64,000 bases of DNA from Rhodospirillales bacterium (GCA_017644185.1 JAEPMA010000008.1:1-64000), one strand, 5' to 3'; numbered from the stretch's first letter, positions 1 to 64,000 are shown. Program-made: numbers and translations. The notes: generated by a model not told the origin, from the letters alone.

Positions 1-60
1 TGAAACCCCAACGACTACAAGCCGCCGCCCACGCATCTCTTCCGTATTCACAATCTTCAT
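1..60 (-). CDS. Possible 5' end of a protein truncated by the window edge
   Basis: An ATG on the minus strand at 58-60 opens a reading frame that has no stop codon before the window edge and begins MKIVNTEEMRGRR followed by a hydrophobic run (LVVVGV). I do not recognise the family from 20 residues. No clear Shine-Dalgarno precedes the ATG. It is listed only because the frame is open, the start is plausible and nothing else explains the first 60 bases. The stretch 61-342 holds no convincing gene; short frames there lack ribosome sites and resemble no family. Confidence 0.25.
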   Translation of the reverse strand, partial: MKIVNTEEMRGRRLVVVGVS

Positions 61-342
61 CAGCAGTGCACCCGGAGACCCGGACACAAATCCGACCGAA
101 GGAGCCCGACCGGAGGAGCGCGCTTTTAAGGCCGCGCAACCGGCTTGTCAAACCCCATTCAGACGAGGGCGAGGATTATATCCCCAACCGGCCGTTTCGG
201 CAATCCGCAGACTGTGGAAAACAGCGCTCGCGCTTGGCCTTGGCCGATGCGCGGTGGTATATGATGATGGATGGGCTTTGGCAAGCACCCATTTGAAATA
301 AATTCGCTAAAAACCGAAATTTTTCGGCCGGGGGACACGATA

Positions 343-843
343 TTGAAGAAACCATCAGGCGCACGGCGCTTCGCATCCGTTATGGCCGCCGCTACGGCAT
401 TGTTGTTCACCCTCTCGGCCTGCACCGAAACGGCGACGTTACAAGGGGGCGGCATGCCGTCCTCGCAAGCGGGCAGCCAGGGCACCGAGCCGAACGCCAG
501 CGTCTTCCCGGACATCCCGATCCCCGAAGGCGCCAACATGATCGTCGACAAGACGCTCGTCGTCGGCACCGACAAATGGTTCGGGCAGTTGGCATTGACG
601 GCGGGACAAAGCCCCGTCGCAATCTTCGATTTCTATCGAAACCGTCTACCCCAGTTCGGCTGGGACGAGATCACGTCGGTTAGAGCCCCGACCAGCGTGC
701 TGACCTATGACCGCGAAGACCGCATCATGCAGATGCAGATCACCTCGACGACGTTAAGAGGCTCGGAAATTCTCATCACCGTCTCGCCGCGCGGCACCCC
801 CAAGCCCCGATCCGGCACCGCCCCGGTGATCCGCAGCAACTAA
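343..843 (+). CDS. Small outer-membrane-type lipoprotein of unknown function
   Basis: The chosen start is TTG at 343. It follows a purine-rich GGGGGA and gives a classic lipoprotein signal peptide: KKPSGARR, a hydrophobic segment, then the lipobox LSAC with the lipidated cysteine at residue 27. An ATG 24 codons upstream would bury the signal peptide behind a polar extension. The mature part (about 140 residues) has a short Ser/Gly/Gln linker and a compact domain with PDIPIPEGANM near its start and alternating strands after it. The family is not one I can name. A weak promoter-like pair (TTGGCC at 234, TATATG at 258, spacing 18) lies upstream. It converges with clpB, 45 bp away. Confidence 0.7.
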   Translation: MKKPSGARRFASVMAAATALLFTLSACTETATLQGGGMPSSQAGSQGTEPNASVFPDIPIPEGANMIVDKTLVVGTDKWFGQLALTAGQSPVAIFDFYRNRLPQFGWDEITSVRAPTSVLTYDREDRIMQMQITSTTLRGSEILITVSPRGTPKPRSGTAPVIRSN

Positions 844-888
844 GCCACGCACCACCGGGTCCGGTTACCCGAAGTGACCTAGGCGGCG

Positions 889-3486
889 TTAAGCTGCCTG
901 GGCGCGTTCGCCGTTGATCAGCAGCCCGTCTTTCCCGGCAGACACCTTGATCTCGTCGCCGTCGTTGACGCGGCCTTCGAGGATCGCCTGCGCGAGCGGG
1001 TTTTCGAGGGCACGCTGGATCGTCCGCTTCAAGGGCCTTGCCCCATAGACCGGGTCGTAGCCCTGATCGGCAATCCAGGCCCGCGCCGCACCGTCCAGTT
1101 TGAGCGTGATGCCACGGTCCTTGACGCGGTCCCGCAGCCGGTCGAGCTGGATTTCGACAATCCCGTCCATGTGCTCGCGCGCAAGGCGGCGGAACAGGAT
1201 GGTTTCGTCCAGACGGTTTAAAAACTCCGGCCGGAACGACGCCCGCACCACTTCCATCACCAGCGGCCGGATCTCTTCCAGATCCTGGCCCTCTTCCTGC
1301 GAGGCGATGATATCGCTCCCCAGATTGGAGGTCATGATGATCAGCGTGTTGCGGAAGTCGACCGTGCGGCCCTGACCATCGGTCAGGCGCCCGTCGTCCA
1401 AAACCTGTAGAAGCACGTTGAAGACATCCGGATGCGCCTTTTCGACCTCGTCGAACAGGATCACCTGATAGGGACGCCGGCGCACAGCTTCTGTGAGCGA
1501 TCCGCCCTCGTCGTAACCGACATAACCCGGGGGCGCACCGATCAGGCGTGCGACGGCATGCTTCTCCATGAACTCCGACATGTCGATGCGGACCATCGCC
1601 TGCTCGTCATCGAACAGGAACGACGCCAGCGCCTTCGTGAGTTCCGTCTTACCGACACCGGTCGGGCCTAAGAACAGGAACGAGCCGATCGGCCGGTTCG
1701 GATCACCCAGGCCGGCCCGCGCACGGCGGACGGCGTTCGAGACCGCGACCAGCGCTTCGTCCTGGCCGATCACGCGGCCCCTCAGGGCATCTTCCATACG
1801 GAGAAGCTTCTCGCGCTCCCCCTCCAGCATCTTGTCGACAGGAATGCCGGTCCAGCGCGACACCACCTGGGCGACGTGCTCGGCGGTCACCGATTCGTCG
1901 ACGATGTGCGCCTCGCCCGCGGCCTCCGCTTTCTCCAAAGCTTCCTGAAGACGCGGGATTTCGCTATAGGTCAGTTGCCCGGCCTCTTCCAAACGCCCCT
2001 CGCGGATCGCCCGGTCAGCGGACATGCGCGCCGCATCGAGCTCTTCCTTGAGTTTCGTGGTGTCGGCGAGCGATGCCTTTTCGGCTTCCCACTGGCTTGT
2101 CAGGTCCTCCGATTCGGCTTCCAGATCCTCCAGCTCGATCTCGATCTTTTCGAGCCGGTCATGCGATGCCTTGTCGCTTTCTTTCTTCAAAGCTTCGCGT
2201 TCGATCTTGAGCTGAATGATACGGCGGTCGAGTTCGTCGATCTCTTCCGGCTTACTGTCGATCTGCATTTTCAGACGGCTTGCCGATTCGTCGACCAGGT
2301 CGATCGCTTTATCCGGGAGGAAGCGGTCGGTGATATAGCGCGCGCTCAGGGTCGCGGCCGCCACCAGCGAGGCATCGGTGATGCGCACGCCGTGGTGCAG
2401 CTCGTATTTCTCCTTAATACCGCGCAGGATCGAAATCGTATCCTCGACCGTCGGCTCGGAGACGAACACCGGCTGGAAGCGTCTGGCGAGCGCCGCGTCC
2501 TTTTCGACGTATTTTCTGTACTCGTCGAGCGTCGTCGCCCCCACGCAGTGCATCTCGCCCCGCGCTAGCGCCGGTTTAAGAAGGTTCGACGCATCCATCG
2601 AGCCCTCACCCGCGCCGGCGCCGACGAGCGTGTGCATCTCGTCGATGAACATGATGATCTGCCCGGCCGCCGCGGTCACTTCGTTGAGGACCGCTTTCAA
2701 TCTCTCCTCGAACTCGCCCCGGAACTTGGCGCCGGCAACAAGCGCGCCGAGATCGAGCACCATCAAGGTTTTCTGTTTCAGGTTTTCCGGCACGTCGCCG
2801 TCGACGATGCGCTGTGCCAATCCCTCGACGATGGCGGTCTTACCCACGCCGGGCTCGCCGATCAGCACCGGGTTGTTCTTTGTGCGCCGTGACAGGACTT
2901 GAATCGTGCGTCGGATTTCCTCATCACGCCCGATCACCGGGTCAAGCTTGCCTTCCATCGCCGCCTGGGTCAGGTCGCGCGCGTACTTGTTCAAGGCGTC
3001 GTAATTGTCCTCGGCGTTGGCGCTGTGTGCCGGGCGGCCCTTGCGGAACTCGTTGATGGCCTGATTAAGATTCTGGGGCGTGACCCCGGCATCGGCCAAT
3101 AATTTCGCGGCGACCGTATCCTTGGCCATGGCGATGGCGAGCAACACACGCTCGGCCGTCACGACGCTGTCGCCGGCTTTCTCAGCGAGTTGTTCGGCCT
3201 GGTCGAAAAGCCGCGCGGATTCGGGCGCCAGATAAAGCTGGTTGGCCCCACCGCCTTCGACTTTCGGAATCTTGTAGAATTCGCGGTTGACGCTTTCGAT
3301 GGCGCGGCCACGGTCGCCGCCCGCGGCGTCGATCAGGTTGGCGGCCAGGCCTTCCTTGTCCTCGAGAAGCACTTTCAGGACGTGAAGCGGCGTCAGCTGT
3401 TGGTGGTTGTTTCTAAGAGCCAGTGTCTGCGCGGACTGAATGAAGCCCCGCGCACGGTCGGTGAAGTTTTCAAAATCCATGTCCAT
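889..3486 (-). CDS. clpB: ClpB disaggregase
   Basis: ATP-dependent Hsp100 chaperone that threads aggregated proteins through a hexameric ring together with DnaK. The 865 residues match the family length. The order is an N-terminal Clp repeat domain (1-150), nucleotide-binding domain 1 with Walker A GEPGVGKT at 210-217, the long coiled-coil middle domain (about 410-525, rich in Glu/Lys/Leu), and nucleotide-binding domain 2 with GPTGVGKT near 610 and GYVGYDEGG after it. The first codon gives MDMDF; the internal ATG two codons later is equally possible. It stands alone on the minus strand with a candidate sigma-32 promoter about 80 bp upstream, as expected for a heat-shock gene. Confidence 0.98.
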
Positions 3487-3563
3487 TTCCTTTCAATGCG
3501 CCGGGTGTCAACGCCCCCAATTGGGCAGCGATAACCCCTCGCGGTGTATGGATATCTTACTCC

Positions 3564-3593
3564 AAATATGGCCTGCCGGGCGAGCGCTGCAAG
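3564..3593 (-). promoter_or_regulatory. Candidate sigma-32 (RpoH) promoter of clpB
   Basis: Read on the minus strand, CTTG (3593-3590) is followed after 18 bases by CCATATTT (3571-3564). This resembles the alphaproteobacterial heat-shock pattern of a CTTG box and a C-rich/TAT box with 17-18 bp spacing. It lies 78 bp before the clpB start. The assignment rests on the motif and on knowledge that clpB is normally heat-shock controlled. Confidence 0.45.
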
Positions 3594-3600
3594 TGCACGC

Positions 3601-3618
3601 GCGCGAATAAATTCGCGC
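3601..3618. promoter_or_regulatory. Perfect palindrome between clpB and the divergent gene
   Basis: GCGCGAAT-AA-ATTCGCGC is an exact inverted repeat with 8-bp arms and a 2-bp spacer. It is placed just upstream of the putative clpB -35 box in the 265-bp divergent intergenic region, so it could be an operator. No T-run follows on either strand, which argues against a terminator. Confidence 0.35.
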
Positions 3619-3690
3619 CCGCGTTGCACCCTTCGCGATGCTGCGGAACCGCTTGAAAACCCCGCAACAATTCGAAATATGCAGATTACA

Positions 3691-3718
3691 TTTACAGCTT
3701 AAAACCAGACCGTAATAT
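3691..3718 (+). promoter_or_regulatory. Sigma-70-like promoter of the 562-residue unknown gene
   Basis: TTTACA (3691-3696) and TAATAT (3713-3718) are separated by 16 bp and lie about 33 bp before the ATG at 3752, with AGGAGG at 3733-3738 in the predicted leader. The two boxes match the housekeeping consensus at 5/6 and 4/6 positions. Confidence 0.5.
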
Positions 3719-3751
3719 GGGTGCTATGACAGAGGAGGCGCTGGGCCAACA

Positions 3752-5440
3752 ATGGCGCAGGGCGAGTTCGACATCCAGGTTTTGAAAGAAGGCCGCTGGC
3801 TGACGGAGGCGATCCGCGCCAGCGAGATGGATGCCCGCGCGCTGGCCAAAACCTACTTGAAAAACCCCCAATGCGCGGGCGCGCGCGTCGTCGCCAACCA
3901 AGTCAAAGGCGACGGGACGGTTTCGGAGAGCGTCATCTTTCAGGAAACCCAAACGGTCAGCGGGGGGAAGCCTGTCCGCATCCAACCGCTCGACGCGGCA
4001 CCGATTTGGTGTAAATCGCCAAAGGACTTGTTCGGCCTCGAATGCCGAATGGTGCTGAACCGACTTTTTCGGGAGTATCTCGAAGAAGCCAAACTGACGC
4101 CAACCGAAGTCCTGCACAGTTACAAGCAGTTGCAACGCCTGTTCGACCGCGACACGCTCCGCTTCTCGGCGGTCAGCCACATCGCCACCCTGCAGGTCAA
4201 GGGCCGAGAGATATCGGCCAAGGACCGACAGGCGCAACTCAACAAGATCGTCGACCAGGTCACCCAACAAGCCCGCGAAGCGCAGTCGATCAAACTGCCC
4301 AAACTTAAGGGCAAGTTCTCGGACACGCTCGCCGCGATGCCGAAGGTCGATAGCCACCCGGTCGAATACCTGGCAATGGTGGTGCTGGCCCGGGACCTCA
4401 CCAACATCCCGAGCTGGACCGGCAAGATCGACCGCCTTTGCGACATGGCCCTTCACGAGCACGATCGCACCGCTTTGCTTCTGCTCGACACCGTGATCGC
4501 GGATCTTTTGGGGGCCAATGTCATTCAGGAACTGCTGGGATGGCAGCGCTCGCTCGGCAGCGCCATCATCAGCATGCTCGACCTCGCCGACGGCGTCTTC
4601 GACACCACCGAGAGCGATGCCAGGGGAACGGCGGACAGGCTTATAACGCTCTTCCAGGAAAACGCGCTTCCGGCAAGTCAGCGTGTGCTGGTCGACCGGG
4701 CGCTCCGGCAGCTCAAATCTTCCGCTCCCTTATACAAAGCCGACCCCTCCAAGGAGATGGAGGAATATCAGCGCGTGCTGGCCAGGCTGCTCGTGCCGGG
4801 TGGGATTCTATCGGGCGCACAAGCCGCGGAAGCACTGACGTTACGTGGTTCGCAATTCGTTGAAGCCGGCGGCAAATCGGGCCGGCGCGCGGCAATCAGT
4901 GCAACGTTCGAGGCGCTTCCCGATCCGGCCCGCGGTGCGATGTACCTGGCCGAGCTCTCGAAAACAGAACTCAACGAAGATCATATGGACGATATCGTCA
5001 CCCAACTCGACGTCGTATTCAGCGCACGGGTCATCAACCAGCTGTGTCAGCAGTCGATGTCGCACAAGGACAGGATGGTGACCGCCACCGGTGCCTATCA
5101 GGCAACCGCATCGTCGGCGCTGCCCGACGATATCAAAACGCAGGTGACGGAACATATCGACAGCGTGCTCGAACGCTACCTGATAGATGAGAACATCATC
5201 GACCGGCTCGACAGCCCAGGCACTCATATCCGCGACCGCGCCGTCAGGCTTGTTAAATTCTGCGGTGCCGGGGTCCTTCCCGAAGGAAAGGCACTCAAGC
5301 TCGCCCGCAAGCGCATCGTCAAATTGCTGAAGCAGCCTAATTTCGATGAACATTTCATCGAAGGGATCGGCGATCCGGCAAAGGCCGAGAAAGCGCTTCG
5401 CGATTTCCACAAGCTGCTTGTGCAGGGCGGACTCGCCTGA
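3752..5440 (+). CDS. Conserved-looking cytosolic protein of unknown function, 562 residues
   Basis: The ATG at 3752 follows AGGAGG by 13 bases. The product begins with a small domain (about 1-75, FDIQVLKEGRW) that reads like a compact alpha/beta module. The rest is almost wholly helical, rich in Leu, Ala, Arg and Lys, without signal peptide or membrane segments. No catalytic motif is evident and I do not recognise the family. A scaffold or regulatory role would be a guess. It is divergent from clpB and followed 43-64 bp later by a MOSC protein on the same strand. The 3' end has an unusual 12-bp tandem repeat giving three in-frame TGA codons. Confidence 0.85.
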   Translation: MAQGEFDIQVLKEGRWLTEAIRASEMDARALAKTYLKNPQCAGARVVANQVKGDGTVSESVIFQETQTVSGGKPVRIQPLDAAPIWCKSPKDLFGLECRMVLNRLFREYLEEAKLTPTEVLHSYKQLQRLFDRDTLRFSAVSHIATLQVKGREISAKDRQAQLNKIVDQVTQQAREAQSIKLPKLKGKFSDTLAAMPKVDSHPVEYLAMVVLARDLTNIPSWTGKIDRLCDMALHEHDRTALLLLDTVIADLLGANVIQELLGWQRSLGSAIISMLDLADGVFDTTESDARGTADRLITLFQENALPASQRVLVDRALRQLKSSAPLYKADPSKEMEEYQRVLARLLVPGGILSGAQAAEALTLRGSQFVEAGGKSGRRAAISATFEALPDPARGAMYLAELSKTELNEDHMDDIVTQLDVVFSARVINQLCQQSMSHKDRMVTATGAYQATASSALPDDIKTQVTEHIDSVLERYLIDENIIDRLDSPGTHIRDRAVRLVKFCGAGVLPEGKALKLARKRIVKLLKQPNFDEHFIEGIGDPAKAEKALRDFHKLLVQGGLA

Positions 5441-5464
5441 ATATCCGCCTGAATATCCGCCTGA
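5434..5464 (+). repeat. 12-bp tandem repeat spanning the stop codon
   Basis: CGCCTGAATATC occurs at 5434-5445 and 5446-5457, followed by a partial copy CGCCTGA at 5458-5464. Because the unit is a multiple of three, TGA recurs in the same frame at 5438, 5450 and 5462, so the upstream gene ends in three in-frame stops. Confidence 0.9.
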
Positions 5465-5504
5465 GGATTTGACAGGCAAATAGGTGCTCGCCAATCTGGC
5501 GGGC

Positions 5505-6266
5505 ATGACAATTACCCTACGCGATATCTGCCGTTATCCGGTCAAGGGTCTGAGCCCCGAGTATATGGAGACCGTTCTGCTGAGCGAAAGCGGCGCCTTG
5601 CCCTATGATCGGCAGTATGCACTGGCGCTCGGCTCGACGCCGGTCTCGGGTGCGATCTCGGACTGGATGCCCAAGTCCAGCTTTCTCTGCCTGATGCGGA
5701 ATGAAAAACTGGCGCAACTGGAAACGGCGTTCGACGATGCGACACAGACGCTAACCATCAAACGCGCCGGCAATCAGGTCGCCCGCGGCCAGCTCACCCA
5801 GAAAATCGGGCGCACGATGATCGAGGATTTTTTCGCCGCCTTCATGAAGGACGAGGCGCGCGGCCGACCCAAACTGGTCGAAGCCGCGTCGGGCCATGTC
5901 CTTTCGGATCACGATAGCCCGGTCATCTCGCTCATCAATTTGAACTCGGTGAAGGACCTGGAGCGTGTCGTCGGCAAAGAAGTCGACCCCAGACGATTCC
6001 GAGGCAACTTCATGATCGGCGGATTGGATGCATGGGCCGAGTTCGATCTTTGCGGCAAGCAGCTCGCCATCGGCGACGCCGTGCTCGAGGTCGTCATGCC
6101 GATCGACCGTTGCGCCGCGACCAACGTCAATCCGTCGACGGCGGAGCGCGACCTCAATCTTCCAAAGGACATGATGCGCGGTTACGGCCACATCGATTGC
6201 GGCGTGTTCGCGCGCGTCGCCAAAAGTGGCGACGTCAACGTCGGCGACGAACTTAAGGTTATCTGA
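5505..6266 (+). CDS. MOSC domain protein
   Basis: Molybdenum-cofactor sulfurase C-terminal (MOSC) family protein, probably handling a molybdopterin- or sulfur-linked substrate in the cytosol. The N-terminal MOSC beta-barrel starts ITLRDICRYPVKGLSPE. The C-terminal MOSC domain carries the conserved cysteine in DRCAAT, then NLPKDM and a final HIDCGVFARV...VGDEL. I chose the ATG at 5505, preceded by GGCGGG; a GTG at 5484 would add seven residues. The physiological substrate cannot be deduced. The stop lies only 6 bp from the stop of the converging DUF4167 gene. Confidence 0.88.
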   Translation: MTITLRDICRYPVKGLSPEYMETVLLSESGALPYDRQYALALGSTPVSGAISDWMPKSSFLCLMRNEKLAQLETAFDDATQTLTIKRAGNQVARGQLTQKIGRTMIEDFFAAFMKDEARGRPKLVEAASGHVLSDHDSPVISLINLNSVKDLERVVGKEVDPRRFRGNFMIGGLDAWAEFDLCGKQLAIGDAVLEVVMPIDRCAATNVNPSTAERDLNLPKDMMRGYGHIDCGVFARVAKSGDVNVGDELKVI

Positions 6267-6272
6267 ACGAGA

Positions 6273-6890
6273 TCAGTCGGCGGCCGACTGATCGGTGCTT
6301 TCCGCGGGCGCCTGTTCCGTTTTGCGTGAACGGCGCTGGCGCGGCTTGCGCGGTGCCTCTTCGGCTTTCTCCGCAGCTTGCTCGGCGTCCTTGGCCTCCG
6401 CGTCACTATCGGCGCCGCTGTCGTCCGTCGAAGGCTGCTCGCCCCCCTTCCGGCCACGCGACACCGTGCGCTGCAGACCGTTATCCGCTTCGCCCTTGCT
6501 GTCGTTCTTTTTGTCGTTCTTGTTTTCGTTTTTATTGTCGTTGCGGGCTTCGGACTCGTCGTTCTGGTCGTCGAAATCCTGGTCGTCGTCACGGTTATTG
6601 TTCTGATGGCGACCCTGGTTGTTATCCCGGTTCCGTCCGTCGTTGTCGGAGTTCAAAATCCGGTAGTAATGCTCCGCATGTTGCAGATATCCCTCCGCTA
6701 GAATGCGGTCTCCGGCGGAGTAGGCATCACGGGCGAGAGACTGGTACTTCTCCAGAACCTGCTGCGCCGTGCCCCGGACTTTCGCCTCGGGGCCGTTGCT
6801 CTCGAAAGAGCCACCTTTTTGATTGGGATACCGGTTGCGAGGATTACCGCGCGACCGTTGACGTCTGTTATTATTTTGTCCGTGTTTCAT
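6273..6890 (-). CDS. DUF4167 protein with low-complexity tail
   Basis: The N-terminal 85 residues form the DUF4167 domain typical of alphaproteobacteria. A basic Arg/Asn-rich start (NNNRRQRSRGNPRNR) precedes the helix pair VRGTAQQVLEKYQSLARDAY and GDRILAEGYLQHAEHYYRIL. The remaining 120 residues are disordered: first Asn/Asp/Arg-rich, then Asn/Lys/Glu-rich, then Ala/Glu, ending in a basic patch. The basic start suggests RNA or nucleic-acid contact, but the function is not established. It is the last gene of the long minus-strand run, 163 bp beyond prmC. That gap contains only a short GC hairpin and no gene. Confidence 0.88.
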   Translation of the reverse strand: MKHGQNNNRRQRSRGNPRNRYPNQKGGSFESNGPEAKVRGTAQQVLEKYQSLARDAYSAGDRILAEGYLQHAEHYYRILNSDNDGRNRDNNQGRHQNNNRDDDQDFDDQNDESEARNDNKNENKNDKKNDSKGEADNGLQRTVSRGRKGGEQPSTDDSGADSDAEAKDAEQAAEKAEEAPRKPRQRRSRKTEQAPAESTDQSAAD

Positions 6891-7053
6891 TGTCTCAGAA
6901 GCTTATCTGTACAAGGCAGTGTCCACGCCGCACCAAGCCTAGGCCCGGTTGAGAATGCTCACCCGAAAAAAGGAAACCTAGCGTGATACTGTGGGCTTTT
7001 GGACGCCGTTCGGCGTTCCCCCCTCAACCTCGAAAGGCTGAACCGTGAGGACG

Positions 7054-7929
7054 TTAGACCCTAGACCCCACAATTCCAACACCTTTTTTGTAAAAAGAAA
7101 CGGCGCGTTCGATGCCCGCCAGGTCCTTACGTCGCGGTCCGGGGATCAGTCCGCACACGGATGCAATTTTCAAAACCTCATCCGCCTGCCCAATTCCGAC
7201 TTCGAAAACCACCATCCCATCATCGCTCAATGCCGGTATCACCGCCGGGATGAGGCTACGATAGGCATCCAATCCATCGGCGCCGCCATCCAAAGCACCC
7301 ATCGGTTCGTGGGCGCGAACGTCGACATCCAGCATCTCGATATCCGCGCTTGGAATATACGGGGGGTTTGAAACGATCAGATCGAAGGTCCCGTCGATCC
7401 CATCCTCCCAAGTCCCTTCGACAATGCGGGCACGTTTTTCAAATCCAAGCGCACGTGCGTTGGCCGAAGCGATTCGGCACGCGTCTTTCGACATGTCCAA
7501 CCCGACCCCGTCTGCATCTTCGAACACGCTTAAAAGCGCCATCAGGATGCAGCCGCTGCCGGTGCCCAGGTCGAGGATGGTCTTAGGTGGTGAACGGTCC
7601 TTGAACGCTGACTCCACGAGTTCGACCAAGGTTTCGGTGTCGGGCCTCGGGATCAACGTCGCCGGTGTGACGTGGAAGTCCATGCTCCAGAATTCACGCC
7701 GGCCGGTAAGGTGCGCGAGCGGCGTCCCTTCGCAGCGCGCACTCAGGAGCGCGTAGTACGTTTTCAGATTTGCCGACGCGATGTCATCGTCGGCGCGCGC
7801 AAATACCTGCGCCGGCGTAATACCCAGAACATGCCCCAGCAGCAACCGCGCCTCGTTTCTGGGATTATCGATACCGGCAGCCGTCAGCGCCGCTTCGCCT
7901 TCCGTCAGCGCCGCCGAGATTTCGGTCAT
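7054..7929 (-). CDS. prmC: Release factor glutamine methyltransferase PrmC (HemK)
   Basis: Transfers a methyl group from S-adenosylmethionine to the glutamine of the GGQ motif in class I release factors. The helical N-terminal domain (1-80) recognises the factor, and the C-terminal Rossmann domain carries DLGTGSG at 120-126 and the catalytic NPPY at 188-191. The 291 residues match family size. Its start overlaps the end of prfA by 4 bp, so enzyme and substrate are translationally coupled. Confidence 0.97.
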
Positions 7930-8996
7930 TCCATGCTCGCAAGCCGGCGGGCGTTGTCTTCCGCCAACAGCGCCTCGACGACATCACCCATGTCGCCATC
8001 GATGAAGCTGTCGAGATTGTGGAGCGTCAATCCAATCCGATGATCGGTGACGCGGCGCTCGGGATAGTTATAGGTGCGGATGCGTTCGGACCTGTCGCCC
8101 GACCCAACCTGATCCTTGCGCTGTTGCGCGCGCTCCGTCGCCTGGCGTTCACGTTCGGCATCGAATATGCGCGCGCGAAGCACCTTCATCGCAGCCGCCT
8201 TGTTCTTATGCTGGGATTTCTCAGACTGCTGCGAGACCACGATACCCGTCGGGATATGCGTGATCCGCACGGCGCTGTCGGTCGTGTTGACGTGCTGCCC
8301 GCCCGCCCCCTGGGCACGGAAGGTGTCGATCCTGAGATCTTTTTCCTCGATATCCACATCCACCTCTTCCGCCTCCGGCATCACGGCGACAGTCGCGGCG
8401 GAGGTGTGAATGCGCCCGCCGGATTCGGTCACCGGGACGCGCTGGACGCGATGGACGCCGCTCTCGAACTTGAGATAGCGAAACACATCCTTCCCCGAAA
8501 TTTCCGCGATCGCTTCCTTAGCCCCACCGATCCCCGTGTCCTGGAAATGGATGACGTTGAACTTCCAACCCATGCGATCGGCGTAGCGGTTGTACATCCG
8601 AAACAAGTCCGCCGCGAACAACGCCGCTTCGTCACCGCCGGTCCCCGCGCGCACTTCAAGGATCGCGTTGCGGCTATCGGCCTCGTCCTTTGGCACCATC
8701 ATCAATTTGACGGCGTCCTCGAGTTCCGGAAGACGTTCCTTCAACTCGTTGCATTCTTCTTCCGCCAACGCGCGCATGTCCTGATCGCTCCCCGGGTCGT
8801 CGGCGATCTGTGCCGCGTCGATGAATTGCTGACGCGCTTCCTGGAACGCCTTGATCGCCGCAACGATCGGCGAGAGGTCGGCATACTCTTTCGAAAGCTC
8901 AGCGTATTCATCGCCCGAGACGCCGCTCGCCGACATCAGGTGCGTCAACTCGTCGAAGCGGGATGTCACGCGCTCGAGATGTTCTTCCATACTCAC
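7926..8996 (-). CDS. prfA: Peptide chain release factor 1
   Basis: Terminates translation at UAA and UAG. The anticodon-like P-x-T motif is PVT at 188-190 and the peptidyl-tRNA hydrolysis motif GGQ is at 232-234, the glutamine that PrmC methylates. The PVT rather than an SPF-type motif identifies RF1 and not RF2. The length of 356 residues is standard. It lies between hemA and prmC, overlapping each by 4 bp. Confidence 0.98.
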
Positions 8997-10264
8997 GTGT
9001 TGTTGTCTCCATCATCCGTAATCCCGAACAGGTCTCGAACCAGCCGTTCGATCTGTTCGATGTCCTCGCCCGCGTGTGCTTTGGCGCGCAATCGTTCACT
9101 CGGGCCGTGCAACAGCCGCTGCAGCAACAGATGCGTTGCCTTTTCGGCGTCATTCCCCGCTTCAAGAAGTACCGTTTCCCTTAGCGCAGCCGCGTGCTGG
9201 TGCAACGCGCCGAGTGCCGGCCCCGCCTGACGTCCTTCATGGCCCTTCAGAAATGCCTCGACCTCCGTCATCACGATCCGTTCCGCCGCTTCCGCCTCGA
9301 ACGACCGGCTCGCCTGACCTTCCATCGCCAACCTCTCCAGATCGGCGAGGTCATACAAAAAAGCATCGTCCAACCGGTCGACCGCCGATTCCACGTCGCG
9401 CGGCAGGCTGGCATCGACGATGAACTGCGGCAGGGAACGCCGCGCCTTCAACGCGAGCCGCACCATATCCGAACTCAGCACGATCCGCCGTCCGCCGACG
9501 GCGGTGATGACGATATCGGCGCTTGAAAGCGCACCCTGCAGATCCGCCTCGCCCACCGCGTGCGCATCCAGGCGCTCAACCATCTCCTGCGACGGCCTGC
9601 CGAAATCGCACACAGACAACATCCGCAGCCCGGCACGGCGGAGTTCGTCGGCGATCACCTCGCCCATATCCCCCGTCCCAAGCAACAACGCACGCGCCTC
9701 GTCCAATTGACCGTGCACTTCCCGTGCAATCCCGACCGCGACAGCCGCAATGGAAACCGGACGCTCGCCGACGGCGGTTTCGGTCCGGACGCGCTTGGCG
9801 GCGGTATAGGCCGACTGCATCAGCCGTTCCAGATCATCGGCCATCATGCCCCGGTCGCGCGCCAGCCTGTGGCATGCCTTGACCTGACCCAAAACCTGTG
9901 GCTCGCCGACGACGACGCTGTCCAGCGACGATGCGACACGGAACAGATGACGGACCGCGTCGGCACCCGTAAACCTGAAAAGTGCCTGGGCAAGTTCGTC
10001 AGCCGTTACATCGCCATGCCGAGCGAACACCTCGCTGATAACAGCCGCATCCCGATCGGCGTCCCGGCTTGCTGCAAACACCTCGACCCGATCACAGGTC
10101 GACAGGATCACCGCCTGGTCGACACCCCGCTCACGCAACTGATCGAGGAATTCCGGCACCGCGTCGTCCTCGACGAAGAGCCGGTCGCGCAGGGACAGAC
10201 TGCCGGTGCGATGATTAACGCCGACGACAAGGGGAGTGCGGGACGTGCGAGTACCCCCGGCCAC
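8993..10264 (-). CDS. hemA: Glutamyl-tRNA reductase
   Basis: First committed enzyme of C5 tetrapyrrole synthesis, reducing glutamyl-tRNA(Glu) to glutamate-1-semialdehyde with NADPH. GVNHRT is at 15-20 and the active-site cysteine sits in [10 protein letters not shown] (Cys57). It is followed by the NADPH-binding domain and a C-terminal helical dimerisation region. The presence of hemA is notable because many alphaproteobacteria use ALA synthase instead. The start is GTG, 5 bp after the hisS stop, with no strong ribosome site of its own, which suggests coupling to hisS. Confidence 0.96.
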
Positions 10265-10269
10265 GATAG

Positions 10270-11514
10270 CTATCGATACTTGGCGAGGTGCGCTTCCAGG
10301 TCCTTGAGAGGCACCTCAGTTTGTTCGCCGCTTTGCATGTCGCGCACGGTCGCGGCGTCACGTGCCAGTTCGTCCTCGCCAAGAATGACGGTCGCGATAG
10401 CGTTCAGTTTGTCGGCTCGTTTCATGCGCTTGCCCATGTTGCCGCTGTACCCGAGATCGGCATGATAGCCCGCTTCACGGAGCGATTGGGCAATTTTCAT
10501 GGCGGCCCGGCCGGCGTCACCGCCGACGGGCACCACCGCGATCGGACGCACCTGGCCGGCAGCATCGCCGACCATCATAGCCAGACGTTCGACACCCGCC
10601 GCCCAGCCGATCCCCGGCATCGGGCGGCCGCCCATCTGTTCCATCAAGCCGTCATAACGCCCACCCGCCAGAACCGCGCCCTGCGCCCCCAGCTTGTCGG
10701 TCACGAACTCGAACGCGGTGTGTGAGTAATAATCGAGACCACGGACGAGACGCGGGTTGATGTTCGTTTCAACGCCGATGTCGCTCAAACCCTGCAGAAC
10801 CTCATCGAAGAACTGGCGCGAGTGGTCGTTCAGATGTTCGCTCAGAAGCGGCGCTTCGGCCATTACGGTACGGTCGCCCTCGTCCTTTGAGTCGAATATA
10901 CGCAGCGGGTTCTTCTCCAGCCGGTTCAGGCTGTCCTCGGAGAGCTTGTCCTTGTGGCCGTTCAAATACGAGACGAGCGTATCTCGGTAGTTCTGCCGGC
11001 TTTCGGTGTCGCCAAGCGTGTTGATCTCGAGCGTGACGTCATCAGCAACACCAAGCGTTTTAAGCAAGTGCGCCCCGACGGCGATCACCTCGATGTCCGC
11101 TTGCGGGCCGGGCACGCCGAGAATCTCGACGTCGACCTGATGGAACTGACGGAGACGACCCTTCTGAGGCCGTTCATACCTGAAGACCGGACCACGCGCG
11201 AAGAACTTCACCGGCACGGACTGCTGCAAGCCATTCGACATGAAGGCACGCGCGATACCCGCAGTGAACTCGGGACGCAGCGTGATGCTGTCGCCGCCCC
11301 GGTCCTCGAACGTGTACATTTCCTTGGTGACGATATCCGACGTGTCGCCAAGGGTGCGTTTAAACACCTCGGTGAACTCGAACACCGGCGGTGTCATTTC
11401 CTCGAACCCGTAAAGGAGCGATACCGCCGCTGCGGTGTCGGCGACATGACGCTGGGCGCGCATGTCTTCGGGCAGCAAATCGTGTGTACCGCGTACAGGT
11501 TGCAGCGTCGCCAT
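10270..11514 (-). CDS. hisS: Histidyl-tRNA synthetase
   Basis: Class II aminoacyl-tRNA synthetase charging tRNA(His). The catalytic core shows LRPEFTAGIARAF, the motif-2 region RYERPQKGRLRQFHQVDVE and the histidine-specific LVRGLDYYSHTAFEF. The C-terminal anticodon-binding domain follows (VVPVGGDAGRAAMKIA...). The 414 residues match bacterial HisS. AGGG lies about 10 bp before the ATG. Part of the same minus-strand run as ispG (18 bp upstream) and hemA. Confidence 0.97.
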   Translation of the reverse strand: MATLQPVRGTHDLLPEDMRAQRHVADTAAAVSLLYGFEEMTPPVFEFTEVFKRTLGDTSDIVTKEMYTFEDRGGDSITLRPEFTAGIARAFMSNGLQQSVPVKFFARGPVFRYERPQKGRLRQFHQVDVEILGVPGPQADIEVIAVGAHLLKTLGVADDVTLEINTLGDTESRQNYRDTLVSYLNGHKDKLSEDSLNRLEKNPLRIFDSKDEGDRTVMAEAPLLSEHLNDHSRQFFDEVLQGLSDIGVETNINPRLVRGLDYYSHTAFEFVTDKLGAQGAVLAGGRYDGLMEQMGGRPMPGIGWAAGVERLAMMVGDAAGQVRPIAVVPVGGDAGRAAMKIAQSLREAGYHADLGYSGNMGKRMKRADKLNAIATVILGEDELARDAATVRDMQSGEQTEVPLKDLEAHLAKYR

Positions 11515-11532
11515 GGTTCTTGACCCTGTCAG

Positions 11533-12783
11533 CTATTCGGCGGCGTCGGACGCCGAACCGCTACCGTAGCGGGTCTTCACGTAATCTTCGACGATGCCCT
11601 GGAATTCCTCGGCGATGCCTGCCCCCTTGAGGGTCATGCGCTTTTCACCGTCGATAAAGACGGGGGCCGACGGTGTTTCACCGGTCCCCGGAAGCGAGAT
11701 CCCGATATCCGCGTGCTTGCTTTCACCCGGGCCGTTCACGATGCAACCCATGACGGCGACGTTCATGTCCTCGACACCCGGGTAATTTTCGCGCCATTCC
11801 GGCATGCGGGTGCGGATGTAAGTCTGGATCTTGCCCGCAAGCTGCTGGAACACGGTCGACGTGGTGCGCCCGCAACCGGGGCACGCCGTCACCAGCGGCA
11901 TAAACGAGCGGATACCCATGGTCTGTAATATCTGCTGTGAGACCACGACTTCTTCGGTTCGATCGCCGCCCGGCTCGGGCGTCAGCGACACACGGATGGT
12001 GTCACCGATGCCTTCCTGCAACAGCACGGCGAGCGCCGCCGTCGAGGCGACAATCCCCTTCGATCCCATCCCCGCCTCGGTGAGCCCCAGATGCAGCGCG
12101 TAGTCGCACTGGCGCGCCAACGCCCGGTAGACACGAATCAGGCTCTGAACTTCGGAAACCTTGCATGACAGCACGATCTTGTCAGCGCTCATCCCCAACT
12201 CGCGGGCAAGCTCGGCGCTCTGCAGCGCGGAGAGCACAAGCGCGTCCTCGGTAATGTCCTGGGCGGATTTCGGATTGGCGGACTTGGCGTTCTCGTCCAT
12301 CAAACCGATGACCAGCTCCTGGTCGAGACTGCCCCAGTTGACGCCGATCCGGACCGGCTTGTCGTATTCCATCGCCACTTCGATCATGGTCGAGAACTGC
12401 TTGTCGCGTTTTTCGCGGAAACCGACGTTGCCCGGATTGATCCGGTACTTCGCCAGCGCTTCGGCGCAGGCCGGGTTCTCGGTCAGCAACTTGTGGCCGA
12501 TGTAGTGGAAGTCACCAACGAGCGGAACGTTACAACCCATCTTGTCGAGCGCGTCACGGATGTGCGGCACCGCTTTAGCGGCCTCGTCGCGGTCGACGGT
12601 AATGCGGACGATCTCCGATCCCGCGCGCGCCAACGCCGCGACCTGCTCGGCGGTGCCATTCACATCGGCGGTGTCGGTATTCGTCATCGACTGCACGACC
12701 ACCGGCCCACCACCGATGGATACGTCACCGATCAAAACCGGAACGCTTTGGCGTCGGATAATGGGGGCCGTCTGCATGCTCAT
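11533..12783 (-). CDS. ispG: 4-hydroxy-3-methylbut-2-enyl diphosphate synthase IspG
   Basis: [4Fe-4S] enzyme of the methylerythritol phosphate route converting MEcPP to HMBPP. The core starts at [17 protein letters not shown]. The cluster cysteines are in [10 protein letters not shown] and [11 protein letters not shown] near the C-terminus. An upstream in-frame start at 12849 would overlap the end of the preceding rodZ-like gene by 53 bp and add a basic tail. The ATG at 12783 leaves a 13-bp gap and fits the family start. Two further in-frame residues on is another ATG. Confidence 0.96.
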
Positions 12784-12796
12784 CGCATAATCCCGT

Positions 12797-14410
12797 TTAT
12801 CGGCTCGTCGCCGTACCCGCCTTGAGGCGCTCGGCGTCGAGCGAGACATTCTTTCTCACCGCACCGACACCGCCGATTTTCGGCACCGACGTCCCATCGA
12901 CGGTGATGTCGAGCGCGCCGGCGTTACCGGTGTCGAGGATCAAGCCTTCTCTGTCCGGCACGTTAAAAGTCTTACCGACACCCATCAGGCCAGTGAACAC
13001 GATCGTGCTGGTCGCCGGGTCACGGATTTCCACCCAACTGCTCGACGTGGCGCGGATCACGATCCCGGATGTATTCGCTGTATCGCCGGAATTCAAGGCG
13101 GCCGTTTCCGGCGGCGCCGGTGCGGCCTCGGTCGTCGCGGAACCATTCCCACCGGTCGCCTGACGCAGCACCAGGGTATTCAAGTCTTCCGCCGTCACTT
13201 CACGTTCCGTGGTCGGCGTCTGCGATGACGCCTGGGTTTCGGTCTGGGTTTCCACCGGCGCCGGGGCGGACTCCGTCTGGGCTGTTTCCGTGGCCGGCGT
13301 TTCGGTTTGCGCCGGTTGCTCAGTCGGGGCCGGCAGCGGTTCCGTCGTCACGGTGTCGGACGCCTCGGCAGGGGCTGTGTTCGTACTACCGGTGCTCTCG
13401 GCAGGCGCCGACGCCGCTTCGGTGCTCGTGGACACCGCGCCGGAAATGTTTTCAGTCGTCGCCGGCGTGGTCGCGGATTCTTGCGAAGTCGTCGGTGACG
13501 CCGATGAGGTATCCGCGGCAGTTTCCGCCGGTGTCGTCGTTTCCGACGAAGCCGTCGCGCTGGTGGAAGTTGCCGGCCCTGTCATAGATGATCCGCTGCC
13601 GTTTGCCGACGGCGCGGGGGGCGTTTCCGCCAATGGCTCCGCCGTGGTCACGGGGGCGCTTTCGGTGGCGGGCGCCGCCGCGCTTTCGGTGGTCTCCGCT
13701 GCCGTGTCGGTGACGGTTTCCGCGGTTTCGCTCACGGCACTGCTGGCGGTTGCCGCTGCCTCGGCCGCAGCTTCGGCGGTCCGCTGTGCGGCTTCACCCG
13801 CGGCGTTCGCCATCTGCTCCGCCGCTTCGGTGGTTTCGCGTACCACTTGTTCGACACCGGTCGCGGACGGGTCCGTCGCACCACTGGTGGCCGCATCCCC
13901 GGCATTCCCGTCTTTCGGTGCATCGTCACCGGTGACCAGATGTTTCAGGTGATCGGGCACCGGCGAGATCAGGTCGGAGAGAATACTCTCGTCCGTCGTC
14001 GTCACGTACCAACCACCGTAAACAAGCATTGCGATCAGAACGCCGATGAAGACGATCGCGCCCTTCGGCACGCCGCTGTCAGGCACGGGTGTCGGGAACG
14101 CCAGATCCGTGGCACTTCTCTGGCCGGTCTGCTCAAGGCGATAGCGGCGCACCACTTCGTCGCCGTCGAGGCCGAGATGCTCGGCATACGAACGGATGAA
14201 GCCGACCGCATACGTGTTCCCCGGCAGATCGCCGTATCGGCAGTCCTCGATCGCTTCGAGATAGAGATACCGGATGCACAGGATATCGGCGACATCGCGC
14301 AGGTCCTCGCCGACGCGCAGTCTGGACGCCCGCAAAAGCGAGCCGACCTGCGGCGAACGCTCGCTCGCGTCTTTCTGATGCTGGTCCTTGGTCTGGTCTT
14401 TATTGCTCAT
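12797..14410 (-). CDS. RodZ-like membrane-anchored helix-turn-helix protein
   Basis: Likely partner of the MreB cytoskeleton. The N-terminal Xre-type HTH_25 domain (about 20-100, with [20 protein letters not shown] and [17 protein letters not shown]) is cytosolic. One membrane helix follows at about 115-137 ([19 protein letters not shown]). A periplasmic linker of about 260 residues is made almost only of Ala, Thr, Ser, Glu and Pro. The C-terminal DUF4115 beta domain begins [20 protein letters not shown]. The architecture is that of RodZ, but the linker is much longer than in E. coli. It precedes ispG, a common alphaproteobacterial order. The 150 bp upstream contain no gene. Confidence 0.88.
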
Positions 14411-14560
14411 TCGGCTTGTTTAACCCGTCGTTGCAGGACGCGATCACGTTTACCGCGCTTTTCCCGGGTCCGCTCTCGGTCGTTATTCTCACAATTCGCC
14501 TTTGATTTACAAGGGTAAATAGGGATTCCGCAGGTTCGGACCGATGTTTCGGGCCGTCCA

Positions 14561-16834
14561 TCACACCGCAACACCGTGATCGAGGGCGAAGCTCCGCAGT
14601 TTGCCGCGGAGGCTATGCTCCGACGAGCCCAGAAGCGGCGCCACAAACCCCTGAAGATCTTTGACGTTCAGCGAACGCGTCATCTCCTTCACGGGACCGA
14701 TGCTCGGGTTGGCCATGGAGAGCCGACGATAACCCAAGCCCACCAGCGCCATCGCCTCGAGCGGACGCCCCGCCATTTCCCCACATACCGTCACCGGCAC
14801 GTTCGCGTCGTTGCACGCATCGGCGACCGTCTTCAGCATTCTGAGCGCGGCCGGCGACAGGGTATCGTAGCGGTCCGACAATCTCGGGTTACCACGATCC
14901 GTCGCGAACAGGAACTGCATGAGGTCGTTGGAGCCGACGGAGAGGAAATCCACTTCCTCCAGAAGCTGCTCCATCTGGAACAGAAGCCCAGGCACTTCAA
15001 GCATCGCCCCTGCGTTGATCTTGCGGTCCGGCGCCTCGCTCTCGATCTCGCGGTCGAGCAACTTTCGGGCGGCGACGAATTCCTCGATCTCGGTGACCAT
15101 CGGGAACATGATCGAGATGTCGGTCTCGCACTGCTTGGCGGCCCGCACCATGGCCCGCATCTGCCGCCTCAATAACATCGGCCGGTCCAGCCCGACGCGT
15201 ATCGCACGCCAGCCCATGGAGGGGTTTTCCTCCTCGTCGCTTTCGATGTAGGGCAACGTCTTGTCGGACCCGACATCCAGCGTGCGAAACGTCACGTGAC
15301 GGCCGTCGGCGGTTTCGAGGATTCGCCGGTAAAGCTCGGTCTGATCGTCGATCCCGGGCAGTTCGGTGCGCATCATGAACTGGATCTCGGTCCGGAACAG
15401 GCCGATCCCCTCGGCACCGAGATCGCGCATATGCTCGACATCAACCAATAGCCCGGCATTCGCCAACAGCGTGACGTGCTGAGAGTCTTTTGTGTCGGAG
15501 GGGAGCGGAATTAGCTCGTTATAGTATTCCTTCCGCTCCTTATGGACGCGGATCGTATCGAGGAAGCTGCGGCGGATATCGTCGCCCGGACGAAGAAAAA
15601 CCTGCGCGCGATCACCGTCGACGATGATCGGGTCACCTTCGCTGACCCGGTCCATCACCCCCTTGATGCGGCCGATGACCGGAATATCGAGCGCGCGCGC
15701 GATGATCGCCACGTGCGCGGTGGGCGATCCCTCTTCCAGGATCACGCCAGTAAGATGGTCGGCGTCGTAGTCAAGCAACTGCGCCGGCCCCAGCGATTTG
15801 GCGATCAGCACCGCGCCGTCTTCGAGCTTAGAGAGGTCGGGGCCACTCGGCTCCCCCAACAAATGCTGCAAAAGACGAAACGCCAGGTCTTCGAAATCAT
15901 GCACCCGCTCGCGAAGATACGGGTCGTTGACCTGCGCCATGCGCGCGCGCAAATCGTCAAGCACGCGCTGCACGGCGGCTTCCGCCGTCAGGCCGGCCTT
16001 GATCGCCTCTTCCATCCGTTTGATCCAGCCCTGGTCGCGGGCGATCATCGAATAGGTCTCCATGATGTCGCGGTGTTCGCCGCTGGCCTTCATGTGCTCC
16101 GACGTCATCATGTCGTCGATGGCGCCATGCATTTCCACGAACGCGGTTTGCAGTCGCTCAAGTTCGACGTCAGGGTCTTCGGCGACCAGGCGCTCGATCC
16201 TGAAATGCGGCCGGTGCACGATCGCCTGACCGATACCGATGCCCCCATTGAGGCGCAATCCTTCAAGCCTGAGCGGCGCCGACGCCAACCCGTCGGCGGG
16301 CAAAAGCTCGTGCGGGTCGATCAACTCGCCGCCCGCAACCAGTTCCGCCAGCACCATGGCGACGGTCTGCAGGCTCTCGACCTCTTCTTCGTTGTAGTTT
16401 CTTCGGGTCCGGTTCTGAACCGCCATAACCCCGATGACACGGCCGCTTCTCAGAATCGGCACACCCATCATCGAATGGAAGGCTTCTTCACCCGTCTCCG
16501 GACGATAGGCGAAGCTCGGATGCTCCTGCGCGTCGGCGAGCGCGAACGGGCGGGCAAGCGCCGCGATCTCACCGACGATACCTTCGCCGACACGCAGCCG
16601 CGTGTTGTGAACGGCGGACGGTTTCAGGCCGCGGGTCGCGAACAATTCGAGGATGTCGCCCGCGCGCCGGACGTAGATCGAGCAGACTTCCGCGACAAGG
16701 TCGGCGGCGACGATTTCGGCGATTTCATCAAGACGTTGTTCCGCGGTGCCGGTACCCGCCATCAGATCGCGGACGCGCGCCAGCAGGCGGCGCGGCGCCG
16801 GAGTCATCTTGGCACGTGGCGTTCTCTCGGACAT
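14561..16834 (-). CDS. ptsP: PEP-protein phosphotransferase PtsP (enzyme I of the nitrogen PTS)
   Basis: First enzyme of PTS-Ntr, passing phosphate from PEP to NPr and on to EIIA-Ntr to signal nitrogen and potassium status. An N-terminal GAF domain (about 20-170, including SIYVRRAGDILELFATRGL) precedes the enzyme-I domains. The phosphorylated histidine is in GSPTAHVAIIARAL and the PEP-binding barrel carries GIGLFRTEIQFM and MLEVPGLL. The 757 residues match PtsP rather than sugar EI (about 575). It lies 49 bp after lysC on the same strand, an arrangement seen in other alphaproteobacteria. Confidence 0.96.
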   Translation of the reverse strand: MSERTPRAKMTPAPRRLLARVRDLMAGTGTAEQRLDEIAEIVAADLVAEVCSIYVRRAGDILELFATRGLKPSAVHNTRLRVGEGIVGEIAALARPFALADAQEHPSFAYRPETGEEAFHSMMGVPILRSGRVIGVMAVQNRTRRNYNEEEVESLQTVAMVLAELVAGGELIDPHELLPADGLASAPLRLEGLRLNGGIGIGQAIVHRPHFRIERLVAEDPDVELERLQTAFVEMHGAIDDMMTSEHMKASGEHRDIMETYSMIARDQGWIKRMEEAIKAGLTAEAAVQRVLDDLRARMAQVNDPYLRERVHDFEDLAFRLLQHLLGEPSGPDLSKLEDGAVLIAKSLGPAQLLDYDADHLTGVILEEGSPTAHVAIIARALDIPVIGRIKGVMDRVSEGDPIIVDGDRAQVFLRPGDDIRRSFLDTIRVHKERKEYYNELIPLPSDTKDSQHVTLLANAGLLVDVEHMRDLGAEGIGLFRTEIQFMMRTELPGIDDQTELYRRILETADGRHVTFRTLDVGSDKTLPYIESDEEENPSMGWRAIRVGLDRPMLLRRQMRAMVRAAKQCETDISIMFPMVTEIEEFVAARKLLDREIESEAPDRKINAGAMLEVPGLLFQMEQLLEEVDFLSVGSNDLMQFLFATDRGNPRLSDRYDTLSPAALRMLKTVADACNDANVPVTVCGEMAGRPLEAMALVGLGYRRLSMANPSIGPVKEMTRSLNVKDLQGFVAPLLGSSEHSLRGKLRSFALDHGVAV

Positions 16835-16883
16835 GCGTCCAGCTTCCCTGTTCGCGGGCGCGCCCCGGCGTCGGGGACGAAGA

Positions 16884-18104
16884 TCAGTCGGCGTCCAGAC
16901 CGTACGCCGTGTGCAGCGCGCGGACCGCGAGTTCCGTGTACTCCTCGGCGATCAGGACGCTCACCTTGATCTCCGAGGTCGATATGACCTGGATGTTGAT
17001 TCCCTTTTCCGCAAGCGTCGTGAACATCCGTTGCGCAACACCTGCGTGCGACCGCATCCCGACACCGATCACGGAGATTTTTGCCACGTTCTTATCGGCG
17101 CGGATGTCGGCGAAGTTTAGTTCGCCGCGTTTCCCTTCAAGCGTTGCGATCGCCCGTTCAAGATCGGCCATCGGCAGGGTGAAGGTCAAATCGGTCGCGT
17201 TGTTATCGTGCGAAATGTTCTGCACGATCATGTCGACGTTGATGCCGTTGTCCGCCAGCGGACCGAAAATCGCCGCCGCGATGCCGGGCTGGTCGGGAAC
17301 CGAAACCAGCGTGATCTTCGCTTCGTCGCGGCTATAGGCAATGCCGCTTACCAATTCCTGTTCCACGATCTCATCCTCATCAACAACAAGGGTTCCGGGT
17401 TCGTCAGTGTAGCTCGACAACACCTGCACGCGTACGCCATGCTTCATCGCCAGCTCAACGGAGCGGGTCTGCAGCACCTTGGCACCGACCGACGCCATCT
17501 CGAGCATTTCCTCGTACGTGATCTTGTCCAGCTTGCGCGCCTTGGGCGTGATGCGCGGGTCGGTCGTGTAGACGCCGTCAACGTCGGTATAGATATCGCA
17601 ACGGTCCGCTTTCAGCGCCGCCGCCAGTGCAACCGCGCTGGTGTCGGAGCCGCCGCGGCCGAGCGTGGTGATCCGGTTGTCCGGGCCCAGACCCTGGAAG
17701 CCCGGCACGACGAGCACTTCGCCGCGCTCGAGCCGCTTTTCGATCTCTTCGATGTCGATACTTTCGATCCGGGCCTTGCCGTGCACGCCGTTGGTGTGGA
17801 TCGGGATCTGCCAACCCAGCCAAGAGCGGGCCTGGATACCGATGTCCTGCAGCGCCAGCGCCAGAAGGCCGACCGTCACCTGCTCACCGGTGGAGACGAT
17901 GGTGTCGTACTCCCGTGCGTCATAGAGCTTACTGACCGAGGTCACGAGCTCGACCAGCCTGTTGGTTTCGCCCGCCATCGCGGACGGTACCACGGCAACC
18001 TGGTTACCGGCGTCGACCTCCGCCTTGACGCGCAGCGCCACGGCCCTGATGCGCTCGACATTGGCAACCGACGTACCACCGAATTTTTGAACGATCCGCG
18101 CCAT
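16884..18104 (-). CDS. lysC: Aspartate kinase
   Basis: Phosphorylates aspartate, opening the lysine, threonine and methionine branch. The kinase domain begins KFGGTSVA at residues 7-14. Two C-terminal ACT domains (from about 265: ITLVSVPDQPGIAAAIFGPLA and ISVIGVGMRSHAGVAQRMF) bind inhibitory amino acids. The 406 residues match the monofunctional feedback-regulated class. First gene of the minus-strand run; it is divergent from ubiG with 188 bp between the starts. Confidence 0.97.
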   Translation of the reverse strand: MARIVQKFGGTSVANVERIRAVALRVKAEVDAGNQVAVVPSAMAGETNRLVELVTSVSKLYDAREYDTIVSTGEQVTVGLLALALQDIGIQARSWLGWQIPIHTNGVHGKARIESIDIEEIEKRLERGEVLVVPGFQGLGPDNRITTLGRGGSDTSAVALAAALKADRCDIYTDVDGVYTTDPRITPKARKLDKITYEEMLEMASVGAKVLQTRSVELAMKHGVRVQVLSSYTDEPGTLVVDEDEIVEQELVSGIAYSRDEAKITLVSVPDQPGIAAAIFGPLADNGINVDMIVQNISHDNNATDLTFTLPMADLERAIATLEGKRGELNFADIRADKNVAKISVIGVGMRSHAGVAQRMFTTLAEKGINIQVISTSEIKVSVLIAEEYTELAVRALHTAYGLDAD

Positions 18105-18292
18105 CTTTCCGTAAACTTTCCGGGACGGGTTCCGGAGACAATCCCCGGAAAAACCTCAGGAATACCCAAGCCTGTGCCATCCGCATGGTTTGGGTTGAAG
18201 CACGGGCGGCGCATACATACTCTGTGACCTGTCCGCAAGCAACCCTGATAGACGCTTTCGGACGATTGAGTTCCCTATTGAAAGGCCCGGCC

Positions 18293-19066
18293 ATGGCCCC
18301 CGACACCGCGACCGCCGACGCACCCCAGACCAAGATGAGCGGCACCGCCGACACCGAAGAAGTCGCGCGCTTCGCTGCCATCGCCGAAGAGTGGTGGGAT
18401 CCGAACGGCAAGTTCCGGCCGCTCCATCAACTGGCGCCGGTCAGACTCGGCTTTATCCGCGATCAGGTGACGAAGAGGTTCGACATTGATCCTGACGCAG
18501 ACAAACCGTTCGAGGGCCTGAAATTTCTGGATGTCGGTTGTGGGGGTGGCCTGGTGACTGAACCCCTGGCCCGGCTCGGCGCCGACGTCACCGCCATCGA
18601 TGCCGCCGAACGCAATATCGAGGTTGCGAAACTTCATGCGGCCGAGAGCGGCCTCGACATCGATTACCGGGTCATGCAGCCCGAGGATCTTGTCGCCACC
18701 GGTGCGGCGTTCGACGTCGTCGTGAATCTGGAGGTGGTCGAGCACGTCGCCGATCTGAACGCATTCATGACCGCATCGGCGGCGATGGTGAAGCCGGGTG
18801 GCGGGATGGTGTTGTCGACCATCAACCGCACCCTAAAATCGCTGGCGCTCGCCAAGGTGATGGCCGAATACGTTTTACGCTGGCTGCCGGTCGGCACCCA
18901 CGAATGGCGCAAGTTCGTCAAACCGTCGGAACTGGCCCGCGGCCTCAGACAAGCCGGGATGGAAATCACCGCGCTTGAGGGCATGCATTACGATCCCCTT
19001 TCCGACCGCTGGCGCGCCGGGCCCAACCTCGACATCAATTATCTGGCGTTCGCGAAAAAGGACTGA
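18293..19066 (+). CDS. ubiG: Ubiquinone biosynthesis O-methyltransferase UbiG
   Basis: SAM-dependent O-methyltransferase acting twice in ubiquinone synthesis. The family signature FAAIAEEWWDPNGKFRPLHQLAPVRLGFI is followed by the SAM site LDVGCGGGL and VNLEVVEHVADL. The ATG at 18293 gives a normal N-terminus, while the frame extends 36 codons further upstream without resembling the family. Divergent from lysC, as often seen in alphaproteobacteria. Confidence 0.96.
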   Translation: MAPDTATADAPQTKMSGTADTEEVARFAAIAEEWWDPNGKFRPLHQLAPVRLGFIRDQVTKRFDIDPDADKPFEGLKFLDVGCGGGLVTEPLARLGADVTAIDAAERNIEVAKLHAAESGLDIDYRVMQPEDLVATGAAFDVVVNLEVVEHVADLNAFMTASAAMVKPGGGMVLSTINRTLKSLALAKVMAEYVLRWLPVGTHEWRKFVKPSELARGLRQAGMEITALEGMHYDPLSDRWRAGPNLDINYLAFAKKD

Positions 19067-19070
19067 GAGG

Positions 19071-19496
19071 TCAGGAATTACGGCGAATGTTGGGGATACG
19101 GAAGACCTCGATCCCCTCTTCATCCAGTTCCTGCGTTTCCTCGTCGGTGGCTTCGCCGTAAATCCCACGCTCGTCCGCTTCCCCATAGTGGATGCGGCGT
19201 GCTTCGTCGGCGAACTGGTCGCCAACGTAATCGCAGTTCGCCTCAACTTCCTTGCGCATCTGTTGGGCGACTTCGAGGATCCGCTCAGCGACTTCACGCG
19301 CGCGGGCTTCGGGTGTCGTTGCCGAACTCGAGGATTTGTTGATGCGCGGGCTCATCGGCGCTTTTTCGACCTTGGTATTGCCGCAGTGCGGGCACGCGAT
19401 ATCGCCGCTCTTTGCCTGGGCATCGAACGCCGCACTATCCTTGAACCACGCTTCGAACTCATGCGTGTTCTTGCACCGGACGGAATACCTGATCAT
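19071..19496 (-). CDS. DUF1178 family protein
   Basis: A 141-residue protein starting MIRYSVRCKNTHEFEAWFKD. It has a CPHCG zinc-ribbon-like cysteine pair at about residue 36, and another cysteine near the start (CKNTHEFE) completes a plausible metal site. The C-terminal half is helical and acidic. This matches DUF1178, whose function is unknown. It converges with ubiG, whose stop is 4 bp away. Confidence 0.88.
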   Translation of the reverse strand: MIRYSVRCKNTHEFEAWFKDSAAFDAQAKSGDIACPHCGNTKVEKAPMSPRINKSSSSATTPEARAREVAERILEVAQQMRKEVEANCDYVGDQFADEARRIHYGEADERGIYGEATDEETQELDEEGIEVFRIPNIRRNS

Positions 19497-19602
19497 CTTC
19501 TCGCCGAACTCCGTAAAGAACGGGAATTAATCGTGATATAGTGCAGAATTGACAGAAAAAAAGCGTTAACAAAATCCACTTGCCGCCGAGACACCGATTC
19601 CC

Positions 19603-20208
19603 ATGACCGAAACCAAAGACCTGCCGCACCATCTCCGCATGACCGAACCCTCTGACTGGTTTCGCAAATTCCGCCCCTTAGTTGCCGAAGGCGGCAGCGT
19701 CCTCGATGTCGCCGCCGGCGGCGGCAGGCACACGAAACTGTTCGCGGAAGCGGGGCACCGGGTCACCGCCGTCGACAAAAACACCGAGGCTCTTTCATCC
19801 CTCGCCGAAAGCCATGATGCCGAGATCATCGAAGCCGATCTCGAAGACGGCTCCCCTTGGCCGCTGGCGGGCCGTACGTTCGACGCCGTGGTGGTCTGCA
19901 ACTATCTTTACCGTCCGCTGTTCGACAATCTGATCGGGTCGCTCACACCAGGTGGCGTCCTGATTTACGAGACTTTCGCACTCGGCAACGAGGTCTATGC
20001 CAAACCCCGCAACCCGGATCATCTTTTGAAGAGCGGCGAGCTTCTGGAGCTCGTCAGAGACCGGCTTCAGGTCGTCGCCTATCGTCACGGGATTGTCGAG
20101 AACGGGGAATGCCCAGGCGTCAAACAGATGATCTGCGCGGTCAAAAATCTGGACAACTCGGAACGCGACGACGGCGAACCGGCACCGCAATATCTACCGG
20201 AAGATTGA
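19603..20208 (+). CDS. Class I SAM-dependent methyltransferase, TehB-like
   Basis: 201 residues with the SAM-binding motif VLDVAAGGGRHTKLFAEAG near 30, the acidic end of strand 2 (VTAVD) and the post-IV motif FDAVVVCNYLYRP. The closest pattern is the TehB-like/type 11 group, but the substrate is unknown. The cytosolic product has no signal. A consensus-like TTGACA at 19549 lies upstream, but the -10 box is weak. The 3' end faces the nitrilase-type gene across an 81-bp gap filled by a palindromic repeat. Confidence 0.82.
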   Translation: MTETKDLPHHLRMTEPSDWFRKFRPLVAEGGSVLDVAAGGGRHTKLFAEAGHRVTAVDKNTEALSSLAESHDAEIIEADLEDGSPWPLAGRTFDAVVVCNYLYRPLFDNLIGSLTPGGVLIYETFALGNEVYAKPRNPDHLLKSGELLELVRDRLQVVAYRHGIVENGECPGVKQMICAVKNLDNSERDDGEPAPQYLPED

Positions 20209-20210
20209 TC

Positions 20211-20293
20211 GTCACCCCGGCGAACGCCGGGGTCCAGAGCGGATACGCTACACCGTTTGCCCTGGATTCCGGCATCCGCCGGACTGGCGTCAA
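20211..20293. repeat. Palindromic repeat at the junction of convergent genes
   Basis: CCCCGGCG-AAC-CGCCGGGG-type hairpin (GTCACCCCGGCGAACGCCGG...) followed by TCCAG, and at the other end CTGGATTCCGGCATCCGCCGGACTGGCGTC, a mirror arrangement of two hairpins. This resembles the other mirror elements in the window (30716, 62818). Its right edge supplies the TGA stop of the minus-strand amidase at 20290. Confidence 0.8.
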
Positions 20294-21117
20294 AGCGTAT
20301 AAGCCCGGTCGTGCTGAAGCGAGGGGATGCGTTTGCGCGCATCCAGGGATTGCGCGGTGTCGATATCGACGAATGTAATCCCGCGATCGGTCCCAGCGTC
20401 GGCCAATATTTCACCCCACGGACCGACGGCCAGTGAATGCCCATACGTCTTGCGCCCACCGGCATGATCGCCGGTCTGGGCCGGTGCGAACACGAACGCG
20501 CCGCATTCGATGGCCCGCGCCCTTAAGAGAACATGCCAGTGCGCCTCACCGGTCGGTCGGGTGAACGCGGAAGGGGCGCTGAGCATCACCGCCCCGGCCC
20601 TGGCAAGGTCGCGATAAAGGTGCGGAAACCGCATGTCATAACAAACCGTCATCCCGAACGGTCCCCATGGCGTCGGCGCGATGCAAGTTTTTGTGCCGGG
20701 CCGGTAGGTATCGCTTTCGCGGTAAACGTCGCCGGTGCCCACATCGACGTCGAACAGATGCATCTTGTCGTAGCTTCCGGCGATGTTGCCGTCTGCGTCG
20801 ATCAGGAACGAGCGGTTGGCAAGCTTACCGGGTGTGTCTTCGGATTGCGCAACGATAGATCCAACCAACACCCAAACACCCAACTTGGCCGCGCCGTCGC
20901 GAAGTTTATTCAGGGTCTCGTCTTCTGCCGCCGGTCGCGCCTTTTCACGACAAGCCGCGCGGTCCGGCTCGATCATGTTACAAACTTCCGGGAACATCAC
21001 GAAGTCCGCGCCGCCGCTGACGGCATCGGCGAGCATCTGGGCGTTGGTCTTCGCGTTGTCGTCGGGATCGGCCCCCGCGGATATCTGAACGAGCGCGGCC
21101 TTGAACGTTCCCGTCAC
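20290..21117 (-). CDS. Carbon-nitrogen hydrolase (nitrilase superfamily, Nit1-like amidase)
   Basis: The Glu-Lys-Cys hydrolase fold is clear: FPEVCN carries the glutamate, YDKMHLFDVDVG the lysine and VCYDMRFPHLY the nucleophilic cysteine. The pattern fits the Nit1/omega-amidase branch (deaminated glutathione or alpha-keto-acid amidase), but the substrate is inferred. The start is GTG at 21117, overlapping the TGA of grxC as GTGA; a longer frame to 21180 would overlap grxC deeply. The stop codon lies inside the palindromic repeat. Coupling to glutaredoxin fits deaminated-glutathione repair. Confidence 0.87.
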   Translation of the reverse strand: MTGTFKAALVQISAGADPDDNAKTNAQMLADAVSGGADFVMFPEVCNMIEPDRAACREKARPAAEDETLNKLRDGAAKLGVWVLVGSIVAQSEDTPGKLANRSFLIDADGNIAGSYDKMHLFDVDVGTGDVYRESDTYRPGTKTCIAPTPWGPFGMTVCYDMRFPHLYRDLARAGAVMLSAPSAFTRPTGEAHWHVLLRARAIECGAFVFAPAQTGDHAGGRKTYGHSLAVGPWGEILADAGTDRGITFVDIDTAQSLDARKRIPSLQHDRAYTL

Positions 21118-21374
21118 GAAGCGAGGCCGAGGAGCGGATCGAGCCTGCCTTCGGCATCCAGTCGATGGATACCGTCGCAATCCCCGATATGCTCGCCGTC
21201 GACGAAAATCTGCGGCACCGAACGCGAGCCCGCCATTTCGGTCATCTTCTTTCTGAGAGAGCCGTTCATCATCACGTCGTGCTCGACGAACTCCACCCCC
21301 TTGTCTGACAGCAGGGTCTTGGCCCTGGCGCAGAACGGGCAGAACGGGGTCGTATAAATCTCGATCTTCGGCAT
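21114..21374 (-). CDS. grxC: Glutaredoxin 3
   Basis: 86-residue dithiol glutaredoxin, glutathione-dependent disulfide reductase. The active site CPFC is at residues 12-15, preceded by IYTTPF. The cis-proline region is SVPQIFVDGEHIGDCDG. Full family length. Overlaps the following amidase start by 4 bp and lies 60 bp after comF on the same strand. Confidence 0.95.
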   Translation of the reverse strand: MPKIEIYTTPFCPFCARAKTLLSDKGVEFVEHDVMMNGSLRKKMTEMAGSRSVPQIFVDGEHIGDCDGIHRLDAEGRLDPLLGLAS

Positions 21375-21434
21375 CGGGTCCTCCGCGCTACGTCCGGCTT
21401 CACTTCCCTGAAATATAGGTGTTCAGGCGGCCAA

Positions 21435-22184
21435 TCAAAGCCCCGATGTCACGGCCCGCGCAATCGTGATCACATCAACACCTTGGGCACCGACCCGCAG
21501 CAGCGCCCTGGCGCAGGCTTCGACCGTCGCGCCGGTGGTCATGACGTCATCGACCAATAAAACCCGTTTATCCCTAAGCATCGATACGTATCGAGGCCTG
21601 ACCCGAAACACCCCCTGCACGTTCCGCCGTCTGGCGGCGCGGGACTTACCGCCCTGCGTTCCGGTCCGGCGTTTGCGGATCAAGAGATCCGGCACCGAAC
21701 GGACCTGACCACCTGACGCCAAGGCGTTCGAGAGTAACGCCGACTGGTTGTAGCGCCGGGACAGCAGACGCGACCAATGGAGGGGCACCGGGCAGACAAA
21801 ATCGGCATCGGCCAACAATACCGCCGCCGGCCGCTTCATCCAGTTGACCAGCGCGGGCACGAGATCGGTCCGGTCGGCATGTTTGAAGGCGAGGATCATG
21901 CCCCGGCTCGCGTCGTCATAAACGAACGCCGCGCGGGCCCGTTCATAGGGGGGCCTTGCCCGCATGCACTCAGCGCAAAGCGCCTTCTCCCCCGCATCGA
22001 ACGGAAACGGCACCCCGCAGGCGTAACACTGCGGCGCGCTTAAAAAAGTTACCGCGTCCCAGCAATCAGGACACAGCCCGCCCATCCCCTGCACCGGGAC
22101 GTCGCAGCCCGCGCAGACCGGCGGCCACAAATGATCCACCGCGCCCCGAATGACGCTTTTGAGGATTGGCCTTAAACGTGTCAT
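21435..22184 (-). CDS. comF: ComF family phosphoribosyltransferase-like protein
   Basis: The N-terminal zinc finger has CAGCDVP...CPDC and CYACGVPF...CAEC pairs (about residues 23-67). The C-terminal phosphoribosyltransferase domain ends with VLLVDDVMTTGATVEACARAL, the PRPP-binding loop. ComF proteins act in DNA uptake in naturally competent species, but the role in other bacteria is unclear. The ATG at 22184 has GGAGG about 6 bp upstream. The frame extends 37 codons further but would run through the divergent methyltransferase. Confidence 0.9.
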   Translation of the reverse strand: MTRLRPILKSVIRGAVDHLWPPVCAGCDVPVQGMGGLCPDCWDAVTFLSAPQCYACGVPFPFDAGEKALCAECMRARPPYERARAAFVYDDASRGMILAFKHADRTDLVPALVNWMKRPAAVLLADADFVCPVPLHWSRLLSRRYNQSALLSNALASGGQVRSVPDLLIRKRRTGTQGGKSRAARRRNVQGVFRVRPRYVSMLRDKRVLLVDDVMTTGATVEACARALLRVGAQGVDVITIARAVTSGL

Positions 22185-22193
22185 ATAGCCTCC

Positions 22194-23138
22194 ATGAACG
22201 CGCCCATCGATCACGAACCCAACAGCATGAATGTCTTCGACCGCAGGCTCGTGCGGCAGCGACGCACTCGCGCCGCAACGGATTTCGACGATCACGATTT
22301 TCTTTTTATGGAAGGGGCAGAGCGGCTTTGTGACAGATTACTCGACATCAATCGGACATTTTCACTCGGTCTCGATCTCGGATGTCACGGCGGAGAGGTC
22401 GCAAAGGCGCTCTCACCCGGCAAGATCGATCACCTGATCCAGGCCGACCTTTCCGAAGCCTTGGTCCGGCGCGCGGGACACCGTCATGCAACGCCGGTGT
22501 GCGTCCTTGACGAAGAAGCCCTGCCGTTCGGGCTCTCGGCCTTCGATATCGTGGTTTCGAATCTAAGCCTTCACTGGGTCAACGACCTGCCGGGGGCGTT
22601 GTCACAGATCAGGATGGCCCTGAAACCGGACGGGCTATTTCTGGCGCAAGTGTTCGGCGGGATGACGCTGAGCGAGCTTCGCAACGCCCTCGCCGAAGCC
22701 GAGATCGAGGTCGACGGCGGTTTGAGCCCCCGCGTTTCCCCATTCGCGGATGTGCGCGATCTGGGATCGCTTCTCCAACGGGCCGGATTCGCGCTCCCCG
22801 TCGTCGACAACGATGTCGTGACGGTCAGTTACGCGGAGCCGATGAAGCTTCTAAGCGACCTGAGGGGGATGGGTGAAACGAACGCCGTTCTCGAACGCCG
22901 CCGCCAGCCGTTGAAGCGCGAAACCCTGATGCGCGCGATGGCGAAATACATGGACAAGCACGCTGATTCGGACGGCCGCATCCCGGCGACCTTCGAAATC
23001 ATCACGATGACGGCCTGGGCCCCGGCGCCGACGCAGCAGAAACCCCTTAAGCCCGGTGCGGCAACAGCACGGCTCGCGGACGCGCTGGATACGGAAGAAA
23101 TGCCTTTAGGCGAAAAGGCCGATCCGAAAAACGGTTGA
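22194..23138 (+). CDS. NDUFAF5-like methyltransferase-fold protein
   Basis: 314 residues with the pattern of the NDUFAF5/C20orf7 group: NVFDRRLVRQRRTRAA near the start, FLFMEGAERLCDRLLDI, the SAM site LDLGCHGGEV, VVSNLSLHWVNDLP and FGGMTLSELRNAL. In mitochondria NDUFAF5 hydroxylates an arginine of the complex I subunit NDUFS7. A similar complex I assembly role is likely here but inferred. The ATG at 22194 is only 9 bp from the divergent comF start and has no ribosome site; ATG 22227 is an alternative start. Confidence 0.85.
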   Translation: MNAPIDHEPNSMNVFDRRLVRQRRTRAATDFDDHDFLFMEGAERLCDRLLDINRTFSLGLDLGCHGGEVAKALSPGKIDHLIQADLSEALVRRAGHRHATPVCVLDEEALPFGLSAFDIVVSNLSLHWVNDLPGALSQIRMALKPDGLFLAQVFGGMTLSELRNALAEAEIEVDGGLSPRVSPFADVRDLGSLLQRAGFALPVVDNDVVTVSYAEPMKLLSDLRGMGETNAVLERRRQPLKRETLMRAMAKYMDKHADSDGRIPATFEIITMTAWAPAPTQQKPLKPGAATARLADALDTEEMPLGEKADPKNG

Positions 23139-23172
23139 TCTTTGCGAGCAAGACCCGGGTCCAGATCAAGGC

Positions 23173-23257
23173 CGTCATCCTGAACTTGATTCAGGATCCA
23201 TAATCTTCAGACGCCGTCGGCAAGTATTGATGGGCCCTGAATCGAGTTCAGGGCGAC
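23173..23257. repeat. Palindromic repeat between convergent genes
   Basis: Two hairpins built from TCCTGAACTTGATTCAGGA and CCCTGAATCGAGTTCAGGG, bounded by GTCAT and GCGAC, about 35 bp apart. This is a second sequence type of the same mirror architecture seen at 20211. Together with the terminator hairpin at 23304 it fills the 236-bp gap between the converging methyltransferase and grxD. Confidence 0.8.
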
Positions 23258-23303
23258 CACCGTAGCTTACCGCGCGGGCGACGACTGCAAGGTTTCCCCA
23301 ATA

Positions 23304-23331
23304 GGAAAAGGGCCGTGCGCTGCACGGCCCC
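23304..23331 (-). terminator. Rho-independent terminator of grxD
   Basis: Read on the minus strand, GGGCCGTGC-AGC-GCACGGCCC forms a perfect 9-bp stem followed by TTTTCC. It is located 45 bp past the grxD stop. Confidence 0.8.
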
Positions 23332-23374
23332 TCCCTCAAAAGCTCCTCGTAATTGCTCCCTGGGAAACGGGGGC

Positions 23375-23710
23375 TTACGAGGCGTATGTCACGCCCTTCT
23401 CATCGAAGAGCTTTTTAAGTTCACCAGACTCATACATTTCCCGGACGATATCGCAACCCCCGATAAACTCGCCCTTCACATAAAGTTGCGGAATCGTCGG
23501 CCAGTTCGAGAAATCCTTGATGCCCTGGCGGATTTCCATGTCCTGAAGGACGTCGACGCCCTTGAACTTGACGCCCATCATGGTCAGCGCCTGTGCCACC
23601 GCAGCGGAGAAACCGCACATCGGCTGGACCGGCGAGCCCTTCATGAACAGCACCACTTCGTTGCCGTTGATTTCGCCCTGAATATTGTCAAACGTCGGAT
23701 TGTCGCTCAT
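23375..23710 (-). CDS. grxD: Monothiol glutaredoxin, Grx4 type
   Basis: CGFS-type glutaredoxin that binds a [2Fe-2S] cluster with glutathione and delivers it or forms a heterodimer with BolA. CGFS is at residues 32-35 (PMCGFS), and WPTIPQLYVKGEFIGGCDI is the conserved C-terminal half. The ATG at 23710 is preceded by GAGGA. The frame runs 63 codons further upstream through bolA in another frame and is not coding there. 52 bp downstream of bolA. Confidence 0.96.
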   Translation of the reverse strand: MSDNPTFDNIQGEINGNEVVLFMKGSPVQPMCGFSAAVAQALTMMGVKFKGVDVLQDMEIRQGIKDFSNWPTIPQLYVKGEFIGGCDIVREMYESGELKKLFDEKGVTYAS

Positions 23711-23762
23711 TGCGTTGTCCTCATGCTGCCGGCCGTTCATAGACCGGAATGACTTAAAGAAT

Positions 23763-23996
23763 TTACTCGGGAGCGGAGGTCTGCAGCGCCAAAGCATGGA
23801 GTTCGTTCCCCATGCGGCCCTGTAACGCCTGATACACCATCTGGTGCTGCTGGACGCGGGACTTACCGGCAAACGCCGATGACACCACGTGCGCCGCATA
23901 GTGATCGCCGTCGCCGGCCAGGTCGTTGATCGTGACCTGCGCGTCGGGCAGCGCTTCCTTGATCAGTTTTTCGATTTCCCCTGCGGCCATGGCCAT
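23763..23996 (-). CDS. bolA: BolA family protein
   Basis: 77-residue BolA/IbaG-type protein with the class II KH-like fold: [19 protein letters not shown], then [30 protein letters not shown]. The histidine in the HYAAHVVS region is the expected cluster ligand when paired with a CGFS glutaredoxin. It is immediately upstream of grxD, the classical pair. Confidence 0.94.
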
Positions 23997-24155
23997 AGCG
24001 GCATCACTCCTTGCCCTCTCACGTTGCTGATATGGCGCTTCACGGGGAAACCGTCAACCCTCGGCAAATTAGGGATATACACGCCTTTGCGTTGTTTTCC
24101 CGGGGGGAGCCTGATATACGTCCGCCAGTTTTCCACACCCGGCGGGAATGGCGGC

Positions 24156-24920
24156 ATGGCCAGACGCAGACAGGTCTACGAAGGCAAGGGCAAGGTCCTC
24201 TTCGAAGGACCGGAACCCGGCACGTTGGTCCAATATTTCAAGGACGATGCGCTCGCGGTCAGCGATGGCCGCCAGGGCGTGATCACCGGTAAGGGCGTCC
24301 TCAACAACCGGATTTCCGAGTATCTGATGATGCGGTTGACCGAGATCGGCGTGCCGACCCACTTCGTGCGCCGACTCAACATGCGCGAGCAGTTGGTGCG
24401 CGAGGTCGAGATCATTCCGATCATCCTCTGCGTCAGAAATGTCGCCGCCGGCAGCTTCGCCGAGCGATTCGGCCTCGCCGAAGGCACCCCCCTGCCCCGC
24501 TCCATCGTCGAGTATTACTACAAGTCCGACGAACTCCGCGATCCGATGGTCTCGGAAGAACACATCACCGCGTTCGGCTGGGCCGCGCCGCCGGATCTCG
24601 ACGAGATGATGGCGATGGCGCTCCGCATCAACGATTTCCTGAGCGGGTTGTTTTTCGGGATCGGCCTCAAGCTGGTCGATTTCAGGTTGGAATTCGGCCG
24701 GTTGTGGGAGGAAGAGCACGTGCGCGTGATCCTCGCCGACGAGTTGAGCCCCGACAATTGCCGGCTCTGGGATTTACATACGGGCGAGAAACTGGACCGC
24801 GACCGGTTCGAGCGCGAACTCGGCAATGTCGAGGAAGGCTACCAGGAAGTGGCGCGCCGGCTCGGCATTCTGCCCGAATCGGGCCCGGGCGACATGCCGG
24901 GACCTACGGCAATACAATAG
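24156..24920 (+). CDS. purC: SAICAR synthetase PurC
   Basis: Condenses CAIR with aspartate in purine synthesis. It begins [30 protein letters not shown]; the substrate region [23 protein letters not shown] and [10 protein letters not shown] follow. The 254 residues match the family. The ATG at 24156 is chosen; the open frame extends a further 89 codons but is non-homologous there. Divergent from bolA, first of the pur genes. The 162-bp gap to purS holds only a palindromic repeat. Confidence 0.96.
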
Positions 24921-25027
24921 ACAGCTTGTCGAGCGCTTTCGAAAAGCGAACGCGAGCAGACAGTTACGAACTTCACAGACCCGCCTGTTGAATTTGGGCA
25001 CGGTCTGCGGCAATAAGGCTCGAATAT

Positions 25028-25059
25028 CTTGTCATTTCCGCTTTCGCGGGAATGACAAG
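25028..25059. repeat. Single-hairpin palindromic repeat between purC and purS
   Basis: CTTGTCATTTCCGC-TTTC-GCGGGAATGACAAG: a 14-bp stem with one wobble pair. The core GCGGGAATGAC is the same as in the elements at 30716 and 62818, but only one hairpin is present. It lies inside a same-strand gene run, so it could reduce or stabilise the purC message. Confidence 0.85.
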
Positions 25060-25082
25060 GCTCAGATACCGGAGAAAATCTC

Positions 25083-25328
25083 GTGAAAGCCAAAGTCCAC
25101 GTCACCCTGAAAAACGGCGTTCTCGATCCCCAGGGCAAGGCGGTGCAGCACGCGCTTGCCGGTCTCGGGTTTTCGGGCGTCGAGGAAGTCCGCCAGGGCA
25201 AGTTCATCGAACTGGAACTGAGCGAGACCGATCCCGCTAAGGCCGAAGCGCAGGCCGAGGAGATGTGCAAGAAGCTCCTCGCCAACACGGTCATCGAAAA
25301 CTACGCGGTCGAAATCGTAGAGGGCTGA
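25083..25328 (+). CDS. purS: FGAM synthase subunit PurS
   Basis: Small structural subunit linking PurQ and small PurL. 81 residues beginning MKAKVHVTLKNGVLDPQGKAVQHALAGLGF and ending in LLANTVIENYAVEIVE, as in the family. The GTG start is at 25083. It is followed 3 bp later by purQ. Confidence 0.95.
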   Translation: MKAKVHVTLKNGVLDPQGKAVQHALAGLGFSGVEEVRQGKFIELELSETDPAKAEAQAEEMCKKLLANTVIENYAVEIVEG

Positions 25329-25331
25329 GCC

Positions 25332-26021
25332 ATGAAATCCGCCGTCATCGTCTTTCCGGGTTCAAACTGCGACCGAGACGCCAAGGTGGCGCTCGAGGAT
25401 ATTACCGGCGGTGACGTCGTTATGCAGTGGCACGGCGACGCCGACATGCCGGACGTCGATCTGATCGTCGTCCCGGGCGGGTTCTCTTATGGCGATTATC
25501 TGCGCTGCGGCGCCATCGCCGGGAATTCGCCCGTCATGCGCGAGGTCAAGAAACGCGCCGATGCGGGCACGCCCGTGATCGGCATCTGCAACGGCTTTCA
25601 GGTCCTGACCGAGGTCGGGTTGCTACCGGGTGTCCTGATGCGGAACGCCAATCTCAAGTTCGTCTGTAAGGACGTGCATTTGTCGGTCGAGACCGCTTCG
25701 TCCGTTTTCACCGGCAAATATAAAAAGGGCGAAGTCATCCGCATCCCGGTCGCCCACCACGACGGCAATTACTTCGCCGACAACGACACCATGAAGAAGC
25801 TCGCGGACGACGACCGGATCGCGTTCCGATATGTCTCGGCGGACGGTAAGCGCGGGAATGGCGCCAATCCGAACGGCTCGATGGATGACATTGCCGGTAT
25901 TCTGAACGATAAGCGAAATGTGCTCGGCATGATGCCGCATCCGGAACGCCTCGCCGACAAGGCGCTGGGCGGGACCGACGGCCGGCCAATGTTCGAGAGC
26001 GTGCTGGCAACGTTAAGTTAA
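25332..26021 (+). CDS. purQ: FGAM synthase glutaminase subunit PurQ
   Basis: Supplies ammonia from glutamine to PurL. Class I glutamine amidotransferase with nucleophile Cys86 in GICNGFQVL, and the catalytic His/Glu pair in [10 protein letters not shown] near the C-terminus. [13 protein letters not shown] marks the start. Co-oriented with purS, but purL is separated from it by nearly 2 kb. Confidence 0.97.
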
Positions 26022-26171
26022 TTTCCGTCTGCCATATTTCAGTCACCTTCGCGTGCGCAACATCTTCTCGGTTTAACTGGTTACTTTTGTTGTGTATGGT
26101 TGCATTAACAACGATTCGCACGCCGATTTGCGGAATCACGTGCGAGATTTACTGATTTGAGGTTCGATACG

Positions 26172-27242
26172 ATGCGAACGATTGGCAAATTTGCGATTCT
26201 CTGCGCAGCCGCCATCGCGGCTGCCGCACCGGCCCAGGCGGCCGACCGCGCGACGGGGACCTACATCGGCGGCGGTCTCGGCGCCAACTTCGCCGGCGAC
26301 AACGATGTCGACGGCGGCGGAATCAACACCGGTGTGGATCACGAAGGCGGGATTGCCGGAGTTCTGGCGCTGGGTCATTCGTACGCGAACGGGCTTCGTG
26401 GCGAATTCGAACTCGGCCATCGCTATAACAACGTGGAAAGCGCCGGCGGCGTCAACACTGGTGGCAAGTCCTCTGTACTGAGTGGCATGATCAACGGCTA
26501 TTACGACTTCGCAACCGGCACGTCGGTCGTCCCGTATCTCGGTGCCGGTATCGGTATCGGGCGTCTCAGCATGAACGCGGCGCCGATCGGCAACACGTCG
26601 GTCAACAGCGCCGGCACCGGCCTCGCCTTACAGGGGATTGCCGGTCTCGCCTATCCGATCAACGAAAGCTGGATGGGGACGGTCGAATACCGCTACTTCA
26701 ACCTGCAGGGCGTCGAGTTGAACACCCGTGCCGGTGGCCAGGTGGACGCTGATTATGACGCCCACACCTTCATGGTCGGCCTGCGCTATACCTTCGGCGT
26801 GGAAGAGAAGAAACCGATGGCCCAACCGGCCCCGGCCCCTGCGCCGAAGCCGGCCCCTGTCGCCGAGAAGAAACCCGAACCCAAGCCCGCCCCCCCGAAA
26901 CCGGAGCCGGTGGCACGGAACTACATCGTGTTCTTCGACTGGGACAAGTCGGATATCACCAGCGAAGCGGCAACCATCCTCAGGACCGCCGCCGAGAACG
27001 CGAAAAAGGGTGGCATCAGCCGTATTCAGGCAACCGGCCACGCGGATACGTCGGGGACGAAATCATATAACCTGAAGCTTTCCGAACGCCGTGCCCGCGC
27101 GGTTCAGGCTGAACTGAACAAGCTCGGTATCACCACCAACCAGATCGCCATCGATTGGAAGGGCGAGTTGGAACAGTTGGTGCCGACCGCGGACGGTGTG
27201 CGCGAGCCGCAGAACCGCCGGGTCGAAATCGTCTTCCCGTAA
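26172..27242 (+). CDS. OmpA-family outer membrane protein
   Basis: Signal peptide MRTIGKFAILCAAAIAAAAPAQA-A, then an eight-strand type beta barrel (about 25-215, YIGGGLGANFAGD, GYYDFATG, YRYFNLQG). A Pro/Lys/Glu linker (PAPAPKPAPVAEKKPEPKPA) follows, and a C-terminal OmpA peptidoglycan-binding domain (NYIVFFDWDKSDIT, ATGHADTSG, LSERRARAVQAEL, NRRVEIVF). The ATG at 26172 is preceded by TTGAGG; a TTG at 26157 would add five residues. The gene is followed by its own terminator. Its place inside the purine cluster is unusual. Confidence 0.95.
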   Translation: MRTIGKFAILCAAAIAAAAPAQAADRATGTYIGGGLGANFAGDNDVDGGGINTGVDHEGGIAGVLALGHSYANGLRGEFELGHRYNNVESAGGVNTGGKSSVLSGMINGYYDFATGTSVVPYLGAGIGIGRLSMNAAPIGNTSVNSAGTGLALQGIAGLAYPINESWMGTVEYRYFNLQGVELNTRAGGQVDADYDAHTFMVGLRYTFGVEEKKPMAQPAPAPAPKPAPVAEKKPEPKPAPPKPEPVARNYIVFFDWDKSDITSEAATILRTAAENAKKGGISRIQATGHADTSGTKSYNLKLSERRARAVQAELNKLGITTNQIAIDWKGELEQLVPTADGVREPQNRRVEIVFP

Positions 27243-27269
27243 GACATAATCAAGCACCTGAAACGACTT

Positions 27270-27300
27270 GAGGCGCGGCCATGCCGCGCCTCTTCGTTTA
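27270..27300 (+). terminator. Rho-independent terminator of the OmpA-family gene
   Basis: GAGGCGCGGC-CAT-GCCGCGCCTC is a perfect 10-bp stem followed by TTCGTTT, 28 bp after the stop codon. It faces the end of the minus-strand gene at 27321 and may act in both directions. Confidence 0.85.
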
Positions 27301-27320
27301 TGTGCAGTAAATAACGGGAA

Positions 27321-27809
27321 TTACTTCGACGTGTCGACGACGATCACTTCCGGCCGGCACGTGCTCGGCACGTCGACGTCGCTCACAGGACGCTGCATCG
27401 AGAACGACGCGAGCTGGGCCGGTTTCAGACCCTGTAAGGCCGTGAAGGTGCGGAGCGTGCGCTCGCAGTACTGGTCGCGGTGCGAGATCGAGCGCTGCGA
27501 GGCACGATTGGCGAGCGCCGTCACATATGCGTTCAATGCCTTTTCCGCCTTGCCGCCATGCAGGTGCTTGAACAGCACCTTGAGCGCCATACCGTGATCG
27601 ACAAGGCTGGCACGGAATTTACGGACGAAGCTGTTGTATTCGGGACGGGCCTCGCAGGTGAGCGCGGCGACCATCAGGTCGGTCTGGAGGGCACGAACGT
27701 GAAACGCCGCTTTATCGCTGCCATCATTGCAGGTTGCCGCAACGGCGGACCCCGCCATAAGAGCGGTAATTGCAACGGCAGCCGCGAATCCAAGCGTTTT
27801 TCCCCGCAT
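27321..27809 (-). CDS. Small exported protein of unknown function
   Basis: The ATG at 27809 with AGAGG upstream gives a signal peptide (MRGKTLGFAAAVAITALMAGSAVA-A) and a mature part of about 138 residues, helical and basic. It has four cysteines (CNDG, LTCEA, YCERT, TCRPE) that could form two disulfides. The family is not recognised. It lies between the OmpA gene and purL and is divergent from purL. Confidence 0.78.
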   Translation of the reverse strand: MRGKTLGFAAAVAITALMAGSAVAATCNDGSDKAAFHVRALQTDLMVAALTCEARPEYNSFVRKFRASLVDHGMALKVLFKHLHGGKAEKALNAYVTALANRASQRSISHRDQYCERTLRTFTALQGLKPAQLASFSMQRPVSDVDVPSTCRPEVIVVDTSK

Positions 27810-27986
27810 ATACCTCTTCCCCAGACGTCGAATCTGCCCTGAAACTCCCACGTTTTATGTTTTGCTTCAAGGGGTTTATGGCTAAACGGTGGCAAAAGGG
27901 TGGCAAGCGACGAAAGGTGTGTCACGTTCGCCCTCTATTTGCTATGAAGCCTCGCAACGCCAATCGACAAGCCACGGGACAGGACC

Positions 27987-30188
27987 TTGAGCGAGATCAC
28001 CCCCGAAATCATCGCCGAACACGGCATTTCCGATGACGAATACGCGAAAATCCTGGAGATTCTGGATGGCCGCACGCCGAACCTGACCGAACTCGGCATT
28101 TTTTCCGTAATGTGGTCGGAGCACTGCTCCTACAAGTCTTCGAAGAAATGGCTGAAAACCCTCCCCACCGAGGGCCCGCAGGTCATTTGCGGTCCGGGGG
28201 AAAACGCCGGCGTCGTGGATATCGGCGACGGTCAGGCCGCGATCTTCAAGATGGAGAGCCACAACCACCCGTCCTATATCGAGCCCTACCAGGGCGCGGC
28301 GACCGGTGTTGGCGGTATTCTGCGCGACGTCTTCACCATGGGCGCGCGTCCGGTCTGTAATCTGAACGCCCTTAGGTTCGGTAGCCCCGACCACCCGAAG
28401 ACTAGGCATCTGGTTTCCGGCGTGGTCGCCGGGATCGGCGGTTATGGCAACTGCGTCGGCGTGCCGACGGTCGGCGGCGAATGCGAATTCCATGAGAGCT
28501 ACAACGGCAACATCCTCGTCAACGCGATGACGGTGGGCGTCGCGGATCAGGACAGGATTTTCTATTCGGCCGCCGCCGGGGTCGGGAACCCGGTGGTCTA
28601 TGTGGGTTCCAAGACCGGGCGTGACGGTATTCACGGTGCGACCATGGCGTCGGCGGAGTTCTCGGAGGATTCGGAAGAGAAGCGCCCGACCGTTCAAGTC
28701 GGCGATCCGTTCACCGAGAAACTGCTGATCGAAGCATGCCTGGAACTGATGGCGACCGACATGATCGTCGCCATTCAGGATATGGGCGCGGCGGGCCTGA
28801 CCTCGTCGTCGTTCGAGATGGCGTCCAAGGGGGGCATGGGGGTCGAACTCGATCTCGATCACGTTCCTCAACGCGAATCAAACATGACGGCTTACGAAAT
28901 GATGCTTTCCGAAAGCCAGGAACGCATGCTCATGGTGCTCAAACCCGGCAGGGAAGACGAAGCACGGAAGATCTTCGAAAAGTGGGAACTGGACTTCGCG
29001 GTCGTCGGCCATCTGACCGACACCGGGCACATGGTCCTCAAACACAAGGGCGAGATCGTCGCCGACCTGCCGATCGATCCGCTGGCGCTGGCCAGCCCCG
29101 AATACGACCGCCCATGGGAGCGCACGCCGGCGCCGGCCCCGCTGGACGCGAACGACGTCCCGGCGCCGAACGATCCGATGGCGGCTTTGGAAACGCTCGT
29201 CGGCACCCCGGCATTGGCGTCGAAGCGCTGGATTTGGGAACAGTACGATCACATGGTCATGGGCGATACGCTCGGCATCGGCCGCCCCGGTGGCGCGGAT
29301 GCGGCGCTGGTGAGGGTGCACGGCACGAAAAAAGCGCTCGCCGCGACTTCGGACTGCACGCCCAGATACTGCAAGGCAGATCCGGTCGAGGGTGGCCGCC
29401 AGGTTGTCGCCGAAGCATGGCGCAATATCACCGCGACCGGCGCCAAGCCACTTGCGATCACCGACAACATGAACTTCGGCAACCCGGAGAAGCCCCAGAT
29501 CATGGGCCAGTTCGTGGGCTGCATCGAAGGGATGCGCGAAGCATGCACGGCGCTCGACTTCCCGGTCGTGTCGGGCAACGTCTCTCTCTACAACGAAACC
29601 AACGGCCAGGCGATCCTGCCGACACCGACCATCGGCGCCATCGGCTTGATGAGTGACTACGAAAAGGCCGTCGGCATCGGTTTCAGAAACGCGGGCGATG
29701 CGGTCATCCTGATCGGCGACACAAACGGCCACCTGGGGCAGAGCCTGTATTTGAGGGAATTGCAGGGCCGCGAAGACGGTCCGCCGCCGCCGGTCGATCT
29801 AGCGCTGGAACGCAAGAACGGCGATCTTGTTCGTGATCTGATTCAGTCCGGCCTCGCCAACGCCTGTCACGACATCGCCGACGGCGGTCTTTTGGTGACG
29901 GTCGCGGAGATGGCGATGGGTGGTGCCATCGGTGCCGAGATTTCGGTTCCCGATAGCGCGATACCAGTGCACGCATGGCTGTTCGGCGAAGATCAGGCGC
30001 GATACGTCGTCGCAACCAACGATCCGGACGCGGTCATGGCCAAGGCGCTCGAAGCGGGCGTGACGGCGGTACGTATCGGCACCACCGGCGGCGATGCGTT
30101 GTCGCTGGCAGGTGGCGAAGGCGTGGCCCTCTCAGCCCTCAAAAAGAAGAACGAAGACTGGATGCCGGGCTTCATGGGCGCGGCATAA
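27987..30188 (+). CDS. purL: FGAM synthase large subunit PurL (small type)
   Basis: Converts FGAR to FGAM with ATP and ammonia from PurQ. 733 residues, the small PurL that needs Pur[20 protein letters not shown] carries the catalytic His46; [34 protein letters not shown] and the second-half repeat [11 protein letters not shown] are conserved. The start is TTG at 27987, preceded by AGGAC. The last 17 bp overlap the end of the converging gene at 30172. Confidence 0.96.
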
Positions 30189-30720
30189 CGCCGTTACCGC
30201 ACGCAATCAGCCCGTCCATCACCGTCGGCATCTCGCCGGGCGCGAATATGTCGACCAGGATGCGCTCGTACCACGGCATGTTTTCGCGCCAATCGATCAG
30301 GTCGTTGATTAAGCGCGGCTCGGCGACGAACGTTTCAGATGTCTCGCGAAACGATACCCGACACGCCCCTTTCTCAGGGCCGAGGGTCAGTTCCAGCGTG
30401 CGAGTCTCGCCGCCGCAATCTTTTAGCCTGCGCACCAGTTCGTAGATCACCTCGCGTTTACCCTTGCAGGCAAACGTCAGGCTCTTTCTCAATGTCCAGG
30501 CGTAATCGTCCGCATCCATCTCGGTCGCCTCGCCATGCATCGTTTTAAGCGTGCAGTAATGCTTGATACCCTGAATTGACGACGGCCAGCCTTCGGGCGT
30601 ATCCCGCTTTTCGTACATATCTTCGCAAAGCTGCTTGAAGCCAGGGCCCCCTGCGGGCGGGAGATCGAGAGCGGCGGTTGGTCGAGCGCAGACGAGAATG
30701 ATCAGAAAACCGATCGTCAT
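30172..30720 (-). CDS. Small exported protein; start codon lies in a palindromic repeat
   Basis: The ATG at 30720 begins a clean signal peptide, [18 protein letters not shown], and a mature domain of about 165 residues with five or six cysteines (LCEDMY, HYCTLK, FACKGK, DCGGE, ACRVS, ACGNG) in a probably disulfide-bonded fold. The family is unknown. The frame continues 28 codons upstream, but those codons translate the repeat (ending WVPAFAGMT). The functional start is therefore placed at the ATGAC end of the repeat, whose GGGA doubles as a ribosome site. It overlaps purL tail to tail. Confidence 0.75.
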
Positions 30721-30784
30721 TCCCGCGAAAGCTGGAACCCAGCAAAACCATCTCAATCCAAGTCCCCGCTTTCGCGGGGATGAC
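30716..30784. repeat. Mirror palindromic repeat with two hairpins
   Basis: GTCATTCCCGCGAAAGCTGGAACCCAG at one end and GTCCCCGCTTTCGCGGGGATGAC at the other form two hairpins in mirror orientation. The same 'GTCATTCCCGCGAAAGC' type occurs at 62818 and 25028. It separates the small exported protein from the NRDE gene upstream, 29 bp further on. Confidence 0.85.
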
Positions 30785-30813
30785 ACTATGGTTTGCTTCA
30801 ACATCGGATCAAC

Positions 30814-31569
30814 TCATTCAGACAGGGAAACCTCTTCGAACGGCGCCTGATCCGGCGATCCCGCGGCGAACAGCCATTTCGGTTTCTCGCCGAACCGCTC
30901 GACCCCCGGCAGAGCGACGAGTGACGAGCATACGGTCATGAAGCCACTCCCGGTGCCGACGTTCATCGCACCGCGCTCCCCGTCTGACGCCTGTTGCTCG
31001 CGGCTTGAGAGCAGTGCCGTCCAAGCCCCCCACTCGCCCAAATCCGGATCCGGGGGTTCAGCATCGCGGAACCGCGGCAGATAGGCTTTGATCCGTACTG
31101 ATTCCATGTCGTTCAGGTCATTCGCCGTCAACATCGAAAGCCCGGTTTCTATAGGCATGACCTCGACTCTTCCCTCGCCCGTCGAGCGCAACCAATACGC
31201 CTCGTTCGCATCGGCGATCAGCATATTGAAGCTTCGATAAGCCTGACCATCCAGATTCCCCAGCGCCTCTGCCGCTTCGCGCGCCTCGGCATGGCTGAGT
31301 GCCTCTAACGGGAGTTCGCCCCGTGAACGCTTGTCCGCAGCGGGTCCGAGCGACTTTGGACGGTTCAGAACAGCGGCGAACAACCCGTCGTCGTTCAACC
31401 CCATCCATGTACCGCCAGCTTCTTCATCGATCCCGGCGATGACGTGGGGATGGTCGTCCCAGTGCCGGGCGGGCGGGCGCCACAGACGAGAAGACATCTC
31501 GTCGCGGTTGGCGGCGATGGCGACGGGCCACGGGTGATCGGGTCGGCGGAGGATGACAACAGTGCACAT
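30814..31569 (-). CDS. NRDE (TANGO2) family protein
   Basis: 251 residues beginning MCTVVILRRPDHPWPVAIAANRDE, the family hallmark with its N-terminal cysteine. WRPPARHW, AGGTWMGLNDDGLFAAVLNR and later MNVGTGSGFMTVCSSLV are also conserved. The fold is like N-terminal-nucleophile amidases with Cys2 as nucleophile. The substrate is unknown; the human homologue TANGO2 is tied to lipid or haem handling. Divergent from the ATPase zeta subunit gene. Confidence 0.9.
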   Translation of the reverse strand: MCTVVILRRPDHPWPVAIAANRDEMSSRLWRPPARHWDDHPHVIAGIDEEAGGTWMGLNDDGLFAAVLNRPKSLGPAADKRSRGELPLEALSHAEAREAAEALGNLDGQAYRSFNMLIADANEAYWLRSTGEGRVEVMPIETGLSMLTANDLNDMESVRIKAYLPRFRDAEPPDPDLGEWGAWTALLSSREQQASDGERGAMNVGTGSGFMTVCSSLVALPGVERFGEKPKWLFAAGSPDQAPFEEVSLSE

Positions 31570-31681
31570 TACAGAAAAATAATATGCATTTGGCGAGGAA
31601 ACCAGCTATAGCGCGGCTTGCGGCTTTACCGCCGCCGGACTATTTTTGGATCAGATAGAGTTAGTTCAGGGGAGCGCACCA

Positions 31682-32008
31682 ATGGCCGATTCTTTTTCCA
31701 AACGCGAAAAAGGTGAAGAGCGTAAGTATGAGATGGATCAGCAGTTGCTGTTCCGGGCGGAAAGCCGCCGCAACAAACTGCTCGGCCTGTGGCTCGCTGA
31801 AATCTTCGGCCTGACCGGCGATGCAGCCGAAAGCTACGCCAAGGAAGTGGTCATCGCCGACATGGACGAACCGGGCGTCGAAGACGTCATGCGTAAGGTC
31901 ATGAAGGACATCGGCGAGAAAAACGCACCGGTTACCGAAGATCAGGTCCGCGCCAAGATCCAGGAACTCGAAAGCGTTGCCCTCGATCAGGTCAAGAACG
32001 AAGCCTGA
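31682..32008 (+). CDS. F1FO-ATPase zeta subunit (DUF1476)
   Basis: Inhibitor subunit found in alphaproteobacterial F1-ATPases that blocks ATP hydrolysis. 108 residues: DSFSKREKGEERKYEMDQQL, FRAESRRNKLLGLWLAEIFGL, then a helical acidic C-terminus. The ATG at 31682 is preceded by AGGGGAG. It neighbours purB on the opposite strand (stops 3 bp apart). Confidence 0.93.
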   Translation: MADSFSKREKGEERKYEMDQQLLFRAESRRNKLLGLWLAEIFGLTGDAAESYAKEVVIADMDEPGVEDVMRKVMKDIGEKNAPVTEDQVRAKIQELESVALDQVKNEA

Positions 32009-32011
32009 TCG

Positions 32012-33406
32012 TCAGTCGCTGCCGAACACGCGGGCGAAAATATCGTCGACCCGCGCCGTGTGGTAGCTGACCGAATCTTTTTCCAGCAATTTCTTCAGGT
32101 CGTCCGCCGACAACACGTCGGCGAGCGACGGATCGTGGCTGAGGAAGAACGCGAGCCGATTGTCGTGGTTGGCGGCTTCCTTCTCGACATCGTCCAACAC
32201 CGGGGGTGTGTCCGGATTGTCCTGATCGATCCCAAAGCTTTTCCAGACCCGCATCGCGTTGCGTTGCACGATCTTGTAGGCATCTTCTCGGCTGGCGCCG
32301 TTCTGGGTCAGATATAAAAGTACCCGTTGTGCATCGTGGATGCCGCCGAACGCATTCATGTGGCCCAGCATGTTATCGGGATAGACAACCAGCTTGTCGA
32401 TGACGCCGGCCAGCCGGTTCAGCGCGAAATCGAGGGTCACCGTCGCATCGGGACCAATCATCCGCTCAACGGAAGAGTGCGAGATATCGCGTTCGTGCCA
32501 CAGCGCCACGTTCTCGAGCGCGGGGACCACGGCCGAACGGACGATGCGTGCGAGGCCGGTCAGGTTCTCAGTCAGGATCGGGTTCCGCTTGTGCGGCATC
32601 GCCGACGACCCCTTCTGGCCCGGCGCGAAGTATTCCTGGGCTTCGCGAACTTCGGTCCGCTGCATATGCCTGACTTCGATCGAAACGTTCTCAATCGAGC
32701 TCGCGATCACGCCCAGCGTCGCGAAATATTGGGCATGGCGGTCACGTGGGATGACCTGTGTCGAAATCGGCTCAGGCGTAAGGCCGAGCTTTTCCGCGAC
32801 ATGCGCCTCGACCCGCGGGTCGATATTGGCGAACGTACCGACAGCACCGGAAATCGCACACGTCGCGATATCGGCGCGCGCGGCTTCAAGGCGCACTTTA
32901 TTGCGGGCGAATTCGGCGTAGAAGCGCGCGAATTTCAGGCCCATCGTCGTGGGCTCGGCGTGAATACCGTGCGAGCGCCCCATCACCGGCATCAATTTGG
33001 TTTCATACGCGCGGCGCTTAAGCGCACCCAGCAGCTTGTCGATATCGGCCAGCAGAATATCCGCCGCCTGTTTCATCTGCACGGCAAGGCAGGTATCCAG
33101 AACGTCCGATGACGTCATGCCCTGGTGCACGAAGCGCGCGGGCTCGCCGACCTGCTCCGCCAATTCTGTCGTGAATGCGATCACATCGTGCTTGGTCTCG
33201 AGTTCAATCGCATCGATGCGGTCGATGCGCTCCTGCGTGTAGGGTTTGTCACCCTTGTCCCAGATCTCCTTGGCCGCCTCCTTGGGGATGACGCCCAGCT
33301 CGGCCATGGCATCGCAGGCGTGCGCCTCGATCTCGAACCAGATTCGGAACTTATTGGCTGGTTCCCAGATGGCGGTCATATCGGGACGGCTGTAACGCGG
33401 AATCAT
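32012..33406 (-). CDS. purB: Adenylosuccinate lyase
   Basis: Cleaves SAICAR and adenylosuccinate, releasing fumarate. Contains the fumarase-superfamily signature GSSAMPHKRNP, the N-terminal MIPRYSRPDMTAIWEP and TSSDVLDTCLAVQM. 464 residues, at the long end of the family. AGGAGA is 7 bp before the ATG. It lies close to the purC-purL region, so five purine genes sit within 10 kb although not in one operon. Confidence 0.97.
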   Translation of the reverse strand: MIPRYSRPDMTAIWEPANKFRIWFEIEAHACDAMAELGVIPKEAAKEIWDKGDKPYTQERIDRIDAIELETKHDVIAFTTELAEQVGEPARFVHQGMTSSDVLDTCLAVQMKQAADILLADIDKLLGALKRRAYETKLMPVMGRSHGIHAEPTTMGLKFARFYAEFARNKVRLEAARADIATCAISGAVGTFANIDPRVEAHVAEKLGLTPEPISTQVIPRDRHAQYFATLGVIASSIENVSIEVRHMQRTEVREAQEYFAPGQKGSSAMPHKRNPILTENLTGLARIVRSAVVPALENVALWHERDISHSSVERMIGPDATVTLDFALNRLAGVIDKLVVYPDNMLGHMNAFGGIHDAQRVLLYLTQNGASREDAYKIVQRNAMRVWKSFGIDQDNPDTPPVLDDVEKEAANHDNRLAFFLSHDPSLADVLSADDLKKLLEKDSVSYHTARVDDIFARVFGSD

Positions 33407-33524
33407 GCAGGGTCTCCTCTTAAGGCGGGGCGATCATACCCACGCACGCCCGATTTTAAAGCCTGCAATCGCACTCGGCGAGGTTTCATGACAACGCAAC
33501 ACCTGTGGCGTATAAAGTAGACGA

Positions 33525-34535
33525 ATGGATTCGCAAGTCACCGAGACCGATCATCTGGTCGAAATCCCCTACGTCGACGCCACCGACGCGGGCGCGATTG
33601 ATGTCGCGCGCGCTGAAGCCGGCCGGTTTCAGGCGGTGATCCGGGCCGGGCGCGAGCACTACGGCTCGCTCGCCATCGGGGTCGGCGATGTGGTGTCGCG
33701 GGGCTGGTTGAAACGGCAGGACAACCGCCTCATCGACGAAATCGCAGCCGTCGATTCGGAGGCTGGGAAAGCTGGCGCATGGCTTCTTAATCTTTCTTAT
33801 GAATGGAGTTGCACGACCGGCGCCGGGCCGGACCCGTCGGGGAAGGGTAACCGGATGCTCCGAACGCTCGACTGGCCTCTCGACGGCCTGGGCGAGACCG
33901 TCGTCGTCGCCAAGTTCAAAGGTAAGTGCGGCCCCTATTATAACGTCACCTGGCCCGGCTTCGTCGGCGTGGTCACCGCCATGGCGCCGGGACGGTTCTC
34001 GGCCGCCATCAACCAGCCGCCTTTTCGGAGGTGGACGAAGTCTTGTTGGGTCGACTGGGGGATCAACCGTTCACGTCTCATGGCCAGACGGGCCCTCCCA
34101 CCGACACACCTGCTACGCGAAATTTTCGATACCTGCGCGACCTATGACGAGGCCAAGGAACGGCTGATCGCAACGCCCTTGGCGATCCCGGCGTTTTTTA
34201 CCCTCAGCGGCACGACCCCAGAGCAATCCTGCCTGATCGAACGGGAGGAAGACGACGGCACCGTGCACGACAATCCGACGTCCTGCGCCAACCACTGGAT
34301 GGCGCGCGACGTCCCCGGACATTACCGGGGCACGGACAGCGTTGGGCGGCGGGAGTTGATGTCGGAAACCCGCGACGACGCCGAAGACGGATTCGACTGG
34401 GTAAAAGCGCCGATCCTCAACGAAACCACGCGGATCGCCGTGGTTGCGAATGCCCTCGAAGGGAAACTGATGGTACGCGGTTACGAACGGGACGGGGTCG
34501 TCACGCGTGACTTTCGACGACCCGTTCCGTCCTGA
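33525..34535 (+). CDS. Acid ceramidase/NAAA-like amide hydrolase
   Basis: 336 residues resembling the N-terminal-nucleophile amidases of the acid ceramidase and N-acylethanolamine amidase group. Key stretches are WLLNLSYEWSCTTGAG, with candidate nucleophile Cys96 followed by Thr-Thr; RTLDWPLDGLGETVVVAKF; TWPGFVGVVTAMAPGRFSAAIN; and NHWMARDVPG. Family members self-cleave before the cysteine. Here the preceding segment lacks a signal peptide, so a cytosolic enzyme is likely. The substrate (an N-acyl amide) is inferred only. The 3' end overlaps the MFS gene by 35 bp. Confidence 0.75.
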   Translation: MDSQVTETDHLVEIPYVDATDAGAIDVARAEAGRFQAVIRAGREHYGSLAIGVGDVVSRGWLKRQDNRLIDEIAAVDSEAGKAGAWLLNLSYEWSCTTGAGPDPSGKGNRMLRTLDWPLDGLGETVVVAKFKGKCGPYYNVTWPGFVGVVTAMAPGRFSAAINQPPFRRWTKSCWVDWGINRSRLMARRALPPTHLLREIFDTCATYDEAKERLIATPLAIPAFFTLSGTTPEQSCLIEREEDDGTVHDNPTSCANHWMARDVPGHYRGTDSVGRRELMSETRDDAEDGFDWVKAPILNETTRIAVVANALEGKLMVRGYERDGVVTRDFRRPVPS

Positions 34536-35730
34536 AAATCAGGAACCAAATCAAAGCCACGACCTGGATCGCGGCAACGATCCCGAACGCCCAGCGATAG
34601 CCGTCCGGATGAAAGCCGCCGCTTTCGGTCAGGGGCCAGAAGTCGATAATCACCCCCACGCCCCACTGCACGCTGAACGCGCCAAAGAACGCCAACAGGT
34701 TGATCGCCGTCACCACCCGACCCGCGAGCGCCGTCGGGAACCGTTGCGTCAGACCGGCGTAACTGACGATCCCGTACGTCGCCGTAAACACCCAGACCAT
34801 CCACGTTAAGGCCGTCACCGGTACAAGTTCGAATACCACGACCATCTGCATGACGATAAAGACACTCATGCCGATCACGGAAATTCGGATCGCACCGACG
34901 CCCCGCTTCGACAAATACCCGGTGATGATGGCAAGACACATGTAACTTGCGACCATCGCACATGCGACGAGGAACAACGCATCCGCCGTCTCCCGGTTGT
35001 CGAGTCCCATGACGTCATGGAACCACGGGCCGAGCCACAGGCTCTGGATACCGATGAATGCCGCTTGGGACGTGACGCAAAGCGGCGCCACACGCCAGAA
35101 AAGCGGCGACCAGAAAACGCGCCGAACCCCACCGATAGCTTGCATTAGCGTCTCGGTTCCGCCGGCCGGCTCATTGCGGCGCGGCACCACCGTATAGACC
35201 ATTGCCGCCATGAAGATCGCAATCCCGGTCAGCACCCAGAAGACGCCGCGCCAGCCCAGCAGCTCTTCGACATACTCGACCGGCGTGGTGCCGATCAGCG
35301 CGCCGATGCCGCCCGCTACCATTTGATAACCGTTAACGGCGGGCAGGCGTTCCTTGGCGAGCCAGAGTGCGTACGCTGTGAATGCCGCCATCAGGCACGA
35401 CGACGTGCCAAGCCCCATCATCGCCCGCCCAAGCGCCAGCAATGCCAGCGATCCGGCAAGGGCGAATACCGCCGTCCCCGCAGCCGCAATCAACAACAGC
35501 GCCGCTTCCGTCTTACGCGGACCATACCGGTCGAGCAAAACACCCAACGGCAACTGAAAGACCGCGAAGGCAAAAAGGTTGGCACTCGTCAACAGACCAA
35601 GATCGGACGCGCTTAAGCCCAGGTCCTCGATCAGCGCGGGTGCGATAACCGCATTCACGACCCTGAGCAGATAGGACAGCAGATACCCGAGCGCGAACGG
35701 CACGAATACGCGGATAAAAATCGTCGGCAA
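34501..35730 (-). CDS. MFS transporter
   Basis: 409 residues with about 12 hydrophobic helices. GYLLSYLLRVVNAVIAP opens helix 1; the loop 2-3 motif LGVLLDRYGPRKTE is the MFS signature A; and ALGRAMMGLGTSS follows in helix 4. The arrangement is that of small-solute or oxalate/nitrate-type permeases. The substrate is not deducible. It converges with the amidase gene. The 195 bp beyond its start contain no gene. Confidence 0.9.
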   Translation of the reverse strand: MPTIFIRVFVPFALGYLLSYLLRVVNAVIAPALIEDLGLSASDLGLLTSANLFAFAVFQLPLGVLLDRYGPRKTEAALLLIAAAGTAVFALAGSLALLALGRAMMGLGTSSCLMAAFTAYALWLAKERLPAVNGYQMVAGGIGALIGTTPVEYVEELLGWRGVFWVLTGIAIFMAAMVYTVVPRRNEPAGGTETLMQAIGGVRRVFWSPLFWRVAPLCVTSQAAFIGIQSLWLGPWFHDVMGLDNRETADALFLVACAMVASYMCLAIITGYLSKRGVGAIRISVIGMSVFIVMQMVVVFELVPVTALTWMVWVFTATYGIVSYAGLTQRFPTALAGRVVTAINLLAFFGAFSVQWGVGVIIDFWPLTESGGFHPDGYRWAFGIVAAIQVVALIWFLIFRTERVVESHA

Positions 35731-35925
35731 TGTCTTCTCCCAAACCCGGTGATTTTAGGCACGCGTGCCGTGTAAAGTCAGGTTTTTTAGCGTTTCGGAC
35801 ACAATTTTGCGTCCGTCAATGACAATTCCGTCACGTTGGCGATTTAGTGTGTTGAGATGGTTGGTATTTCTGCCATCATCCGGATCAACGTCCAATAAGA
35901 GGCAGACAAATTTCGGGAGACGGTG

Positions 35926-36603
35926 ATGGCGTCGGTGGCTCGCGTCAATCGAGGGTTTATGGAGCGTATGGGGCGTCTGTCGCGCCTCAAGCTGCTGATT
36001 CCGCTGCGCCGCAGCCCCCATTCGCCCGAGTATTCGGCGCGCGGCGTTGCCGTCGGCATGTTCTGGGCGATGACACCACTGGTCGGCATCCAGATGTATC
36101 TCTGCTTCATGACGTGGTTGTTGTTCAAACCACTGAAGAACGCCAACTTCAGTCTCGTCATCTCATTCGCTTGGACGTGGGTCACCAACGTCTTCACGAT
36201 GTTGCCGATTTACTATCTGTTTTATGCCACCGGCCAGATCATGCGTGGCGACTGGCACAACATCACGGGATACGACACGTTTTTGACATCCTGGCATGCG
36301 GCGTTCGACGCTGGCGCCGGATTTTGGCAGGCGATGCTTGACCTGATGGGGCTGCTTGCAAAGGAACTCGGCCTGTCGATGGGGATCGGCTGCCTGCCTT
36401 ACGCGATCCTCAGCGCCTGGTTCAGTTATAAATTCTCGTTGAAATACGTTCGCCGCCGCCGCCGCAAGAAACTGGAAAAGCGGGTCAAAGAGCATGCCGC
36501 CAAGTCGGGAAAGCCGGCAAGCGAAGCAAAGGAAGACAAGCGGGCGAGTATGAACGCCCCGGCATCCCCCGGTATTCAGTCCCCGGACCGGCCAAGCGCC
36601 TGA
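35926..36603 (+). CDS. DUF2062 membrane protein
   Basis: 225 residues with RSPHSPEYSARGVAVGMFWAMTPLVGIQMYLC, typical of DUF2062, and two or three membrane segments (about 35-105 and 150-175). A very basic patch RRRRRKKLEKRVKE follows, then a polar disordered tail. The ATG at 35926 is preceded by GGGAGA; GTG at 35923 is in frame. Function unknown. The stop is 27 bp inside the end of the converging ProC-like gene. Confidence 0.87.
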   Translation: MASVARVNRGFMERMGRLSRLKLLIPLRRSPHSPEYSARGVAVGMFWAMTPLVGIQMYLCFMTWLLFKPLKNANFSLVISFAWTWVTNVFTMLPIYYLFYATGQIMRGDWHNITGYDTFLTSWHAAFDAGAGFWQAMLDLMGLLAKELGLSMGIGCLPYAILSAWFSYKFSLKYVRRRRRKKLEKRVKEHAAKSGKPASEAKEDKRASMNAPASPGIQSPDRPSA

Positions 36604-37352
36604 AGGCGGGCGGTCGCGGCCGCCATTGCATCGCGCCAGGGTTTGAATGCATCCCCGTCCTGTAACGTTTTGATCCCAGCCTCGGTAATGCCGCCAGGCG
36701 TCGCCAGTTGCCCAAGGGTCTCTCGCGGGTCTTTTTCAGGTGTTTCCGCGATCATCGCACCTGCGGCGCGCATCATGTCCGCTGTCACCTTACGGGCGGC
36801 GGCTTTCTCGACCCCGCTCTCAATCAGGATATCGGCAGTCTCACCCGTCAGGGCGAACAACCAGCCGAACCATCCGCCCAATGCACTCGCCGCCGAGAAC
36901 GCGTCCTCGTCTTTTATCGGGGTCACGCGTCCCAAGGGCGACAAAGCTTCCTTCGCCTTTTCGATATCCGGATAGAGCGGGATCGCGCTTTCGCCGTAGC
37001 GGCTCGCCAGGACCGGCATCGCGCGTGCTGCATCCGCAGGTGCCGCCGCCCCCCTGAGGGCGCCCGCCGTGATCCCCGCCGCCGCTGAAATCAAGACCTG
37101 CCCGTCACGCCAGGGTAATAGCCGGACGGTCGAAATGACATCGCCCGGCCGGGTCGCGATAATCACGACATCCGAATTGCGCACCACATCCGCATTGTCG
37201 TCGGCGACACGGATCCCATGCGTCGCACGCAACAAAGAAGCCTTTTCCCGCCCTCTTGGCGAGACGATCAGATCCCGGGCCATCCCCGCCCGGGCATACC
37301 CTTCCGCGAGGGCAAATCCCAGATGACCGATCCCGATAATGCCGACCTTCAC
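36576..37352 (-). CDS. Pyrroline-5-carboxylate reductase-like enzyme
   Basis: 258 residues with the Rossmann start VGIIGIGHLGFALAEGYARAG, VVIIATRPGDV, ITAGAL and PVLASRYGESAIPLYP. The C-terminal helical domain ends TPGGITEAGIKTLQDGDAFKPWRDAM, the ProC-family signature. P5CR makes proline, but the GHLG instead of GNMG loop and the operon context suggest a different imine or amino-acid substrate. Its ATG overlaps the stop of the upstream B12 protein by 4 bp, so the two are translated together. Confidence 0.82.
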   Translation of the reverse strand: MKVGIIGIGHLGFALAEGYARAGMARDLIVSPRGREKASLLRATHGIRVADDNADVVRNSDVVIIATRPGDVISTVRLLPWRDGQVLISAAAGITAGALRGAAAPADAARAMPVLASRYGESAIPLYPDIEKAKEALSPLGRVTPIKDEDAFSAASALGGWFGWLFALTGETADILIESGVEKAAARKVTADMMRAAGAMIAETPEKDPRETLGQLATPGGITEAGIKTLQDGDAFKPWRDAMAAATARLQALGRSGD

Positions 37353-39118
37353 GATTTTCCTCCATCTTGATTCGCGATGATTTCCAGCATGTCCTCAATC
37401 CGCGCACACGGGATTGCCCCGGTCTCGCTCAAACTGTTTGCGACGTCCACCGGCAGGCCCGTGTTGGTCCCATCAGGGACGGCGTTGAGACGGCCGCCGA
37501 TAAACACTTGGGGGTGATAGCCGCCGGGCCTCATCTCCCCCGCGAGGTCACGGACGAAATCGGCGGCGACCCCGTTATACGTGCTGATCGCAATTACATC
37601 CGCGGATGCCGCTTCCGCCGTCTTCAGAAGATCGTCGGCGTCGACGCCGATCCCACCGTCCACGACATCGACATCCAGTTTCGACAAGACCTGCTCGACA
37701 AGGCGTTTGCCGTATTCATGAACATCCGTCGTCGCGATGCAGATTTTCGGCCGTCGCCGCTTCAAACCATCCAACAATGATGGGTCGAGGCCGGTGACGA
37801 TGCTGTCGGCTTGGTCCGCGATCTCGTTGACGACGCTGGAGACCACCACCGGCGCCCGCCCGTAGTAACCGCCACTGTCCATTTCGCCGGGACCGAAAGC
37901 GCGCTCCAACGCCGGCGCGCCGATGCGGCGAATGGCGAGCAGCATCTCGTAGGCGTCATCGGTCGCATAACCGAGTTCACCCAGACCATTCATCACGTTG
38001 TCGAAGAATTTACGTCCGCCCGCCGCGATCTCGTCGGCCAGCGCTCGAACGCTCTCCGGGGGATTGTCAGACAAGAGTTCTGAGGTTCGCTCGGCGAGGG
38101 TGGCAGCAAAAATCTGCGCATCCGCGATTTCGTCGACGCTTGGGATGCGCCTGGCCTCCGTCACCGGGATCGGGGTGAGTGCATGCCCGCTCGGCGCCCA
38201 GCGGAGCGCCGCCAGGTCGGCGCCGAGATACCCCGCCAGAACTGCATAGTTGGCTGCATCATCTTCCGCAAAGCGTGTCGTGTTCCCGTAAATCATCGTG
38301 CCCGGGCCGGGGGAGGCCTCGGCCAATGCCAAGTGAAACGCCTGACGCTCCCTCAACCCCGAAAACGTATGTCCATAACAGTGCCCGATATGGCCGCCGA
38401 TCAGATGCTCGACGATGTAGCGCTCAATCAATGCCGCCCCGAGCGTGCACGCCAGATCCGAAAAACGGGCCGCAAATCCGTCATCAAGATTGGAATGGAT
38501 GATGATATCGACGGGCTGCGCCGCACACATCGCCATCGCCTCGACCGTGGCCCGGGCGATCAGGGCGTCGTCATCCCAATCCGGGAGGCGGAAGGTGAAA
38601 TACTGACCAAGATTGCCGATGCTCGTCGCGCCGGCCTTCAGCGCGGCTTCGGTGTTCTCGACCGCCGCCGGCATACCAATCACGAAATCCCCGAAGTGCG
38701 CGGCGGCGTCCGTGGCTTCCGCCACCAAACGGAAATCATCGTCGCTGCGCAAAACCAGTCCGGTGCCCCGGTTGCGGCCTTCGCGCTGACCGGGGGGATA
38801 CCCCATGCTCCAGTCGAGACAGATCCCGTATCTGTCGATGCGGCCGCCGACGTCCGCCACACGCCTGGAGATTTCAGCCATGTTGTCGGCCGTCACCTCA
38901 GGGTCGCGCCAGCCCGCCTGAGCGTGGAACATGGGTTTGAGTTCCCCTGCCATCGCGCGCTTGAACGCACTCTCCGACGCGACCTCACGTTCGCGTTGAA
39001 AGCGAGCTTGCGGCATGACGATGTCGGCAGCGCGGGCATGGCCGCGCCGGATCAGGTCTACACCTGAAATTAAATCGATTTCCGGTAGCACCCGGTCGCG
39101 GGAAAACTCGGCTGACAT
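37349..39118 (-). CDS. Glutamate-mutase-like protein with fused B12-binding domain
   Basis: 589 residues. The N-terminal ~455 residues read as a glutamate-mutase epsilon-like barrel: FKRAMAGELKPMFHAQ, GICLDWSMGYPPGQREGRNRG, NVMNGLGELGYATDD and ALERAFGPGEMDSGGYYGRAPV, the last matching the FGPSxYNAGKMMPV-type region of MutE. The C-terminal 130 residues are a cobalamin-binding Rossmann domain with DVHEYG (the DxHxxG cobalt-ligand motif, His467), ISTYNG and IGGRLN. E and S parts are normally separate genes. The ATG at 39118 is preceded by GAGG; a TTG six codons upstream is also open. The substrate is unknown. radC ends 26 bp upstream. Confidence 0.75.
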   Translation of the reverse strand: MSAEFSRDRVLPEIDLISGVDLIRRGHARAADIVMPQARFQREREVASESAFKRAMAGELKPMFHAQAGWRDPEVTADNMAEISRRVADVGGRIDRYGICLDWSMGYPPGQREGRNRGTGLVLRSDDDFRLVAEATDAAAHFGDFVIGMPAAVENTEAALKAGATSIGNLGQYFTFRLPDWDDDALIARATVEAMAMCAAQPVDIIIHSNLDDGFAARFSDLACTLGAALIERYIVEHLIGGHIGHCYGHTFSGLRERQAFHLALAEASPGPGTMIYGNTTRFAEDDAANYAVLAGYLGADLAALRWAPSGHALTPIPVTEARRIPSVDEIADAQIFAATLAERTSELLSDNPPESVRALADEIAAGGRKFFDNVMNGLGELGYATDDAYEMLLAIRRIGAPALERAFGPGEMDSGGYYGRAPVVVSSVVNEIADQADSIVTGLDPSLLDGLKRRRPKICIATTDVHEYGKRLVEQVLSKLDVDVVDGGIGVDADDLLKTAEAASADVIAISTYNGVAADFVRDLAGEMRPGGYHPQVFIGGRLNAVPDGTNTGLPVDVANSLSETGAIPCARIEDMLEIIANQDGGKS

Positions 39119-39144
39119 GGCGCAAGCCTCACGCAAGGCGCGCG

Positions 39145-39831
39145 TTAAAGCAAGCCCATCGCCTTGAAGGAACGGTGGCCGCTTCTCGATACAATGACGT
39201 GATCATGAAGTTGAATACCAAGGCGCGCCGCCGTTTCGCGGATTTCCCGGGTCATGTCGATATCGCCGCGCGACGGTTCCGGATCGCCGGACGGGTGATT
39301 GTGCAGCATGATGATGGCACTGGCACCAAGTTGCAGGGCACGTTTGACCACTTCGCGCGGATAGACGGGTGTGTGGTCGATAGTACCGCGCTGTTGTTCT
39401 TCGTCAGCGATCAAAACGTTCTTGCGATTGAGAAACAGGACGCGGAAGTGCTCCCTCTCGGCACGGCCGAGTTGCATGCGGCAGTAATCGATCAACCGGT
39501 CCCAGTTAGAGAGAACGGGCTTGTCCATCACCGTTTCCCGGCCAAGCCTTTGTGCCGCGGCCTCGATGATCTTGAGCGCCGCGACCGACGCCTCGCCCAT
39601 ACCATCGACCTCCGAGAGTGTTTCCGGGGAGGCCGCGATCACGTCGGCGAATGACCCGAACCGCTTGAGCAGTTTTTTGGCCAGCGGTTTGACGTCACCG
39701 CGCGGGATCGCGCCGAATAAAACCATTTCCAGGATTTCGTAATCGGGAAAGGTATCGCCGCCCGCCGCCATGAACCGGCTGCGCAAACGTTGACGATGGC
39801 CGGCGTGTTCGCTCCCACGCGCCACCGTCAT
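39145..39831 (-). CDS. radC: RadC family protein
   Basis: 228 residues. An N-terminal helix-hairpin-helix region (FGSFADVIAASPETLSEVDGMGEASVAAL) is followed by the MPN+/JAB metalloprotease-like domain with the JAMM signature MLHNHPSGDPEPSRGD. Named for DNA repair, but the biochemical role is unsettled. 4 bp from map, in the order sfsA-map-radC usual for alphaproteobacteria. Confidence 0.96.
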   Translation of the reverse strand: MTVARGSEHAGHRQRLRSRFMAAGGDTFPDYEILEMVLFGAIPRGDVKPLAKKLLKRFGSFADVIAASPETLSEVDGMGEASVAALKIIEAAAQRLGRETVMDKPVLSNWDRLIDYCRMQLGRAEREHFRVLFLNRKNVLIADEEQQRGTIDHTPVYPREVVKRALQLGASAIIMLHNHPSGDPEPSRGDIDMTREIRETAARLGIQLHDHVIVSRSGHRSFKAMGLL

Positions 39832-39835
39832 CGGA

Positions 39836-40657
39836 TCAGACCTTATAGGGCGGGCAGTCGAGACCGGTCGGCGACAGCGTGAAGATTTCGTAGCCGTCGG
39901 CGGTCACGCCCAGCGAATGTTCGAACTGTGCCGAGAGGGAGCGGTCCTTGGTCACCGCGGTCCAGCCGTCGGCGAGAATCTTCACGTCCAGCTTACCGGC
40001 ATTGATCATCGGCTCGATGGTGAAGAACATACCTTCGCGCAGCACTTCCCCCTCGCCCGGCCGGCCGAAGTGCATGACGTTGGGCGCGTCGTGGAACACA
40101 CGGCCGAGCCCATGGCCGCAGAAATCGCGCACCACGGAATACCTTTTCTTTTCGGCGTACGACTGGATCGCATGACCGATGTCGCCGAGGGTCGCGCCGG
40201 GGCGCACCATCTCGATCCCGCGCCACAGACATTCGAAGGTGGTTTCGACCAGCTTCTGCGCCTTGATGCTCGGCTTGCCGGCATAGAACATGCGGCTCGT
40301 ATCACCGTACCAGCCATCGAGAATGACGGTGACGTCGATGTTGATGATGTCGCCGTCGACAAGCACCTTGTCGCCGGGAATACCGTGGCAGACCACGTGA
40401 TTGATCGACGTGCAGATGGATTTCGGAAAGCCGCGATAGTTCAGCGGCGCGGGCACCGCGCCGCGTTCCAGCGTCCAGTCGTGACAGAGGGTGTTCAGCT
40501 CATCCGTGCTGACGCCCGGCTTCACATAAGGTGTGATGAAGTCCAGGCATTCGGCAGCGAGTTGGCCGGCCTTGCGCATCCCCTCAAAACCCGCGGCGTC
40601 GTGGATCTTGATAAAGCGGCCGTCGCGCGCCGGTACTTTTACTGCCTGTTCGTTCAT
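39836..40657 (-). CDS. map: Methionine aminopeptidase, type I
   Basis: Removes N-terminal methionine. The metal ligands of the pita-bread fold are visible: NIDVTVILDGWYGDTSRMF (two Asp), CGHGLGRVFHDAPNV (His), FFTIEPMINAG (Glu) and AQFEHSLGV (Glu). The ATG at 40657 is chosen; ATG 40669 is possible and only four codons longer. It precedes radC in the sfsA-map-radC run. Confidence 0.97.
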   Translation of the reverse strand: MNEQAVKVPARDGRFIKIHDAAGFEGMRKAGQLAAECLDFITPYVKPGVSTDELNTLCHDWTLERGAVPAPLNYRGFPKSICTSINHVVCHGIPGDKVLVDGDIINIDVTVILDGWYGDTSRMFYAGKPSIKAQKLVETTFECLWRGIEMVRPGATLGDIGHAIQSYAEKKRYSVVRDFCGHGLGRVFHDAPNVMHFGRPGEGEVLREGMFFTIEPMINAGKLDVKILADGWTAVTKDRSLSAQFEHSLGVTADGYEIFTLSPTGLDCPPYKV

Positions 40658-40726
40658 GTCTCTATCCATAACGTTTCGTCTTATGTAAGCCTTTCCGGGC
40701 TTTTTTCATACCCGGCACGAATTTTT

Positions 40727-41434
40727 TTAAAGGCTGACAGGAATTTTTCGCGTCACCACGATCTCTTCGGGACTGAGGGTGCACGCGTAACACACCACCT
40801 CGACCCCGGCCTTGATTGCTTTCGTGAGTTCCTCGGCATATGTCGGATCGATATCGTCTGCGACCGTGAACTGGTCCGCGTCCTCGCGTTGCACCAGATA
40901 GAACATCACCGCCCGATGGCCATCCCTGACCATATCGGACAATTCGACCAGATGCTTGGCGCCCCGTGAGGTCACGGCGTCCGGAAATTCGGCCGGTCCG
41001 TCCTCGAGATTCCGGCGCATCGTGGTGTTCTTGACCTCGACGTAGCACTTCGGCTTCTGGTCATCCTCAAGCAGAATATCGATGCGGGAATTCTTGCCGT
41101 ACTTTACCTCACGCCTGAGTGAGCCATACCCCTTCAGCTCGTCGACGACCCCGTTCTCGATCGCTTCGGAAACGATCATGTTGGGTAACGAAGTGTTGAT
41201 GCCCACCAGCGTCTCGCCGATGCGGATCAATTCCCAGGTGAATTTCAATTTCCGGTCCGGATTGCGGGCAGGCGACAGCCAGACTTCCGCGCCCGCTTCC
41301 TTAACGCTCTCCATCGACCCCGAATTCGCGCAGTGGGCGACAACGACACTGCCGTCTTCCAGTTCGACGTCAGTCAGAAACCGTTTGTAACGCTTGATCA
41401 GGCGTCCACGGATCAGGGGATCGGGAAACTTCAT
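40727..41434 (-). CDS. sfsA: SfsA family protein
   Basis: 235 residues starting MKFPDPLIRGRLIKRYKRFLTDVELEDGS, with AHCANSGSM, VEVKNTTM and FPDAVTSRGAKHL, all conserved in SfsA. The C-terminal half has the restriction-endonuclease-like core (DIL...YVEVKN). Originally a maltose-gene stimulator in E. coli; its general function is unclear. First of the sfsA-map-radC run. Confidence 0.95.
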   Translation of the reverse strand: MKFPDPLIRGRLIKRYKRFLTDVELEDGSVVVAHCANSGSMESVKEAGAEVWLSPARNPDRKLKFTWELIRIGETLVGINTSLPNMIVSEAIENGVVDELKGYGSLRREVKYGKNSRIDILLEDDQKPKCYVEVKNTTMRRNLEDGPAEFPDAVTSRGAKHLVELSDMVRDGHRAVMFYLVQREDADQFTVADDIDPTYAEELTKAIKAGVEVVCYACTLSPEEIVVTRKIPVSL

Positions 41435-41486
41435 GTTGGGCTCTTAAACGACCCCGGCCAAGGGCGCAAGTCCTGGCGGCAGGGGC

Positions 41487-41981
41487 TCACGCCTCCAGGT
41501 CCATCCGGTCCAGAAAACCAAAGCGGAAATCCCGGGAATTGTTGGGATGGTCTTCGCGCAGGAAAAGCGAGGTGTCGTTTTTGACCATAATGATCTCGCG
41601 CGCCGTATTGACCACGCGACGGTCGATATCGAAGAAGCGATAGAATTCCTCGATCAGTTCCTTCTCCCGGGCGACCACATTACCGTCAACGATCATCGTC
41701 TCGTACATGTTCATGAAGACCGCGATCGCCTGACCGGGGGTCAACGCCGCCTCGATCGAGAGCAGAAACTTGTCGAACGGATACTTGGCGACATACGCAA
41801 ACGCGTCCGCCGTCATCCGCTGAATTTGCGTCGAACTAAGCTCACGACGGCTGATGTGCTTGCCGAAAATACTGACCAGCGACGCGCGCTCTTCCGGCAG
41901 TGCTTTCTTGTCCGCCATGACCACATAAGCAGCCCCAACGGCTAGCGCCTGAAGCGGCGTCAGTTCCGGCATTCCTTCCAT
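41487..41981 (-). CDS. TerB-like domain protein
   Basis: 164 residues with LTPLQALAVGAAYVVMADKKALPEERASLVSIF near the N-terminus and an acidic second repeat-like half (MIVDGNVVAREKELIEEFYRFFDI), the helical TerB fold whose acidic residues can bind metal. The ATG at 41981 is preceded by GGGGAA; the upstream frame extends 12 codons. Function unknown. A second TerB-like gene is at 55258. Confidence 0.78.
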   Translation of the reverse strand: MEGMPELTPLQALAVGAAYVVMADKKALPEERASLVSIFGKHISRRELSSTQIQRMTADAFAYVAKYPFDKFLLSIEAALTPGQAIAVFMNMYETMIVDGNVVAREKELIEEFYRFFDIDRRVVNTAREIIMVKNDTSLFLREDHPNNSRDFRFGFLDRMDLEA

Positions 41982-42121
41982 AGTCGCATTTCCCCGAAAT
42001 GACGTTGGATTTTGCAAATTCCCGAATTTTCATTATAATCTCCAGGTCGAGAACCGGCCACCAATAAGGTGTGTTGACGTAGAAAACGCCAAAAGAGCCC
42101 ATTTAAACAACGGGTTGGTGA

Positions 42122-42751
42122 ATGGCGTTAGAGATTTCAGTAATCGCCAGCGCGGAGCGCCTGCAGGCGCAACGTGATCAGAGGACCGAGCTTGCCCGCG
42201 CGCGTCAGCGTGAGGACGTGGTTCAGCGCGCGCGCGATGCCGAACGCCAGGCCGAAGCGCAGCGCGCCGCCGAGCGCACCGCGGAGGACATCAACCGCGC
42301 CCGCATTCAGCGGGAATTCCGCCGCGACGTCGCCGATGCCAATCTGATCGAGGATCAGATCGCTCGCGACGTGGTCGATCGACGTATCGACGAAAGACTT
42401 CAACAAGAAGAAGACGATCTTCAGGCGTTCTATTCAAACGAACGCGACCGTCAGGCGTTTATCGATTCACGTACCGAATCACTACCGCCGCTGACGCCCA
42501 CCACCCCGTCTCCGGCCCCCGAGGTTCAGGACGTGGCCGCGAGCCCGAGCGCCGGTCCCGCCAGCTTCGAACAGTTGTTGGCCGAACGGAACAGCCGTTT
42601 GGCCGACCGCGCCGAAGCGGACCGTCAGTTCTCGGCGGCGCAAACGCAGGACTTCGCGCGCTCCGTGCGCGCCGTCGATGAATTACAGACCAACCCGACT
42701 GCGTTCCCGGCCGAGCCGACGCGTGGTTCCGTGGTCGATTTCTCGGCCTGA
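42122..42751 (+). CDS. Coiled-coil protein of unknown function
   Basis: 209 residues. Residues about 10-105 are very rich in Arg, Glu, Ala, Gln and Asp and predict a long coiled coil. A Pro/Thr/Ser linker follows (LPPLTPTTPSPAPEVQ), then a second Arg/Ala/Glu helix and a short C-terminus ending RGSVVDFSA. No signal peptide. The gene sits 21 bp upstream of the GT41 gene, so it may be a substrate or partner of that enzyme (inference). Confidence 0.7.
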   Translation: MALEISVIASAERLQAQRDQRTELARARQREDVVQRARDAERQAEAQRAAERTAEDINRARIQREFRRDVADANLIEDQIARDVVDRRIDERLQQEEDDLQAFYSNERDRQAFIDSRTESLPPLTPTTPSPAPEVQDVAASPSAGPASFEQLLAERNSRLADRAEADRQFSAAQTQDFARSVRAVDELQTNPTAFPAEPTRGSVVDFSA

Positions 42752-42772
42752 CCCCCTCCCTTTATCAACGGC

Positions 42773-44953
42773 ATGCCTGAGGTGACCGGCGACATCGATC
42801 AACGGATCGATCAAGCGCTCGAACATCAGCGCACGGGTTCGTTGGATGACGCCGAGGCGATTTACCAGGATATCCTCACCACCCATCCGGATCACGCCGA
42901 AACCCGTCATTTCCTCGGATTGGTACTGCACCAGCGCGGCGCGCATAACGACGCGGTCCGCGAATTAGAAACCGCCGTCGGTCTCGCCCCAGGGATCGGG
43001 CAGTTCCGTTTCAACCTGGGTCTCGTCCAGAGCGCTGCGGGTGACTTCAAAGATGCGGCAAAGACGTTCAAGAGTTTGATCGACACAGGCATCGACGCGC
43101 CCGACCTGACAAACGCCTATGCGGTCGCGCTTCGGGGAGCGGGCGAATTAACGGCCGCCGAAAAGGTGCTGACGCAACTGACCGCAGTGCACCCGGCTTT
43201 CGCGGGTGGTTTTTTTAACCTTGGCAATTTGATGTTGGCGGACGGGCGCCTCAGTGAGGCCGTCACCAATTTTGAACGCGCGCTTGCACTTTCGCCGGAT
43301 ACCGCGGAGATCATCCGGAATCTTGCCGCCGCGTTGCAGGGGTTGGGCGAGCTGGCACGCGCCGAAGCCTTACTCGATCAGATTTTAAAATCCGCACCCG
43401 ACGACGTGGCTGCGCTCAACAACATCGCCAACATATACCGCCAGAACGGCGAACTGGATGCGGCGGAAGATGCGCTCAATCGGGCGCTCACGCACGATCC
43501 GAACCTGCCGGATGCCGCCTATACTTTGGGAACGATCCGCATCACCCGCAACGACATCGTGGGAGGGCGGGAAGCACTGAGCGCCGCGATTAATCGACGT
43601 CCCGGCTTCACCAAGGCAGCATGGGCGTCGTCACTGGCACTCCCACAGATATACGGATCCGCGGATGAGCGCCGGAAGGTACGGAAAGATTGGCTTCGGT
43701 CACTCAACAAGATAACCGAAGCCGATATACCGGATAATTCCGCGTCCCTGAGTGCCGCGGTCGACGCGATTTCCGAGATTCTTCCCTTCGCGCTCGCCTA
43801 TCAGGGCGAGGACGACCTGGAACCCATGACGGCGTGGGGTGCACACGTCAGCAAGATCGCGGGTCAAGCTTTCCCCGCGCTCGCCGCCCCGCCATCGCCA
43901 CCTGGACGGGAGAGAAAACGGATTGGCTTCGTCTCCGCGCACTTCCGGGCGCACACGATCTGCAATCTTTTCCGGGGTTGGGTCGAGGGTATCAATCGCG
44001 ATGAGTTCGAGGTGCACCTGATTTCGACGACGGGCCAAGGTGATGACATGACCAAGGGCCTGGCGGCGCGTACGGACAGGGCGCACATATCACCGATGGG
44101 GTTACGTGAACGCGCGCATCAGATCCATGAACTTGAATGCGATGCCTTGATTTATCCCGATATCGGGATGGACCCGCGAACGCAAGTGCTGGCCGCACTG
44201 CCCCTTGCGCCGCGGCAAATGATGAGTTGGGGGCATCCGGTGACAAGTGGATTGCCCACCATCGACACCTTTATCTCATCGGCGCTGATGGAACCGGAAG
44301 GTGGCGCGCGATTTTACCGGGAGAACCTGGTCACCCTCCCCGGTCTTTCCGTGGTTTACGATCCGCCACCGCGCCCGAACGAGACGGCGCCGCACGACTA
44401 TCTATGTGCGCAGTCGCTATTCAAGATCCTGCCAGAACAGGACGAGTCCTTCGCCGCAATCCTCAAACAGACGCCGGGCCGCAAGCTCGCTTTCTTCTCT
44501 CACCCGGTCAAGCAAGTCACGGCGGCCTTCCGGGCTAGAATAGCAAGCGTGTTAAGCGGACACGGGATCGACCCTGATGGAACACTCGACTTCATCCCTC
44601 CCTGCAATCGAAAGACGTTTCTAAAGCACATGGCGGGTGCGCGGGTGATCCTCGATACCTTTGGGTGGTCGGGCGGCAATACATCGCTGGAGGCGCTCGC
44701 CATGGGCGCACCCATCGTGACGCTGCCGGGCCGCTTCATGCGGGGACGGCACACGTACGCGATGCACAAGATGATGGAACTGGAGACACTCATCGCGAAC
44801 GATGCCAACGATTACATTGATATCGCGGTGCAACTGATGACGGATGACCCGCTTTATGAAAACGTCCGCGAGCGGATTGCCGCGCATTCGGATCGTCTAT
44901 TCACCGATCCACGCGTGATCCCGGCGTTCAACGACCTGCTGCGTTCGCTCTGA
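42773..44953 (+). CDS. TPR-repeat O-GlcNAc transferase-like glycosyltransferase (GT41)
   Basis: 726 residues. The first ~330 are tandem TPR repeats (DDAEAIYQDILTTHPDHAETRHFLGLVLHQRGAH and later copies). The GT41 catalytic region starts about 385 with RKRIGFVSAHFRAHTICNLF and contains ALIYPDIGMDPRTQVLAALPLAPRQ, MSWGHPVTSGLPTIDTFIS and the hallmark FGWSGGNTSLEALAMGAPIVTLPGRFMRGRHTYAM. Likely a soluble protein O-glycosyltransferase using a UDP-sugar. Acceptor unknown; flagellin or a surface protein is a reasonable guess. Overlaps the converging GT2 gene by 26 bp. Confidence 0.9.
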   Translation: MPEVTGDIDQRIDQALEHQRTGSLDDAEAIYQDILTTHPDHAETRHFLGLVLHQRGAHNDAVRELETAVGLAPGIGQFRFNLGLVQSAAGDFKDAAKTFKSLIDTGIDAPDLTNAYAVALRGAGELTAAEKVLTQLTAVHPAFAGGFFNLGNLMLADGRLSEAVTNFERALALSPDTAEIIRNLAAALQGLGELARAEALLDQILKSAPDDVAALNNIANIYRQNGELDAAEDALNRALTHDPNLPDAAYTLGTIRITRNDIVGGREALSAAINRRPGFTKAAWASSLALPQIYGSADERRKVRKDWLRSLNKITEADIPDNSASLSAAVDAISEILPFALAYQGEDDLEPMTAWGAHVSKIAGQAFPALAAPPSPPGRERKRIGFVSAHFRAHTICNLFRGWVEGINRDEFEVHLISTTGQGDDMTKGLAARTDRAHISPMGLRERAHQIHELECDALIYPDIGMDPRTQVLAALPLAPRQMMSWGHPVTSGLPTIDTFISSALMEPEGGARFYRENLVTLPGLSVVYDPPPRPNETAPHDYLCAQSLFKILPEQDESFAAILKQTPGRKLAFFSHPVKQVTAAFRARIASVLSGHGIDPDGTLDFIPPCNRKTFLKHMAGARVILDTFGWSGGNTSLEALAMGAPIVTLPGRFMRGRHTYAMHKMMELETLIANDANDYIDIAVQLMTDDPLYENVRERIAAHSDRLFTDPRVIPAFNDLLRSL

Positions 44954-45695
44954 TCTCTTCCGCCTTCAAATGCGCGACCAGGGGATAGAGCGCCGACAAG
45001 ATCGAGATCACGAGACCGACGCCGCCTTCACGACACCCCTTGCGGGCGACAAAGCACTTCCAGAACCGCGACAGTGCCTTGCGGGCGAGGCTTCTGGTTT
45101 TCGCCGTCCCGCCCTTTTCCACCAGTTCCTCGGCTTTGAGGGAGGTGTTCCTGTTGAAACGCTTGATGAGGTCCGAGACGTCGTTAACGAAGTTATGGCG
45201 GATACCCCCGGCTAAATCAGGCCCTCGTTTACCTGAGAACGACACGTTCGGGTGCACGCGCTCCATACCCCACGTCTTGTGACCTTTCCTGAACAAACTG
45301 CCCTTGAGGTCGGGCGCCAGCGCGGCCATCCATCCATGCTGCACCCAACGCCCACCGACGTGGTTTCGCATAGGTATGAAGTGAAAATCGGTGCTGTCGG
45401 CGTTCACGACCGCCGAGATTTCCGCCGCCAGAGCGGCGTCGATCCATTCATCGGCGTCGACTTCCAAAATCCACGGCCCCGTACATGCATCGATCCCAGC
45501 GTGGCGGCGTACGCCCTCCACCGGCCAGGCACCTTCGATACAGGTCGCACCAAATTTCCCGGCGATAGCCTTACTGCCATCCGTGCACCTGTCGAGCACG
45601 ACAACGATCTCGTCGGCGAATGTTAGACGCGAGAGGCACGCCTCCAGGCACACTTCCTCATTATGGGCGACGACAAGGGCGGAGAGCTGGGTCAT
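44928..45695 (-). CDS. Glycosyltransferase family 2, WaaE/KdtX-like
   Basis: 255 residues starting QLSALVVAHNEEVCLEACLSRLTFADEIVVVLDRCTDGS, then the metal-binding ILEVDADEW, MRNHVGGRWVQHG and WGMERVHPNV. A short C-terminal hydrophobic segment (LVISILSALYPLVAHL) could be membrane-associated. The pattern fits enzymes adding a sugar to the lipopolysaccharide core. Neighbour of the GT41 locus, convergent with it. Confidence 0.88.
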   Translation of the reverse strand: MTQLSALVVAHNEEVCLEACLSRLTFADEIVVVLDRCTDGSKAIAGKFGATCIEGAWPVEGVRRHAGIDACTGPWILEVDADEWIDAALAAEISAVVNADSTDFHFIPMRNHVGGRWVQHGWMAALAPDLKGSLFRKGHKTWGMERVHPNVSFSGKRGPDLAGGIRHNFVNDVSDLIKRFNRNTSLKAEELVEKGGTAKTRSLARKALSRFWKCFVARKGCREGGVGLVISILSALYPLVAHLKAEEIRANAAGR

Positions 45696-45732
45696 GAACG
45701 GATGCTAGCAAATGAGACGAAACCGCGAACGC

Positions 45733-45769
45733 AAAAACAAAGGCCGGTACCCATCGGATACCGGCCCTT
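45733..45769 (-). terminator. Rho-independent terminator of rpsD
   Basis: On the minus strand, AAGGGCCGGTATCC-GAT-GGGTACCGGCC is a strong hairpin (one mismatch) followed by TTTGTTTTTG, about 24 bp past the rpsD stop codon. Confidence 0.88.
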
Positions 45770-45792
45770 GAGAATGCTTTCCGAATGACGGA

Positions 45793-46407
45793 TCAGCGCG
45801 AATAGAATTCGATGACCAGGTTCGGTTCCATCTGCACCGGGTACGGCACATCTTCCAGCTTCGGCTGACGAATGAAGGTACCGGTCATCCGCTGGTGGTT
45901 GACTTCGATGTATTCCGGCACTTCGCGCTCGGAGCTTTCGGAAGCGAGCAGCACCAGCGGCAGCTGGCGGGACTTTTCCTTAACCTCGATGACATCGCCT
46001 TCCTTGACCATGTAGGACGGGATGTTGACGCGCTGGCCGTTCACCTTGACGTGGCCGTGGTTGATGAACTGGCGCGCGGAGAAGACGGTCGGAACGAATT
46101 TCATGCGGTAGACGACGGCGTCCAGACGGCGTTCCAGAATGCCGATCAGGTTTTCCGACGTGTCGCCGCGGCGGCGAACGGCTTCGGCGTAATATTTACG
46201 GAACTGTTTTTCCGAAATGTTGCCGTAGTAGCCCTTGAGCTTCTGCTTGGCCATCAGCTGCAGGCCGTAATCCGACGGCTTTTTGCGGCGCTGGCCGTGC
46301 TCACCGGGGCCGTAATCGCGGGTGTTGACCGGGCTTTTCGGACGGCCCCACAGATTAACGCCGAGGCGGCGGTTAATTTTGTACTTCGAAGTCTGACGTT
46401 TGCTCAT
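45793..46407 (-). CDS. rpsD: Ribosomal protein S4
   Basis: 204 residues matching bacterial S4: [40 protein letters not shown], then the S4 RNA-binding domain [46 protein letters not shown]. It is a primary 16S-binding protein. Separate transcription unit with its own terminator. Confidence 0.98.
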
Positions 46408-46570
46408 TTTTCGATCTCTCTACGTTCAACCGGATGTTATGAGCCCGGTAGTCCGACCCGCTATCGCGGCGGCGGGGAATGGCGAAACAAAGCCGCCAGC
46501 CCACATTCCCGGGCATGAAGGCGCGGAATATAGGGAAAAACGGGGAAATGTCAAAGGGTTCGGCGCGTTT

Positions 46571-47278
46571 TTATGCGTCGATCCCCAACCGCTGGGAAAG
46601 TGCCTGCTGCCCCGCGCCGGTGAGCACCACCTTGCGGCTGTCGGGAATGCGCTCGATCCAGCCGTTTTCGAGGAATGTATCGGCCAGCGCGGCGCCGAGT
46701 GCCCCGCCTACATGAGGCCGCCGCTCGCTCCAATCCAGGCAGCGGCGCGCCAGATGGCGGCGCTTGCCCTTCAACCCCTCAAAATCAATGCCCAGATCCG
46801 CGAAGAAACCGAAACCCGCGTCCGTCGGGTGGAAGTCCTTGTCATCTTCGGTGATATACCCACGTTCTTTCAGCGCATCCGCTACGGCGACCCCCAACAC
46901 ACCCGCCAGATGGTCGTAGCACATCCGAGATTCCCTGAGTTCTTGCAATAACTTAGAGGGTTTTCGGTGCGCCACCGGCTGATCGGGCAGAAGATGTGCC
47001 AGCGGTTCCAGCGCATCGGCGATCCGGGCGTCCGAGAGGCGGAAATAACGGTGCCGCCCCTGCTTTTCGACGGCGATCAGGTTGAGGTCGGTCATTTTCT
47101 TCAAATGCGACGATGCGGTCTGCGCCGTGACACCGGCGTGCAGCGCCAGTTCCGTCGCCGTCAACGCCTGCCCGCCCGCCAAAGCCGCCAGCATGTTGGC
47201 GCGTGCAGGCACCCCGATAACAGCCCCGATACGCGCCGCCGCGCGTGCGTCCGACTTCTCCCACCCATCGTTAAACAT
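46571..47278 (-). CDS. ArsR-family transcriptional regulator
   Basis: 235 residues. An N-terminal winged helix-turn-helix (NMLAALAGGQALTATELALHAGVTAQTASSHLKKMTDLNLIAVEKQGRHRYFRLSD) of ArsR type is followed by a domain of about 110 residues with MCYDHLAGVLGVAVADALKERGY, typical of the longer members. Divergent from the PEP-mutase-like gene with 107 bp between starts and a palindrome in that gap. No arsenic-type CxC metal site is visible. Confidence 0.87.
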   Translation of the reverse strand: MFNDGWEKSDARAAARIGAVIGVPARANMLAALAGGQALTATELALHAGVTAQTASSHLKKMTDLNLIAVEKQGRHRYFRLSDARIADALEPLAHLLPDQPVAHRKPSKLLQELRESRMCYDHLAGVLGVAVADALKERGYITEDDKDFHPTDAGFGFFADLGIDFEGLKGKRRHLARRCLDWSERRPHVGGALGAALADTFLENGWIERIPDSRKVVLTGAGQQALSQRLGIDA

Positions 47279-47311
47279 CTGAAACTCCTATTACATCCAT
47301 ATTTCGATGAT

Positions 47312-47324
47312 AAACGAATCGTTT
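47312..47324. promoter_or_regulatory. Candidate operator for the divergent ArsR regulator
   Basis: AAACGA-A-TCGTTT is a perfect palindrome (6-bp arms, 1-bp centre) in the 107-bp gap between the regulator and the lyase gene. Its size and place are what an ArsR-type dimer would bind. It has not been shown experimentally. Confidence 0.45.
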
Positions 47325-47385
47325 CTGAATGACAATCCGAACCTGCGCGGTACATTTAAAGCCAACGAAACCGAGGAGCATCCCC

Positions 47386-48207
47386 ATGAACAAGAACGAC
47401 TTTCTGAGACGCCATCAAGAAGGACCCATGATCCGTATGCCGAACGCTTGGGACGCGGGCTCGGCGAGGATTATGGAACAATCAGGCGCGGAAGCCATCG
47501 GCACGACAAGCGCCGGGATCGTCTACACGATGGCGAGACCGGACTACGTCGGTGATTTAAGCCGCGACGAGTGCTTGCGCGCCGTCGAGACGATCTGCGA
47601 TGCGGTCGATATCCCGGTCAGCGTCGACAGCGAGGACGGGTATGGCGAAACCCCTGAGAAAGTTGCCGACGTTTTCCGCATGATGATCGAAGCCGGCGCC
47701 CAGGGCGGCAGCATCGAGGATCATCGGCTCACCGGCGGTGATAATCTCACAAGCGTCGAAGAAACGGTCGAGCGAATACAGGCGGCGCGTGAGGCGATCG
47801 ACACGTCGGATGTGCCGTTCGTTTTAACCGCGCGGGCGGAATGCTTCCTCGTCCCCCATCCCGACCCGATGAACGACGCGCTTCAGCGGATAAAGGCATA
47901 CGAACAGGCCGGTGCGGACTGCCTTTATATCCCCGGTCTCAGAACCCGCGAACAGATATCCAAATTGCTGGAGACGGTTTCAAAACCGACCAACGTGCTT
48001 GTCGGCATGAAGGGTTTCGACATCCCGTTAAGTGAGCTCGAGACCATGGGGGTACGGCGGATATCGACCGGCGGCAGCGTCATGTGTGCGACATTGGGAT
48101 TGGTACGAGACACTGTTGCGGGTTTGGGCGAGGACCGTCTCAGTTATCTGGACGGCATAATCCCGCACGCGGAACTCAAGAATATCTTCGGCAGTCAAAA
48201 TAAATAA
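47386..48207 (+). CDS. Isocitrate lyase/PEP mutase family protein
   Basis: 273 residues. FLRRHQEGPMIRMPNAWDAGSARIMEQSG, GTTSAGI, SVDSEDGYG and SIEDHR give the PEP mutase/2-methylisocitrate lyase barrel with acidic metal-binding residues; ADCLYIPGL follows. The pattern is nearest the oxaloacetate decarboxylase/carboxyvinyl-carboxyphosphonate group; the substrate is not resolved. The ATG at 47386 follows GAGGAG. A DUF1127 gene lies 11 bp downstream and is probably cotranscribed. Confidence 0.85.
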   Translation: MNKNDFLRRHQEGPMIRMPNAWDAGSARIMEQSGAEAIGTTSAGIVYTMARPDYVGDLSRDECLRAVETICDAVDIPVSVDSEDGYGETPEKVADVFRMMIEAGAQGGSIEDHRLTGGDNLTSVEETVERIQAAREAIDTSDVPFVLTARAECFLVPHPDPMNDALQRIKAYEQAGADCLYIPGLRTREQISKLLETVSKPTNVLVGMKGFDIPLSELETMGVRRISTGGSVMCATLGLVRDTVAGLGEDRLSYLDGIIPHAELKNIFGSQNK

Positions 48208-48218
48208 GGAAACAAGCC

Positions 48219-48377
48219 ATGCTGTTCCCCAATCTTATCGGCACTCTTTACCTGTGGATGATGCGGCACCGTCAGCGCCGACAGCTCCGTATCATGGAGC
48301 CGTGGCAACTGAGCGATCTCGGTATCACCGGAAAGGATGCGGCAGTGGAGAGCCGTAAGCCCTGCTGGCGGGCGTAA
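48219..48377 (+). CDS. DUF1127 small protein
   Basis: 52 residues starting at ATG 48219: MLFPNLIGTLYLWMMRHRQ, then RRQLRIMEPWQLSDLGIT, and a C-terminus ending RKPCWRA. This is the DUF1127 pattern (Arg-rich stretch, L-SDLGI core, terminal W). DUF1127 proteins in alphaproteobacteria act in phosphate or RNA-related regulation. AAGGA lies 8 bp upstream. The small gene follows the PEP-mutase-like gene and is probably coexpressed with it. Confidence 0.85.
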   Translation: MLFPNLIGTLYLWMMRHRQRRQLRIMEPWQLSDLGITGKDAAVESRKPCWRA

Positions 48378-48380
48378 GGA

Positions 48381-48947
48381 TTATTCCGCAGCGTGCGCCG
48401 CAAGACCCGCGAGATAGCGCTCTTCGGCTTCGGCGAAACACTTACGCGTCGTCTCAACGTCCCAGGGACGCTCCTTCAGGGTTTCGTGATCCCATTCGCT
48501 GCGGGGCTCGTGAGGTTCGAAGAAATCCCCACCATAAACGTGGATCGCCGAGGTGAATTTGCCAAGCGGGTTGGTCACCGAGTGAATGATGCTGTGGCCG
48601 AGGGTTGCGACCTGCCCGGTCCCGAGCGAGTCCGCGCCCGCCGCCTCGAGGCCGTCCTCGGTCTTCTTCCAGAACACGTTGTCCTCGCGCCCGTTGTAGA
48701 GGCCGATCACGGCAAACATGTTGTGATTGTGCGGGATCAGGGTCATGTAAGGCGACCAGATGAAGTTGATCACCGTCAGATCGTCCGAGCGGTGCAGCAG
48801 ATCGATCCCCGCCTTTTTCGGCTCGCCCAGTTCCTTGACGATGCCGCTCGGGTCCGAAACAGCCTCCTGCACCAGCTCGCGCACGGCGGCCTGGCCTTCC
48901 TTGACGGCGCCGCCGCATGCTTCGATGAACCCTTCTTTGCTGAACAT
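48381..48947 (-). CDS. Cysteine-dioxygenase-like cupin
   Basis: 188 residues. An all-beta cupin core contains the PHNHNMFAVIGLYNGREDN histidine pair with Glu, and a later HSIIHSVTNPLGKFTSAIHVYGG histidine. This is the 3-His iron site pattern of the cysteine/thiol dioxygenase family. Substrate unknown. AGGTGAG precedes the ATG. An inverted repeat lies directly upstream. Convergent with the DUF1127 gene (3 bp between stops). Confidence 0.82.
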   Translation of the reverse strand: MFSKEGFIEACGGAVKEGQAAVRELVQEAVSDPSGIVKELGEPKKAGIDLLHRSDDLTVINFIWSPYMTLIPHNHNMFAVIGLYNGREDNVFWKKTEDGLEAAGADSLGTGQVATLGHSIIHSVTNPLGKFTSAIHVYGGDFFEPHEPRSEWDHETLKERPWDVETTRKCFAEAEERYLAGLAAHAAE

Positions 48948-48956
48948 GTTCTCACC

Positions 48957-48980
48957 TCATATATCGAATGTCGTATATGA
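48957..48980 (-). promoter_or_regulatory. Inverted repeat at the promoter of the cupin gene
   Basis: TCATATA (48957-48963) and TATATGA (48974-48980) are perfect 7-bp arms 10 bp apart, immediately upstream of the ribosome site and start of the cupin. Their AT content would also make a -10-like box on the minus strand. A repressor operator is the likeliest reading. Confidence 0.35.
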
Positions 48981-49022
48981 AGATATGCAGCAATGACGGG
49001 CGGCTGTCCAGCCGAGAGCGGA

Positions 49023-49577
49023 TCAGGCTTCCAGTTCGGAGTCCCAGTAAAGAAAATCCCGCCAACTTTCATGGAGGAAGTTTGGCGGGAATGAACGTCC
49101 GTTCTCCTGAAGGGTGTGGCAGGTCGGCCTTGCGGGCTCCCGCATTGGGAACATTTTCGCGTGCTTCGGCAGCTTGTGGCCTTTTTGCAGATTACACGGG
49201 GAACACGCCGTGACGACGTTCTCCCATGTGGTGCGCCCACCACGGCAGCGCGGGACGACATGATCAAATGTCAGCTCCTCAGCCGCCATGCGGCCGCCGC
49301 AGTACTGGCAGGTGAAGCCGTCGCGCAGGAACACGTTGAAACGCGTGAACGCCGGGCGGCGGTTCATCGGAATGTATTCCTTGAGCGCGATGACGCTGGG
49401 AAGGGCGAACTCCTGCGAAGGGGAGCGGGCTTTCACATCGTATTCTGAAATAACCGAGACCCGGTCGAGGAAGACGGCTTTAAGCGCTTCCTGCCATGAC
49501 CAGAGCGAGAGCGGGAAGTAGCTCAGCGGACGAAAGTCCGCGTTCAGGGCCAGGGCGGGATAGCCGTCTATGGACAT
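49023..49577 (-). CDS. HNH endonuclease family protein
   Basis: 184 residues. The C-terminal HNH domain carries CQYCGG, LTFDHVVPRCRGG, TWENVVTACSPCNLQKG (two zinc-binding CxxC pairs and the His-Asn-His residues). The N-terminal part begins GYPALALNADFRPLSYFPLSLWSWQEAL, as in the small stand-alone HNH proteins of alphaproteobacteria. Cellular role uncertain; no restriction or phage genes are nearby. Confidence 0.9.
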   Translation of the reverse strand: MSIDGYPALALNADFRPLSYFPLSLWSWQEALKAVFLDRVSVISEYDVKARSPSQEFALPSVIALKEYIPMNRRPAFTRFNVFLRDGFTCQYCGGRMAAEELTFDHVVPRCRGGRTTWENVVTACSPCNLQKGHKLPKHAKMFPMREPARPTCHTLQENGRSFPPNFLHESWRDFLYWDSELEA

Positions 49578-49668
49578 CGAATACTACATCTCCTGTCCGG
49601 TTGAGATGAGAATACACGATATTGAAAGAAAGCAAAATAATTGCGCATGAATCTTTCGTGACCCGGCG

Positions 49669-50364
49669 TCACTTCTGAAGGTTTTGCATATCCACTTCGA
49701 AGACATCCGACAAAAAGAACATCCCGGCCTTCACCGCATCGTCGTCGAGCCCGTGACCGAGACCCGGCCGGCCGAGGCCGTCGCACGGGACGCCCGCAAG
49801 CCGCAACACCGAGAGCGCCGCTGGCATGAAATCGAAGGGCACGACCTCGTCCGCCTGTCCATGACAGAGCAGCACCGGCGGCTTGGCCGTGATCTCGTCG
49901 GGCAGGCTTTCGACATCCACCAGCATACCCGAATAACCGAGGATTCCGGCGCACGGATTGTTGCGGCGCAAACCCACGTGCAACGCCATCATCGTGCCCT
50001 GCGAAAAGCCGACCAATGCCATGTCCTTGTCTTCGAGACCGAGCGCCGCGAGTTGTTCATCGATGTACTTGTTCAGGATCGGTGCCGCCTTTCGCACACC
50101 CTCCTTGCGGGCGTCGTCGGAGAAGTCCTGCAGGCTGAACCACTGATACCCGACCGGGCCGCCGTCGAACTGGAACGGCGCGTGCGGGGAGACGAAACGC
50201 GCATCGGGGAGCACTTTCTGGAAGAACGGCGCGAGCCCCATCAGGTCGTCGCCGTCCGAACCGACGCCATGGCATAGGATCACCAATTGCTTCGGCGTCC
50301 GCCCGCCCAATGGCTCCAGCGTCGGGCCGCTCAGCTTCGGCAGTTCCGGGGTTTCGTCGCTCAT
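49669..50364 (-). CDS. Phospholipase/carboxylesterase family alpha/beta hydrolase
   Basis: 231 residues. LVILCHGVGSDGDDLMGLAPFF (oxyanion region), VGFSQGTMMAL (nucleophile Ser), CHGQADEVVPF (Asp) and GLGHGLDD (His) give the complete catalytic triad of the YpfH/EstB-type hydrolases. The ATG at 50364 has GGAG upstream; an earlier ATG adds five residues. Substrate unknown. Divergent from gluQRS. Confidence 0.9.
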   Translation of the reverse strand: MSDETPELPKLSGPTLEPLGGRTPKQLVILCHGVGSDGDDLMGLAPFFQKVLPDARFVSPHAPFQFDGGPVGYQWFSLQDFSDDARKEGVRKAAPILNKYIDEQLAALGLEDKDMALVGFSQGTMMALHVGLRRNNPCAGILGYSGMLVDVESLPDEITAKPPVLLCHGQADEVVPFDFMPAALSVLRLAGVPCDGLGRPGLGHGLDDDAVKAGMFFLSDVFEVDMQNLQK

Positions 50365-50455
50365 ACTTGCATGCTCCAAAGAATAAGGTGCACAAGTGGT
50401 AGCGCATTACGTTCGCCATTGTCACCCCACGCCGCATGTCGAGGTCAGGAGAACC

Positions 50456-51301
50456 ATGTCCGCCGTTACCCGTTTCGCGCCGAGCCCGACCGGATATCTG
50501 CACCTGGGTCACGCTTATTCGGCGTTGTTCGCAGCGCGTGTGGCGAGACCCGGCGGCGACTTCCTGCTCCGGATCGAAGACATCGACCGGGGCCGCTGCC
50601 GGCCCGAATTCGAAGATGCGATATTGGAGGACCTCGCGTGGCTCGGATTGAGTTGGGCGCAGCCGGTGCGGCGGCAATCGGATCACTTCGATGACTACAA
50701 GAATGCACTGGGTGAACTTTCGGACGCGGCGCTGACGTATCCGTGTTTCTGCACCCGGAAAGACATCGAACTGGAGATCGAAGCCGCCGGCGGTGCGCCG
50801 CACGGCCCGGACGGCCCGGTTTATCCAGGCACATGCCGGCATCTGTCCAAACCTGAGCGTGAAGAGCGGATCTCATCGGGGGAAGCCCATGCGGTTCGTC
50901 TCGACATGGAAAAAGCGGTAACGCGGACAGGGCCATTAACGTGGACCGACGCCGCCGCCGGAGACATCACGGGGCGCCCCGAACGCTTCGGCGATGTCGT
51001 GTTGGCGCGCAAGGACACTCCAACCAGCTATCATCTCTCGGTGACACTCGATGATCATATTCAGGGGATTACGCTCGTCACGCGGGGCACCGACCTGTTC
51101 GAAGCGACCGACGTGCATCGCCTTCTACAAGAGCTGCTCAAGTTGAATGTGCCGACCTATCACCACCACCCGCTTTTGACAGGTGACGACGGTAAACGCT
51201 TCGCCAAGCGCGACAAGTCACTAACCATCCGTGAGCTGAGAGCGCGCGGTCATTCACCTGACGATGTCATCAAGATGATGGACGGCTTCGTCAATGATTA
51301 G
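50456..51301 (+). CDS. gluQ: Glutamyl-Q tRNA(Asp) synthetase
   Basis: Attaches glutamate to the queuosine base of tRNA(Asp). RFAPSPTGYLHLGHAYSALFAA carries the HIGH-type motif, FAKRDKSLTIR the KMSKS-type motif, and YPCFCTRKD...PGTCRHL the zinc-like cysteine cluster. The size of 281 residues lacks the anticodon-binding domain of GluRS, which defines GluQRS. The ATG at 50456 has AGGAGA just before. The last 8 bp overlap the next gene. Confidence 0.94.
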   Translation: MSAVTRFAPSPTGYLHLGHAYSALFAARVARPGGDFLLRIEDIDRGRCRPEFEDAILEDLAWLGLSWAQPVRRQSDHFDDYKNALGELSDAALTYPCFCTRKDIELEIEAAGGAPHGPDGPVYPGTCRHLSKPEREERISSGEAHAVRLDMEKAVTRTGPLTWTDAAAGDITGRPERFGDVVLARKDTPTSYHLSVTLDDHIQGITLVTRGTDLFEATDVHRLLQELLKLNVPTYHHHPLLTGDDGKRFAKRDKSLTIRELRARGHSPDDVIKMMDGFVND

Positions 51302-52079
51302 ACTGCTTTCCTTTCTCATCCTTCTTCTCGCCGCCCCCGTCTCTGCGGACCCGGTCCATACCGCGACGGTAACCGAGATCGTCGACGGCGATACGGTGTT
51401 CATAGATCCACCCTACAAGGATGGGAACGAAATCCGGCTCGTTGGCATTCAGGCCCCGAAACTGCCGTTGGGACGCAAGAACTTCCCGACCTGGCCTTTG
51501 GCGCCGGAAGCAAAGCAGGCGCTTGCCGACATGGTCCTGGGCAAACAGGTCTCGCTGACATTCACGGGGGCCAGGCGCGACCGCTATGCCCGCTGGCTGG
51601 CGCACCTGCATGTGAAAGAAAACGGCGAACCACTCTGGGTGCAGGGCGAGATGCTTCGCCTCGGCATGGCGCGGGTCTACAGCTTCCCCGACAACCGGGG
51701 TTTGGTCGCGGACATGCTGGAGAAAGAGCGTGACGCGCGTCAGGCCGGGCGGGGTATCTGGGCGCTACCGTATTATGCGATCCGCAACGCCGATGCGACG
51801 GCGCTTTTGGACGAGCTTGGAACATTCCAGGTGATCGAGGGACGGATCGTCGACGCGGCCGAGGTCAAGGGGACGATCTATCTGAATTTCGGCCATAACT
51901 GGCGCGAGGACTTCACCGTCTCCATTGAGCGTAAGTATATGAAAGCGTTCGCGGATACGGCCCCGCACCCCCGCGACTGGGGCGGCAAGGCGATCCGTGT
52001 CAGGGGCTGGCTGACAAAGCGCAACGGCCCGATGATCAAAGCAACGCACCCCGAGCAGATCGAGCTTTTGTCGCGCTGA
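51294..52079 (+). CDS. Exported thermonuclease-fold protein
   Basis: 261 residues. A signal peptide (MIRLLSFLILLLAAPVSA-D) is followed by a staphylococcal-nuclease-like domain: VHTATVTEIVDGDTVFIDPPYKDGNEIRLVGIQAPKL, then DRYARWLAHLHVKENGEPLWVQGEMLRLGMARVY. A second region of about 80 residues (VIEGRIVDAAEVKGTIYLNFGHNW) resembles the OB-like C-terminal part. Probably a periplasmic nuclease or a non-catalytic relative. Overlaps gluQ by 8 bp. Confidence 0.87.
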   Translation: MIRLLSFLILLLAAPVSADPVHTATVTEIVDGDTVFIDPPYKDGNEIRLVGIQAPKLPLGRKNFPTWPLAPEAKQALADMVLGKQVSLTFTGARRDRYARWLAHLHVKENGEPLWVQGEMLRLGMARVYSFPDNRGLVADMLEKERDARQAGRGIWALPYYAIRNADATALLDELGTFQVIEGRIVDAAEVKGTIYLNFGHNWREDFTVSIERKYMKAFADTAPHPRDWGGKAIRVRGWLTKRNGPMIKATHPEQIELLSR

Positions 52080-52165
52080 GTTGCCATCAAATCGCCTTCG
52101 TTGAGGAATATGCGACGGATGGGGTAAGCTCCCTTCCGGACAGTCTTGAAGGATCTGGAGTAGAC

Positions 52166-53650
52166 ATGAACCGACGTTTCGGCTGGATTTTCTGCGCACT
52201 CTTAGTTTCAGCAGCGGTGGTTTCGGGCTGCACGACCAACCGTGCCACCGGCGAGCAAAGCTTCACCGCGTTCATGTCCGAAGAGGACGAAAAGCAGGTC
52301 GGTGCCGAAGAACACCCGAAAATGCTGGAGGCGTTCGGCGGCACTTACGACGATGTGCAGTTGCAGGCGTATGTCTCCGAACTCGGCCGCAAGCTCGTCG
52401 CGCAATCCGAGATTCCGAACGCGCAGTTTCAGTTCTTCGTCTTGAACGACGACACCGTGAACGCCTTCGCGTTGCCGGGTGGGTATGTTTATGTTTCGCG
52501 AGGCCTGATCGCGCTTTGTGAGGACGAGGCCGAACTGGCCGGCGTCATCGGCCATGAAATCGGCCACGTCGCGGCCCGGCACTCGGCGCAACGCTATTCA
52601 TCCGCTGTCGCAACGAACCTGGGCCTGACCGCCGTCGGGATTCTCGGCAGCGTGTTCGGCGCCCCCAGCGGCTTCGGCAATATTGTCTCCTTCGGCGCGC
52701 AGGCGGCGCTTCAAAGCTACTCCCGCTCGCAGGAAATGGAAGCCGACCGGCTTGGCGCGCGCTACATGAGCAAGGCCGGTTACGACCCACACGGCCTTAC
52801 CGACTTCTTCGCCAAGCTGGGGATGCAGAGCGATATTCAGGCCGACATGGAAGGCCGCCCCAGAAGCAGTCATACGATCATGTCGACGCACCCGCGCACC
52901 GCCGACCGGATCGAACAGGCACGACGGCTCGCCGCCGAACAGACCCCACCGAACGCGAAGCGCAATCGCCAGGCGATGCTGACCCACATTGACGGCGTAC
53001 TGTTCGGGAAGGATCCGAAAGAGGGGTTCATGAAGGGCAACGCTTTCATCCATCCCGACCTGGGATTCCGCTTCGAATTTCCGCCCGAGTTCAAGGTCAA
53101 CAACGGCAAATCGGACGTGGTCGGCACGAACGAGCGAGGCACCACCATCATCTTCGACATGGAAAGCCCAAAAGTCGCGACGGGCATGCCCAATCTGGTG
53201 GATTACGTGGGCCGACATTGGGGTGCCAAGGCCAATCTGCAGATGCAGAATCTGGAACGCCTGACGATCAACAGTCTTGAAGCCGCGACCGGCACGACAC
53301 GCGCCAACACCAACCAAGGTGAGCGCGATATCCGGCTGATCGCGATCCGCGCCGCCAGAGACCGTATTTACCGCTTCGCGTTTCTGACCGAACCGGGTGC
53401 GACATCGAACATGTCGCTCGCATTGCGGAAGACCACATACAGTTTCAGGAAGCTGGCGCCGGGCGAAGCCGACAATATCCAGGCACCGCACATCCGGCTT
53501 CGCACCGTCAATCCGGGCGACACCCCCGAAACGTTCGCCCGCCAGATGCCACTTGGGAAATTCAACGACGACTGGTTCAGGGCACTTAATCTGAACGTCG
53601 TATCTGATGGCCTCGCCGCCGGCGAACGGGTCAAGATCGTCGGCAACTGA
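52166..53650 (+). CDS. M48 family metalloprotease lipoprotein (BepA/YfgC-like)
   Basis: 494 residues. A signal peptide with lipobox VVSGC (Cys22) marks a lipoprotein. The catalytic HEIGH is at 130-134 in AELAGVIGHEIGHVAARHS, and the third ligand lies in SRSQEMEADRLGARYM. The C-terminal ~220 residues form a further beta-rich domain (FRFEFPPEFKVNNG). Such proteins act in outer-membrane protein assembly or degradation. Downstream converges with the molybdenum-carrier-like gene. Confidence 0.92.
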   Translation: MNRRFGWIFCALLVSAAVVSGCTTNRATGEQSFTAFMSEEDEKQVGAEEHPKMLEAFGGTYDDVQLQAYVSELGRKLVAQSEIPNAQFQFFVLNDDTVNAFALPGGYVYVSRGLIALCEDEAELAGVIGHEIGHVAARHSAQRYSSAVATNLGLTAVGILGSVFGAPSGFGNIVSFGAQAALQSYSRSQEMEADRLGARYMSKAGYDPHGLTDFFAKLGMQSDIQADMEGRPRSSHTIMSTHPRTADRIEQARRLAAEQTPPNAKRNRQAMLTHIDGVLFGKDPKEGFMKGNAFIHPDLGFRFEFPPEFKVNNGKSDVVGTNERGTTIIFDMESPKVATGMPNLVDYVGRHWGAKANLQMQNLERLTINSLEAATGTTRANTNQGERDIRLIAIRAARDRIYRFAFLTEPGATSNMSLALRKTTYSFRKLAPGEADNIQAPHIRLRTVNPGDTPETFARQMPLGKFNDDWFRALNLNVVSDGLAAGERVKIVGN

Positions 53651-53656
53651 TTACAG

Positions 53657-54187
53657 TTAGGGTTTGGAACCCGCCGCCAACTGGAACAGGTGGGTCAGAA
53701 CCGTGAAGGCCTCTTCATAGATACCCCCGGCCCCGCTCTCGCGCGGACCGGCGACGTTCAGCACCTTCGGCCTTTTGGCTTCCAACCAGCGCAACGCCGC
53801 AAGCGGCGAATGGGTGCGCCTCAGGTCGATGATGTGATAGGGCTTTTTCAGTTCCTGCGCGATCGCCAACGTCTCGGCGGTGCCGCCGACAGGTTCGCCG
53901 CGGGTCAGAATCAGCGTCGCATGGCTATCGATGACGTTTTGGCGGGTCCGGGCGGGATAAGCCGAACTCTTCATTTCCTGCATCGGGTATTCGGACGGGA
54001 TCGGGCCGTCTTCGGCACGGCGTCCGCGCGGCACCCAGCCACCACATCTCAGACCGAGCTTGAGCGCCGCATCGAGCGCAGCGCGGTCAACACCCGTCTG
54101 ACCGCCGGATACGATTTTTTCGGGCAGCACACCGCCGGGCCCCTTACCGGAGCCCCCGGACACCGTCGTTTCCGACGGCGCCGTCAC
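53657..54187 (-). CDS. Putative molybdenum carrier / SLOG-fold protein
   Basis: 176 residues. KIVSGGQTGVDRAALDAALKLGLRCGGWVPRGRRAEDGPIP matches the pMoCo (putative molybdenum carrier) group of the Rossmann-like SLOG fold. THAT-like ATLILTRGEPVGGTAETLAIAQ follows, and GAGGIYEEAF ends the fold. The nucleotide-like ligand is unknown. 5 bp after carD on the same strand, so probably cotranscribed. Confidence 0.82.
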   Translation of the reverse strand: MTAPSETTVSGGSGKGPGGVLPEKIVSGGQTGVDRAALDAALKLGLRCGGWVPRGRRAEDGPIPSEYPMQEMKSSAYPARTRQNVIDSHATLILTRGEPVGGTAETLAIAQELKKPYHIIDLRRTHSPLAALRWLEAKRPKVLNVAGPRESGAGGIYEEAFTVLTHLFQLAAGSKP

Positions 54188-54192
54188 CGGCT

Positions 54193-54687
54193 TCAGGCCG
54201 CTTCCAGGATTTGTTCGAGCTTAGTCGTCGCTTTTTCGACGTCGGTCTTTTCGACGGCAGCGAGTTCGGAAGCCAAACGATCGCGGGCCTGCTCGTAAAT
54301 CTGACGTTCGGAGAACGACTGATCGGGCTGACCGACATTGCGGTGCAGGTCGCGGACCACTTCGGCAATCGAAACCGGGTCGCCGGAATTGATCTTGAGA
54401 TCGTACTCCGCGGCACGGCGGCTCCACATGGTGCGCTTCACCCGCGGGCGGCCTTTGAGGGTCTGGATGGCTTCATCCATGCGCTTTTTCGACGAAAGCT
54501 TGCGCAGGCCGGAATTCGCGGCCTTGGCAACCGGCACCCGAAGCGTCATGCGGTCGCGGTCGAAGCTGATCACGAAGAGTTCCAGCTTGTGACCGGCGAT
54601 TTCCTCTTCCTCGACGCTGAGGACCTTACCGACGCCGTGCGTCGGATAGACAACGAAATCACCGGGATTGAATAGCAGTTCAGCCAT
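54193..54687 (-). CDS. carD: CarD-family transcription factor
   Basis: 164 residues. The N-terminal RNAP-binding Tudor-like domain reads FNPGDFVVYPTHGVGKVLSVEEEEIAGHKLELFVISFDRDRMTLRVPV, and the C-terminal helical DNA-binding region includes KRTMWSRRAAEYDLKI. CarD stabilises open promoter complexes. The ATG at 54687 is chosen. The upstream 220 bp hold no gene but two GC-rich hairpins. Confidence 0.95.
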   Translation of the reverse strand: MAELLFNPGDFVVYPTHGVGKVLSVEEEEIAGHKLELFVISFDRDRMTLRVPVAKAANSGLRKLSSKKRMDEAIQTLKGRPRVKRTMWSRRAAEYDLKINSGDPVSIAEVVRDLHRNVGQPDQSFSERQIYEQARDRLASELAAVEKTDVEKATTKLEQILEAA

Positions 54688-54842
54688 AATTGGTTCTTTT
54701 TCTCTCACTTATCAAAACTCACCCGCCCCGAAACGGCGCGGATGAGGGATGCAAACCTTCGGCCCGACGTTGAAATGGGGCCCCCTCGGGCCCCGAACGC
54801 ACGGTCATTTTCAAGTAATATAATACCACAATTTTGCGGTGC

Positions 54843-54884
54843 CGAAAAGAGCAGCGCGGGACAGCTTATCCGACTGCCCCGCGC
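54843..54884 (-). terminator. Rho-independent terminator of fdxA
   Basis: On the minus strand, GCGCGGGGCAG and CTGTCCCGCGC form an 11-bp stem (one mismatch, 9-base loop) followed by TGCTCTTTTC, about 26 bp after the ferredoxin stop. A second GGGGCCC/GGGCCCC hairpin at about 54777-54794 may add to termination or regulate carD. Confidence 0.65.
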
Positions 54885-54910
54885 CAAAATTCTCTTTATT
54901 TTATAGAGAG

Positions 54911-55246
54911 TTAGTCGCCCTTGCCCGGGTTTTCACTCAGCATTTCCTTTTTGTTCGGCTTGCCGTCCCATTCCTCGGAATCCGGCAACTGATCGCCCTT
55001 GCGGGTAATATTCGGCCAGACGGCGGCGAATTTCGTATTGATTTCAAGCCATTCCTCGACGCCGGGCTCGGTATCGGGAATGATCGCCTCGGCAGGGCAC
55101 TCGGGCTCGCAGACGCCGCAATCGATACATTCGTCGGGGTGGATCACCAGGAAGTTCTCGCCCTCGTAAAAGCAATCGACGGGGCAGACTTCGACACAAT
55201 CCTGATACTTACACTTAATGCAATTCTCGGTAACGATATACGTCAT
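54911..55246 (-). CDS. fdxA: 7Fe-type ferredoxin FdxA
   Basis: 111 residues. The N-terminal cluster motif [17 protein letters not shown] and the second [16 protein letters not shown] supply the cysteines of a [3Fe-4S] and a [4Fe-4S] cluster. The acidic C-terminus is typical of alphaproteobacterial FdxA. Electron donor for unknown reductases. It lies 11 bp after the TerB-like gene. Confidence 0.95.
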
Positions 55247-55257
55247 CTATAGAGTCC

Positions 55258-55728
55258 TCACTCGGTACTATCCAAACCCATGCGTTCCAAAACCCTCTTA
55301 CGGGCCATGCCGCTGTCGCGATCGGCAACGTATAGAAGCCCCGCGACACGTCTCACCAGGTTCGCCTCGTAGTCGTGCAATACACCGTCTGCGTAGACGA
55401 CCTCCCACAGCATCTCCATCATATCGATACGTTCCGCCTCCGAAAACGCATCGCGGATCTGGCGCGTCGCGGCATAGACCCGGTTGGCGTCCTGATGCTG
55501 CGCCACCGCCGCTTCGATCAGATCTCCCGCATCATCCGCCGATAATTGAAAACGATCAACCAGTATGCCGCCGATCGCATCGCGCTCGCGTTGATCGAAA
55601 TCCCCGTCGAGCAGCGCGGATTCAACGAGAACCGCGACCGCCGCCGCGGCCATCGCGTCGGTTTCGTCACCGGCGGTTTCGGGCGCCGCCTCACCCCCGA
55701 TCAGGAAGGTTTTGATTTTCGCAAGCAT
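55258..55728 (-). CDS. TerB family protein
   Basis: 156 residues. AVAVLVESALLDGDFDQRERDAIGGIL is the acidic first TerB half and EMLWEVVYADGVLHDYEANLVRRVAGLL the second; Asp/Glu residues may bind metal. The ATG at 55728 gives MLAKIKTFLIGGEAA; five further codons are open upstream. Upstream of fdxA (11 bp), so probably cotranscribed with it. Divergent from the DUF938 methyltransferase. Confidence 0.87.
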   Translation of the reverse strand: MLAKIKTFLIGGEAAPETAGDETDAMAAAAVAVLVESALLDGDFDQRERDAIGGILVDRFQLSADDAGDLIEAAVAQHQDANRVYAATRQIRDAFSEAERIDMMEMLWEVVYADGVLHDYEANLVRRVAGLLYVADRDSGMARKRVLERMGLDSTE

Positions 55729-55822
55729 GCGGTTGGGTATCACACGGTCATCAGCGTAACAACCATGATTAAACTGCGGATTTAGCTTGTATCGCCAGTT
55801 TCAGGACGGCACCCTCCGCCAC

Positions 55823-56443
55823 ATGGAACGTGGTGAATACCTGAAACAGCTTTCCGCGTCGTCGGAACGCAACAAGGATCCGATCCTGAACGTGCTGCGG
55901 CGCGTTCTGCCGGACAAGGGACTGGTGCTCGAGGTCGCAAGCGGCACGGGTCAGCATGCCGTTCATTTCGCAGGCGCCCTGCCTGATCTCACGTGGCAAC
56001 CCAGCGATGTCGATCCCGGGTTCCGCGCCTCGGTCGAGGCATGGCGGGCGGAGACCAATCTCCCCAACATCATGCCCCCGGTTCATCTGGACACCACCGA
56101 CCACCCCTGGCCCATCGATCAGGCCGACGCCGTCATCAATTCGAATATGATCCATATCGCGCCGTGGGAAGTGTGTATCGGGCTCCTGGACGGTGCCGCG
56201 CGCCTCCTGCCCGAGGGCGGCATTTTATTCATGTACGGCCCTTACAGGATCGGCGGAGAACACACGACAGACAGCAACGCGGCGTTCGACCAATCGCTCA
56301 GGATGCGGGACCCGTCATGGGGCATCCGCGATCTGGGCGACGTCGTGAGCGAAGCCGCCTCACGCGGTCTCGAACACGTCGAAACCGTTCAAATGCCGGC
56401 CAACAATCTGTCTGTGGTTTATCGGAAAGTGGGTTCCACTTAA
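55823..56443 (+). CDS. DUF938 family methyltransferase
   Basis: 206 residues. SERNKDPILNVLRRVLPDKGLVLEVASGTGQHAVHFAGALPDL is the family signature with the SAM site; VINSNMIHIAPWEVCIGLLDGAARLLPEGGIL and LFMYGPYRI follow. A SAM-dependent reaction is probable, substrate unknown. I place the start at ATG 55823 (the TTG at 55787 is in frame and would add 12 residues). The 3' end is followed by a repeat before uvrB. Confidence 0.88.
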   Translation: MERGEYLKQLSASSERNKDPILNVLRRVLPDKGLVLEVASGTGQHAVHFAGALPDLTWQPSDVDPGFRASVEAWRAETNLPNIMPPVHLDTTDHPWPIDQADAVINSNMIHIAPWEVCIGLLDGAARLLPEGGILFMYGPYRIGGEHTTDSNAAFDQSLRMRDPSWGIRDLGDVVSEAASRGLEHVETVQMPANNLSVVYRKVGST

Positions 56444-56444
56444 C

Positions 56445-56541
56445 CCCCTCACCCTGTCCCTCTCCCAAGGGAGAGGGGACTCCCATACTGATACCCCTCT
56501 CCTCGGGGAGAGGGTGGCGCGCTCGCGCGCCGGGTGAGGGG
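56445..56541. repeat. Nested GC-rich palindromic repeat between convergent genes
   Basis: Outer arms CCCCTCACCC (56445) and GGGTGAGGGG (56532) enclose two hairpins of the CCCTCTCCC/GGGAGAGGG type. The element fills the gap between the DUF938 methyltransferase and uvrB. Similar sequences are widely dispersed in proteobacteria. Confidence 0.8.
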
Positions 56542-56543
56542 CG

Positions 56544-58661
<2,118 letters not shown>

Positions 58662-58666
58662 GCCCC

Positions 58667-59281
58667 TTATATAGGGGACGCACTGCCGCTAAGCGAGTCG
58701 TGAACCGCAACCGCGGTCACCACGTATCTCAACGGCCCACCCGGGTTCCATTCCGTGAACGGATAGCAGGTCACGAGTGTCAGGAGGTCCGCCGCCGGAT
58801 CGATGAGGATATTCTGTTTGCGCACATCCAGGACGGCTTTTTCGACCACCACGTACCCCGTCTCCAACTTCCCCGAACGCTGCACCTCGATCCTGTCGCC
58901 GACCCGGATGTCTTTGAGGAAGGCGAAGTGCGTGTCGCGATGCGCCGCGACGACGCTGTGCCCATGCTGGCCGGGATAAGCGGTGCCGTCGACGTGCCCG
59001 GGCCCGAACGGCAGGGAGCGACCATGCGCGCCCGCCAGCACAATCAACGACACCTCTTGCCTGGGCACCAGGATCCGCGCCACGGGGCGCGTATCGGCCC
59101 AAGGCCAGGGCCGGGGCGCGGTCCCGTACGCAGGCGCCGCCGCCCAGGCCCGTTCCAGCAGCACCTGCGCCAGCGCCGCCTTGGCCGGGATGTAGAGCCC
59201 GTACCCCGCCAACACGAGCCCCGCCGCAATCAGGACGATCCCGGTGATCTCGCGCAGCCGGCGGGATGTCGGCCGGGTCAT
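58667..59281 (-). CDS. Class GN marine proteobacterial sortase
   Basis: 204 residues from ATG 59281. A single N-terminal membrane helix ([21 protein letters not shown]) anchors the domain in the inner membrane. Catalytic His114 (VAAHRDTH), Cys172 (LVTCYPF) and Arg185 (GPLRYVV) are all present. It would cleave a C-terminal sorting motif and attach the protein to another group. Its start overlaps the stop of the target gene by 4 bp. An alternative upstream start adds 13 residues inside the target gene. Confidence 0.92.
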
Positions 59282-61434
59282 GCGCGCCCTGCTCCGAACC
59301 GGCGAACCGCCCAACCGCACACCAGAAGCAGCCCGCCGAACAAGAGCGCGAGCGGCGCCGGTGTCGCGGTCTGGGGGACGTTTGCTAACCTGTTGGCGCT
59401 CTTCGACATCGTCTGTCGCAGAAGCGGACTGGCGCGGTCGAACGTTCGGGTCTTCTGCGGCCCCGGCTGCGGGATGGGCTGTCCAGGCTCACCCATCACG
59501 TGGTCTCGGGACCAGCCTTCGGGCATATTCGTGGGCACTTCGGCGGACGCCAGCGCCAGGTTATCGGGCCTGGCCTTGAAATCGTCGATGGCAACGAGGC
59601 TTGTGAAGCGGCTTACCAATTCAAACTGAAGCGCGGTATTGATGATGTCGGCCTTCACAGCATCGCGGTCCTCGGCCCAGCGCATCCGATCCTCAAGTCC
59701 CCGGATCTTCTGGCGCGCCCAAAGCGCCGCGACACCCGGCCGCTCCTGACCACTTATCACCGGCACCTGCGTCCGCCAGACCTTGCCGCCGATGCGTCCG
59801 GTTACATCCACTGCGCTGGTGCCTTCACCGAGCGCCGATAAAACCGTGACGGGTTCACCCAAATAGAGATCCGGCACCGGGTTCGGCCAGGTCTCGGCTT
59901 GAGTATTGCCACCCCGCCAGTCGAGCGTGACATCGGTCAGCGCCGGCGTTTCGAGCATCGTAAACAGCGCCGTCATTCGCTCGGCCACCTCGTCGATATT
60001 CTCGATAAACGTGAACGTACCTCGTCCGGCGTGGGCGGCACGCGTCATCAGATACCCGTTCGGCGCCGTGCCGATCCCGACCGTGAACAACCGGGCCTTA
60101 CCTATTTGCCGGTCGATCACGTCGAATAGCGCCTGCTCGTTCCCGACCGCGCCGTCGGTCAGTAATACGACCTGCGTCAGGCGGTCGCGGGACCGCTGCT
60201 GGGCGAGCGCGTGTGACAGCGCCTTGACGATTTCCGTGCCGCCTTCCGCTTCCAGGGCGCCGACATATTCCTTGGCGGCGGCGATGTTATCGGATGTCGC
60301 CATCACTTTCGCGGGCCGAAATGACGACACGGTGTTGGAAAACCGGATAATCCGAAAGCCGTCGTTCGGCGACAGACGGTCAAGCGCCAGCCTGAGGGCC
60401 GCCTTCGCCTGATCGATAGAGGCGCCATGCATCGATCCCGACGTATCTACGACAAAGACAAGATCACGGGGGGTGCGCTCAGGCGGTTGATCGCTTACAG
60501 GCGGGCTCAGCATCAAAAGCGCATAACGCGTGCCGTTGACCGTTTCGGCGAACAAGCCCGCCGCCGGTGCATCACCGGCGCGCGCCTTCCAGACAAGGGT
60601 GAAGTCCTTGTCGGCGGGAACGGTGTCGTTGATCGTGATGCGCGCCCGGCCATTGCCCAGCTTTTCGATCGCAAGCTCATGGCTCGGACTTTCGAGCATG
60701 GCGAGCGGAAAACCGGCATCCAGATCTATATTGAGCGAGACGGGATTGCCCGGCCCCTCCTCAACCGTCCGGACCGGCGGCGTGATCAGATGCGCATCCC
60801 CGACCTCGTCCGTCGGCGGCGCCCATCCGGTCGGTTTAAAGCCATCAACGGCGCTGCCCGGGATAAAGCGGGGGCCGACCACCAAGGGCATTCTCAAGCG
60901 GAATCCGCCGTCCCGCATTCTCAGAGTCTCCTGGAAGCCGATTTCGACGGTGATTTGCTCACCCGGCGCGATGTTGGCGAGCGATGTCGTGAAGATGTTG
61001 GGCCTTTGCTGCTCGACGATGCTGGCCCGCTGGCCGTTAGACTTGGCTTGGTTATATAGCCGCCGTGCTTCAGACTTTTCCTCGATCCGGCCGTTCACGA
61101 CCCTGTCGCCGATGGTCATCTTCAAGCGATCCACCGCGCTATCTGACGGTAAAGGGAATGTGTAGATCGCCTCGCTCCACTGTTTGGATGTGTTCATAAA
61201 AGTGTGGCGAAGCTTGTAGCGGACGACCGGGCCGCTGACGGCGGCGTCGATCTCGGTCTTCAACAGCGGCGCGGGGGTCACCGTGCCCGGTTTATCGCCC
61301 GGAAAGAACAAACCGCCCTCGTCGATGACGGAAGGCGGCAGGTTCGGCTGAGCGGCAGCGCTGGATAAGGAAAAACAAATGAAAAACAATGCTGTAAAGA
61401 ATAACGGACGGAACAATGACATGACGGACGGCAT
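59278..61434 (-). CDS. Marine sortase target protein with VIT and von Willebrand A domains
   Basis: 718 residues. Signal peptide (MPSVMSLFRPLFFTALFFICFSLSSAAA-Q). The VIT domain (about 40-175) has YTFPLPSDSAVDRLKMTIGDRV. The vWA domain (about 315-500) has the MIDAS motif DTSGSMHG. The C-terminal sorting signal is VPQTA (about residue 686), then a hydrophobic segment (LALLFGGLLLVCGWAV) and RRFGAGRA. The ATG at 61434 is preceded by AGGGAG. It is coupled to the sortase by a 4-bp overlap. Confidence 0.92.
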   Translation of the reverse strand: MPSVMSLFRPLFFTALFFICFSLSSAAAQPNLPPSVIDEGGLFFPGDKPGTVTPAPLLKTEIDAAVSGPVVRYKLRHTFMNTSKQWSEAIYTFPLPSDSAVDRLKMTIGDRVVNGRIEEKSEARRLYNQAKSNGQRASIVEQQRPNIFTTSLANIAPGEQITVEIGFQETLRMRDGGFRLRMPLVVGPRFIPGSAVDGFKPTGWAPPTDEVGDAHLITPPVRTVEEGPGNPVSLNIDLDAGFPLAMLESPSHELAIEKLGNGRARITINDTVPADKDFTLVWKARAGDAPAAGLFAETVNGTRYALLMLSPPVSDQPPERTPRDLVFVVDTSGSMHGASIDQAKAALRLALDRLSPNDGFRIIRFSNTVSSFRPAKVMATSDNIAAAKEYVGALEAEGGTEIVKALSHALAQQRSRDRLTQVVLLTDGAVGNEQALFDVIDRQIGKARLFTVGIGTAPNGYLMTRAAHAGRGTFTFIENIDEVAERMTALFTMLETPALTDVTLDWRGGNTQAETWPNPVPDLYLGEPVTVLSALGEGTSAVDVTGRIGGKVWRTQVPVISGQERPGVAALWARQKIRGLEDRMRWAEDRDAVKADIINTALQFELVSRFTSLVAIDDFKARPDNLALASAEVPTNMPEGWSRDHVMGEPGQPIPQPGPQKTRTFDRASPLLRQTMSKSANRLANVPQTATPAPLALLFGGLLLVCGWAVRRFGAGRA

Positions 61435-61553
61435 GACGCGTGGGCTCCCTAGAGGTGATGGAGCCGAGATCAAACACCTGCATTTTGGCGTGAATTCGCG
61501 GAAAATAAGTTGAATTCGGGGCAATGCTTGCCGAGAACGGGAGCACGGCCTAA

Positions 61554-62807
<1,254 letters not shown>

Positions 62808-62817
62808 TCTTCATTTT

Positions 62818-62889
62818 GTGATTCCCGCGAAAGCGGGAATCCAGAACTCTGAGGATCCCACCCTGGGTCCCCACTTCCGCGGGGATGAC
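62818..62889. repeat. Mirror palindromic repeat between convergent genes
   Basis: GTGATTCCCGCGAAAGCGGGAATCCAG at one end and CTGGGTCCCCACTTCCGCGGGGATGAC at the other, two hairpins in mirror orientation with a spacer of about 20 bp. It is closely similar to the element at 30716. The gap between the aminotransferase and htpG holds nothing else. Confidence 0.85.
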
Positions 62890-62920
62890 AGTTGTTTCTC
62901 AATCGCGCTATATGCCGCAG

Positions 62921-64000
62921 CTAAGCCGCCAACCCTTTCTGCATCACCGCCGTCATCCGCTTGATGAAGTCCTGCGGGTCGATCACGGGCTCGCCTTCGA
63001 TAATGCGCGCCTGATCGAGCAGAAGATACGCCGCGTCGTCGAGCACCTTGTCGCTGGCGTCCTTGTCGGCCAATCCCGCCAGATGCTTGATCAGGGCATG
63101 CTTCGGATTGACCTCCAGCACACGAGGTGATGCGGCATCAAGCCGGTTATGCGCCTTCAGAAGCTTCTCCAGATGCATATCCATATCACCCTCGTCGGCC
63201 ACCAGGCAGACCGGGCTGTCGGTCAGACGTGACGACGTCCGCACATCCTTCACCTTATCCCCCAGCGCCAGCTTGAACGCGACGGTCAGCGCATCGATCG
63301 CGGGCGTGGCGGCGTCTTTATCCACGTCCTCGCCGTCCTTCTTGTCGGCATCGTCCTTGTCTTTGACCTTCGATAGGTCGACACCTCCACGGGTCGCCGA
63401 CTTAAAGGGCTTTTCCTCAAACTGTCCGACGGCCGGCATCCAGAATTCGTCGACCGGGTCGGTCATGAACAACACTTCGATCCCCTTGGCCCTAAAGCCT
63501 TCGAGCTGCGGGCTTTTGGCCGCGGTCTCGGCATCCCCGGCGGAGATATAATAGATCGCATCCTGACCATCTTTCATCCGCTCGACATAGTCCTTCAACG
63601 ACGTCCAGCCATCGACGGCGGAGGACTTGAAGCGCGTGAGTTCCAGCAGCCTGTCACGGTTTTCGAAATCTTCGTGAATCCCCTCCTTCAAGACCATCCC
63701 GAACGTGTCCCAGAACTGGGCGTATTCTTCGGGTGCTTTATCTGCCTTCTTCTTCAATTCGCCCAACACGCGCTTAACCAGCGCCTTGCTGATCTTGGCG
63801 ACCGCCGGATTTTGCTGAAGCATCTCACGGCTGACGTTGAGGTCTATATCCTCGCTATCGACGACCCCTTTGACGAACCTGAGGTAGCCCGGAATCAGCG
63901 CGTCGCAGTCGTCGGTGATGAAGACGCGGTTCACATATAATTTCAGATGCCCCTTCCGCTCCGGATGGAACAGGTCGAACGGGCGGGACGACGGGATGAA
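62921..64000 (-). CDS. htpG: Hsp90 chaperone HtpG, 3' part
   Basis: 360 C-terminal residues; the gene continues beyond the right edge, so its N-terminal ATPase domain is missing. At the edge the frame reads FIPSSRPFDLFHPERKG, then LYVNRVFITDD, VKGVVDSEDIDLNVSREMLQQNP (middle domain) and IEVLFMTDPVDEF...PASRVLEVNPKHAL. The C-terminal dimerisation region contains SPRVLEVNPKHALIKHLA. Confidence 0.96.
   Translation of the reverse strand, partial: FIPSSRPFDLFHPERKGHLKLYVNRVFITDDCDALIPGYLRFVKGVVDSEDIDLNVSREMLQQNPAVAKISKALVKRVLGELKKKADKAPEEYAQFWDTFGMVLKEGIHEDFENRDRLLELTRFKSSAVDGWTSLKDYVERMKDGQDAIYYISAGDAETAAKSPQLEGFRAKGIEVLFMTDPVDEFWMPAVGQFEEKPFKSATRGGVDLSKVKDKDDADKKDGEDVDKDAATPAIDALTVAFKLALGDKVKDVRTSSRLTDSPVCLVADEGDMDMHLEKLLKAHNRLDAASPRVLEVNPKHALIKHLAGLADKDASDKVLDDAAYLLLDQARIIEGEPVIDPQDFIKRMTAVMQKGLAA

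Follow-up and report, generated by a model that had tools for sequence, protein, structure and literature searches.

The window, a 64,000-nt stretch of DNA from a Rhodospirillales bacterium, contains two overlapping genes that encode a glutamate-mutase-like B12 protein and a ProC-like reductase. Sequence and structural analyses suggest that the pair represents a new family of adenosylcobalamin (AdoCbl) radical mutases with the glutamate mutase fold, acting in one pathway with an imino-acid reductase, as a sporadic accessory module for cyclic or N-methylated amino acids (rough probability, 0.6). The family is conserved and uncharacterised, and many bacteria encode it together with an imino-acid reductase. 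AdoCbl mutases that rearrange carbon skeletons come in few known kinds; the barrel of this family has gone unrecognised, and its members are annotated only as "cobalamin-dependent protein". With this family, many marine and soil bacteria would have an additional demand for B12 and an additional step that converts an amino acid. A full-text literature search of limited coverage, which is no proof of novelty, gave no description of a single-chain mutase of this type or of the pair.

The gene pair

Both genes lie on the minus strand. The features of the pair are as follows.

37349..39118, minus strand: CDS of the single-chain mutase-like protein, starting with ATG at 39118, 589 aa and a stop codon (relatives; dN/dS)
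37886..39076, minus strand: barrel domain with the glutamate-mutase epsilon fold, residues ~15-411 (AlphaFold model; Z 30.3 to 1cb7_B and 6h9e_B; without a sequence family)
37352..37756, minus strand: B12-binding domain, residues ~455-589 (PF02310 at 463-544; fold match to GlmS 1i9c, Z 15.0)
37706..37726, minus strand: DVHEYGK motif, residues 465-471 (D465, H467, G470, K471); H467 is the predicted lower cobalt ligand
37571..37585, minus strand: STYNG motif, residues 512-516 (Y514 and G516 are the same in all 54 relatives, S512 and N515 in nearly all)
37484..37498, minus strand: GGRLN motif, residues 541-545 (G541, G542, L544 and N545 invariant in 54 relatives)
37349..37352, minus strand: GTGA, the 4 bp shared by the mutase stop and the reductase start (-4 spacing also in ~19 distinct loci)
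36576..37352, minus strand: CDS of the ProC-like imino-acid reductase, starting with GTG, 258 aa and a stop codon (PF03807, PF14748; TIGR00112 E 1.5e-33, below cut-off)
37317..37328, minus strand: GHLG loop of the dinucleotide-binding fold (read in the sequence and in partner reductases)
36663..36707, minus strand: P5C-reductase C-terminal signature region ATPGGITEAGIKTLQ (G220, T223 and G226 nearly invariant in partner reductases)

The earlier note had described one 589-residue protein with a barrel and a C-terminal B12 domain, which was confirmed. The 4-bp overlap that it had reported was also found; the overlap reads GTGA, so the reductase starts with GTG and not with ATG as proposed. The nearest relative has the same gene order around the pair, with 78% (mutase) and 83% (reductase) protein identity. 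The dN/dS values against this relative are ~0.09 and ~0.07, respectively, which indicates strong purifying selection on both genes and not chance. A radC-like gene lies upstream on the same strand, and the surroundings are housekeeping genes, as named by reading of their sequences. The whole window gave no Rfam match, and so no cobalamin riboswitch at the gathering threshold.

Domains and fold of the mutase-like protein

The Pfam search matched PF02310 to residues 463-544 (E 2e-10). Together with the motifs, this match bears out the C-terminal B12 domain with DVHEYG, STYNG and IGGRLN (residues 540-545) claimed in the earlier note. The DxHxxG, SxxxG-like and GG motifs of an AdoCbl-mutase-type domain are conserved in the alignment of 54 relatives, in which D465, H467 and K471 are invariant. 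In the AlphaFold model, this domain was matched by VIA-align to GlmS (1i9c_A, Z 15.0) and to the B12 domain of methylmalonyl-CoA mutase (Z 15.3). By sequence, it scores highest with the methionine synthase MetH, which counts against the mutase reading. The helical cap PF02607 of the MetH/MtbC corrinoid proteins gave no match at E<=1 in the Pfam search of the protein.

The AlphaFold model was built from the 54-sequence alignment (mean pLDDT 92.4, pTM 0.92). The best fold match by VIA-align is the glutamate mutase epsilon subunit GlmE (Z 30.3, rmsd 3.3 A, 364-368 residues). The next are lysine 5,6-aminomutase KamD (Z 27.7) and ornithine 4,5-aminomutase OraE (Z 22.8), followed by methylmalonyl-CoA mutases (Z ~20) and generic barrels such as dihydropteroate synthase (~15). 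B12 mutases also top the Foldseek list for the model. The sequence comparisons gave a different picture. The barrel region had no match to PF06368 and no other credible barrel match at E<=1 in Pfam, and none credible in NCBIfam. The same PF06368 search found the true MutE of the window's genome, as a positive control (E 5e-138). The hhalign comparison with this MutE and its relatives, a thin profile of 5 sequences, gave a probability of 0.4%, and the profile of the 54 mutase relatives found no PDB barrel. Thus, the epsilon-like barrel of the earlier note stands by fold and not by sequence. Family profiles place the B12 part and no sequence family holds the barrel part; the N-terminal region does resemble B12 mutases by its fold. 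The model supports a single-chain, glutamate-mutase-like B12 enzyme. One protein with a weak PF06368 match (L095) was rejected; from its sequence it looks like a subunit of an ordinary methylmalonyl-CoA mutase, and the profile shows no relation to it.

The protein was compared with the known B12 mutases. It shares the barrel fold, the B12 fold and the B12 motifs with glutamate mutase (GlmE/MutE and GlmS/MutS). However, it is one chain and not separate epsilon and sigma subunits, its barrel is without detectable sequence similarity, and its subfamily is coupled to a ProC-like reductase and mostly lacks MutL. The methylmalonyl-CoA mutase family has the same single-chain order of barrel and B12 domain, but these proteins have at least 700 aa, the window protein has no match to their Pfam family, and the fold match is weaker than that to GlmE. 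KamD and OraE share the barrel fold, whereas the window mutase has no identified PLP-binding part, no detectable sequence relation to them, and a coupled reductase.

The protein might be a fused glutamate mutase that interconverts glutamate and 3-methylaspartate, with the reductase serving elsewhere in glutamate or proline metabolism. This is unlikely, although of the alternatives it fares best. Glutamate mutase is the best fold match, and three loci (L037, L053 and L076) have, close to the mutase, an aspartate-dehydrogenase-like protein that could accept 3-methylaspartate. However, PF06368 is missing from a search that detects the true MutE, and the genome already has a full MutS-MutL-MutE operon. 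R71 and R112 are invariant and follow barrel strands 1 and 2; their equivalence to the GlmE substrate arginines was judged by eye. On comparison by eye, the barrel-mouth residues seem to misalign with the three GlmE arginines. Glutamate is an unlikely substrate because of the separate operon and these apparently differing residues; the substrate is probably another compound.

The two-subunit operon in the window's genome has the order IclR-MutS-MutL-MutE (L119 3797-7159; G000:C31 ~180.3-183.7 kb). Its MutE seems, by eye, to be without one substrate arginine and the glutamate of GlmE; given these apparent losses, it may have another substrate too. Another genome that has the single-chain mutase also encodes a GlmE-type MutE (L097; G083:C1 ~637.7-639.0 kb) with 348 bits to the solved GlmE. 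A stretch with MutS-like B12 motifs precedes this MutE, as read by eye.

Distribution and relation to MutL

The scan for mutase relatives gave 56 loci, and more were found on Rhizobiales plasmids. They are annotated as "cobalamin-dependent protein" or "hypothetical protein", or are unannotated, and the one-chain architecture is common to nearly all of them. The distribution is sporadic: the mutase was found in 15/387 alphaproteobacterial genomes of an even draw and in 4/397 genomes of the phylum draw. Some tree records titled Heimdallarchaeota, Hodarchaeota, Mesoflavibacter and Acidobacteriota group among proteobacterial rows. These are probably misbinned MAGs, and no spread beyond Pseudomonadota is claimed from them.

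Two genomes carry a sister subfamily with 30% identity to the window mutase. In both, the mutase gene adjoins MutL (PF13941, E 1e-118 and 2e-135), an ATPase found with glutamate mutase, which it reactivates, and with related enzymes. This adjacency supports mutase activity with AdoCbl radical chemistry for the superfamily. MutL was found in only 3/387 genomes: the window's own, in the MutS-MutL-MutE operon, and the two with the sister subfamily. The window's subfamily therefore works without MutL in most genomes. MutL was rejected as its general partner, and this counts against the radical mutase reading.

The ProC-like reductase and its coupling to the mutase

The reductase consists of the Rossmann domain PF03807 and the P5CR dimerisation domain PF14748 with the imino-acid signature. 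It is similar to ProC along its whole length, and the C-terminal signature is conserved. However, its TIGR00112 score (116.5 bits) is below the equivalog cut-off of 196.75, its loop reads GHLG, and a separate ProC with 29% identity to it is encoded elsewhere in the genome. In the dinucleotide-binding region, the partner reductases have an invariant Arg (SPR), which suggests NADPH as the cofactor, going by the sequence. The GHLG loop is present as described in the earlier note, which took it as a hint of a different substrate. The loop is a family feature, yet not invariant (GHF, GYL and GFL occur among the partner reductases), and so it says little on its own about the substrate.

The coupling was counted over 67 loci, with six that end too early excluded, leaving 61 informative loci. 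A ProC-like gene lies directly downstream of the mutase gene in 35 of these; 31 were flagged by script and four more (L017, L024, L028 and L059) were added, whose matched stretches overlap too far for the limit set in the script. A single ORF intervenes in 1/61, and a ProC-like gene is nearby in 5/61. No ProC-like gene was found nearby in 20/61, which counts against a shared pathway. Adjacent pairs occur all over the 71-row tree, and adjacency changes 15 times on it compared with 23.9 in shuffles (0/500 shuffles as low). Since the pairs are spread throughout the tree, the pairing looks old, then repeatedly lost or rearranged. The coupling claimed in the earlier note is genuine, with separation or absence in a sizeable minority of the loci.

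A reductase of this special type (profile E<=1e-35) was found in 11/15 mutase genomes and in 15/372 others (Fisher p 1e-11, a test that is partly circular because the profile was trained on mutase partners). Where the two genes are not adjacent, the genome often encodes this reductase elsewhere, ~7 kb from the mutase gene in G664 and in other places in G131, G813, G814 and G815. Four genomes (G150, G168, G277 and G816) have a low-scoring ProC only, which also counts against the proposed pathway. Among the loci without ProC, the three named above have the aspartate-dehydrogenase-like gene and L022 has an Ldh_2 gene; the other downstream genes look unrelated. Another imine reductase as a general replacement of ProC was rejected, being seen only in part.

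The ProC-like partner might instead aid the B12 enzyme, for example by reducing or reactivating inactive cobalamin in place of MutL. The tight translational overlap of the two genes and the rarity of MutL in the ProC-coupled subfamily would fit such a role, and no ProC-like gene was identified beside the MutL-coupled sister mutase in the two loci read. However, the imino-acid-binding signature is conserved in the reductase, and the special reductase is missing from some mutase genomes. Moreover, some reductase relatives are without any mutase and have a class IV aminotransferase and OYE-type flavoenzymes as neighbours. A helper function is therefore rather improbable, about as doubtful as a fused glutamate mutase or slightly more so.

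These relatives without an adjacent mutase were seen in three loci (L106, L107 and L108). Their OYE-type and aminotransferase neighbours indicate that the reductase family serves other pathways too. In a 1.3 Mb genome (L103 7535-9253), a ProC-like gene adjoins a CsiD-type oxygenase gene and genes that cluster with LIV-type ABC transporter genes.

Proposed reaction and substrate class

The domains, the fold, the conservation and the coupling of the genes are observed; the radical chemistry, the order of steps and the substrate class are inferred. In the proposed radical mutase pathway, which keeps the earlier note's rearrangement followed by imine reduction, the C-terminal domain would hold B12 over the barrel mouth. 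Homolysis of the Co-C bond would generate a 5'-deoxyadenosyl radical, and inside the barrel a small substrate resembling an amino acid would be rearranged. The co-translated ProC-like protein would act in the same pathway as an NAD(P)H-dependent reductase whose substrate is an imino acid, most likely a cyclic imine derived from the mutase product. The pair would form an accessory module, most likely catabolic, for cyclic or N-methylated (proline-betaine-like) amino acids.

Besides ProC, the only widely recurring neighbour is a PhyH-type 2-oxoglutarate oxygenase, found within ~2 kb in 12 loci of several lineages. In L045, a Rieske oxygenase gene overlaps the mutase stop; its closest structures are 3n0q, 3vca and 4qup (E 4e-101 to 9e-106), and 3vca is the stachydrine demethylase Stc2. 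Other neighbours include proline racemase, a hydroxyproline-type cluster on a Phyllobacterium plasmid, and DUF3483/ETF proteins with a TMADH/OYE-type (N-demethylase-type) flavoenzyme. An M20 peptidase with DUF1028, an amidase, an M19 peptidase with an Ldh_2 reductase, and ABC transporters with GntR or IclR regulators were also found. These neighbours fit a pathway that degrades cyclic or N-methylated amino acids, but they do not fix one substrate. A single substrate read off the neighbourhoods was rejected, as none beyond ProC and PhyH recurs often enough. The neighbourhoods are very diverse and that of the window is purely housekeeping, which counts against the proposed catabolic module.

The N-methyl amino-acid degradation genes near some mutases, and the MetH score of the B12 domain, might suggest a corrinoid methyltransferase or methyl-carrier fusion, such as a demethylase of N-methylated amino acids. 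However, the barrel matches glutamate mutase at Z 30 and pterin-type methyltransferase-like barrels at only ~15, the protein has no MetH/MtbC-type cap domain by Pfam, and MutL adjoins the sister subfamily. The protein does not look like the corrinoid methyltransferase that the earlier note had considered; only generic B12-domain similarity points that way, and such a function is very unlikely. Equally improbable is an aminomutase of the lysine 5,6- or ornithine 4,5-type that also needs pyridoxal phosphate, for which the alpha subunit of lysine 5,6-aminomutase is the second-best fold and a diamino-acid product could cyclise to an imine, but neither a second subunit nor a PLP-binding segment was identified.

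Tandem arrays and broken genes

Five consecutive mutase genes, one of which has an in-frame stop, are followed by two ProC-like genes in one genome (G319; L077, oriented 644-9616). In another genome (L029 1382-8400), a PhyH gene and at least four mutase genes occur in the same order up to the contig end. The B12 motifs are kept in all array copies (G470 is Ala in one), and so are most core barrel residues. The putative substrate residues vary among the copies: 71 (R,R,R,N,Q), 103 (W,W,R,E,N), 208 (H,H,G,T,H) and 246 (H,H,T,T,A). The simplest reading of these substitutions is that the copies may be paralogues with different substrates; alternatively, they might form hetero-oligomers. A broader reading is more tentative than the main one: a multi-specificity AdoCbl mutase family, with arrays of five and two reductases in some bacteria, might catabolise cyclic or N-methylated amino acids by a rearrangement not yet described, and do so without MutL. 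Because the reductase partner is conserved and the pockets vary within the tandem arrays, the question of the substrate can be tested directly.

In two other loci, the mutase gene is broken in the linker between the barrel and the B12 domain, by an in-frame stop in one (L036 5989-7764) and by a frame change in the other (L062 5992-7778). These breaks could be natural two-subunit splits, pseudogenes or assembly errors.
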